Part shown: positions 1 to 39,073 of the stretch, piece after piece
How the letters are laid out: each line of letters starts with the position of its first letter
Numbering within the stretch: the first letter of the stretch is position 1
NCBI GenBank assembly: GCA_947589195.1
Contig: CANPZX010000006.1
Coordinates: 1-39,073, forward strand
Length of the DNA: 39,073 nt
Source of the DNA: an uncultured Bacilli bacterium
Lineage (GTDB): Bacteria; Bacillota_I; Bacilli_A; RF39; UBA660
Reading direction: 5' to 3'
The notes under the pieces: model-generated
Database searches by the model: none
Told to the model about the DNA's origin: nothing
What the model saw: the letters and a program-made list of their open reading frames with translations, nothing else
Made by a program: the position numbers and the translations under genes

Positions 1-96
1 TGTTAAAAATTTTCCATTTATCTTATAAAAATTACCAAAATTTTTAATTTTTTCTTTTATAGTCACAAAACTGTAACCTTTTAATAACAAATAAGA

Positions 97-130
97 TAGG
101 GGAGAATAAGTCCCCTACTTTTATTTTTTC
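97..130 (+). terminator. Hairpin with T-rich tail, terminator-like
   Basis: A perfect 7-bp stem (TAGGGGA at 97-103, TCCCCTA at 111-117) with a 7-base loop is followed by a T-rich tail. It looks like a Rho-independent terminator for a plus-strand gene left of the window. The right arm can instead pair for 9 bp with TAGGGGACT at 139-147, so two mutually exclusive hairpins exist. Confidence 0.5.
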
Positions 131-468
131 TAATGCAATAGGGGACTCTAACTCCATTTTTAGCTAAATTAATTATATAATGATTCATCCTAAATATATC
201 AAACAAATTTTAATTAAGAATATAAGTTATTAATTAAAATTAAATTAGTAATTCATAATATTTAAAAAATTAATTAAATATACCAATAAAATTAAAATAA
301 CTAAAAAATAAGGTTTAATTTAAAGCAATCGAGAATCATTTAGATGGGTAATTATCCATCTCGATTTCAAATATCAAATTAATTGATAACCATATAATAG
401 GTTAATTTAAATTAAAAATAATAATGAAATCAAAAATTAAATTAAAAGTATAAATTTTAAAATCTAAT

Positions 469-512
469 ACTTATAATTTATTAATTATTAACTTATAATT
501 TATTAATTATTA
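469..512. repeat. 22-bp tandem duplication
   Basis: Two perfect head-to-tail copies of a 22-base A/T-rich unit starting ACTTATAATTT lie at 469-490 and 491-512. No third copy is seen. It may be a replication-slippage product or a pair of protein-binding sites. Confidence 0.8.
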
Positions 513-668
513 AATAAGAAAAGTAGGTAGTAATTAAATCCAAAATGGAGTACAATTAAGGTATCATATATGTTTAAATTTAAAAATTATATTGTTTCGC
601 ATAATATATATTATGTTAACTTCTATTTTGCAATATTTTAAACGTATATTTTAAAGGAGTTGTTTTAA

Positions 669-1244
669 ATGCCTAAATGGCTAAAAATTCTTATTCATAT
701 CACCCTTCTATTTACCACTTGTGGTATTGGCAATATTATCTTTTATCTGGTTGATAAAAATGAAAAAAATATTGAATATGAACAAAATGATGATATTCCT
801 AATAATTATTATCATAATTATCATAATAAAGTTTCAAGAAATTATATTCAAAAAGAATTTTTAAGCAATAATGAAAAAAATTTTTATAATAAATTGCAAG
901 AATTAAATACTGATTATTTAGTAATCCCCCAAATATCTCTAGCTTCAGTTATTGATAAAAAATCTACTGAAAGATTTCATAATGAATTATTTAGAATTAT
1001 TGATTTTGGTATATTTGATAAAAACAGTTTAAAATTACTTTTACTAATTGAATTAAATGACTCTAGTCATACCCTACCCGCTCGAAAAAGAAGAGATATA
1101 CGTGTAAAACAAATTTGTAATGAAGCTAATATTAAATTAATTACATTTTATACTAATATGCCTAATGAAAAGGAATATATTATTAATCGCATTAAAACGG
1201 AAATTAAGAAATCTGATTTAGAAAATAATCAAATAATTTCTTAG
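669..1244 (+). CDS. Membrane-anchored DUF2726 protein
   Basis: A 191-residue protein. Residues 5-28 form one hydrophobic segment, so it is probably anchored with the rest in the cytoplasm. The C-terminal half (about 75-180) matches the DUF2726 pattern: a V/I-PQ-xSLAS stretch, IDFGIFD, LLIELNDSSH, then R-RD and a closing KLITFY strand. DUF2726 is thought to adopt a restriction-endonuclease-like fold, and the spaced Asp, Glu and His fit that, but the substrate is unknown. The middle (30-70) is Asn/Tyr/His-rich linker. An AAAGGAG site 10 bases upstream supports the ATG. The 3' end overlaps the convergent gene at 1204 by 41 bases. Family assignment is likely; function is not known. Confidence 0.75.
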   Translation: MPKWLKILIHITLLFTTCGIGNIIFYLVDKNEKNIEYEQNDDIPNNYYHNYHNKVSRNYIQKEFLSNNEKNFYNKLQELNTDYLVIPQISLASVIDKKSTERFHNELFRIIDFGIFDKNSLKLLLLIELNDSSHTLPARKRRDIRVKQICNEANIKLITFYTNMPNEKEYIINRIKTEIKKSDLENNQIIS

Positions 1245-1836
1245 AATATATATCATTACTTAAACTTTCAGGATGCCATTGCACACCCACAAAAAATCTT
1301 TTCGTTGGATCTTCAACTGCTTCTATCGTTAAATCTTCAGCAATTGCTACAATATTTAAATCTGTCGTCGTTATATGTTCTAAATGTCTACTATTAACTT
1401 TAATTTGTTTTTCACCTAATATTTTAGCTAATAAACTATTTTCTTTGATTTTAATATTATGAACATAATCATCATTACTTTGATGGTTTTTATTTTTTAA
1501 ATATTCGATATCGCCATTTTTAAAAACACTCATTATTTGCATACCTAAACATATTCCTAAAGTTGGAATATCTTGTTCATATAAATATTTAGTTATTTTA
1601 AGGTCAATATCGTATAAATTAGCTCCCCCTGGTAAGATTACTCCCCTACACTCTTTTAAGGCCTCCTCTACCCTTCTAAATTCCTCATCATCATCCATAC
1701 TATCAAGTATGACGGGAATTCCTATTACTTCAACATTATATTTTCTTAAATAACTTATTAAATCAGTTCTAATTCCATATAAATTATTACCTGTTTGACT
1801 AAGATAATCTCTTAAAATAATCCCTATTTTTGGCAT
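1204..1836 (-). CDS. Class I glutamine amidotransferase-like hydrolase (peptidase C26, PuuD-like)
   Basis: A 210-residue class I GATase domain. The nucleophile elbow is GICLGMQ (Cys at about residue 98), the oxyanion strand reads GVILPGG, and the His-Glu pair lies in VQWHPES near residue 190. This arrangement and the N-terminal IGIILRDY fit the gamma-glutamyl-gamma-aminobutyrate hydrolase (PuuD, C26) family, which cleaves gamma-glutamyl amides. No synthetase partner is adjacent, so it probably acts alone, and the true substrate cannot be told from sequence. A strong AGGAGG site precedes the ATG. The gene sits 10 bases after the ZIP transporter gene and is probably cotranscribed with it. Confidence 0.8.
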   Translation of the reverse strand: MPKIGIILRDYLSQTGNNLYGIRTDLISYLRKYNVEVIGIPVILDSMDDDEEFRRVEEALKECRGVILPGGANLYDIDLKITKYLYEQDIPTLGICLGMQIMSVFKNGDIEYLKNKNHQSNDDYVHNIKIKENSLLAKILGEKQIKVNSRHLEHITTTDLNIVAIAEDLTIEAVEDPTKRFFVGVQWHPESLSNDIYSKKLFDYFLNQIS

Positions 1837-1846
1837 ATAATTCCTC

Positions 1847-2599
1847 CTAAAAGCAAAAATGTTGAATTAAAATTACGATAATTCCCATAATTAAACCTAG
1901 ATAAATCAATTTATAATGGCCATATTTCTTTACCTCGGGAAATATTTCTTCAATAGATATAGAAATCATTATCCCAGCCACTAATAATAAAATAATACTA
2001 ATTAATTGTTCGGTAATAAATCTTTTTAAAAAGATAAAAGCCAGAACTGCTCCTAAAGGTTCAGCTAAACCCGAAATAAAAGCATTTAAAATCGCTTTTT
2101 TCTTATTCTGGGTAGCATAATATATGGGTACCGCGATACTAATCCCTTCCGGAATATTGTGGAGCATAATCGCCAAACTTAATTTTAAACCCAAATTTAA
2201 ATCTTGATAGGAACTTAAAAAGGTGGCAATCCCTTCGGGAAAGTTATGGAGCATTAAAGCAATCATATTTAATATGCCTAACTTATATAAATTATTATTT
2301 TGTTTTTCTTTACTTATTTTTAAATCTAAAATTTTGATAATAATAAACCCTAAAATAAAAGCGATAATAGTTGTTATTAAACTTCTTTTTAAATTATAAT
2401 TAAGCATTAAATTAAAAAAAGAATTGGGAATTAAATCAGTTATACTAATTCCAATCATAATTGCTAAAGAAAAACTTAAGGCTAAAGTAATAAATTTTGT
2501 AATCTTTTCTTCTTTAATTTTAATAAAAATAACTAAAGCTCCCAAAACTGTCGATAAACCCGCTAAAGTTGAAACCACTAAAGCAACCAATGTTTCCAT
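1847..2599 (-). CDS. zupT: ZIP family divalent metal transporter (ZupT-like)
   Basis: A roughly 250-residue polytopic membrane protein with about eight hydrophobic segments. It carries the two ZIP signature helices, HNFPEG in TM4 and HNIPEG in TM5, whose His/Glu residues bind metal in this family. It should import zinc or other divalent metals (Fe, Mn) into the cytoplasm. A charged cytoplasmic loop (KEKQNNN) replaces the His-rich loop of some relatives. Two in-frame ATGs exist, at 2605 and 2599. GGAG abuts the first and lies 6 bases from the second, so I use 2599. It is the first gene of a two-gene unit with the C26 hydrolase. No Zur-like box was recognised upstream. Confidence 0.85.
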   Translation of the reverse strand: METLVALVVSTLAGLSTVLGALVIFIKIKEEKITKFITLALSFSLAIMIGISITDLIPNSFFNLMLNYNLKRSLITTIIAFILGFIIIKILDLKISKEKQNNNLYKLGILNMIALMLHNFPEGIATFLSSYQDLNLGLKLSLAIMLHNIPEGISIAVPIYYATQNKKKAILNAFISGLAEPLGAVLAFIFLKRFITEQLISIILLLVAGIMISISIEEIFPEVKKYGHYKLIYLGLIMGIIVILIQHFCF

Positions 2600-2682
2600 A
2601 AGCATCTCCAGTAAAGTTTATGTTGCTTTTATTTTAAATATACTTTATCCTTAGTTTTTAGAAATTTTCTAATTTAAACAAA

Positions 2683-2709
2683 TAAAAATTCTCAAATGAG
2701 AATTTTTTC
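2683..2709 (-). terminator. Terminator of the O-acylation operon
   Basis: A perfect 10-bp stem (AAAAATTCTC at 2684-2693 with GAGAATTTTT at 2698-2707) and a 4-base loop lie just after the lipoprotein stop at 2713. On the minus strand the stem runs into T-rich sequence. It is near-symmetric and may work both ways. Confidence 0.75.
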
Positions 2710-2712
2710 TAT

Positions 2713-3180
2713 TTAAACTTCATAGGTATATTCAATACTGGTAATGGTATCATTTTCCACAATAAAATTAAGATGCGTTTTATTATTAGTATAAGTATAT
2801 AAATTATCTGTTTTTTGGTAATTTTCCCCATAAACTTTAATTAAATCTTCTAAACTATCCGAAATCTTTATTCCTTTTTCCGTTTTAACTTCTTCATCTA
2901 AAAAGTAAATCGTATAAATATAATCTTTATCATCTTTCGGATAAGTTGTAATTTCATAATGCTCGTAAGTATATGTTTTATCAATTCCTTCAAAAGCACA
3001 ACTTGGTATCTCCGCATAATTTATGGGTTCTCCATAATTACTTTTAATAAATTCACTACCTAAAACAAATACTTTCTCCCCATCGGTAAAAGTATAACCC
3101 AAATCTTTAACTTCTTCTTTTTGGCTACAGCCACTTCCTAACATTACCATAAGTATTAATATCCCAATAATTTTTTTCAT
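2713..3180 (-). CDS. Small putative lipoprotein
   Basis: A 155-residue protein. A hydrophobic N-terminal segment (residues 4-14) ends in LGSGC with Cys18, a slightly atypical lipobox, so it is probably processed and lipid-anchored outside the cell. The mature part is acidic and Tyr-rich with a predicted beta-rich pattern (YTFTDGEKVFVLG, YTYEHYEITTYP). I do not recognise the family. It is the last gene of the four-gene operon, 8 bases after the SGNH-like gene, and ends at a clear terminator. That position suggests an accessory role in the surface modification pathway. A GAGGAG site lies about 11 bases upstream of the ATG. Confidence 0.7.
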   Translation of the reverse strand: MKKIIGILILMVMLGSGCSQKEEVKDLGYTFTDGEKVFVLGSEFIKSNYGEPINYAEIPSCAFEGIDKTYTYEHYEITTYPKDDKDYIYTIYFLDEEVKTEKGIKISDSLEDLIKVYGENYQKTDNLYTYTNNKTHLNFIVENDTITSIEYTYEV

Positions 3181-3188
3181 AATCTCTA

Positions 3189-4196
3189 CTACTCCTCTAT
3201 AGCTTTATTATACTCTATTATTTTCGCTTGATAAAGACTATTTATTTCTTCATTAACTCGATAATCTGTTAAATTATATTTTTCTTTTAAAATATGGGCA
3301 AAATATTTCGATAACTTAGTTGCCCCATATAAATTTAAATGTAATCCGCCATCATAAGTATCTGTTTGATAATCTATTCCAATCTCGGTAGCTAATCCTT
3401 GAAAATTATAATAATCTAAATTATTTTGATAAGCGTATTTTTTTATTTGATTATCATATTCTTGATACCAATAAGGATATAAACTAGGCGCTTTAATTAA
3501 AATTAACTTAATATTATTTTCTTCACACAAACTAGTTATTTTATTTAAATATTCTAAAACATTATCACTAAAATTATAATTAGGTAAAGTTTTCTTAGTT
3601 GGAAGAGAGCTTACAGGTTTAATATTTTTATTGATTAAAAAGCCATTGAAAGTAATATTTTTTTCGGAAAATAAATATTTAAAATCTTCTTTAGTTAATT
3701 TAGAAAAACGGGAATGATATCTTAAAATTGGCAAAATATAATCCAGTAGGCTTTCTTCTTCTAACATCGAATCTTTAATTATTTCCAATTTTTCCCTACT
3801 CCATTTCATATTGTCTAAAGTAAGACGGTTATAGGCTTCACTTACCGGTTTATCGTATCTTAAAGCATTTACATTAAAAACAACTATTCTGGGAGTTTCA
3901 TATTTTAAAGTTTCTTTTAAAATGCCTAATGATTGCCAAATTAATTGTTGACTTGTTCCCCGAACAAAAGAAGTAATTCCTTCTTCTTCATACATAACTA
4001 AGGGTGAAAAATTCGCATATACTTCACAATCCCCTAAAAAAATAACTTCATGATTCATTTCTTCCCCATAATATTCTTTAATCATATGACCTTCAACTAA
4101 TGAATCTTGATATTTTGGCGATAATAACCGGTTTAAAAAGCCTAGACTTAAAATAAATATTCCTATAATTAAAATACTTAAACAAACTTTTTTCAT
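3189..4196 (-). CDS. SGNH-like acyltransferase/esterase partner of MBOAT, Cys at nucleophile position
   Basis: A 335-residue protein with an N-terminal membrane anchor (residues 4-21) and an extracytoplasmic domain. The first SGNH block reads FLGDCEVY (residues 53-60), so the usual Ser nucleophile is Cys57. The C-terminal block DGGLHLN supplies the probable Asp282/His286 pair. In alginate- and peptidoglycan-type O-acetylation systems, such proteins (AlgX/AlgJ, PatB and DltD analogues) take the acyl group passed across the membrane by an MBOAT protein and move it onto the polymer. That partner is encoded just upstream, 8 bases away, which supports the role here. AGGAGG lies 5 bases from the ATG. 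The acceptor polymer is unknown, and an esterase role is possible. Confidence 0.7.
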   Translation of the reverse strand: MKKVCLSILIIGIFILSLGFLNRLLSPKYQDSLVEGHMIKEYYGEEMNHEVIFLGDCEVYANFSPLVMYEEEGITSFVRGTSQQLIWQSLGILKETLKYETPRIVVFNVNALRYDKPVSEAYNRLTLDNMKWSREKLEIIKDSMLEEESLLDYILPILRYHSRFSKLTKEDFKYLFSEKNITFNGFLINKNIKPVSSLPTKKTLPNYNFSDNVLEYLNKITSLCEENNIKLILIKAPSLYPYWYQEYDNQIKKYAYQNNLDYYNFQGLATEIGIDYQTDTYDGGLHLNLYGATKLSKYFAHILKEKYNLTDYRVNEEINSLYQAKIIEYNKAIEE

Positions 4197-4204
4197 ATTG
4201 CCTC

Positions 4205-5485
4205 CTAAAACTTACTATAAATAAAATCACTAGTATTAAAGCCTAAACCATATACACCAAAAACTAAAATTATTAAAATTATAAAACAAATATAAGTTAA
4301 TTTCGTTAAATTGTTCTTATTATATAACCAATTTTTGATCTTTTCATATTTTAAGTCTATTCCTATTAAACTAATTAAACTTATAATTAAAACGATAATA
4401 TTGCCTAAATCAAGACCTAAATTAAGAATATTTTTAGCTAAGTCGCCATAATTAAATTGATAAAAAATGCTCAGTACCATTTTTAAAGCTGTAAAACTAC
4501 TAGGATATATAAAGAAACTCCATAATAAAGATACTAATAAGAAATTAAAGGCTATTCTTAAAAACCGGGCATTTTTCTTTCTTGGTTCAAAAGCGACAAT
4601 TAAGCCATGAAATAAGCCCCAGAAAAAATAATTAATCCCATGCCATAAACCAGAAACAATAAATGTAATAATAATATTTAGTTTTTGCCGAATTTTAGAG
4701 ACACGATTACCTCCTAAAGGAATATAAACATAATCTCTAAACCAAGTACTTAAACTAATATGCCATCTATGCCAAAAATCTTGCATATTAATCGCCAAAT
4801 AAGGTTGTTTAAAGTTTTCTTGTAAAGTAATACCTAGAATCGAACTAAAACCTAAAACAATATCAATTCCCCCACTAAAATCAGCATATAATTGAAAAGA
4901 ATAAAGTATAGTTGCTAAAAGAACATAAGCTCCTTCTAAATTAGCAGTAGTAATCGAAGTAATTACTAAAGCAATTCGACTAGCAATAACATATTTTTTA
5001 AATAAACCAAAACAGATTCTTAATAAACCATTAAATAAATTATTAAGGGTAAGTTTTCTTTTTTTAAATAAGGTCTTTTTAAGATCTTCATAACGATTAA
5101 TTGGTCCAATAAAAAGATAAGGAATATAAAAAACAAATAAAAGATAATTAAAGAAGTTTTTTTCCGGTTTTATTTTGCCTTGATAAACATCAATAAAATA
5201 AGCTAGAACTTGAAAAGTATAATAAGATACTCCTAAAGGCACTAAAATACTATTGGCTTTAAAAAGATTAAAGAAATTATTATATGTAATAAATTTAAAG
5301 AAGACTAATAAAATAATATTTAAAATAATAACCATCCTAAAGATTAGTTTTCTTTTTTTATTCTTTTTCTTTAAATGTAAGGCTCCATAATAAGTTGTAA
5401 GTATGCTAAATAAAATATATATTAAATTAGTAGGTCCCAAACTAGCATAAATTAAGATACTAAAAATTAATAACAAGATATTCAT
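4205..5485 (-). CDS. MBOAT family O-acyltransferase (AlgI-like)
   Basis: A 426-residue polytopic membrane protein, somewhat shorter than typical AlgI. It has the AlgI/MBOAT hallmark FWHRWHISLSTWFRDYVYIP followed by LGGN, and the conserved-His block SGLWHGINYFFWGLFHG. These proteins move acyl groups, usually acetyl, from cytoplasmic donors across the membrane to an extracellular transferase. The start codon overlaps the preceding stop as TAATG, with GAGGC upstream, so it is translationally coupled to the transglutaminase-like gene. A DltB role is less likely because no dltA or dltC gene is nearby and the sequence is of the AlgI branch. Donor and acceptor cannot be read from sequence. Confidence 0.85.
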   Translation of the reverse strand: MNILLLIFSILIYASLGPTNLIYILFSILTTYYGALHLKKKNKKRKLIFRMVIILNIILLVFFKFITYNNFFNLFKANSILVPLGVSYYTFQVLAYFIDVYQGKIKPEKNFFNYLLFVFYIPYLFIGPINRYEDLKKTLFKKRKLTLNNLFNGLLRICFGLFKKYVIASRIALVITSITTANLEGAYVLLATILYSFQLYADFSGGIDIVLGFSSILGITLQENFKQPYLAINMQDFWHRWHISLSTWFRDYVYIPLGGNRVSKIRQKLNIIITFIVSGLWHGINYFFWGLFHGLIVAFEPRKKNARFLRIAFNFLLVSLLWSFFIYPSSFTALKMVLSIFYQFNYGDLAKNILNLGLDLGNIIVLIISLISLIGIDLKYEKIKNWLYNKNNLTKLTYICFIILIILVFGVYGLGFNTSDFIYSKF

Positions 5486-7101
5486 TATTTAGCCTCGGGC
5501 CATTGAGAGTGGTCCCAATCTCTTCCTTGAAGATGAGCAAGTCTTACCTCGTCAGTTTCCGCACTTATCATGGAATGTTTACTTCCGGGAGTCGCATCAC
5601 TATGGCGCCATACCCCATTTATTAAGACTAAATTCCAATAATGGGTTTTATCCGTAGTCCAAATTAATTTTACTTGGTATCCGGCTTTTTCCAGTAATCT
5701 TTGATAAATTAAAGCATGAACATAACAATTCCCCGCATAATTAGTTAAACCATACCAAATGGCATCATCGCCACCCCAATTGTTATTATATTTAATTTTA
5801 CTACTAACATATTTGCGAATATCTTCGTAATTATTACCTACTCCACTCGCAAATTGATTTAATTTTTCATTGGTATCACTTTGATCGTGTAAAACGATAA
5901 TCTTTCTTTTACTAGTTTGCTTATTTCCTGCTTTATCAGTGGCTGTATAAGTAGCATAATAAGTTCCATATTTACTTAAATTAACACTACTCGTATTAAC
6001 TGTAAAATCGACAACGCCATCTTTATTATCGGTAGCTTTAACTCCTTTTTTATAATCAATACTTGCATTTTTATTAACGGTTAAAGCTGACAGGCCACTA
6101 AACTTAGGGGCAGTAGTATCTTTTTTAATTGTTAACTTAGTTTTTTCTTCCGTTTTATTCCCGTATTTATCGATAGCTTCAATAACCACTTCGTATTCAC
6201 CAACTTCTCTTTTTAATTCGGTTTTAAGATTAGTGGTTATTTCATTTGATAAATCCTTTACTTCTTTAATAAAACTCTCTTTAGTTGGTAAAGCTTCATC
6301 ATCATAAATAGTAATATTTTTAAGAACTAAGGTTGGCGCGGTGGTATCTTCGATAATTATTTTACTTTTAAACGTATTATTATCTATCTTAACAGCTAGT
6401 TCGTATTCACCAACGCCACTTTGATTTATTTTATCGATTTCTTTTTGGTCAATAGCATCTTTATCTTTCTTTTCGTCATATGAAAACAATATATCTTGAA
6501 TCGTTAATTTTTCGCCTAATTCTTTTTTAACAAGAGCATTAAACATCGCAATTACTAACTTACAGTTTCCTTTGGTCATATTCCCATATTCATCTTCGAC
6601 AATTACTTCTACTGGATACTCTTGATAGGCTGTAATTTCTGGTTCTTCTACTATTTTAATCGTCGTATTGGAATAATCTTGTAAAGATTTAACAAAATCT
6701 TCCGGATTTAATTTATAATCTAAATTTGAATAAACATCTTGAAATTCGACAACTGGCGGTGTTGTATCAACTAACTTAAGCGTAACTTTTCTTATCTTTT
6801 TACCTTCTTGAATTTCAATTGGATAATCTCCTACTTTCGTTAAATCAATCCCACTTATATCGGTTAAAAGTTGAGCATTTTCCCGAACCTTCCCGTGCCG
6901 ATAAAAATTTTCTATTGTTAAATTATCTACTCCTACTTCTAAAGTAATGGTATTAATTACTCCAAAATAAATAAAATATACTAAAACAATGATAATAGTT
7001 AAAATAGGAATAATGATAGCTAAAATAATAATTAACCGTTTAAGGCCTTTATTTTCTTTTAATCCTTCATTTTTAAAAGTATTTTTATCTAATTTCTTCA
7101 T
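5485..7101 (-). CDS. Ig-like repeat protein with C-terminal transglutaminase-like domain
   Basis: A 538-residue membrane-anchored surface protein. Residues 1-20 are charged, 21-47 form a TM anchor, and several bacterial Ig-like modules follow, recognisable by repeated DTTPP/DTTAP starts and DxYGN or DKAGN ends. The C-terminal part (about 410-538) is a transglutaminase-like cysteine protease fold with a visible triad: Cys459 (AGNCYVHA), His487 (KTHYWNLV) and Asp502 (RHSDATPG). It could crosslink, cleave or amidate surface proteins or peptides. It is the first gene of the MBOAT/SGNH/lipoprotein operon, so it probably acts on the same envelope layer. An AGAGG site and a good sigma-A promoter lie upstream. 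Confidence 0.8.
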   Translation of the reverse strand: MKKLDKNTFKNEGLKENKGLKRLIIILAIIIPILTIIIVLVYFIYFGVINTITLEVGVDNLTIENFYRHGKVRENAQLLTDISGIDLTKVGDYPIEIQEGKKIRKVTLKLVDTTPPVVEFQDVYSNLDYKLNPEDFVKSLQDYSNTTIKIVEEPEITAYQEYPVEVIVEDEYGNMTKGNCKLVIAMFNALVKKELGEKLTIQDILFSYDEKKDKDAIDQKEIDKINQSGVGEYELAVKIDNNTFKSKIIIEDTTAPTLVLKNITIYDDEALPTKESFIKEVKDLSNEITTNLKTELKREVGEYEVVIEAIDKYGNKTEEKTKLTIKKDTTAPKFSGLSALTVNKNASIDYKKGVKATDNKDGVVDFTVNTSSVNLSKYGTYYATYTATDKAGNKQTSKRKIIVLHDQSDTNEKLNQFASGVGNNYEDIRKYVSSKIKYNNNWGGDDAIWYGLTNYAGNCYVHALIYQRLLEKAGYQVKLIWTTDKTHYWNLVLINGVWRHSDATPGSKHSMISAETDEVRLAHLQGRDWDHSQWPEAK

Positions 7102-7128
7102 CTTTTTACCTCTTTATCTTTCTTAATT

Positions 7129-7158
7129 ATTATAAACTATCTAATAAATACTTGGCAA
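7129..7158 (-). promoter_or_regulatory. Sigma-A-type promoter for the O-acylation operon
   Basis: On the minus strand, TTGCCA (7153-7158) and TATAAT (7129-7134) are separated by 18 bases. The leader to the ATG at 7101 is about 20 bases. It is divergent from the promoter of the gene at 7253. Confidence 0.7.
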
Positions 7159-7196
7159 TTATTTTTTAGGTTGTTGGCTTTTTTATGGGGTAAAAT

Positions 7197-7225
7197 TTGC
7201 AATTTTTAAGAAAATATGCTATAAT
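7197..7225 (+). promoter_or_regulatory. Sigma-A-type promoter for the M15D peptidase gene
   Basis: TTGCAA (7197-7202) and a perfect TATAAT (7220-7225) are spaced by 17 bases, 28 bases before the ATG at 7253, with GGGGTGAG as the ribosome site. Confidence 0.75.
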
Positions 7226-7252
7226 TAAGCTACAATTTAAGTGGGGTGAGTT

Positions 7253-8422
7253 ATGGTGAAAAAGATTTGTTTAAGTTTTGTTATTCTAGGCTTTTTAGCC
7301 TTAGGTTTAACATCTTTTTTAAGAATGCAAAATACGGAAAGTTTACCTGATTCCAATGATTCTGTGATATCTAGTGTGGTAGAAACTCCTAAAAAAGAGG
7401 AAGAAACCGAAGAAAAACCAAATTTTATGCTTACTAACAATTTCGAATTGCCAATTAATGGGGCTAGTGGTTATGCCTCTATTGCTTTAGATTTACTAGC
7501 TGACCCTCGAAGTGATGCCAATATCATTAAAACTTTAAAAGCGGGTCAAGGTTTTACCATTGTCTTTGAAATTGGCGAATATTGGTACATTAAAGTTGAT
7601 AATACATTTGGCTTTGTTCCTTATAAAAATTGTATGATTAATTTGCCGGATGTCTTACCTTCCATCATTTATAATATTACTAACTCCGAAGCTTCGATCA
7701 TGCGTTCATTAGGAAAAGATATTGAAAATATTACGGATGAACAATTATATGATGTTTATTTTTATAATAAAAGATTACAAAAATATGAATATACCGTACC
7801 CGTTTTATATAATATGGCGAAAAAAATCGCAGTTGTTCAAAAAAATGCTTTATTAAATAATGAATCGTTAGTTATTTATGAAGGTTTTAGACCTTATGAA
7901 GTTCAAAGAAAAGTTGTCGAAAATGTTAAAGCTTTAGCAAGTGTTGATGAAGAAGTTTTAGCTGGTTTAACCACTGCTCCATGGGGTATGTCTTGGTTTA
8001 TTTCAACTGGTACATCTAATCACCAAAAAGGCCTAGCTATCGATACTAGTCTTGCAAAAGTAATTACTTATGAAGAAAAAACTTTAGATGGCTATACTTA
8101 TAAAGTTCCTAAGACTTATCAAGAATATACAATGCCGACCCCGATGCACGAACTTAGTATGCTATCTGTAAGATTTACGACACCAGTATCATCTAAATCA
8201 CCTACTGCTTGGTTAAAAGCCAGTTTAACTTTAGGGATGAAAAACAACATTCATGCCCAAGACTTACAAAATTATTGTACGAATGCTGGTTTAACTCCAC
8301 TTGCTAGTGAATGGTGGCATTTTAATGATTTAGATAGTTTATCTCTAGAAAATGGCAACGGTAGATTTTATATAACTAATGTTTATAGTACCGATTTAAA
8401 AAGTATTTCTACCTTAAAATAG
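7253..8422 (+). CDS. SH3-fused M15D (VanX/DdpX-like) D-Ala-D-Ala dipeptidase family protein
   Basis: A 389-residue exported or membrane-anchored protein. Residues 4-20 are hydrophobic, followed by an acidic linker (about 25-60), an SH3b-like module (about 65-130: IKTLKAGQGF, WYIKV, FGFVPY) and a peptidase M15 domain (about 150-380). Zinc-site motifs are present: GFRPYEVQRKV, SNHQKGLAIDTSL (His and Asp ligands) and EWWHFND (Glu base and His ligand). M15D enzymes cleave D-Ala-D-Ala or trim peptidoglycan stem peptides. With an SH3b module and a secretion signal, this one more likely trims wall peptides outside the cell than confers vancomycin resistance. The stop codon forms part of a terminator stem. 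Confidence 0.8.
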   Translation: MVKKICLSFVILGFLALGLTSFLRMQNTESLPDSNDSVISSVVETPKKEEETEEKPNFMLTNNFELPINGASGYASIALDLLADPRSDANIIKTLKAGQGFTIVFEIGEYWYIKVDNTFGFVPYKNCMINLPDVLPSIIYNITNSEASIMRSLGKDIENITDEQLYDVYFYNKRLQKYEYTVPVLYNMAKKIAVVQKNALLNNESLVIYEGFRPYEVQRKVVENVKALASVDEEVLAGLTTAPWGMSWFISTGTSNHQKGLAIDTSLAKVITYEEKTLDGYTYKVPKTYQEYTMPTPMHELSMLSVRFTTPVSSKSPTAWLKASLTLGMKNNIHAQDLQNYCTNAGLTPLASEWWHFNDLDSLSLENGNGRFYITNVYSTDLKSISTLK

Positions 8423-8442
8423 GCTTATCTAAAGCCTTTTTT
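8420..8442 (+). terminator. Terminator after the M15D peptidase gene
   Basis: AGGCTT (8421-8426) and AAGCCT (8432-8437) form a 6-bp stem with a 5-base loop, followed by five T residues (8438-8442). The TAG stop overlaps the left arm. Confidence 0.75.
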
Positions 8443-8519
8443 AATACCCAAATATTTCCAACTATTTTATGAATTAAATATAACTAAAAGTCCATAATAA
8501 TAGTGGGAGGTAAATTAAA

Positions 8520-8654
8520 ATGGAAAGAAATTCACGTAATAATAGCAGAAATGAATCTAATTCTAGAAACAACAATAAAAATAATAACAGAAATCAAAAT
8601 AGACAAGAAAATTCTAGAAATAGTAGAAATTCTAAAAACGAACAAAATCGTTAA
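8520..8654 (+). CDS. 44-residue Asn/Arg/Ser-rich basic protein
   Basis: A short reading frame preceded by a strong GGGAGG (8505-8510) 9 bases before ATG. It is followed by TAA and a strong terminator, so it looks like a real, independently expressed gene. The product is almost all Asn, Arg and Ser with some Lys, Glu and Gln. It begins MERNSRNN, has repeated SRN units, and contains no hydrophobic residues beyond Met1. It should be highly basic and disordered, which suggests RNA or DNA binding or a spore/coat-type small protein, but I recognise no family. An overlapping 81-codon frame starting near 8503 lacks a ribosome site and is rejected. Confidence 0.65.
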   Translation: MERNSRNNSRNESNSRNNNKNNNRNQNRQENSRNSRNSKNEQNR

Positions 8655-8668
8655 TTTGCTAACCAAAG

Positions 8669-8698
8669 AAAAAGAGAATGATTTAGTATTCTCTTTTT
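8669..8698. terminator. Bidirectional terminator shared with xerD
   Basis: AAAAAGAGAAT (8669-8679) pairs with ATTCTCTTTTT (8688-8698) across an 8-base loop, with T runs on both strands. It ends the small gene on the plus strand and xerD on the minus strand. The xerD stop lies in the loop. Confidence 0.8.
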
Positions 8699-9573
8699 TT
8701 CGTGGCTCGAGGATGTTTATGATATTCATTTTTAATTTGGTCATTTAATAAATGAGTATAAATCTCGGTCGTCGAAATATCACTATGCCCTAATAGTTCT
8801 TGAATAATTCGTAAATCAGCCCCATGATGTAAAAGATGGGTGGCATAAGAATGTCTTAAAGTATGAGGACTTATCTCTTTAGTTATCCCTTGTTCTTTCG
8901 CTAACTTCTTTAAATTCTTAAAAAAACCTTGTCTTGTTATTTTATCACCATGATTATTAATAAATAAATATTCACTATCTTTATTCTTTAACATTAAATT
9001 ACGATGCTCATTTAAATATAAACATAAATATTTTTTCGCTACTTCATTAAAAGGACTAATCCTTTCTTTACTACCCTTTCCCATAACCCTTAAAAAGTTA
9101 TTTTCTAAATCGACATTATTAAACTTTAAATCAATAAGTTCACTTACTCTTAAACCCGTAGCATATAAAAGTTCTAACATTGCTTTATTGCGGTAATCAA
9201 AATCATTTTCTAATTTTAAATCTAATAACTTATTAATTTCTTCTTCCGTTAAAAAAGTTGGTAATTTTTTAGTAATCTTAGGGGAAGCAATATTCTCACA
9301 GGGATTTATATTAAGTAAGTCTTCATTAACTAAAAATTGAAAAAACATTTTAATAACTGTTAAATAATGAGCTCTACTCTTCTCGGCCATTTGGTCATTA
9401 AAAACTAAATAAGCTTCAATATCCTTATTAGTTAACTCTTTAATATTCTTCCCATTTAAAAATATCTCAAATCTTTTTAAATTATCTTCATAAGAAAGAA
9501 GAGTATTTTCCGAAAACTTTCTTTCATATTTTAAATAATCTAAGTATTTATTATAATATTCCTGATTAGTCAT
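8683..9573 (-). CDS. xerD: Tyrosine recombinase XerD/XerC
   Basis: A 296-residue tyrosine recombinase of normal Xer length. The N-terminal SAM-like DNA-binding domain covers about 1-90 and the catalytic domain about 105-290. The full catalytic set is visible: Arg142 (TGLRVSEL), Lys166 (MGKGSKER), His237 and Arg240 (SPHTLRHSYATH), His263 (LLGHSDISTT) and Tyr272 (EIYTH). It resolves chromosome dimers at dif together with a second Xer protein. No phage or integron features flank it, so a housekeeping role is favoured over an integrase. XerD and XerC cannot be separated with certainty. The final codons lie inside the terminator stem. A TGTTATAAT extended -10 lies upstream. Confidence 0.85.
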   Translation of the reverse strand: MTNQEYYNKYLDYLKYERKFSENTLLSYEDNLKRFEIFLNGKNIKELTNKDIEAYLVFNDQMAEKSRAHYLTVIKMFFQFLVNEDLLNINPCENIASPKITKKLPTFLTEEEINKLLDLKLENDFDYRNKAMLELLYATGLRVSELIDLKFNNVDLENNFLRVMGKGSKERISPFNEVAKKYLCLYLNEHRNLMLKNKDSEYLFINNHGDKITRQGFFKNLKKLAKEQGITKEISPHTLRHSYATHLLHHGADLRIIQELLGHSDISTTEIYTHLLNDQIKNEYHKHPRATKKREY

Positions 9574-9598
9574 AATATCCCTACTCTACTTTAAAAAG

Positions 9599-9604
9599 AT
9601 TATA
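9599..9604 (-). promoter_or_regulatory. Extended -10 for xerD
   Basis: On the minus strand TATAAT is preceded by TGT, giving an extended -10, with a weak TTTAGA -35 17 bases upstream. It is 25 bases before the xerD ATG. Confidence 0.5.
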
Positions 9605-9639
9605 ACATAAAAAATACTATTTCTAAAACTAAAATATGA

Positions 9640-9645
9640 TATAAT
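9640..9645 (+). promoter_or_regulatory. -10 element for rarA
   Basis: A perfect TATAAT ends 5 bases before the first possible ATG (9651). Transcription should start at about 9652, which makes 9651 an unlikely start codon and 9663 the better one. The -35 is weak. Confidence 0.55.
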
Positions 9646-9662
9646 TAATTATGGTGGATGAT

Positions 9663-10865
9663 ATGGAATTACTTTCAAATAAATTACGTCCCGAAAAACT
9701 AGAAGATATTATTGGCCAAAGTCATTTAATCGGGGATGGAAAGATTCTTTCCAATATGGTTAAAAATAAAAAGATTTTTTCTTTTATTTTATATGGTAAA
9801 CCAGGTACGGGCAAAACTAGTATTGCTAATGCTATTGTAAAAGAACTTAATTTACCCCATCGCTTTTTAAACGCGACAATTAATAATAAAAAAGATTTTG
9901 ATATTGCTATTGAAGAAGCCAAAATGAATGGGGAATTAATTTTAATAATTGATGAAATTCATCGTATGAATAAAGATAAACAAGATTTACTTTTACCTTA
10001 TATTGAAAGTGGTTTAATTATTTTAATTGGTCTTACTACTTCCAATCCTTATCATAAAATAAATCCCGCGATAAGAAGTCGTGTCCAAATCTTTGAACTT
10101 CACGAACTAACGACCTCGGAAATCATAATTGGTTTAAAAAGAGCTTGTAATACTTTAGAAAATATAAATATTGATAAAGAAGCTTTAAACTATATTGCTA
10201 ATCTAGCTAGTGGTGATTTTCGAAGTGCTCTAAATCTTTTAGAAGTAGCTTATTATTCTTCTAAAGATAAAGTTATTGATTTAGCTTTAGTTAAACAAAT
10301 TAATAGTAAACCCGTATTCTTTCATGATAAAAATGAAGATGGCCATTATGATGTTCTATCGGCTTTTCAAAAATCTATTCGTGGTAGTGATGTCAATGCT
10401 GCCCTGCACTATTTAGCCCGTTTAATCGAGGCTGGTGATTTAGATAGTATCTATCGCCGCATGAGTGTGATTGCTTATGAAGATATTGGTCTTGCTAATC
10501 CCAGTATTGGCCCGAAAGTAATGGCCGCGATTCATGCCGCGGAATTAGTAGGTTTACCCGAAGCAAGAATCCCTTTAGGTGTTGTAATAACTGAAATGGC
10601 TTTATCTCCGAAAAGTAATAGTGCTTACCTTGCCCTTAACGAAGCTTTAAATGACATTCATGCGGGTAACACGGGAAATGTCCCTGCCCATATTAAAACT
10701 ACCAGTCCTACTTATAAATATCCGCATGATTATCCTCATGATTGGGTTTATCAAGAATACTTACCCGAAAATTTAAAAGGCCGAAAATATTATCAAGCCA
10801 AAAATAATAAATATGAAGATAATATAAATAAATTATATAAAGAAATGAAAGGTGAAAACAAATGA
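9663..10865 (+). CDS. rarA: Replication-associated recombination protein RarA (MgsA), AAA+ ATPase
   Basis: A 400-residue AAA+ clamp-loader-like ATPase that acts at stalled or gapped replication forks. Walker A is GKPGTGKTS, Walker B is IIDEIHRM, sensor 1 is GLTTSNP and the arginine finger region is AIRSRVQIF. The C-terminal tetramerisation part contains SDVNAALHYLARLIEAGD and YEDIGLANP, typical of RarA/YrvN. I prefer ATG 9663 over 9651: the -10 box lies right at 9651, GGTGG is 5 bases before 9663, and MELLSNKLRP aligns with the usual family N-terminus. It overlaps gpsA by ATGA, giving tight coupling. In Bacillus this gene is also near tcdA, 6S RNA and aspS. Confidence 0.9.
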   Translation: MELLSNKLRPEKLEDIIGQSHLIGDGKILSNMVKNKKIFSFILYGKPGTGKTSIANAIVKELNLPHRFLNATINNKKDFDIAIEEAKMNGELILIIDEIHRMNKDKQDLLLPYIESGLIILIGLTTSNPYHKINPAIRSRVQIFELHELTTSEIIIGLKRACNTLENINIDKEALNYIANLASGDFRSALNLLEVAYYSSKDKVIDLALVKQINSKPVFFHDKNEDGHYDVLSAFQKSIRGSDVNAALHYLARLIEAGDLDSIYRRMSVIAYEDIGLANPSIGPKVMAAIHAAELVGLPEARIPLGVVITEMALSPKSNSAYLALNEALNDIHAGNTGNVPAHIKTTSPTYKYPHDYPHDWVYQEYLPENLKGRKYYQAKNNKYEDNINKLYKEMKGENK

Positions 10866-11836
10866 ATATTACATTTATTGGTACAGGAGTATTTAGTACC
10901 GCGATTGCTGCTAATCTAGCCCAAAATAAAAAAAATAAAATTATAATGTGGAGTGAAAATGAAGCATTAGTTGCTTTTTTTAATAAAGATCATCGCCTTG
11001 ATAATATCTGGCCTAAAAAAGATTTCCCTGATAACATTACTTTAACTCATGATTATCAAGAAGCCTTAAAAGATGCCCAAATCGTCTTTATTATTCCCGC
11101 TATTAAATATTTAAAAAGTGTATGCTTAGATATTAAAAATATTATTAAGAAAAATGTTCCCGTTATTATTGGAACTAAAGGGATTGATGAAAGTGGTAAA
11201 TTTGCCTATGAAATAGCTCAAAAAAGTTTACATAATCCTCTATATTTGTTAACGGGACCTAACCTAGCTAAAGATATTCTAAATGGTGATTTAATTGGCT
11301 ACAATCTAAGCTCTAATACCAAAAAAGGTTTAAAGACTATTAAAAGCACTTTAAATGAAGATAATATCGTATTAGAAATATCTAATGATCCTTTAGGAAT
11401 GAGCATTTGTAGTGTCCTTAAAAATATTTATACGATTGGTTCGGGTATTTTAAATGGTTTAGGTAATGGTGAAAGCACTAATGCCTTTTATCTTACCAAA
11501 GTCTATAAAGAACTGGAAAAAGCTTTAATGTATTTAAAAAGTAATTATCAAACTTTATTTAGTTTAGGTGGATTTGGCGATTTAGTAGCCACTTGTAATG
11601 CTAAAACTAGTCGTAATTTTACTTATGGAAATTTATTAGGAAGTAATGCCAAGAAAAAAGATCTGGATAAATTTATAAAAGAAAATACTATCGAAGGATT
11701 AAATTCTCTAGAAGCCATGCGGGAATACTTAAAGAAAAAACATCTTAATTTACCAATATTTGAAACGATCTATGGGATTGTCTGCCAAAATAAAACCGTT
11801 AAAACATTAACGGCCACTTTAAAAAATATTAAATAG
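10862..11836 (+). CDS. gpsA: Glycerol-3-phosphate dehydrogenase [NAD(P)+]
   Basis: A 324-residue cytosolic enzyme that reduces dihydroxyacetone phosphate to sn-glycerol 3-phosphate for phospholipid synthesis. The Rossmann motif GTGVFSTAIA starts at residue 7. Other marks are IIGTKGI, TGPNLAKDI (a variant of the usual SGPSFA-E), the catalytic Lys in VLKNIYTIGSG, and GGFGDLVATCNAKTSRNFTYG. It overlaps rarA by 4 bases (ATGA) with AAAGGTG upstream. Its last 8 bases overlap the convergent tcdA. Length is close to the family norm of about 330-340. Assignment is firm. Confidence 0.92.
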   Translation: MNITFIGTGVFSTAIAANLAQNKKNKIIMWSENEALVAFFNKDHRLDNIWPKKDFPDNITLTHDYQEALKDAQIVFIIPAIKYLKSVCLDIKNIIKKNVPVIIGTKGIDESGKFAYEIAQKSLHNPLYLLTGPNLAKDILNGDLIGYNLSSNTKKGLKTIKSTLNEDNIVLEISNDPLGMSICSVLKNIYTIGSGILNGLGNGESTNAFYLTKVYKELEKALMYLKSNYQTLFSLGGFGDLVATCNAKTSRNFTYGNLLGSNAKKKDLDKFIKENTIEGLNSLEAMREYLKKKHLNLPIFETIYGIVCQNKTVKTLTATLKNIK

Positions 11837-12512
11837 ATTTTAAAATATCATTTAAAACATAATAAGCTAAATTTAATCCGGCTGATGCGGGAGTTAACAT
11901 TAAAGAACCAGGAGTTCTTTTTTTCGTTTTAATGGGTATTTCTCTACTCCAAACAACTGGAATATCTAATGAAATATTTTCTTTTTTTAATAAATTACGC
12001 ATAACTTTAGCTAAAGAATCATTATTTGTTTTTGCTAAAGTTGTTATTTCTACTAAACTAGGATTAAAACGATTACCGGTACCTAAACAAGAGATAATTT
12101 TAAGATGATGTTTTTTAGCATATTTAATTAGTTCTACTTTAGTTGTAATAGTATCACAAGCATCAATTATATAGTCATAACTATCTTTCTTTAAAACATC
12201 CTCTAAATTATCTTTATTTAAAAAAATATTTAACTCTTTAATTTGGACTTCCGGATTAATATCCCAAGCCCTTTTTAAAGCTACCTTACATTTATTTTCT
12301 CCTAGATTAGAAGTTAAACTTAATATTTGGCGATTTAAATTAGACTTTTCAAATTTATCATTATCAACGATTGTTATCTTTGTAAATCCTAGTCTAACTA
12401 AAGCTTCAAAACAAATACCCCCTACTCCTCCTAAACCAACTAAAAATATTTTAGTTTCCTTTATTTTATTTAAAACATTAATATCAATTAATTCTAAACT
12501 TCGTTCAAACAT
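11829..12512 (-). CDS. tcdA: tRNA threonylcarbamoyladenosine dehydratase TcdA
   Basis: A 227-residue E1-like (ThiF/MoeB-fold) ATP-dependent enzyme that cyclises t6A to ct6A at position 37 of ANN-decoding tRNAs. The nucleotide site GLGGVGG is at about residues 26-32, followed by IVDNDKFEKSNLNRQ, the region around IDACD, and the family C-terminal signature RTPGSLMLTPASAGL. It is shorter than the roughly 255-residue relatives, mostly at the C-terminus. It lies directly downstream of the 6S RNA gene on the same strand, with GGAGTG before the ATG, and could be expressed by read-through from the 6S promoter. The same neighbourhood occurs in Bacillus (yrvM). Confidence 0.88.
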   Translation of the reverse strand: MFERSLELIDINVLNKIKETKIFLVGLGGVGGICFEALVRLGFTKITIVDNDKFEKSNLNRQILSLTSNLGENKCKVALKRAWDINPEVQIKELNIFLNKDNLEDVLKKDSYDYIIDACDTITTKVELIKYAKKHHLKIISCLGTGNRFNPSLVEITTLAKTNNDSLAKVMRNLLKKENISLDIPVVWSREIPIKTKKRTPGSLMLTPASAGLNLAYYVLNDILKSI

Positions 12513-12527
12513 ATTTTCACTCCAAAA

Positions 12528-12703
12528 TAAAACCCAAAGGTAAGTCTGCTTGGATAAAATCCCGCTCGCTCGCAGGTGGGCATCACATGTGTACTTTAGG
12601 ATTCTAGCGACACTTAATGGGCTAGCATTCTACACCGCACAACAATTAGATTCCCGTATGTATCCATAGTCGGTTTTATGTGAAACAAACTATATCTTTA
12701 GGT
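12528..12703 (-). ncRNA. ssrS: 6S RNA (ssrS/bsrA-like)
   Basis: A non-coding transcript of about 175 nt. A closing stem pairs 12696-12703 with 12532-12539 (8 bp, one G-U). A second stem pairs 12683-12691 with 12543-12551 (9 bp). An open central region follows, with a small hairpin on its 3' side (12552-12562). A long upper arm includes pairs 12589-12593/12631-12635 and an apical stem 12604-12608/12621-12625. This rod with a central bubble is the 6S RNA layout that sequesters sigma-A RNA polymerase. In Bacillus 6S-1 RNA lies by the tcdA homologue (yrvM), near rarA and aspS, which supports the call. Its GC content is higher than its surroundings. SRP RNA, tmRNA and RNase P hallmarks are absent. 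The 3' end is approximate. Confidence 0.78.
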
Positions 12704-12709
12704 AATTTA

Positions 12710-12738
12710 ATTTTATCATAGATAATTCAAACTAGCAA
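12710..12738 (-). promoter_or_regulatory. Promoter of the 6S RNA gene
   Basis: On the minus strand TTGCTA (12733-12738) and TAAAAT (12710-12715) are 17 bases apart. The base 7 downstream of the -10 is an A at 12703, the first base of the predicted closing stem. Start site and structure therefore agree. Confidence 0.75.
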
Positions 12739-13180
12739 CAACTTTACATTTAATTTAACTTTTATTGATTATAGTTCAGAAAAAGGAGATGAAAATATAC
12801 TTTTAATATTATTAAATAATAGGATTTATAGATATTCTTATTAATTATATCTATTATGTATTTGAGTGGAAAAACTATTAAAATCACTAATTTTAACTTT
12901 AAAATCATTATTCTTAATAAAAAGTAACTCGTAATATCAACATTTATATTACTGAATGGTAACCAAAAGGTTTAACAAAATACAATAAAAATGTTGACAT
13001 ATTATCAAAAAGGTGCTAGTTTATTCGCTTAAGAAGGATTTATAGATTAAAAATTAATCATTAACATTTATATCGTTAGTTCCTTTGTTGAAGATAAGGC
13101 GGTGTTGTTAAAAAAATTTTACTTTATTTTAATTTGTTAAATATTTAAATCAAAGTGCCATGAAAAGGAGAGTGATATAT
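12739..13180. other. Long AT-rich leader/intergenic region
   Basis: About 440 bases without a credible gene. An AAAGGAG followed by ATG near 12783-12792 leads only to a five-codon frame. A good plus-strand promoter is at 12994-13022, giving a leader of about 150 bases before the gene at 13181. The leader contains no riboswitch I recognise. Confidence 0.5.
12994..13022 (+). promoter_or_regulatory. Sigma-A-type promoter for the 13181 gene
   Basis: A perfect TTGACA (12994-12999), a 17-base spacer and TAGTTT (13017-13022) preceded by TGC. Transcription should start near 13029, about 150 bases before the first island gene. Confidence 0.65.
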
Positions 13181-13540
13181 ATGGCAATAAAAACTTTAGC
13201 AGATTTTGATAATAATTACCAAGCTTTTGCTGATTATTTAGAGTCAGCAGAATGTGCCAATGATGAAGGCTATGATATATACGCTGATATCAAAGGAAAT
13301 ATTTATGAATCAGATGATTGGACAAAAGGACATGGACATAAAAATGTATATAATGGATATGACCGCGATAAAGACGATGATAGTAGTAAAGGAAGACCTT
13401 GGAAAAATCCTTGGTTAAAATATACAGAAAAATTAAATTTAACTGATGAGGAAGTTCAATTTTTAAATGCACTATATAATTATGACCAATCTACTCAAAA
13501 TAATGAATTAGAAAATAATATACATTCAAAAATAAGATAA
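13181..13540 (+). CDS. Hypothetical acidic protein, island gene 1
   Basis: A 119-residue soluble protein with no membrane segment. It is acidic and rich in Asp and Tyr, with a Gly/His/Asp-rich middle (KGHGHKNVYNGYDRDKDDDS) that could bind metal or be disordered, and a helical C-terminal part (LTDEEVQFLNALYNYDQ). I recognise no family. ATG 13181 is chosen over the in-frame ATG at 13160 because AAAGGAG at 13164-13170 lies 10 bases before it. It is probably cotranscribed with the HEVEH protein 28 bases downstream. No homologue is suggested by its neighbours. Confidence 0.65.
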   Translation: MAIKTLADFDNNYQAFADYLESAECANDEGYDIYADIKGNIYESDDWTKGHGHKNVYNGYDRDKDDDSSKGRPWKNPWLKYTEKLNLTDEEVQFLNALYNYDQSTQNNELENNIHSKIR

Positions 13541-13568
13541 TATAGAATCATAGTAAAAAATTATTTAT

Positions 13569-14390
13569 ATGGAAAATATATTAAAAATTATTTATGATAA
13601 ATCAATTGAGAATAAAATTATAGATTTAAAAGATATTGAAAAGATTTTAGAATTGTTAATAATTGATAAATGTTTAGACGATTATATTACAAATATAGAT
13701 ATTAAACCAATAATAAGTGATAATCTTGCTTCTTATTCTACCACAGCAAAGAACATTATAATATATACTGGAACATTAGAATTAATGATTAAGAATATAG
13801 AAAAAAATTTATTAATAGAAAGTGATATAGAAAAAAATTTGTATAAGAATTTATCAATATTACAAATTTTATTGCATGAAGTAGAACATGCCAATCAAGA
13901 AAGAATATCGTATACTGAAAATAGTTTAGAGTCCTTTGTTATAAGAATATCTTATTTAGTTAGCAATTATAATGAAAATTTATATGAATATTGCCCGAAA
14001 GAGCGATTAGCAGAGATTAAATCGTTTGAAGAAATTTTATCATTAATAATGATTATAAATGATAAATTAGAAAAATTATTGAAAATTATTGAAAACGAAA
14101 AATTACTAAGATTATTAAGAGGCTATCATTATAGTAAATTTTTAGTAAATTGTCCTTTTATAACATATTTTAAATTAGGAAATAAAGAAGAAATTTTGAA
14201 AAGTTTCGATTGGCATTCTGATATACAAGAAAATACAGTTAGTCAAGTTTCAAACATATACGATTTGAATTTAAGGATGAAATTTGGGTTTCCAATTACG
14301 CTTAATGAATATGGAGAATCTATGAAAAATTTAATTTTATCGTTAAATAATAATTTCAATAACAGAACAAATATTAAGTTAAAAATATAA
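13569..14390 (+). CDS. Putative zincin-like protein with HEVEH motif
   Basis: A 273-residue helical protein. Residues around 107-118 read LLHEVEHANQER, a textbook HExxH zinc-metallopeptidase motif on a helix. There is no signal peptide or membrane segment, so it would act in the cytoplasm. The third zinc ligand is not obvious; Glu or Asp residues in the helix 40-60 residues later are candidates. No known peptidase family is recognised. No Shine-Dalgarno sequence is visible before the ATG, so translation may be coupled to the 13181 gene ending 28 bases upstream. The pair could be a small peptidase module, for example stress- or phage-related, but nothing in the sequence proves it. Confidence 0.6.
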   Translation: MENILKIIYDKSIENKIIDLKDIEKILELLIIDKCLDDYITNIDIKPIISDNLASYSTTAKNIIIYTGTLELMIKNIEKNLLIESDIEKNLYKNLSILQILLHEVEHANQERISYTENSLESFVIRISYLVSNYNENLYEYCPKERLAEIKSFEEILSLIMIINDKLEKLLKIIENEKLLRLLRGYHYSKFLVNCPFITYFKLGNKEEILKSFDWHSDIQENTVSQVSNIYDLNLRMKFGFPITLNEYGESMKNLILSLNNNFNNRTNIKLKI

Positions 14391-14393
14391 AGA

Positions 14394-14428
14394 TTGTGAC
14401 TTTCTAAGTTTTCACAAGTGTTTTTTTT
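14394..14428 (+). terminator. Possible terminator after the HEVEH gene
   Basis: TTGTGA (14394-14399) and TCACAA (14412-14417) form a 6-bp stem with a 12-base loop. GTG and eight T residues follow. The stem is weak but correctly placed. Confidence 0.5.
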
Positions 14429-14485
14429 AAATTTATTAGAAAAGTTGCAATTTTATTAAATATTTTAAATTATTCCACAACTTAA

Positions 14486-14523
14486 AACACCAAAACTACC
14501 TATTTTTTTAAAATTTTGGTGTT
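14486..14523. repeat. 10-bp inverted repeat upstream of the 14574 gene
   Basis: AACACCAAAA (14486-14495) and TTTTGGTGTT (14514-14523) are perfect inverted repeats 18 bases apart, ending 21 bases before the -10 at 14545. They may be an operator overlapping the -35 region or a terminator without a T run. Confidence 0.6.
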
Positions 14524-14541
14524 AAAATAGCAATAAATAAT

Positions 14542-14550
14542 TGATATAAT
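14542..14550 (+). promoter_or_regulatory. Extended -10 promoter for the 14574 gene
   Basis: TGATATAAT gives an extended -10 (TATAAT at 14545-14550) 23 bases before the TTG start. No good -35 is visible, and the inverted repeat occupies that region. Confidence 0.55.
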
Positions 14551-14573
14551 ATTATTGATGGAGTTGGTGTAAA

Positions 14574-14876
14574 TTGAAAATTTTACCAGATGAATTAAAA
14601 AATAATCGTTCAGGCAAAGATTATATAGAAGGTTACAGAATCGTATATTTTTATGATGATAGTTATTCTATAGGTGCATATTGTAAAACTATAGAAGGGT
14701 TTATGATTGGATTTGCAGATTGTGATCCAATAATTGATGATGAAGATATTCCCAAATTTATTTCTATAGATGATTTACTTAATAGATATTTAAATGAAAT
14801 GAAAAATATAACAGGTGTTGGAATATATAGTGTAAAGGGAAATTGTCTAGCTAGAAAAGAAAAAATAAAAAAATAG
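14574..14876 (+). CDS. Hypothetical small protein, island gene 3
   Basis: A 100-residue acidic soluble protein starting with TTG; GGAG lies about 10 bases upstream. The pattern is mixed alpha/beta (GYRIVYFYDDSYSIGAYC, GFMIGFADCDP, ISIDDLLNRYLNEM) and the C-terminus is Lys-rich. I recognise no family. It has its own promoter, preceded by a 10-bp inverted repeat. The TAG stop is inside the stem of the bidirectional terminator it shares with the HerA-like gene. Confidence 0.6.
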   Translation: MKILPDELKNNRSGKDYIEGYRIVYFYDDSYSIGAYCKTIEGFMIGFADCDPIIDDEDIPKFISIDDLLNRYLNEMKNITGVGIYSVKGNCLARKEKIKK

Positions 14877-14911
14877 TAGTTATCAGACTAAATGGTCGAC
14901 TACTATTTTTT
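14871..14911. terminator. Bidirectional terminator, island / HerA-like gene
   Basis: ATAGTAGT (14873-14880) pairs with ACTACTAT (14899-14906), extended by A/T pairs on both sides and with an inner GAC/GTC pair. T runs follow on both strands. It serves convergent genes. Confidence 0.8.
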
Positions 14912-14941
14912 CTGTTTTTAGTTTGGCTTGTTTAAGAAGTT

Positions 14942-16702
14942 TTATTGTTGTTTAGCATTCCATCTTGTTGATACATCACAGTTTGATGAATATGGAAGAG
15001 GATTAGGTAAATCTAAACGCATAATCATTGGTATTTTAAATGCACTCCCAAATCCGACACAACTACCAGGTTGTAAAGTTTTTTGTTTTTCAATAACATC
15101 CGCGGAAATATTTGGTAGCATTTCTTCGATGTATTTAATATCTTTAGGGTGAGTCATTTTAAAGATTAAAAAGTTGGATACTTGGGAAATAACCGTATCA
15201 CTTATTTCCACTGGTCGTTGACTAATGATACCTAAAAGAATACCGTATTTTCGGCCTTCTTTAGCAATTCGATCAAAAATATTATAACCAAGTAAGAAAG
15301 TATCATTATCATTTTGAATATAACGATGGGCTTCTTCTAAGAAGATATGGAATGGAATCGTAGCTCTTTGTTTTAAAGTTTTTGTAAATTCAAAGAATAA
15401 TCTCGACATGATTTTTACGATTACTTTCGCATAAGTATCATCGATATCTTCTAAGTTAATATTAATAATTTGCGCTTTTTTATTATTTTTAACGACTAAA
15501 GAACTAATAAATTTATCAACTGGCGTATACCCATTTGCTGAGAAATATTTTCCTACTTTTGTATTTAAAATTGTATTTAATCTTACCTTTAAAATAACGG
15601 CCGAATCATATAAATTAGCATTATTTTGGAATCCTTCGCTAATCATGGTAAACTCTAAGGCTTTGGCAAAATCAACAAGCGAATAATTATATTCTTTAGG
15701 TTCTTCCATTTCTTCGTAAGTATCTTCAATGTGTTTTAAAATATAATCTGTAATTAAAACACTTTCGCCAAAATTACCATTGGAATCTATTTCAAAGCAT
15801 TCACTAAAAGTTCTTGTATAACCTAAACCAGCAATAGCACTATCAAAATTAAATTCATTAGTATGACATACTTCAATTATTTGGAAGACTTCATTTTTCT
15901 TTCGGGCCGTTGTTTGATTACTAAATAAGATAGCCAGTAAAGCTTTAGCAATTAAATGGTTTTTATATTTAATTGATTCTTCCGAGTTTTGGGAAAATAT
16001 TTTAGCTAATCTAATTGTTCTTTCAATAATTGGCAATTGTGAGTGATTAGTTGCTTGTAATAATAAAGCAAAATCATCTAAATTAAGTAGATTAACCGGA
16101 ATTTGTAAAAGAAAATCATCAGGATCTGTTGGATTAGTAGTAATAAATTTATAATTATAATTAGGATTTATTTTACTAATACTTCCAAAAGCATTTTTAT
16201 ATTCCCCATAAGCATCAAAAACAAAAATGTTGGCATTATAAGATAGCATATGAGGATTAGCAAATAAATTTTGGACGATTCTAGCGACCCCACAAGATTT
16301 ACCAGAACCAGAGTTGCCAAATATACCTAAATGATTAGATAAAAGAGCATTAATATCCACACAAACATTATAATTTTTGTAAATTGCACTATGTCCTAAG
16401 TAAAAAGATTTAGCACTTTCTGTTCCCACTAATTCCATTAATTCGGCATTATTAATAACCCGAATAGTTGAAGTTAATAAAGGTTTACGAATAACCCCAT
16501 TGACATAATGATTATCGATATATTCCCCTAAAAAACGAATCTTTATTTCTTCTTTATTTATTTCAGTTATTTCTCCTAGTATTCTTTGATCCGGTGCTTC
16601 AAAAATAACATTAACATTCATTAAGTCAGTTGTTCCCGCATTTCCTCCAAGATTTTCAACAAAAGCATTACTTTCATTAATATATTTAATTTTTCCAAAC
16701 AT
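14942..16702 (-). CDS. HerA-like (DUF87) hexameric ATPase
   Basis: A 586-residue FtsK/HerA-superfamily ATPase. Residues 1-85 resemble the beta-barrel HAS domain. Walker A GNSGSGKS is at 129-136, then FVFDAYGEY (161-168), a variant of the D-x-HGEY motif. The Walker B region is FHIFLEEAHRY and the later GIISQRPVEI and VSNFLIFKM blocks are typical. HerA proteins are DNA translocases that usually work with the NurA nuclease in repair, or with SIR2 or other effectors in phage defence. No nuclease or effector gene is adjacent, so its partner must be elsewhere or absent. A GAGGG site precedes the ATG and a TGTTATACT extended -10 is at 16731-16739. Confidence 0.82.
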   Translation of the reverse strand: MFGKIKYINESNAFVENLGGNAGTTDLMNVNVIFEAPDQRILGEITEINKEEIKIRFLGEYIDNHYVNGVIRKPLLTSTIRVINNAELMELVGTESAKSFYLGHSAIYKNYNVCVDINALLSNHLGIFGNSGSGKSCGVARIVQNLFANPHMLSYNANIFVFDAYGEYKNAFGSISKINPNYNYKFITTNPTDPDDFLLQIPVNLLNLDDFALLLQATNHSQLPIIERTIRLAKIFSQNSEESIKYKNHLIAKALLAILFSNQTTARKKNEVFQIIEVCHTNEFNFDSAIAGLGYTRTFSECFEIDSNGNFGESVLITDYILKHIEDTYEEMEEPKEYNYSLVDFAKALEFTMISEGFQNNANLYDSAVILKVRLNTILNTKVGKYFSANGYTPVDKFISSLVVKNNKKAQIININLEDIDDTYAKVIVKIMSRLFFEFTKTLKQRATIPFHIFLEEAHRYIQNDNDTFLLGYNIFDRIAKEGRKYGILLGIISQRPVEISDTVISQVSNFLIFKMTHPKDIKYIEEMLPNISADVIEKQKTLQPGSCVGFGSAFKIPMIMRLDLPNPLPYSSNCDVSTRWNAKQQ

Positions 16703-16730
16703 ATTTTTCTACCCTCTTTACGATAAATTA

Positions 16731-16739
16731 AGTATAACA
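16731..16739 (-). promoter_or_regulatory. Extended -10 promoter for the HerA-like gene
   Basis: On the minus strand TGTTATACT, with the hexamer at 16731-16736, lies about 29 bases before the ATG. A weak TTCATT is spaced 17 bases upstream. Confidence 0.5.
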
Positions 16740-16770
16740 TAATTTCTTTTTAAAATGAATATAAAATCAA

Positions 16771-16797
16771 GAAAAAAAGATTGAATTAACAATCTTT
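16771..16797 (-). terminator. Terminator of the phase-variable surface gene
   Basis: AAAGATTG (16776-16783) and CAATCTTT (16790-16797) form an 8-bp stem with a 6-base loop. On the minus strand it runs directly into a T run. The stop codon of the surface gene overlaps the stem. Confidence 0.75.
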
Positions 16798-18953
16798 AAG
16801 ACAAACTTATTAGATAAGGATTACTTGATGAACCGATATCTGAAGCTTCTAGATTATCATTGGCTATAATTACTTCAGGTTTTAAGTAAATAACTGGCGC
16901 GACAGTTTCCACATAGTCGGCAGGATGGCCGTCAACTAAGCCTTCCCACAAAAGATCAACATAGATGCCATTAGACGAGCCTGGCGAAAGAGTCCATTGA
17001 TTATAATCTTTGTTTAATAACCAATCGGTATTTGCACAATCAGTTCGATAATCAGATTCATATTCATACCATTTATATAATTCTTTATTTAAACATTGTT
17101 CCCTACTATATGTATCTCCACCTCCGGTAGCATAACCGTAATCGCTTGAATACATTAATCCTACCTCTCCTTGCCATAGGGTTGGACGCGGTGTTTGTAA
17201 ACTTTCATTAGTATATACTGTTATTCCTCTTTCATAATTATACTTTGATTTTGTATTATCACTTCTTCCTGCATTTCCTCCTAAATTCCATATTATTTTA
17301 TCTATCATCTTTTTAGCTTTATCGGTTAAACCAGTTTCACTAAAATCACATGGAGTTGTTGCATTATTTCGACCGGTGGGGCAACTCCCACTTGTTCGAT
17401 TATAATAGGCTCCTTTATTTAATAATTCTTGTAATCTGGAATCACTCCAATCATTACTTCCTCCCCATGAGTATATTGATGAACCAGTTCCACTTGGTTT
17501 ATTATCCCATGATAAATCTAAATATAATGGATTTGCCTTAATTAACTTAACTCGTTGGCCCTCTGGAGTATTGACTAAACCGATTATTCTAAATTCTGTT
17601 ATTAATTCATCTTTATTATGAGCAATTTTACATATTTCACATTCTTCTTTATTTGATATATAATCATTTTCATTATAATATAAATAATTATATAATGGTA
17701 TTTCATAGCATCCTTTTGCTATTGTTTCACCAGATGCTTCTGCATTTTTACTAGCTTGATTACATTTTTCCAATGAATCATATCCTTGACCATGATTATC
17801 ATCAGTGACTGAATATCCTAACTCACATTCTTTGGTAATGGTTAAACCTTCGGGGATACTTTCTTCAGATTTTAACATCTGCAACATTTGATTACATATT
17901 TCTGATGTCGGAAATATATAATAATCTCTTCGCCCTTCAAGCTTCAATTCTAAAATATATCGGTCTTTCCTACTTTTATCAAAAGCATAGCCATCGACTT
18001 CCTCGTTTTCTTGACAACCTCTTAATATATGTGAATCTAGCCCACTATCAAATTCACATAAATCTTTCCCATAAGGTTGGGAATAATATTCTTTATAATA
18101 TAATGTTTCAGAATATCTTTCACCAAAACTAACATAATTATTAGGATTTTCTCCAAAGTAGCGATATTCCGTCATTTTTAGATTAGCTTTTACTGTTTCA
18201 TTATCTAATCCTAATTTAGTATACTCAGGATTATCGGCAATATCCGCATCATCATGACTTACCTTTATTACTCCACTACCTTCTACGGTATCAGCTTCTT
18301 CAATTGCTAAATTTTTTACTAAATCCACTAAATAATTTGGTTCTTTCGCATAACTAAAAATAATGCTTACTTTACTTTTATATGTTGCGTCCATTGAGTC
18401 TTTATCTTCAGCTGTTACATCGCCATGCATCCAGATTCTTAAATCATAGGTTATTTCTTCTTTAGGATTTAATATACCTGTAAGTAATTCATATGAGCGA
18501 ACTGCTCCATCAATTGTCGGAGTAACTTGTAATTTATTTTCTAATTTAACTGTTACTTTACTTTTATTTTTGACGCTTAAATTAGCTTTTATATATTTTT
18601 CTGGTAAATACTTGGGAGTTTCTTCTGTTGAATCTTCAATTGTTTCAAGGTTTATTTGATATGAGGCCCAATCATCTTCACAGACATTGGATATGGTGAA
18701 AGTATATGGTGTACCTTTCATGCCATCACTATCACTCATTGGATATCCATGATCGATGGTTATCCCCTCATTTTCTTCTTTAAATGAAATTTGAAAACAA
18801 TCAGTATTTAAAATATTTCGATTACTTTGTTTTTCACTTATTCTCCAATAGGCATAAGTTACACCAATTACTAAAGTTATTAAAAGGATTATTAAACTTA
18901 ATAGTTTAATTTTACTCTTAAATAACCCCCCCCCCTAAACGTGTTTTTATCAT
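16796..18953 (-). CDS. Probable phase-variable surface protein, frame broken at a G10 tract (OFF as sequenced)
   Basis: Promoter, AAAGGAG site and ATG at 18953 (9-base spacing) start a frame MIKTRLGGG that hits a stop two codons after a run of ten G (18926-18935). Removing one G joins it to a long frame: a charged start, the membrane/signal segment LIILLITLVIGVTYAYW, then about 680 residues, 718 in total. The N-terminal part (to about 230) is beta-rich and resembles proteins with TYAY-type signals. The C-terminal half, including FRIIGLVNT, SWGGSNDWSDSRLQELLN and PVIYLKPEV-NPYLISL, resembles DUF6273-type surface domains. The longest uninterrupted frame, from ATG 18739, has no ribosome site and no signal, so it is not the natural start. 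Slipped-strand switching is inferred; a homopolymer sequencing error is the alternative. Confidence 0.75.
18926..18935. repeat. Homopolymer G10 (coding strand) phase-variation tract
   Basis: Ten consecutive C on the plus strand, i.e. ten G in the mRNA sense, at codons 7-9 of the surface gene. I saw no comparable G/C run elsewhere in this AT-rich window. Lengths divisible by three (9 or 12) give the open frame; 10 does not. Confidence 0.85.
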
Positions 18954-18980
18954 CTTTAACATCTCCTTTATTCTATAGAA

Positions 18981-19010
18981 ATAATAACATAAATTTTATA
19001 TTTATGTAAA
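18981..19010 (-). promoter_or_regulatory. Promoter of the phase-variable surface gene
   Basis: On the minus strand TTTACA (19005-19010) and TATTAT (18981-18986) are 18 bases apart. Transcription should start near 18974, about 20 bases before the ATG at 18953. This supports 18953 as the true start. Confidence 0.6.
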
Positions 19011-19025
19011 TATAAATTAACAAAT

Positions 19026-19057
19026 AAAAAAGGAAATATGTTAAATAAATCCTTTTT
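19026..19057 (-). terminator. Terminator of the hisS-gatB operon
   Basis: On the minus strand AAAAAGGA (19057-19050) pairs with TCCTTTTT (19034-19027) and runs into T-rich sequence. The stop codon of the 118-residue gene lies in the loop. Confidence 0.65.
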
Positions 19058-19397
19058 CCGTATCTAATTGAATTAATTGTCTTCTTAAACTATTAGCTAT
19101 ATCCATTTCCGTAAAATCTGGATTATCATTTTTAATAAAATTATAAATAGAATCAATAGTTGCTTGTTCATCTCTATCTAATCCTGGTTGTTCTGTATCT
19201 TGATGTCTATATAGATTAGGAGCAAAGTAAAATGATATATCTATCAAATCATCATCATCTTGTAATAATTCTTGTAATTTTAATCCAGGACAATACTTAC
19301 AATTAGCTAATACTTTAAACCAAGCATAATTCCTTTCTTTTTCTTCTAATAACTCTTTTTTAACCCCAATTAATTCCTTTCGTAACCCATCCCTCAT
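19041..19397 (-). CDS. Hypothetical 118-residue protein at the end of the gat operon
   Basis: A soluble, acidic, mostly helical protein. Residues 1-25 form a charged amphipathic helix (KELIGVKKELLEEKER). A CKYCPG motif near residue 33 could bind metal or be redox-active. The C-terminal part is helical (DEQATIDSIYNFIKND, DIANSLRRQLIQL). I do not recognise the family. It starts 21 bases after gatB with GAGGT 5 bases from the ATG and ends in a terminator, so it is the last gene of the translation operon. A role linked to tRNA charging is possible only by association. Confidence 0.65.
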   Translation of the reverse strand: MRDGLRKELIGVKKELLEEKERNYAWFKVLANCKYCPGLKLQELLQDDDDLIDISFYFAPNLYRHQDTEQPGLDRDEQATIDSIYNFIKNDNPDFTEMDIANSLRRQLIQLDTEKGFI

Positions 19398-19418
19398 TAT
19401 TTACCTCATTTATCTTTC

Positions 19419-20846
19419 CTATTTAAGTTTAATATTTAATAACTCTTTAGTCAAGACTGGATTAGCTTTTCCTCGAGTATTTTTCATTACTTGGCCAACA
19501 AAGTAGTCAAATAGATTTGTTTTACCATTTTTATATTGTTCAATTTGACTTGGACTATTTTTTAATATTTCATCAATTATTTTTTCTAGTTCAGCTTTAT
19601 CGGATATTTGAGCATTATCACTACTTATATAGGTTTTAGGTTCCTTTTTTTCTTCTAACGCTTTTAGAAATATTTCTTTAGCTTGTTTTGAGGAAATAGT
19701 TCCTTTTATTTGGGCATCAGTTATTTGTTTAATTAATGTAGGAGTTAGATAGAATTCTTTTAAGGAAATATTTTCCCGATTGATTTCCCCTAGAATTTGA
19801 GTGGTAAGCCAATTGGAAGCCGTTTTAGCATCAATACCAATATTAACCATTTCTTCAAAGTATTCAGCATATTCTTTTTCTTTTACAATTACGGAAGCAT
19901 CATAATTACTTAAACCAAGTTCACTAATATATTTATCTTTTCTTTCTAAAGCTAAAAGAGGAATTTCTTTTCTTATTTCAGCTAACCATTCTTTAGTTAT
20001 TTTATATTTAGGTAAATTTGGATCCACAAAATATTTATAATCTAGGGCATCAACTTTACTCCGCATATGAATAGTTGTCCCACTTTCTTCATCAAATCTT
20101 CTAGTTTCTTGTTCAACTTCGTTATAACGACCGGCATCTTTTAACTTGCTTTGTCTTTCTATTTCATAATTAATCGCATCATACACATTACCAAAGGAAT
20201 TGATATTTTTAACTTCAACTTTGGTTCCAAGTTCCGTTGCCTCTTCATCCATAATGGAAACATTAACATCACAACGAATTTGTCCTTTTTTAGTATCGGC
20301 TTCGGAAATACCACAATATTTATAGACACTCCGCATATGCTCTAGAAAGGCAACAGCTTCATCAGCGCTATGTAAGCAAGGTTCGGTTACGAGTTCGAGT
20401 AATGGTACCCCCGCCCGGTTATAATCAATACAAGATGTAGCATAGTAATGATCTAGACTGGCCGCGTCTTCTTCTAGGTGAATATCATGAATTTTAACGG
20501 GGATTCGTTTATCATTTACTTCAATTTGAATACAACCATTAATGCCTACAGGTTCGGTGTTTTGGGATATTTGATAGCCTTTAGGTAAATCCGGATAATA
20601 ATAGTTTTTTCGGTCAAAATACATATATTCTGGTTGAGTACAATTTAAAATCATACTCATCATTAAGGCATCATGAACACATTTTTTATTGACAACGGGA
20701 AGTATTCCAGGGAAACCCATATCAACCGGAGAAACATTAGAATTTGGAGTTTCATTATAAGAATTTTCGCCACTTGAGAATACCTTGGAATTACTTTTTA
20801 ATTCGCAGTGCATTTCTAAGCCAATTACCGCTTTATATTTACTCAT
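19419..20846 (-). CDS. gatB: Asp/Glu-tRNA(Asn/Gln) amidotransferase subunit GatB
   Basis: A 475-residue tRNA-binding and kinase subunit of GatCAB, which amidates Asp-tRNA(Asn) or Glu-tRNA(Gln). The N-terminal cradle starts VIGLEMHCELK, then KVFSSGEN and GFPGILPVVN; RKNYYYPDLPKGYQISQ and GQIRCDVNVS are hallmark blocks. The C-terminal helical and YqeY-like tail ends FDYFVGQVMKNTRGKANP. ATG 20846 is used rather than 20864, because AAGGAGG lies 6 bases from it and MSKYKAVIG fits the family start. It overlaps gatA by 8 bases. Subunit length is normal. Confidence 0.93.
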   Translation of the reverse strand: MSKYKAVIGLEMHCELKSNSKVFSSGENSYNETPNSNVSPVDMGFPGILPVVNKKCVHDALMMSMILNCTQPEYMYFDRKNYYYPDLPKGYQISQNTEPVGINGCIQIEVNDKRIPVKIHDIHLEEDAASLDHYYATSCIDYNRAGVPLLELVTEPCLHSADEAVAFLEHMRSVYKYCGISEADTKKGQIRCDVNVSIMDEEATELGTKVEVKNINSFGNVYDAINYEIERQSKLKDAGRYNEVEQETRRFDEESGTTIHMRSKVDALDYKYFVDPNLPKYKITKEWLAEIRKEIPLLALERKDKYISELGLSNYDASVIVKEKEYAEYFEEMVNIGIDAKTASNWLTTQILGEINRENISLKEFYLTPTLIKQITDAQIKGTISSKQAKEIFLKALEEKKEPKTYISSDNAQISDKAELEKIIDEILKNSPSQIEQYKNGKTNLFDYFVGQVMKNTRGKANPVLTKELLNIKLK

Positions 20847-22302
20847 GATTAACCTCCTTAGCAATTTGATTTTTATAATTCATGGTATTTTCTAAAGCAT
20901 AAGCAATGTTTAAGACATTCGCATCATCATAAACATTACCCGTTATATTAATACCAACTGGTAAACCATTTATAAACCCATCAGGAATAGTGATAGAGGG
21001 AAAACCACCAAAATTGCCAATTTGGAGGTGTTCTTCTAAAATAGCCGTATCTTTAGTTAACACATCTTTATCGCCATCTAAGTGTTTAGCCGGTCCACTT
21101 CCTACAGGTAATATAACCGCATCATATTCTTTAAATAAGTTTTTCCAAGTATCAACTAGTAATCGTCTTACTCTTCCCGCATTTTTAAAATAACGTTCTT
21201 GATTTTCTTTTTGTAAGATATAAGACCCTATTACAAATCTTCGTTTAATTAAAGGAGAAAAACCATGAGTTCGATGGTCCATCATCATTTCCATAACGTT
21301 TTTACCATTTCCTCTTGGTCCAAAGATGATCCCCGTTAAATTAGACATATTACTCGTTGCTTCGGCACAAGAAAGGATAACATAAACACTAGGTTCGGCA
21401 TCTAAAAGATTTTTATCGACACTTACCTCATCAATTTCTACGCCTTGGCTTTTAAAGTTTTCAATTACTTTATGAAAGTTTTCTAAATGTTTTTTTAACT
21501 CTTCATTAGCCTCGGGATAATTATTTAGATCACATATTTCTTTAATATAACATAACTTTTTACCTTGAACTTTACCATCTAAAGAAGCCGCTAGATGAAT
21601 ATTGCTGGAATCCCAAGAAGTCATATCTTTTTCATCTTGACCTTTCATGCAATCTACGACAAGCGCCGCATCCATAACACTCCGGGTTAAAACCCCACAA
21701 TGATCTAAGGATGAAGCAAAAGGAAATAACCCATAACGCGAAATCATGCCATAAGTAGGTTTATAGCCCACTATCCCACAATAAGCTGCTGGTTTTCGAA
21801 TCGAATCTCCCGTATCACTTCCTAAAGCATAAGGATAAACCCCACTAGCAACCGCACAAGCACTACCACTAGATGATCCCGCACAAGAACGAGTTAAATC
21901 CCAGGGATTATGCACCGGACCCGTATGACCCGTAGTTCCAGTACCTCCCATTCCAAACTCATCTAACACGGTTTTATTAACTGGAATAGCTCCGGCTTTT
22001 AAAAGATTTTCAACAGCGGTAGCATTAAAAAAGGGAACATAATTTTTTAAAGTATTAGAAGAACCCGTTGATAAAATATCTTTGGTGGAATAGTTATCTT
22101 TAATTCCAAAAGGAATACCACTTAAATAATTATCGGTAATCTCTTTTGCTTCAGCATCATCTAAAATGCTCACAAAAGCATTACATTTTTCTTGAACTTC
22201 ATGGGACTTTTGTAAAGATTCTTTAATTAATTCCGCACTAGTTGTTTCTTTATTTTTTAACATTTCATGTAATTCTACAATGGTTTTATGCATATTATTC
22301 AT
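20839..22302 (-). CDS. gatA: Asp/Glu-tRNA(Asn/Gln) amidotransferase subunit GatA
   Basis: A 487-residue amidase-signature protein that releases ammonia from glutamine for GatB. The Ser-cisSer-Lys triad is visible: Lys in GIPFGIKDNYST, cis-Ser in the CAGSSSGSACAVASG loop, and the nucleophile Ser in SDTGDSIRKPA. The two loops differ from the common GGSSGGSA and DTGGSIRQPA forms; similar changes are known to me from Mollicutes-type GatA. It overlaps gatC by ATGA and gatB by 8 bases. It acts in the cytoplasm as part of GatCAB, directly downstream of two aspS genes and asnS. Confidence 0.92.
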   Translation of the reverse strand: MNNMHKTIVELHEMLKNKETTSAELIKESLQKSHEVQEKCNAFVSILDDAEAKEITDNYLSGIPFGIKDNYSTKDILSTGSSNTLKNYVPFFNATAVENLLKAGAIPVNKTVLDEFGMGGTGTTGHTGPVHNPWDLTRSCAGSSSGSACAVASGVYPYALGSDTGDSIRKPAAYCGIVGYKPTYGMISRYGLFPFASSLDHCGVLTRSVMDAALVVDCMKGQDEKDMTSWDSSNIHLAASLDGKVQGKKLCYIKEICDLNNYPEANEELKKHLENFHKVIENFKSQGVEIDEVSVDKNLLDAEPSVYVILSCAEATSNMSNLTGIIFGPRGNGKNVMEMMMDHRTHGFSPLIKRRFVIGSYILQKENQERYFKNAGRVRRLLVDTWKNLFKEYDAVILPVGSGPAKHLDGDKDVLTKDTAILEEHLQIGNFGGFPSITIPDGFINGLPVGINITGNVYDDANVLNIAYALENTMNYKNQIAKEVNHE

Positions 22303-22598
22303 TCGCCCACCACCTTTGGTACTTCCACTTCTCTTCCTTCGTATGAACCACAGTTTTTAAGTAAATCTTCAATTGGAACCGAAGGAGTACTTATATCTTC
22401 TCTTAATTCAAAAGTAAAATCATCTAAACAGTGAGTCATAACTGGTACTTTTTCAATATCTTTAATTTTAGCTACTTTACTAATGTTTTCATCAATAATT
22501 GCAAATTCATCAATAATTAGTTTATTTTCTTCATCACTTAACCCAATTAAGAGTTTTTCGGCTAAAGAATCGACTAATTCTTTTGTAAATTTAGGCAT
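22299..22598 (-). CDS. gatC: Asp/Glu-tRNA(Asn/Gln) amidotransferase subunit GatC
   Basis: A 99-residue helical subunit that clamps GatA and GatB together. The sequence shows the usual N-terminal helices (LVDSLAEKLLIGLSDEENKLIIDEF), a linker rich in Pro/Val and the closing LREDISTPSV block. It overlaps the 3' end of aspS by 8 bases and gatA by 4, so it is translationally coupled in the order aspS-gatC-gatA-gatB. Similarity in such short proteins is low, but the position makes the call firm. Confidence 0.88.
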   Translation of the reverse strand: MPKFTKELVDSLAEKLLIGLSDEENKLIIDEFAIIDENISKVAKIKDIEKVPVMTHCLDDFTFELREDISTPSVPIEDLLKNCGSYEGREVEVPKVVGE

Positions 22599-24360
22599 TT
22601 TCCTCCTCCTTTACAAGACTAATTCCTAGTTCTTTTAATTGCTCCATACTTACTTCATTTGGGGCTTCACTCATTAAATCACTAGCACTTTGAGTTTTAG
22701 GAAAAGCTATTACATCTTTAATATTATCCGTGCCACACATAAGCATCGTAAATCGCTCTAAACCAATGGCTAAACCGGCATGAGGTGGAGCTCCATATTT
22801 AAAGGCTTCAATAAAGAAACCAAATTTTCTTTTGATATCTTCTTCCGTTAAGCCTAAGGCATCGAAGACAATTTTTTGAGTTTTCGGATTATGAATCCGG
22901 ACCGAACCGCCACCAAGTTCATAGCCATTTAACACAATATCATAAGCAATACTTAAACAATTTTCTTTATCATCAAGCATCTTTAAATCGGCTGGCATTG
23001 TAAAGGGGTGATGCGTAGCTTTATATCTACCTTCGGTTTCGGAATATTCAAACATTGGAAAATCAACAACCCATAAGAAATTAAGTTTATCTTTATCAAT
23101 TAAATTTAAAGTATTAGCAATTTTTAATCTTAAGGCCCCTAAAGCATCATAAACAACCTTTTTCTTATCGGCGACAATTAAAATTAAATCGTTATTAGTA
23201 ATATGATAAGTTTCTTTCATTAATTCTAATTTTTCATTTTCTAAGTTTTTAGCAATGACTCCATTAAAGGTATCATTATCATATTTTAACCAAGCTAAGC
23301 CTTTAGCCCCATAAATTTTTACGAAATCAGTTAGATGTTCCACATCACTTCTAGAATATTTATCCCCATTATTTTTAACAATTAAACATTTAACAATGCC
23401 CCCATTTTCAATAACATTTTGGAAGACATTCATTTTTGTTCCCCGTAGTATTTCAGTTAAGTCTAAAAGTTCCATCCCGAATCTTGTATCTGGTTTATCA
23501 GAACCAAACCGGTCCATCGCCTCTTTATAAGGCATTCTTGCAAATTCGGGTAAATCAATACCTTTAATCTTTTTAACTACGGCTTTAATCATTCCTTCTA
23601 CTAAATTGATGACATCTTCTTGATTAGCAAAACTCATTTCTAAGTCTATTTGGGTAAATTCTGGTTGCCGATCCGCTCTTAAGTCTTCATCACGGAAACA
23701 CTTAGCAATTTGATAATACCTTTCCATACCCCCGACCATTAGAAGTTGTTTAAATATTTGCGGACTTTGAGGTAAAGCATAAAAAGAACCTTTATTGACT
23801 CTTGAGGGAACAATGTAATCTCTAGCTCCTTCGGGAGTTGATTTACATAAAATCGGCGTTTCAACTTCGGTAAAGTCATGATTATCTAAATATTCCCGGA
23901 CAGTTTTAGTGATTTCATGTCTTACTTTTAAGGTATTTTGTAATTTTTCGCGTCTTAAATCTAAATAACGATATTTAAGAGCAATATTTTCATTTATTTC
24001 TTTATCATCGTAGATATTAAAAGGCACAGCACTGGCTTCACTTAAGATTTCTAACTCTTCCACCATTAATTCTACTTCGCCAGTTGGAATTTTCGGATTA
24101 ACCATTTCGGGAGTCCTGGCAATTAACTCTCCTTTAACTTTAAGGCAATATTCATTTTTTAAACTTTCCGCTAAAGCAAAATCGTTTTTTAAAAATCCAC
24201 GGTTAAATACAACTTGTAAGAAGCCTGATTTGTCTCTTAAATCGACGAAGATGACACCGCCCATATCTCTTCTTTTATTTACCCAACCATATACGGTATA
24301 AACATTACCAATATCTTTTTTTCTAAATTCACCATTTTTATATTCTTTCATTTTCTTCAT
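22591..24360 (-). CDS. aspS: Aspartyl-tRNA synthetase, bacterial type
   Basis: A 589-residue class IIb synthetase of the bacterial AspRS type. The N-terminal OB fold (VYTVYGWVNKRRDMGGVIFVDLRD) binds the anticodon. Motif 2 is FRDEDLRADRQPEFTQIDLEMSF, given here in pieces as FRDEDLRADRQPE and FTQIDLEMS. The bacterial insertion domain (about 280-420) is present. Motif 3 is GLAIGLERFTML. It charges tRNA(Asp); whether it also charges tRNA(Asn) cannot be read here. It begins 6 bases after asnS and overlaps gatC. The ribosome site is weak (AGAAAGAG), and ATG 24351 is an alternative start. Confidence 0.92.
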   Translation of the reverse strand: MKKMKEYKNGEFRKKDIGNVYTVYGWVNKRRDMGGVIFVDLRDKSGFLQVVFNRGFLKNDFALAESLKNEYCLKVKGELIARTPEMVNPKIPTGEVELMVEELEILSEASAVPFNIYDDKEINENIALKYRYLDLRREKLQNTLKVRHEITKTVREYLDNHDFTEVETPILCKSTPEGARDYIVPSRVNKGSFYALPQSPQIFKQLLMVGGMERYYQIAKCFRDEDLRADRQPEFTQIDLEMSFANQEDVINLVEGMIKAVVKKIKGIDLPEFARMPYKEAMDRFGSDKPDTRFGMELLDLTEILRGTKMNVFQNVIENGGIVKCLIVKNNGDKYSRSDVEHLTDFVKIYGAKGLAWLKYDNDTFNGVIAKNLENEKLELMKETYHITNNDLILIVADKKKVVYDALGALRLKIANTLNLIDKDKLNFLWVVDFPMFEYSETEGRYKATHHPFTMPADLKMLDDKENCLSIAYDIVLNGYELGGGSVRIHNPKTQKIVFDALGLTEEDIKRKFGFFIEAFKYGAPPHAGLAIGLERFTMLMCGTDNIKDVIAFPKTQSASDLMSEAPNEVSMEQLKELGISLVKEEENA

Positions 24361-24366
24361 CTCTTT

Positions 24367-25743
24367 CTAATAATCGCAATTTCCTGGGGTTCTTGGGAAA
24401 GGAATAACATCCCGGATATTCTCAACACCCGTTAGATAAATTAATAATCTTTCAAAGCCCATACCAAAACCAGAATGAACACAAGTTCCATATTTTCGTA
24501 AATTACAGAACCAATCTACTTTACTAATATCGACATTCATTTCTTGGCACCGTTTAAGAAGTTTTTCATAATCTTCTTCTCTTTGGGAACCCCCCATTAA
24601 TTCCCCGGCTCCTGGTACTTCTAAATCAACCGCGGCAACAGTCTTATTATCTGGATTAGTTTTCATGTACCATGCTTTAATATCTTTCGGCCAATTAGTT
24701 ATAAAAACTGGACCATTAAAGTATTCGGTAATATATTTTTCATGTTCTTTTTGAATATCACTTTCATAAGTTGGTTCATATTCCCATTTAACGTTAGCCT
24801 TCTTTAAAATATCAATTACATCGTGATGAGTAATTCTAGTAAAATTAGAAGAAACTAATTTTTCTAATTTTTCTTTTAAACCATTCTCGACGAACTTATC
24901 ACAGAATTCGATTTCTGCTGGACAATTATCTAAAACATATTTAACGATAAATTTAAGCATTTCTTCTTCAGTATCCATTAACCCATTTAAATCACAGAAA
25001 GCCATCTCTGGTTCAATCATCCAAAATTCATTAGCATGGGTCTTGGTATTAGAGTTTTCCGTTCTAAATGTCGGACCAAAAGTATAAATCTTTTTAAAAG
25101 CCATCGCAAAAGCTTCCCCATGTAATTGACCGGTACCAGTTACATAAGCTAGTTTACCAAATAAATCTTTACTCATATCAGCATGATTATCTTTCATTGG
25201 GACTTTATCTAAATTAAGCGTTGTTATTTTAAACATTTGGTCACTACCTTCACAATCCGCGGTCGTAATTAAAGGGGTATGAACATAAACAAAGTTATGT
25301 GTCCCAAAATATTCATGGATTGCTAAAGCCGCAACACTTCGAATCCGAAATACGGCTTGAAAAAGATTAGTTCTTGGTCTTAAATAAGCAAGACTTCGTA
25401 AGAATTCTCTGGTATGTCTTTTGGGTTGAATTGGATAGTCTTCTGGGCATAATCCTAAAATCGTAATTTCTTGGGCCTTTAATTCATAATCTTGACTAGC
25501 TCCCTCACTTTTTTTGATAATTCCTTTAATATTTAAGGCACTACCTACTAAAACTTTACTTATTGTTTCAAAATTAGATAAAGTATTATCATAAACTATT
25601 TGTAAGTGTTTAAAGCAAGTACCATCGCTAAAATCAATAAAACCAAATTCTTTTTGGGGCCGATGATTGCGCACCCAGCCGTTTAATTCAACAACTTTTC
25701 CTTCAAACTCGGAAATTTTAACAAATAAATCTTTTAAATCCAT
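24367..25743 (-). CDS. asnS: Asparaginyl-tRNA synthetase
   Basis: A 458-residue class IIb synthetase that charges tRNA(Asn) with Asn directly. The N-terminal OB fold contains VELNGWVRNHRPQKEFGFIDFSDG. Family marks are YLRPRTNLFQAVFRIRS, TPLITTADCEGSDQMF, motif 2 GPTFRTENSNTKTHANEF, and motif 3 GFGMGFERLLIYLTG, ending RTPGNCDY. AAGGAG lies 7 bases before the ATG. It is between the archaeal-type and bacterial-type aspS genes. Because GatCAB is also present, Asn-tRNA(Asn) could in principle be made in two ways in this organism. Confidence 0.93.
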   Translation of the reverse strand: MDLKDLFVKISEFEGKVVELNGWVRNHRPQKEFGFIDFSDGTCFKHLQIVYDNTLSNFETISKVLVGSALNIKGIIKKSEGASQDYELKAQEITILGLCPEDYPIQPKRHTREFLRSLAYLRPRTNLFQAVFRIRSVAALAIHEYFGTHNFVYVHTPLITTADCEGSDQMFKITTLNLDKVPMKDNHADMSKDLFGKLAYVTGTGQLHGEAFAMAFKKIYTFGPTFRTENSNTKTHANEFWMIEPEMAFCDLNGLMDTEEEMLKFIVKYVLDNCPAEIEFCDKFVENGLKEKLEKLVSSNFTRITHHDVIDILKKANVKWEYEPTYESDIQKEHEKYITEYFNGPVFITNWPKDIKAWYMKTNPDNKTVAAVDLEVPGAGELMGGSQREEDYEKLLKRCQEMNVDISKVDWFCNLRKYGTCVHSGFGMGFERLLIYLTGVENIRDVIPFPRTPGNCDY

Positions 25744-25757
25744 AATTATTCTCCTTT

Positions 25758-27044
25758 TTATGGGGTTAACCGATTAGGTCCCCGAAATATAAACATTGTT
25801 TCTTTTAAATTAGGAAGTCCTAAAAGAAGCATCGTTAACCGATCTACGCCAATCGCAAAGCCTCCATGAGGTGGACATCCATATTTAAAGAATTGTAAAT
25901 AAAAATCGACATCTTTTCCTAATCCCTTTTCTTGGGCTTGTTTTGCTAATATTTCATAACGATGTTCTCTTTGCGCACCCGTAGTTATTTCACAGCCCCG
26001 CCAAATTAAATCATAGCCTTCCGGAATATCATTTTTTCGCATATGATAGAAAGCTCTTTTAGTTTTAGCAAAACCCGTTATAAAAATAAATTCATGCCCA
26101 TATTCTTCTAAAGCATATTTAGATGCTAAAGCTTCGGCCTCTTTATTCATATCGCCAACATCAAACTCCGGAATATGGTAATTATAACGTTTAGCTAATT
26201 CTTGATATAAATCATTTAGTTTAATCCGGGGAAAAGGTTTTTTAGGAATAACAATTTCTTTTTCAAAGTTTTCTTTAATATATTCCCCATATAAATCTTT
26301 TACTTTGGTTAATCCCGCGATTAGTAAATCTTCTTCTAAATTCATGACATCAAGATAAGAATCAATATAAGCCATTTCAACATCTAAAGAGGTAAATTCC
26401 GTAGTATGGCGATTCGTATTCGAGTTTTCCGCCCGAAAAGCGGGAGCTATTTCAAATACTCTTTCGAGACCACTCGCAATAGCCATTTGTTTATAAAATT
26501 GGGGACTTTGAGCTAAATAAGCTTTATCTTTAAAATATTTTACTTCAAATACTTCGGAACCAGATTCGGAAGCCGTGGCAATTAACTTCGGAGTATGAAT
26601 TTCGGTAAATGAATTATTTAATAGGTATTCGCGCATTCCCCCAATAAAAGCGGTTTGAATTAGAAAAATCATATATTTATCATTATTTCTTAAATCTAAC
26701 CACCGATAATTTAAGCGATTATCAATATTAGCCTTATCAATTATCGGTAAAGGTAGCGCATTACTTAAAATTTCGCCATCAGATGAAATAAACTCTTGCC
26801 CATTTAACCGAACATTTTCATTTCTTTTTACTTCGCCAGTAAAACTTACAACACTATTTTCTAGTATTCCTTTAAACTTTTCAATTAAGTTATTTTGGGT
26901 ACCTTTATCAAGAGAAACTTGGATACTTCCACTTATATCTTTTACAATAATAAATAACATCCATTTGGTATCTCTTACTTTGGTAACCCAACCACTTATT
27001 TTTACTTTTTTATTTTCTTCTAAATCTTTAATTAATGTTCGCAA
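25758..27044 (-). CDS. aspS2: Archaeal-type aspartyl-tRNA synthetase, probably non-discriminating (AspRS2)
   Basis: A 428-residue class IIb synthetase without the bacterial insertion domain. It shows the archaeal/eukaryal AspRS layout: an OB fold (KISGWVTKVRD), LNYRWLDLRN, SPQFYKQMAIASG, motif 2 FEIAPAFRAENSNTNRH, and motif 3 FAIGVDRLTMLLLG, ending in FRGPNRLTP, the archaeal-type C-terminus. Bacterial members of this type are usually non-discriminating and make Asp-tRNA(Asn) as substrate for GatCAB, but specificity is inferred here. It starts with TTG; GGGTGA lies 6 bases upstream and overlaps the hisS stop. It sits 11 bases after hisS. Confidence 0.88.
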   Translation of the reverse strand: MRTLIKDLEENKKVKISGWVTKVRDTKWMLFIIVKDISGSIQVSLDKGTQNNLIEKFKGILENSVVSFTGEVKRNENVRLNGQEFISSDGEILSNALPLPIIDKANIDNRLNYRWLDLRNNDKYMIFLIQTAFIGGMREYLLNNSFTEIHTPKLIATASESGSEVFEVKYFKDKAYLAQSPQFYKQMAIASGLERVFEIAPAFRAENSNTNRHTTEFTSLDVEMAYIDSYLDVMNLEEDLLIAGLTKVKDLYGEYIKENFEKEIVIPKKPFPRIKLNDLYQELAKRYNYHIPEFDVGDMNKEAEALASKYALEEYGHEFIFITGFAKTKRAFYHMRKNDIPEGYDLIWRGCEITTGAQREHRYEILAKQAQEKGLGKDVDFYLQFFKYGCPPHGGFAIGVDRLTMLLLGLPNLKETMFIFRGPNRLTP

Positions 27045-27055
27045 AATAAATCACC

Positions 27056-28300
27056 CTATCTTGATATGATATAATCAATTATTTCATTTTCATCAACTTT
27101 AGTTTCTTCTTTAGTTAAATTATCTTTAACCGTAATTAAACCTCTTTTTAAATCCTCACTATTTAGAATAACCAAAATTTGCGCGTTATTCCGATCAGCT
27201 TCTTTAAATTGACTCTTTAGACTTCTTCCTGTCGTATCATAATCTACACTTACCCCGCTTATTCTTAAGTCTTGAGCTAAAGTAATCGCTTTAATTTTTT
27301 CTTCTTCATTTACATACATAATATAGCAATCTAAAGCCCTTTTATCGACATCTTCCATCGCAAGCATAACTCTTTCTAAACCAGTTGCAAAGCCCATACA
27401 AGGGGTATCAGGTCCGCCTAAAGTGGCGACTAAATTATTATATCTTCCCCCGGCGGCAATGGTACTTGCGCCACCTAATGCATCAGTTTCGGAAACTATT
27501 TCAAAAACCGTATAATCATAGTAATCTAGGCCCCTTACAATTTTACTATCAACTTCATAATCCACATCTAAATATTCTAAATACTCTAAAACTTTGTTAA
27601 ATCTTTTTGTTGATTCCTCACTTTGATAATCTAAAATACTTGGGACATTTTTTAAAATTTCACTATTATTATCAACTTTACAATCTAAAATTCTTAAGGG
27701 ATTAGTTTTAAATCTTCTTTGACAGTCTTCACATAATTCACTTAAATGGGGTTCTAAATATTTCTTTAAAGCAACTTTATAATTTTCTCTGTCTTCTTTT
27801 GAACCTAAATTATTAATTTTAACATTTAAATCTTTAATTCCTAATTCTTCAAATAACCGATAAGGCATCGAAATAATCTCGGCATCAACGGCTGGATCAT
27901 TGGAACCTAGTATTTCAACCCCAAATTGGGTAAATTCCCGATTCCGCCCATTTCCTGGTCTTTCATAACGATACATCGTGCCATTGTACCATAATTTTTT
28001 GGGTAAAATTGTCCCATACATCTTATTTTCAATAAAGCTTCTAACGACTCCCGCGGTTCCTTCGGGTCTTAAAGTAAGCTCACGATCGCTTCGGTCTTTA
28101 AAATCATAAGTTTCTTTACTGACGATATCCGTTTCATCACCAACACTCCGGTGAAATAAATCCGTTGCTTCAAAAATCGGAGTTCTAATATATTCATAAT
28201 TATAAAAATCACAAAAATATTCAATTAACCGATTAATCCTTTCTAATTTTTGGGCATCATTTCCTATTACATCATAAGTTCCTTTAGGTTTAGTTATCAT
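27056..28300 (-). CDS. hisS: Histidyl-tRNA synthetase
   Basis: A 414-residue class IIa synthetase. Marks are KPKGTYDV, the TPIFEATDLF motif, motif 2 TMYRYERPGNGRNREFTQFG, the His-binding block RGLDYYDYTVFEI, GGGRYNNL-like AAGGRYNNLV, and motif 3 PCMGFATGLERV. The C-terminal anticodon-binding domain includes SLKSQFKEADRNNAQ. The frame continues upstream to 28369, but AGGAAAG lies 6 bases from ATG 28300 and MITKPKGTYDV is the family start. The upstream extension would lie inside the T-box terminator. It is the first gene of the T-box-controlled operon. Confidence 0.93.
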   Translation of the reverse strand: MITKPKGTYDVIGNDAQKLERINRLIEYFCDFYNYEYIRTPIFEATDLFHRSVGDETDIVSKETYDFKDRSDRELTLRPEGTAGVVRSFIENKMYGTILPKKLWYNGTMYRYERPGNGRNREFTQFGVEILGSNDPAVDAEIISMPYRLFEELGIKDLNVKINNLGSKEDRENYKVALKKYLEPHLSELCEDCQRRFKTNPLRILDCKVDNNSEILKNVPSILDYQSEESTKRFNKVLEYLEYLDVDYEVDSKIVRGLDYYDYTVFEIVSETDALGGASTIAAGGRYNNLVATLGGPDTPCMGFATGLERVMLAMEDVDKRALDCYIMYVNEEEKIKAITLAQDLRISGVSVDYDTTGRSLKSQFKEADRNNAQILVILNSEDLKRGLITVKDNLTKEETKVDENEIIDYIISR

Positions 28301-28320
28301 CTTATTCTTTCCTTTCTTTA

Positions 28321-28384
28321 AATAAAAAGACCTAATAAATGTAAGGACGAATCTAATCCGCGGTGCCACCTTACTTTACTAGGT
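28321..28384 (-). terminator. Intrinsic terminator of the T-box leader
   Basis: On the minus strand, ACCTAGTAAAGTAAGG (28384-28369) pairs with CCTTACATTTATTAGGT (28346-28330), about 16 bp with one G-U and one bulge, followed by CTTTTT. It includes the T-box sequence in its loop, as expected for a transcription-attenuating T-box. Confidence 0.85.
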
Positions 28385-28534
28385 ACTCTTTCTTTTTTTA
28401 TCGCAATTTATGCGTTTCTATGTTATTAAAAAGATTGTCTTTCCTTTATTATGCTTTAGGTATTCTCATCTTCTAACCCTCTCTTTAAAAGTTTAAATAA
28501 AGTACTTTTTCTTTTCCATAGAAATTTTTTATAT
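28325..28534 (-). promoter_or_regulatory. T-box riboswitch leader of the hisS-aspS2-asnS-aspS-gatCAB operon
   Basis: Stem I has a basal helix TTTCTATG/CATAGAAA, a specifier loop with AGTA on the 5' side and GAA then A-GAC-A on the 3' side, and an upper helix CTTTATT/AATAAAG. The T-box itself reads AAGGTGGCACCGCGG on the minus strand (28375-28361). The antiterminator competes with a long terminator. Specifier GAC means Asp. The variable base of the T-box bulge (UGGC) is C, which pairs with G73, the discriminator of tRNA(Asp) and tRNA(Asn), not with C73 of tRNA(His). Uncharged tRNA(Asp) should therefore turn the operon on. Confidence 0.85.
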
Positions 28535-28540
28535 ATTTGT

Positions 28541-28569
28541 ATTTTAGTCTTTTTTAAGGTTTTAGTCAA
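28541..28569 (-). promoter_or_regulatory. Promoter of the T-box leader
   Basis: On the minus strand TTGACT (28564-28569) and TAAAAT (28541-28546) are exactly 17 bases apart. Transcription should start near 28534, just upstream of stem I. It begins directly after the dtd stop codon. Confidence 0.8.
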
Positions 28570-28575
28570 CAAATA

Positions 28576-29013
28576 TTAGTCTTTTTCTAACATAATTGTG
28601 ACTGGTCCATCATTTATAATATTAACTTGCATATCCGCGCCAAATATTCCTGTTTCAACTGGGATTGATTCGCGTAATTTTTTTATAGTTAATTCATATA
28701 AAGGGCGAGCTAAATCACTTTTTAAAGCCTTTTTATAACTTGGTCTATTTCCATTTAAAGTATCCGCATATAAAGTAAATTGACTAATTAATAAAATACT
28801 ACCCTTTATATCTAAAATGCTTTTATTCATCACATGATTTTCATCATCAAATATTCGTAAATTAAGAATTTTTTTCACTAAATAATCAATTTGTTCTTCA
28901 CTATCCCCTAAAGTATATGAAACTAAGACTACTAAACCATCCTCGATTTGCCCGACAACTTTTTTATCTACCAAAACACTTGAATGTTTACTTCTTTGCA
29001 CTAAAGCTTTCAT
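28576..29013 (-). CDS. dtd: D-aminoacyl-tRNA deacylase
   Basis: A 145-residue protein of normal Dtd length. It hydrolyses D-aminoacyl-tRNA (and Gly-tRNA(Ala)), protecting translation from D-amino acids. Hallmarks are the start MKALVQRSKHSSV, the SQFTLYAD motif (catalytic region), NGNRPSYKKA, and the cross-subunit Gly-cisPro motif in NDGPVT. It overlaps the relA stop by ATGA. Gene order relA-dtd matches Bacillus (yrvI). Confidence 0.92.
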   Translation of the reverse strand: MKALVQRSKHSSVLVDKKVVGQIEDGLVVLVSYTLGDSEEQIDYLVKKILNLRIFDDENHVMNKSILDIKGSILLISQFTLYADTLNGNRPSYKKALKSDLARPLYELTIKKLRESIPVETGIFGADMQVNIINDGPVTIMLEKD

Positions 29014-31157
29014 TTTTTACTAGCCTTCTTTATAAATGGTAAAGTTTGCAAACTATCTAAAAAGTCTTCTAATTCTTTGGTATTATGAACTTTAATAGTT
29101 AAATTATAATAAGTAATATTATTAGTATCAACGGAGTTAAAGGCAGCGACATATATATTTTTCGAAGTAGCTTTATTAATAATGTCGGCTAGTTTATTAT
29201 TTGTTCCTGGAATAGTTTCAATAACTACATCCGTTAAATATTCCGTATTTGTATTTTCATTCCAAGAAACATTAATTAATCTTTCTTTTTTATTGGTAAT
29301 ATTAACACAATCTTGTTTATGGACGGTAATTCCTTCTCCTTTAGTTATATAACCTATAATTTTATCCCCTTTAACAGGCTTACAACATTTCGCTAAACTT
29401 ACTAAAATATCGGTACTATCGCCAACAATAATATCATTTTTAACTGTCTTAGTTAAATAAGCTGGTTTTACCACTTTTTCAATTAAGGCATCCTCGACAT
29501 TTCTTACATCTTCATTACTTAATTTAATAATATAATTCGCGGTATACCGAAAAGATCCAATCGCCATATAAATATCATTAATATCATTAAATTTTAAATC
29601 ATTACATATTTTGGTAATCTTTTCTTCACTTAAGACATCACTAAAGTTAAGTTTTTGTTTTCTTAATTCTTTTTCTAAGATTAATTTACCGTTTTCAATA
29701 TATTCATTTCGATCTTGTTTACTAAAATAAGCTTTGATTTTACTTTTTGCTCCCGTAGTTTTAACAAAGTTTAACCATTCTTTACTAGGATTAGAATTTT
29801 TATTTGTATTTATTTTAACAACATCATTATCTTTTAATTCATAATTTAAAGGGACAATCTCATCATTAACAATCGCTCCGATGGTAGTATCGCCAACTCG
29901 AGAATGAATTCGATAAGCAAAATCAATGGGGGTTGACCCTTTAGGTAGTTCAACTACATCGCCTTTTGGGGTAAACACATAAATAAGTTCTCCTAGTAAA
30001 TCATCATTCATCGTCCTAGCTAATTCTTCCTCTTGTTCATTATCCCGATAAGTTTCAATAACATTGCGAAATATCTCCAGTTTTTGTTCCATAATACTTT
30101 GGATTTTTTTCGTTCCTTTTTCTTTATAAGACCAATGAGAAGCAATCCCTTTCTCCGCAATTTCATCCATTTCATGAGTTCGTACTTGAATTTCAAAAAT
30201 ATGGCCATCTATCCCAAAGACTCCCGTATGTAAAGATTGATACATATTTTCTTTGGGCATCGCAATATAATCTTTAAATCTTTTTGGTAAAGGATGGAAT
30301 TTGGAATGAATTAACCCAATTGTTAAATAACAATCACTTATTTTATCGACAATTACTCTTAAAGCTAAAATATCGTATATTTCACTCCATTTTTTCCCTT
30401 TTTCTAACTTTTTATAAATACTATAAACACTTTTAACCCGGCTTTTAATATGAAAATTAATGCCGTGTTCAATTAAAATATCGGAAATACTTTCTTGCAT
30501 CGCTTCTAAACATTCATTTAATTCTTCAACTGAAGCATCAAGTTGTTTTAAAATATCTTCATAAACATCAGGTTTTAAATATTTTAAGCATAAATCTTCT
30601 AATTCACTTTTAATGGAATATATACCTAACCGATGGGCAATTGGAATTAACACATTCATCGTTTCATTAGCTTTTCGTTTTTGTTTTTCCGGATTAACCG
30701 CCCAGATTGTGCGCATATTATGCAACCGGTCCGCGAGCTTAATAAATAAGACCCTTACATCTTCTGCGAGCCCCACTAAAACTTTGCGTAAATAAATATT
30801 AGATGATTCTTTATCATCAGGTAATTCTAATTTATTTAAAGTACTAATATTTTGGACAATATCGGCAATTACTTTACCAAAATTCTTCTCTAAATCTTCA
30901 TAAGTTGCATTCCCATTATTCATCGTTTCATGAAGTATTGCTCCCATAATTGTTATTTTATCAACGTTTAAATCACTTAAAATTAGCGCTACATTCAAAG
31001 GATGGGTAATATATTCTTCGTTGGTAAGTCGCTTTCTACCCTCATGTTCTTTTAAAGCATAAAGATAAGCTTTTTTTACATCTTCTAAATCTTCCTCACT
31101 AAAACTATTTTTTAATTTATCTAATAACGTATCTATCGTAATAGTTTCTTCTTTCAT
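29010..31157 (-). CDS. relA: (p)ppGpp synthetase RelA/SpoT family, with degenerate hydrolase motif
   Basis: A 715-residue long Rel protein. Domains in order: HD (about 30-200), synthetase (about 225-365), TGS (from GELIYVFTPKGDVVELPKGS, about 395-455), a zinc-finger-like CC region (AKCCKPVKGDKIIGYIT) and a C-terminal ACT domain. In the HD domain His52 and Asp143 (KLADRLHN) are kept. The key HDVVEDT motif is replaced by HETMNNG (residues 76-82): D to E, and the catalytic E-D pair to N-N. Synthetase marks are intact: RVKSVYSIYKKL, RFKDYIAMPK (RXKD type), NMYQSLHT and EIQVRT. So synthesis is likely and hydrolysis unlikely. The ribosome site is AAAGGA. Confidence 0.9.
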   Translation of the reverse strand: MKEETITIDTLLDKLKNSFSEEDLEDVKKAYLYALKEHEGRKRLTNEEYITHPLNVALILSDLNVDKITIMGAILHETMNNGNATYEDLEKNFGKVIADIVQNISTLNKLELPDDKESSNIYLRKVLVGLAEDVRVLFIKLADRLHNMRTIWAVNPEKQKRKANETMNVLIPIAHRLGIYSIKSELEDLCLKYLKPDVYEDILKQLDASVEELNECLEAMQESISDILIEHGINFHIKSRVKSVYSIYKKLEKGKKWSEIYDILALRVIVDKISDCYLTIGLIHSKFHPLPKRFKDYIAMPKENMYQSLHTGVFGIDGHIFEIQVRTHEMDEIAEKGIASHWSYKEKGTKKIQSIMEQKLEIFRNVIETYRDNEQEEELARTMNDDLLGELIYVFTPKGDVVELPKGSTPIDFAYRIHSRVGDTTIGAIVNDEIVPLNYELKDNDVVKINTNKNSNPSKEWLNFVKTTGAKSKIKAYFSKQDRNEYIENGKLILEKELRKQKLNFSDVLSEEKITKICNDLKFNDINDIYMAIGSFRYTANYIIKLSNEDVRNVEDALIEKVVKPAYLTKTVKNDIIVGDSTDILVSLAKCCKPVKGDKIIGYITKGEGITVHKQDCVNITNKKERLINVSWNENTNTEYLTDVVIETIPGTNNKLADIINKATSKNIYVAAFNSVDTNNITYYNLTIKVHNTKELEDFLDSLQTLPFIKKASKK

Positions 31158-31183
31158 GTTTTTAATAATCCTTTCAGTCCAAT

Positions 31184-31429
31184 TTATTCATTTTCTTGTT
31201 TTAAAAAATCTAAAAAATAATCTAATTTTAAATTTAAAATATCATTAACAATATCAAATAAAGTTAAATTATGTTGGCTTTGCCAGATAGTTTTCTCAAG
31301 ACAACTCCAAATATCTTTTTCTTTGGCAAAATAAATCTTTTCCCGATTAAACTCCCGTTTTTTAATTCTTAAAGCCGGGAGAACTTTTTTATATAGTTCT
31401 GTAATACTAATTATTTCATCATTAACCAT
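31184..31429 (-). CDS. comN: ComN-like post-transcriptional regulator
   Basis: An 81-residue acidic helical protein. It matches the ComN (Post_transc_reg) pattern: YKKVLPALRIKKREF, then EKDIWSCLEKTIW, and DIVNDILNLKLDYFLDFL at the C-terminus. In Bacillus ComN affects late competence gene expression and localises mRNA at the division site; the role here is inferred from family. It sits 26 bases upstream of relA on the same strand and next to a divergent spoVB-like gene, as in the Bacillus region. GGAGG is 7 bases before ATG. Confidence 0.78.
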   Translation of the reverse strand: MVNDEIISITELYKKVLPALRIKKREFNREKIYFAKEKDIWSCLEKTIWQSQHNLTLFDIVNDILNLKLDYFLDFLKQENE

Positions 31430-31491
31430 ATTTTGCCTCCATATTCATATTATATTATAAAGCACTTTAAAAATTTTTTAAAGGAGAATAT

Positions 31492-32787
31492 ATGAAAAAT
31501 AAATTTATGCAAGCGACTCTTATTTTAACTATCGGAGGATTCTTAACTCGAATCTTAGGTTTTATTATTAAGATTATTTATACCCGAATTATTTTAGAAG
31601 AAGGAGTAAGTTTATATTCCCTAATTATGCCTACCTACTCGCTTTTAATTACGATTGCTTCTCTTTCGATGCCCCTGGCGATATCGAAATTAGTGGCCGA
31701 AGAAAAAATTAGAAGTTTAAAAATCCTTACTTCTTCCACGATGATTATGGTTTTAGTTAATACTTTTTTAATTATTATAATGCTTTTTGTAAGTAAATTT
31801 ATTGCTTTTGATTTATTAAAAAACAAAGAAGCCTATCTTTTATTAATTGCTTGTACTTTAACTTTACCTTTTATTAGTATCTCTAGTATTATTAAGGGTT
31901 ATTTTTTTGGTAAACAACGGAATTTACCTTATATTGTTTCCAATGTTTTAGAACAAGTATTACGTTTATTATTAATTATTATTTTTCTACCCTATTTTGT
32001 TAAAAAAAGTATTTTAATTGGGGTCACAGCCTTTATTTTACTTAATATTTTTTCAGAAATTTTTTCAATTATTATTTTAATGTTGTTTTTCCCCAAGAAA
32101 GTGGTTATTACTCGAAAAGATTTAAAACCCAATCTTTATACTATTAAAAGTGTTTTAAGTATTAGCTTACCTACTGTTTCTTCTAGGTTAATTGGCAATA
32201 TTGGTTTTTTCTTTGAGCCCATTATTTTAACTAATATTTTATTATTTGTGGGCTACCCCAATAGTTTTATTTTAAAGGAATACGGAGCTTATAATGCTTA
32301 TGCGATTGCTCTTTTATCCATGCCTTCTTTTTTTGTCGGAGCAATTGCCTCGGCTTTAGTTCCGGAGATTAGTAAAAATTATACCCATCGTAATTTTAAA
32401 ATGGTTAAAAGAAGATTTTATCAAGCTTTAGTTATCTGTGGTATTTTAGGTCTTAGTTTTTCTTTAGTTATTTTTTTCTTCCGTCTTCCTTTACTTAAAT
32501 TACTTTATAATACTACCAGTGGTGCAAATTATATCAAAGTTTTAGCTCCATTCTTTGTCTTATTTTACTTAGAAAGTCCCATTATTAGTACTTTACAAGG
32601 CCTAGGTTTAGCTAAATATACGATGAAAATAACTTTATGGGGAGTTTTATTAAAAAATTTATGTCTAGCTACTTTATCATTTTTAAAAATTGGCATATAT
32701 GGTTTAGTTATTTCCGAAATAGTCGATATTATTTTTGTAGTCGGATTAAATTACCACAAAATAAAAAAAGTGATGCAAAACTTTTAA
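31492..32787 (+). CDS. spoVB: SpoVB/MurJ-like oligosaccharide-lipid flippase
   Basis: A 431-residue MVF/MATE-like membrane protein with about 12-14 hydrophobic segments. The N-terminal LTIGGFLTRILGFIIKIIYTRIIL and SLPTVSSRLIGNI stretches, plus PLAISKLVAEE, are typical of the SpoVB/YtgP polysaccharide flippase branch. These proteins flip lipid-linked wall precursors such as lipid II. The protein is somewhat short compared with the roughly 520 residues of B. subtilis SpoVB. AAAGGAG lies 7 bases before the ATG. Sporulation cannot be inferred from this gene alone, as such flippases occur in non-sporing species. Its stop is inside a shared terminator loop. Confidence 0.82.
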   Translation: MKNKFMQATLILTIGGFLTRILGFIIKIIYTRIILEEGVSLYSLIMPTYSLLITIASLSMPLAISKLVAEEKIRSLKILTSSTMIMVLVNTFLIIIMLFVSKFIAFDLLKNKEAYLLLIACTLTLPFISISSIIKGYFFGKQRNLPYIVSNVLEQVLRLLLIIIFLPYFVKKSILIGVTAFILLNIFSEIFSIIILMLFFPKKVVITRKDLKPNLYTIKSVLSISLPTVSSRLIGNIGFFFEPIILTNILLFVGYPNSFILKEYGAYNAYAIALLSMPSFFVGAIASALVPEISKNYTHRNFKMVKRRFYQALVICGILGLSFSLVIFFFRLPLLKLLYNTTSGANYIKVLAPFFVLFYLESPIISTLQGLGLAKYTMKITLWGVLLKNLCLATLSFLKIGIYGLVISEIVDIIFVVGLNYHKIKKVMQNF

Positions 32788-32802
32788 CTATAAATCACTT
32801 TT
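32766..32802. terminator. Bidirectional terminator with both stop codons in the loop
   Basis: AAAAGTGAT (32766-32774) pairs with ATCACTTTT (32794-32802). The 19-base loop contains TAA of the spoVB-like gene (32785-32787) directly abutting the stop of the DUF421 gene (32788-32790). Confidence 0.75.
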
Positions 32803-33432
32803 CTTAATTAAAAATATCTTAGTTTGTTTTTTAAAAGCATAAAATATATCAGTTGGTTTTAAGTTTTTTTGAGCTAAAATCATTCTTAACCAATGCTCAT
32901 CTTTTTTAATATAATCTAAGGCTTTCTTTTGAATTTCCCCATCTAATATTAAAGGCATCGGATAATTACTTTTTGTTTTAAAGAAGTTATATTGAAAAAT
33001 CGATAATTTACCATTGGGTTCTAGGAAGGCATATTCTACTTCATCAATACTTTTAATTTCTTTTTGTCTTAAACTTAATAATAAATCATCCATACTATAA
33101 CGTTGGCGAATCATTTCTTTATAATTTACTTTGCCATTTGCAATAATTAAAGCGGGTTTACCCCCGAAAATGGTTCGAAAAGTTCTTGATTTAACACTTA
33201 CAAAGGCCAAGAATAACTCTAATATTACTAATAAAGCAATGGGCACGATCGTATTAAACATCGAGTCATTTAAATTTTCAATACTAATGGCCACTAATTC
33301 GGCTATTAAAATTGAAACTATTAAATCAATAATTCCTAATTGGCCTATTTCTCTTTTCCCCATAATCCGGTAAGCTAAAACAATAAAAAAATAAAAGAAA
33401 CCTGTGCGAAACATAACTTTTAATATTTCCAC
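32788..33432 (-). CDS. DUF421 (YetF/YrbG-type) membrane protein
   Basis: A 214-residue protein. Two to three N-terminal hydrophobic segments (to about residue 80) carry MGKREIGQLGIIDLIVSILIAELV, typical of DUF421. The C-terminal soluble part has the paired YetF repeats (GKPALIIANGKVNYKEM, RYSMDDLLLSLRQK, EVEYAFLEPNGKLSIF). Function in the family is unclear, although such proteins can affect spore or envelope traits. A GTG start at 33432 is chosen since AGGTGA lies 5 bases upstream; the frame also has an in-frame GTG at 33441. It faces the spoVB-like gene, as yrbG lies near spoVB in Bacillus. Confidence 0.82.
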   Translation of the reverse strand: MEILKVMFRTGFFYFFIVLAYRIMGKREIGQLGIIDLIVSILIAELVAISIENLNDSMFNTIVPIALLVILELFLAFVSVKSRTFRTIFGGKPALIIANGKVNYKEMIRQRYSMDDLLLSLRQKEIKSIDEVEYAFLEPNGKLSIFQYNFFKTKSNYPMPLILDGEIQKKALDYIKKDEHWLRMILAQKNLKPTDIFYAFKKQTKIFLIKKSDL

Positions 33433-33508
33433 TTTAATCACCTAATTTTATTATGGGTTAAATCATATTTTTTTAAACATAACCATATAAATTATTAGGT
33501 GATGGTTT

Positions 33509-33868
33509 ATGAACTATATTAAACATTATGGTAAATTAAGCTTAAAATTTTTAATAAGTTTATTTTTAGGTTCTTTTATAATTAGTCTTATGTATTATTT
33601 CTTTATGAGTAGTAAAACAGTTAAGATTCTTAGTTTTATTTATTTAATAGTTATCTTTTTTATCTTTAATTTTCAAGAAGGAAGACAAACTAAAGCTAAA
33701 GGTTATCTTTCAGGACTTAAAACCAGCAGTCTATTTATTTTCTTAATGTTAATCTTTAATTTGATTATTTTTAAAAACTTTTCTTGGCTAAAAATTATCT
33801 ATTATTTAATTTTAGTTATGGTGGGAGTTTTTTCCGCGATGTTAGGTATAAATACTTTAAAAAAGTAA
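33509..33868 (+). CDS. TIGR04086/YrzE-like small membrane protein
   Basis: A 119-residue protein with four hydrophobic segments (about 13-32, 37-54, 68-88, 93-112) and a short loop containing EGRQTKAKGYLSGLK. Length, topology, the central F-EGR-KG-L-G-K pattern and its place between a DUF421 gene and tgt match the TIGR04086 (YrzE) family of Bacilli. No function is known. AGGTGATGG precedes the ATG. Its TAA stop directly abuts the stop of the convergent gene at 33869. Confidence 0.7.
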   Translation: MNYIKHYGKLSLKFLISLFLGSFIISLMYYFFMSSKTVKILSFIYLIVIFFIFNFQEGRQTKAKGYLSGLKTSSLFIFLMLIFNLIIFKNFSWLKIIYYLILVMVGVFSAMLGINTLKK

Positions 33869-35339
<1,471 letters not shown>

Positions 35340-35352
35340 CTACCCTTAAATA

Positions 35353-35361
35353 TGTTAAAAT
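35353..35361 (+). promoter_or_regulatory. Extended -10 for the 35385 gene
   Basis: TGTTAAAAT gives an extended -10 (hexamer 35356-35361) 23 bases before the ATG at 35385. Confidence 0.5.
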
Positions 35362-35384
35362 ACTTTCTACTTAGGAGGATTATC

Positions 35385-35789
35385 ATGGATTTAAAAACTC
35401 AAAAAAATGCCTTTTTTCGCCATAATAAATTTTCTGGTTTTAAAAGTTTAACTGCCGAAGAAATAGATTTATTAAAAAGCCAAGCTAATAGTTGGACATT
35501 AGAACACAAATTTTTAAATAATACTTTAAGACAAACTTTACTTTATGCTTACTTAAATAGCAAATATCCCGCTTTAAAAGATGACCAAGCTTATTTATTA
35601 TGGATGTTTTGTTTAGATAAAGATTTTAAATTATTAAAAATCTATTATGAAGAATCCAATTACCAAAATATTAAAGCCAGATGTTTAAAAGAATTAGGTA
35701 TTTCTTTTCTCCAAAATCTTTTAATTTTAGAAGAATATTATAATAAGTTATATCCCACTATCGAAGATGAATATGCTCTTAAAAAATAA
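35385..35789 (+). CDS. Hypothetical 134-residue helical protein
   Basis: A soluble, Leu/Lys/Tyr-rich, almost fully helical protein without membrane segments. The middle reads TLRQTLLYAYLNSKYPALKDDQAYLLWMF in concept: long helices with aromatic residues, followed by another pair of helices. I recognise no family. AGGAGGAT lies about 6 bases before ATG 35385; the in-frame ATG at 35352 falls in the promoter and is rejected. It is a single-gene plus-strand unit between tgt and queA, interrupting the queA-tgt order usual in Bacilli, and is closed by a shared terminator. Confidence 0.65.
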   Translation: MDLKTQKNAFFRHNKFSGFKSLTAEEIDLLKSQANSWTLEHKFLNNTLRQTLLYAYLNSKYPALKDDQAYLLWMFCLDKDFKLLKIYYEESNYQNIKARCLKELGISFLQNLLILEEYYNKLYPTIEDEYALKK

Positions 35790-35819
35790 AAATTTCTCCC
35801 TAAAGAGAATTTTTATTTT
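35786..35819. terminator. Bidirectional terminator, 35385 gene / queA
   Basis: AAAAATTTCTC (35786-35798 region) pairs with GAGAATTTTT (35804-35813) with one bulged T and a 6-base loop; A and T runs flank both sides. The queA stop is in the tail. Confidence 0.7.
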
Positions 35820-36838
35820 ATAAACATCGCATCACCAAAGGAAAAGAAGCGATACTTATTTTTGATAGCTTCATTATAAGCATTTAGAATGTATTCCTTT
35901 TTCGCAAAAGCACTTACCAGCATTAAAAGGGTACTTTTGGGTAAATGAAAGTTGGTTATTAAACCATCTATAGCTTGAAATTCAAATCCTGGATAAATAA
36001 AGATATCCGTATTCCCCGTACAAGCTTTAAATTCATGATATTTATGCATTACCGTTTCTAAAGTTCTTGTAGAAGTTGTCCCGACCGCGATAATCCGGCG
36101 ATGTTCTTTTTTAGCTAAATTTAAGATATTAGCTGTTTCTTCACTCATTTCATAATATTCGGAATGCATATGATGCTTAGTAATATCTTCGACTTCCACT
36201 GGCCTAAAGGTTCCTAAACCCACATGTAAAGTAATCCTAGTAATAATAACTCCTTTAGCCTCTAATTTTTCTAATAATTCTTTGGTGAAATGTAAACCGG
36301 CCGTTGGCGCGGCAGCACTCCCCGGATTTTTCGCATATATAGTTTGATAACGATTCTTATCCTTTAACTTCTCATGAATATATGGAGGAAGAGGCATCTC
36401 CCCCAGTTTATCTAAAATTTCATAAAATATACCATAATAATTAAATTTAACAACAACAATTCCTTCTAGTTTTTTTTCAATTACTTCCGCTTCTAATAAA
36501 CCATTTCCAAAACTGATTTTAGTGCCTTCATGTAATCTTTTAAAAGGGCGCGATAAACACTCCCATTTATCACTATCTAACTCTTTTAAAAGGAGTAGTT
36601 CAATTACCGCATTAGTTTCTTCTTTTTCTCCAATTAACCTGGCCGGAATTACTTTGGTATCATTAATAACTAAGCAGTCCCCTTTATTTAATAAATCATA
36701 AATATCAGTAAAATGAAGATGATCGATATTTCCCTTTTTCCGATCTAAAACTAATAATTTAGAGGAAGAACGATCTTTAAGTGGTGTCTGGGCAATTAAT
36801 TCTTCTGGTAAATTATAATCAAAATCTTCGGTTTTCAA
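35813..36838 (-). CDS. queA: S-adenosylmethionine:tRNA ribosyltransferase-isomerase
   Basis: A 341-residue enzyme that transfers the ribosyl part of SAM to preQ1 in tRNA to form epoxyqueuosine. Marks are [73 protein letters not shown], and the C-terminal [16 protein letters not shown]. It works after Tgt in the queuosine pathway. It lies 6 bases downstream of the P-loop kinase gene, in a ruvA-ruvB-kinase-queA operon. Confidence 0.93.
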
Positions 36839-36844
36839 GTTAAA

Positions 36845-37345
36845 TCACTTCTCTCTTAATTTATTAATAAAATTTAAGGCTTCTTTATCTAATTGTTCTA
36901 AATTATCATTCATAATATAAAAATCATATTTATAATTATCTATTTCTTTATCCGAATAATTAGAATTAATATTTTCTAAACCAGTTCTTTTTATTAATAA
37001 GGTATAAACATTTTTCTTTATCGCTTTTTTAATTTTTGTTATTTCTTCTGGTTCTCTTACATGTATAAACATTATATTATAAGTACTATTTAAAAATTCT
37101 TGATAAGCTTCCATAACTTTATGAAAAGCAAAATCATTGTATTCCGTAGTTAATTTTTTTAAATCACTTAAAAATTTCCGATCTTTTTCGGTTTTAGTAC
37201 CATTCCAACCAATAATTTTAGCTATTTCTTTGATGTTATCAATCGAAGAATAATTAATTACTTGAGCATATTTTTGGGTAAAGCAGACAAAAGTATCTTT
37301 GCCACTTCCGCCCGTTCCATTAATTATAACTACTTTTTTATCCAT
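36845..37345 (-). CDS. P-loop nucleotide kinase-like protein
   Basis: A 166-residue protein with Walker A GTGGSGKDTF at residues 10-19, preceded by a hydrophobic strand (KVVIIN). The GxGGSGKD form resembles deoxynucleoside monophosphate kinases and related small kinases. The middle (KTEKDRKFLSDLKKLTTEYN) resembles the LID/NMP-binding arrangement of such kinases. Later FIHVREPEEI is a typical strand-helix with an acidic residue. The substrate is unknown; a nucleotide or coenzyme kinase is most likely. It sits between ruvB and queA, unusual compared with Bacillus, 11 bases after ruvB. Confidence 0.65.
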   Translation of the reverse strand: MDKKVVIINGTGGSGKDTFVCFTQKYAQVINYSSIDNIKEIAKIIGWNGTKTEKDRKFLSDLKKLTTEYNDFAFHKVMEAYQEFLNSTYNIMFIHVREPEEITKIKKAIKKNVYTLLIKRTGLENINSNYSDKEIDNYKYDFYIMNDNLEQLDKEALNFINKLREK

Positions 37346-37356
37346 AAAATCACCTT

Positions 37357-38361
37357 CTAAAACAAAGTTTCATTATGGCTTATTTTTAAATGACTATAGG
37401 CCTTAGTCGTCGCCATTCTGCCCCGAGGAGTTCGTTTAATAAAGCCTTCTTGTAATAAAAACGGTTCAATAACATCTTCAATTGTCGATGGTTCTTCCCC
37501 AATTGAAGTTGCAATCGTCTCAACCCCCACTGGTCCCCCATTAAATTTGGTAATTAATGATTTTAAATATTCGATATCTAAATTATCTAAACCATATTCA
37601 TCGACTTTTAATCTTGCTAGGGCATTCTTAGTCATTTCTTCGGTAATAGTACTATCTCCTTCAACTAGAGCAAAATCGCGAACTCTTTTAAATAAGCGAT
37701 TGGCAATCCGGGGTGTTTTCCGACATCTTTTAGCTAGTTCTTGGGCTGCTTGATCTTCAATTGGCATTTCTAATACGCGACTCGTTCTTTTAACAATATC
37801 TTTTAATTCTTCTTCTTTGTAATATTCTAGTTTCGCAATTATCCCAAAACGATCCCGTAAAGGGGCGGAGATATCGCCAGCTCTTGTAGTTGCCCCGACT
37901 AAAGTAAAGGGTGGTAAATCAATCCGGATATTTCTTGATTTTCCTTCACTACCTATTACTAAATCGATTTCAAAATCTTCCATCGCCGGATATAAAACTT
38001 CTTCAATAAATTTAGGCATCCGGTGAATCTCATCTATAAATAAGACATCCCCCGGTTCCAAAGTAGATAAAACCGCGGCTAAATCCCCTGTTTTTTCTAA
38101 AGATGGCCCACTAGCAGTTTTAATATTACTACCTAGTTCATTAGCAATAATATGGGCAAGTGTAGTCTTACCAAGTCCTGGCGGCCCATATAAGAGCACA
38201 TGATCTAGGGGTTCACTTCTAATTAAAGCTGCCTTAATAAAAATCCGAATATTTTCTTTAATTTCTTTTTGCCCTACATATTCATCTAAACTTTGGGGCC
38301 GAATATTTTTTTCAAAAACATCATCTGGTTGTAAATTTTCATCAACAATTCGTTCTTCCAT
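37357..38361 (-). CDS. ruvB: Holliday junction branch migration ATPase RuvB
   Basis: A 334-residue AAA+ motor of the RuvAB complex. Marks are [11 protein letters not shown], Walker [12 protein letters not shown], Walker [10 protein letters not shown], sensor 1 GATTRAG, the arginine-finger segment APLRDRFG, and the C-terminal winged-helix block [17 protein letters not shown]. Length is standard. GGAGGGGG lies 6 bases from the ATG and it follows ruvA by 12 bases. Confidence 0.95.
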
Positions 38362-38373
38362 GTCTACCCCCTC

Positions 38374-38925
38374 CTATTTTAATAATAATTTTAAAGCTTC
38401 CTTTATTTGTTCCTCTAACTTTTGTTCTTGATTTAATTTCGGTAATATCTTTTTAACATCGGGTAATTTATAACCTAAAGAAGTAAGGGCTTCCACTAAC
38501 TCATCCATCTCACTAGGAGTAGAAGTATCACTAATTGTAAGTTTGCCTTTTAAATCTAAAATTATTTGGCGCGCTAATTTTTCCCCAATTTTCGGAAACT
38601 TCGTTAAATATAAAATGTTTTCCCGATCAATCGCATCAATAATCCCGGCAACACTACCCGTTGCTAACATTGGTAAAGCCATTTTAGGCCCTAACCCTTT
38701 AACATTAATAAGTCTTAAAAATAAATCTCTTTCTTCAATCGTTTTAAATCCATACAACGAAAACTCATCTTCTCTAATATAATTATATAAATAAACTAAT
38801 ACTTCTTCATTTACTTGATAACTAAAAGGATTAGCAACATATATTTTAAAACCTATACCCTTATTATCTAAAGTAATATAATTACTTCCATTTTCATAAA
38901 CAATTCCTTTAATAAAACTAAACAT
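38374..38925 (-). CDS. ruvA: Holliday junction DNA-binding protein RuvA
   Basis: A 183-residue protein that binds four-way junctions and loads RuvB. The N-terminal OB fold starts MFSFIKGIVYENGSNYITLD; the two HhH motifs are LINVKGLGPKMALPML and LTKFPKIGEKLARQIILDL; the C-terminal RuvB-binding helices follow an acidic linker. The frame is open upstream to 38952, but GAGGTGG lies 6 bases before ATG 38925, which matches the family start. First gene of the ruvA-ruvB-kinase-queA operon. Confidence 0.93.
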   Translation of the reverse strand: MFSFIKGIVYENGSNYITLDNKGIGFKIYVANPFSYQVNEEVLVYLYNYIREDEFSLYGFKTIEERDLFLRLINVKGLGPKMALPMLATGSVAGIIDAIDRENILYLTKFPKIGEKLARQIILDLKGKLTISDTSTPSEMDELVEALTSLGYKLPDVKKILPKLNQEQKLEEQIKEALKLLLK

Positions 38926-38942
38926 TTTGTACCACCTCTTAT

Positions 38943-38971
38943 ATTGTACCATACATTATTTCGCACGCCAA
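38943..38971 (-). promoter_or_regulatory. Promoter of the ruvA operon
   Basis: On the minus strand TTGGCG (38966-38971) and TACAAT (38943-38948) are 17 bases apart, with the start near 38936. Confidence 0.6.
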
Positions 38972-39013
38972 CCAAAAACTTAAAAAAATAAAAGGCTATT
39001 AAATGAAAAATTA

Positions 39014-39044
39014 AATGGAACACATCATTTTTTAATGTTCCATT
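39014..39044. repeat. 9-bp inverted repeat at the right edge
   Basis: AATGGAACA (39014-39022) and TGTTCCATT (39036-39044) are perfect inverted repeats with a 13-base loop rich in T. It may be the terminator of a gene beyond the window, but no T run follows on either strand. Confidence 0.55.
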
Positions 39045-39073
39045 AAGTGTTACAATGATCATCTTTCACTTTT

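What the first reader, a model, noticed from the sequence alone, without database searches (positions are those of the whole stretch)
18926..18953. G10 tract switches a large surface protein off: probable phase variation
Seen: promoter, ribosome site and ATG (18953) read into ten G, then a stop two codons later. One G fewer joins to a 718-codon frame with a membrane/signal segment directly after the tract. A ten-G run in this AT-rich DNA, exactly at codons 7-9 of a surface gene, is the classical layout of slipped-strand phase variation (as in Campylobacter or Neisseria contingency genes). Such switching is seldom described for Mollicutes-like gut Bacilli.
Basis: partly seen in the sequence, partly recalled or inferred. 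Interest (0 to 1): 0.88.

Follow-up and report, generated by a model that had tools for sequence, protein, structure and literature searches.

The report
Poly-G switches gating a surface-protein repertoire
A run of ten Gs switches off a surface-protein gene in an uncultured Tenericutes-like bacterium, and it is one of about 80 such runs in that genome, many of them in front of genes that a mutation-writing retroelement appears to diversify, so the cells seem to keep a large variable coat that is mostly off and switches on at random.

Summary
G10 lies at 18926-18935 (minus strand), codons 7-9 after ATG 18953, with TAA two codons later. Only G9 or G12 joins the 709-codon frame downstream.

It is not an isolated oddity. 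The genome holds 80 runs of G>=8 (about 0.4 expected by chance), mode G10, with a gap at G6-G7. They mark two paralogous surface families: A (25 tracts, including the window gene) and B (38), plus glycan genes and promoters. In 22 congeneric genomes, 18 carry tracts in -35/-10 promoter spacers (reversed-pattern control zero). A ribosome cannot act there, so length switching of DNA is the best explanation. Of 82 near-start coding tracts, 8 are ON (all G9) and 67 are G10 OFF. The OFF genes remain intact and under purifying selection (dN/dS about 0.24).

Unexpectedly, family B carries diversity-generating-retroelement (DGR) variable regions at its C-terminus. Relatives have the RT, Avd and template; the RT is not in this 88.6%-complete assembly.

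Best reading: default-off poly-G phase variation, layered in family B on DGR hypermutation. Read-level length mixtures could not be tested. I found no paper linking the two. New variant of a known kind.

The parts
18926..18935 (-). G10 tract, codons 7-9 (+1 base) of the surface-protein gene; the switch
18951..18953 (-). probable start codon ATG (another in-frame ATG at 18960-18962)
18963..18969 (-). Shine-Dalgarno AAAGGAG
18981..19010 (-). promoter-like TTTACA (19010-19005), 18-nt spacer, TATTAT (18986-18981)
   Evidence: read; consensus resemblance only
16796..18925 (-). 709-codon open frame joined only at G9/G12: hydrophobic segment, N-domain (1-269) and C-terminal module (445-709) shared with paralogues; no Pfam, NCBIfam or PHROG match
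18845..18925 (-). basic plus hydrophobic segment LFKSKIKLLSLIILLITLVIGVTYAYW, signal/anchor-like, conserved in family A
18918..18920 (-). TAA that ends the G10 reading frame

Best explanation
The G10 run is a hypermutable phase switch. Replication slippage to G9 (or G12) fuses the start codon to a 709-codon surface protein; G10, G8 and G11 give a short peptide and no protein. The gene is one of a large repertoire in this genome: families A and B, about 63 tract genes with distinct flanks. Their register makes the commonest length, G10, an OFF state one step from ON, so most copies are silent in the consensus and a few are ON. Family B copies also end in DGR variable regions, so their binding end is probably rewritten by adenine mutagenesis while the tract decides whether the copy is made. 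Shown: sequences, frames, tract distribution, conservation, VR signature, DGR loci in relatives. Inferred: slippage in living cells, surface location, expression, and that a DGR RT works in this genome.
For: 80 G>=8 runs against about 0.43 expected, with a gap at G6-G7. 81 of 82 near-start tracts need n divisible by 3; 8 are ON, all G9; lengths 7:1, 8:4, 9:8, 10:67, 11:2. 48 promoter tracts sit between TTGACA and a -10-like hexamer, with G8-G11 giving spacers of 14-20; the reversed-pattern control is zero in all 22 genomes. Glycan-locus tracts are ON in an ATP-grasp TupA gene, a sugar-transfer ATP-grasp gene and one acyltransferase, and OFF in a second acyltransferase. dN/dS is about 0.24 for close pairs (dS<0.6) in families A and B, nearly all OFF. 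The family B C-terminus varies at codon positions 1 and 2 while position 3 is nearly fixed. A template inferred from those VRs found the TR next to RT and Avd in G008 and G007. The G008 cis VR differs from its TR at 14 of 27 A but 1 of 48 other bases; 26 G000 VRs differ from the G008 TR at 64% of A against 14-18% of other bases.
Against: No read-level length mixture and no second isolate of the species could be examined. MutS is intact, which lowers slippage in short tracts, although PMC4085013 saw no MMR effect for G10-G13. Tracts interrupted by an A still carry open frames of about 330-360 codons (L168, L177, L178). Coding tracts are more concentrated at G10 than promoter tracts (82% against 60%, p=0.012). 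No DGR RT was found in this assembly.
Confidence: 0.86

Rival explanations
1. Programmed slippage: G10 is the functional length, and RNA polymerase or the ribosome shifts on it to make a fixed small share of full-length protein.
For: 67 of 82 near-start tracts are exactly G10, and 81 of 82 need a length divisible by 3 in several species and families; the OFF genes are intact and under purifying selection. Inverted-repeat arms flanking the tract covary in relatives.
Against: The same runs sit in promoter spacers, where no frame exists, and there too the mode is G10, so G10 looks like the resting length. G7, G8, G9 and G11 alleles exist in the same families. Glycan genes carry tracts in both states. 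The window gene and family A in this genome lack the CCTCC motif and the CCC arm. The arms pair across the tract, so a ribosome on the tract would open them.
Confidence: 0.09
2. Assembly or sequencing error: the true tract is G9 and the gene is simply on.
For: Homopolymers are error-prone; several contigs end at or in tracts.
Against: Dozens of tracts in many independently assembled genomes show the same mode, with G8, G9 and G11 at others. G10 is common in promoters too, where no frame could bias it.
Confidence: 0.02
3. Decayed pseudogenes fixed OFF by a frameshift.
For: About 90% of near-start tract genes are out of frame.
Against: Nearly all fetched downstream frames are full length, and dN/dS is about 0.24. 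The only fault is the tract, one slip from ON in nearly all cases.
Confidence: 0.02

Closest known systems
Campylobacter jejuni poly-G/C contingency genes (29 loci with tracts of 7 or more in NCTC11168, PMC4965091)
   Same: G8-G11 tracts inside reading frames of surface and glycan genes, with ON and OFF by length
   Different: 80 tracts of G>=8 in 1.35 Mb; long paralogous surface families with a shared default-off register; MutS present; DGR-type variable regions in about half of the tract genes
Neisseria promoter-spacer poly-G switches (porA, PMC3639595)
   Same: G tract in a promoter, so its length sets the spacing
   Different: Found here in 18 of 22 species of an uncultured genus, beside coding tracts of the same length
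Candidatus Mycoplasma girerdii (PMC5476646)
   Same: Uncultured Mollicute in which BspA-like surface genes phase vary, with read-level length variants shown
   Different: Mainly dinucleotide repeats there; no DGR link in the passages read
Diversity-generating retroelements of cellular genomes (PMC8144416; Treponema denticola PMC4891356)
   Same: RT, Avd and TR cassette in relatives; adenine-specific VRs at protein C-termini
   Different: About 35 dispersed VR matches in one genome, in a family whose members each carry a poly-G switch; RT not in this assembly

Membership tests
Slipped-strand (SSR) phase-variable contingency locus | Mononucleotide tract far longer than chance, placed where length sets the frame or promoter spacing | tested here: met
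Slipped-strand (SSR) phase-variable contingency locus | Length differs among paralogues and related species with the ORF otherwise intact | tested here: met
   lengths 7-11 among near-start tracts; intact frames; dN/dS 0.24
Slipped-strand (SSR) phase-variable contingency locus | Reversible length change within one population, with ON/OFF expression | not testable with these tools
   no reads, no second isolate of the species, no expression data
Diversity-generating retroelement targets (family B; not the window gene) | VR with adenine-specific differences from a TR | tested here: met
   the TR used is from congener G008
Diversity-generating retroelement targets (family B; not the window gene) | RT, Avd and TR in the same genome | tested here: inconclusive
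   met in congeners G007 and G008, and RT plus Avd in G017 and G019; not found in G000, whose assembly is 88.6% complete
Diversity-generating retroelement targets (family B; not the window gene) | C-type lectin or Ig fold around the VR | tested here: inconclusive
   model pLDDT 67, VR part under 50, no PDB match
Programmed frameshift or transcriptional slippage | Fixed slippery length with stimulator and product from the off-frame allele | tested here: inconclusive
   lengths vary 7-11 and promoter tracts argue against; product not testable

The most novel reading that the evidence does not exclude
A two-layer diversity system: one DGR acting in trans rewrites the C-terminal binding region of dozens of dispersed surface proteins, and each copy has its own poly-G switch set off by default, so every cell shows a small random subset of an ever-changing repertoire, a bacterial analogue of clonal receptor expression.
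Probability: 0.6. Interest if true: 0.86.

Novelty: new variant of a known kind. Interest (0 to 1): 0.74.

Why it matters
Poly-G contingency loci are best known from host-adapted Proteobacteria. Here an uncultured Tenericutes-like genus that keeps the mismatch-repair gene mutS carries up to 80 in one small genome, in coding, glycan and promoter positions. Coupling a per-gene switch to DGR hypermutation would join two of the fastest known ways to vary a bacterial surface. It makes testable questions of why DGR targets multiply, how many are shown per cell, and what selects against ON. It also warns that gene callers will miss or truncate these proteins in metagenome-assembled genomes.

Tried and rejected
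AlphaFold of the window protein failed (pLDDT 32). The family B model gave no PDB match, and no solved chain matches by sequence. Viral contigs held no relatives. Loss of mismatch repair as the cause: not supported, MutS in 20 of 22 genomes including this one. I first thought CCTCCCAAC was read in different frames in different genes; on checking start codons it is mostly in the same frame (LPTSG/LLTLG), so that argument was dropped. Shine-Dalgarno pairing with CCTCC: complementarity exists, but covariation is not significant (72 of 500 shuffles reach it).

Full report
OBSERVATION. The minus strand reads ATG ATA AAA ACA CGT TTA G10 TTATTTAA. With ten G the frame ends at TAA two codons after the tract. 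With nine or twelve it runs on for 709 codons through LFKSKIKLLSLIILLITLVIGVTYAYW.

SCALE. The genome (1.35 Mb, 90 contigs, 88.6% complete) has 80 runs of at least eight G, against about 0.43 expected from base composition. In 364 kb of fetched stretches, G or C runs fall to 5 at length 6 and none at 7, then rise to 63 at length 10. All 22 genomes of the genus have G9+ runs, as do 106 of 193 in the family.

WHERE THEY LIE. 75 tracts have distinct flanks. I sorted them by flanks and downstream protein: 25 in family A (the window gene; hydrophobic start, then N-domains and varied bodies, some with DUF285 repeats), 38 in family B, and 12 others. The others include a contig whose sugar-related genes carry mid-gene tracts in both states: TupA-like ATP-grasp (ON), sugar-transfer ATP-grasp (ON) and two acyltransferases (one ON, one OFF). 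They also include intergenic tracts, one of them between TTGACA and TATAGT (L035).

PROMOTERS. Searching TTGACA, 4-9 bases, G7 in the genus gives matches in 18 of 22 genomes and none for the reversed pattern. Of 48 distinct cases read (the scan of fetched sequence allowed 0-10 bases before the tract), all have a hexamer matching TATAAT at 4 or more of 6 places, and the spacing is 14-20 bases. The best hexamer was chosen over a range of spacings, so single cases are weaker than the set. Tract lengths there are 8:4, 9:10, 10:29, 11:5. A promoter has no reading frame, so this class argues for DNA length switching and gives a frame-free baseline whose mode is also G10.

DEFAULT OFF. Of 82 coding tracts near a credible start, 81 need a length divisible by three. 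Eight are ON, all G9; 74 are OFF, 67 of them G10. Against one in three, p is about 1e-6, but paralogues are not independent, so this is descriptive. My reading is that G10 is the resting length, set mainly by mutation, and that register or selection keeps it OFF one step from ON. The excess of G10 over the promoter class (p=0.012) hints at selection or paralogue homogenisation on top.

NOT PSEUDOGENES. Downstream frames are long and unbroken in nearly all complete cases. Close paralogue pairs (dS below 0.6) have a median dN/dS of 0.24 in both families. The genes are therefore, by inference, expressed often enough to be selected.

DGR LAYER. The last 50 residues of family B vary at 12 or so codons, at positions one and two, while position three is nearly fixed. 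From these alone I inferred a template. It matched 35 places in G000, all by my reading variable regions, and places beside a reverse transcriptase in G008 and G007. There the template lies between Avd and RT; PHROGs names them Reverse transcriptase and Avd protein of DGR. The G008 cis variable region differs from its template at 14 of 27 adenines and 1 of 48 other bases; 26 G000 regions differ from the G008 template at 64% of adenines and 14-18% of other bases. No RT was found in G000, which may be incompleteness or loss. In G008 and G019 the target beside the RT has no tract, so the switch is a feature of the dispersed copies. Seven family A members end in a second VR-like block; that is a lead, not a test. 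The window gene itself ends differently and shows no VR.

AN UNEXPLAINED EXTRA. In relatives, the bases before the tract pair with bases about 15-40 nt after it, and the pairing covaries (0 of 500 cross-species shuffles reach it). Its role is unknown. The window gene lacks the CCC arm.

MECHANISM. Shown: the tract, the frames, the distribution and the comparison. Inferred: slippage in cells, surface display, and benefit. Immune or phage selection against ON cells would fit but is untested. Rival: programmed slippage at G10, which I put at 0.09.

LITERATURE. No paper in the open library holds both 'diversity-generating retroelement' and 'slipped-strand', or 'RF39' and 'phase variation'. 26 hold DGR and 'phase variation'; by the titles and abstract openings of the 20 listed none links a poly-G tract to DGR targets, but I did not read them. 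The closest case in Mollicutes is Ca. Mycoplasma girerdii.

Noticed in passing
L114:4754-8468; L113:45-2543; L115:195-2190; L116:5359-8653: DGR cassettes with Avd and RT in four congeneric species; template seen between them in G007 and G008, and template-like sequence in G017 and G019.
   Followed up: yes
L144, L161, L165, L185 and others, about -12 to +60 around the tract: Inverted-repeat arms flanking the G tract covary between species; function unknown.
   Followed up: partly
L047 (G000:C18:4000-22500): Sugar/acyl-transfer gene cluster with five G8-G10 tracts, three ON and two OFF.
   Followed up: partly
L037:278 and L037:1256: Two near-identical intergenic G10/G11 tracts upstream of similar gene starts, followed by CATTAAAAAAATAAGG; not a simple TTGACA spacer.
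   Followed up: no
G008 family B genes, e.g. L189-L191, L193: Many contigs end at or inside the G tract, so tract genes are systematically broken in assemblies.
   Followed up: no
L130 (G002:C10): A run of 48 G at or near a contig end, probably an artefact.
   Followed up: no
L040, L057, L072, L073, L078, L079, L089: Seven family A proteins end in a second VR-like block (WVxRGG...FRLVL), perhaps a second DGR target type.
   Followed up: partly
window 12527-12707 (-): 6S RNA (RF00013).
   Followed up: no
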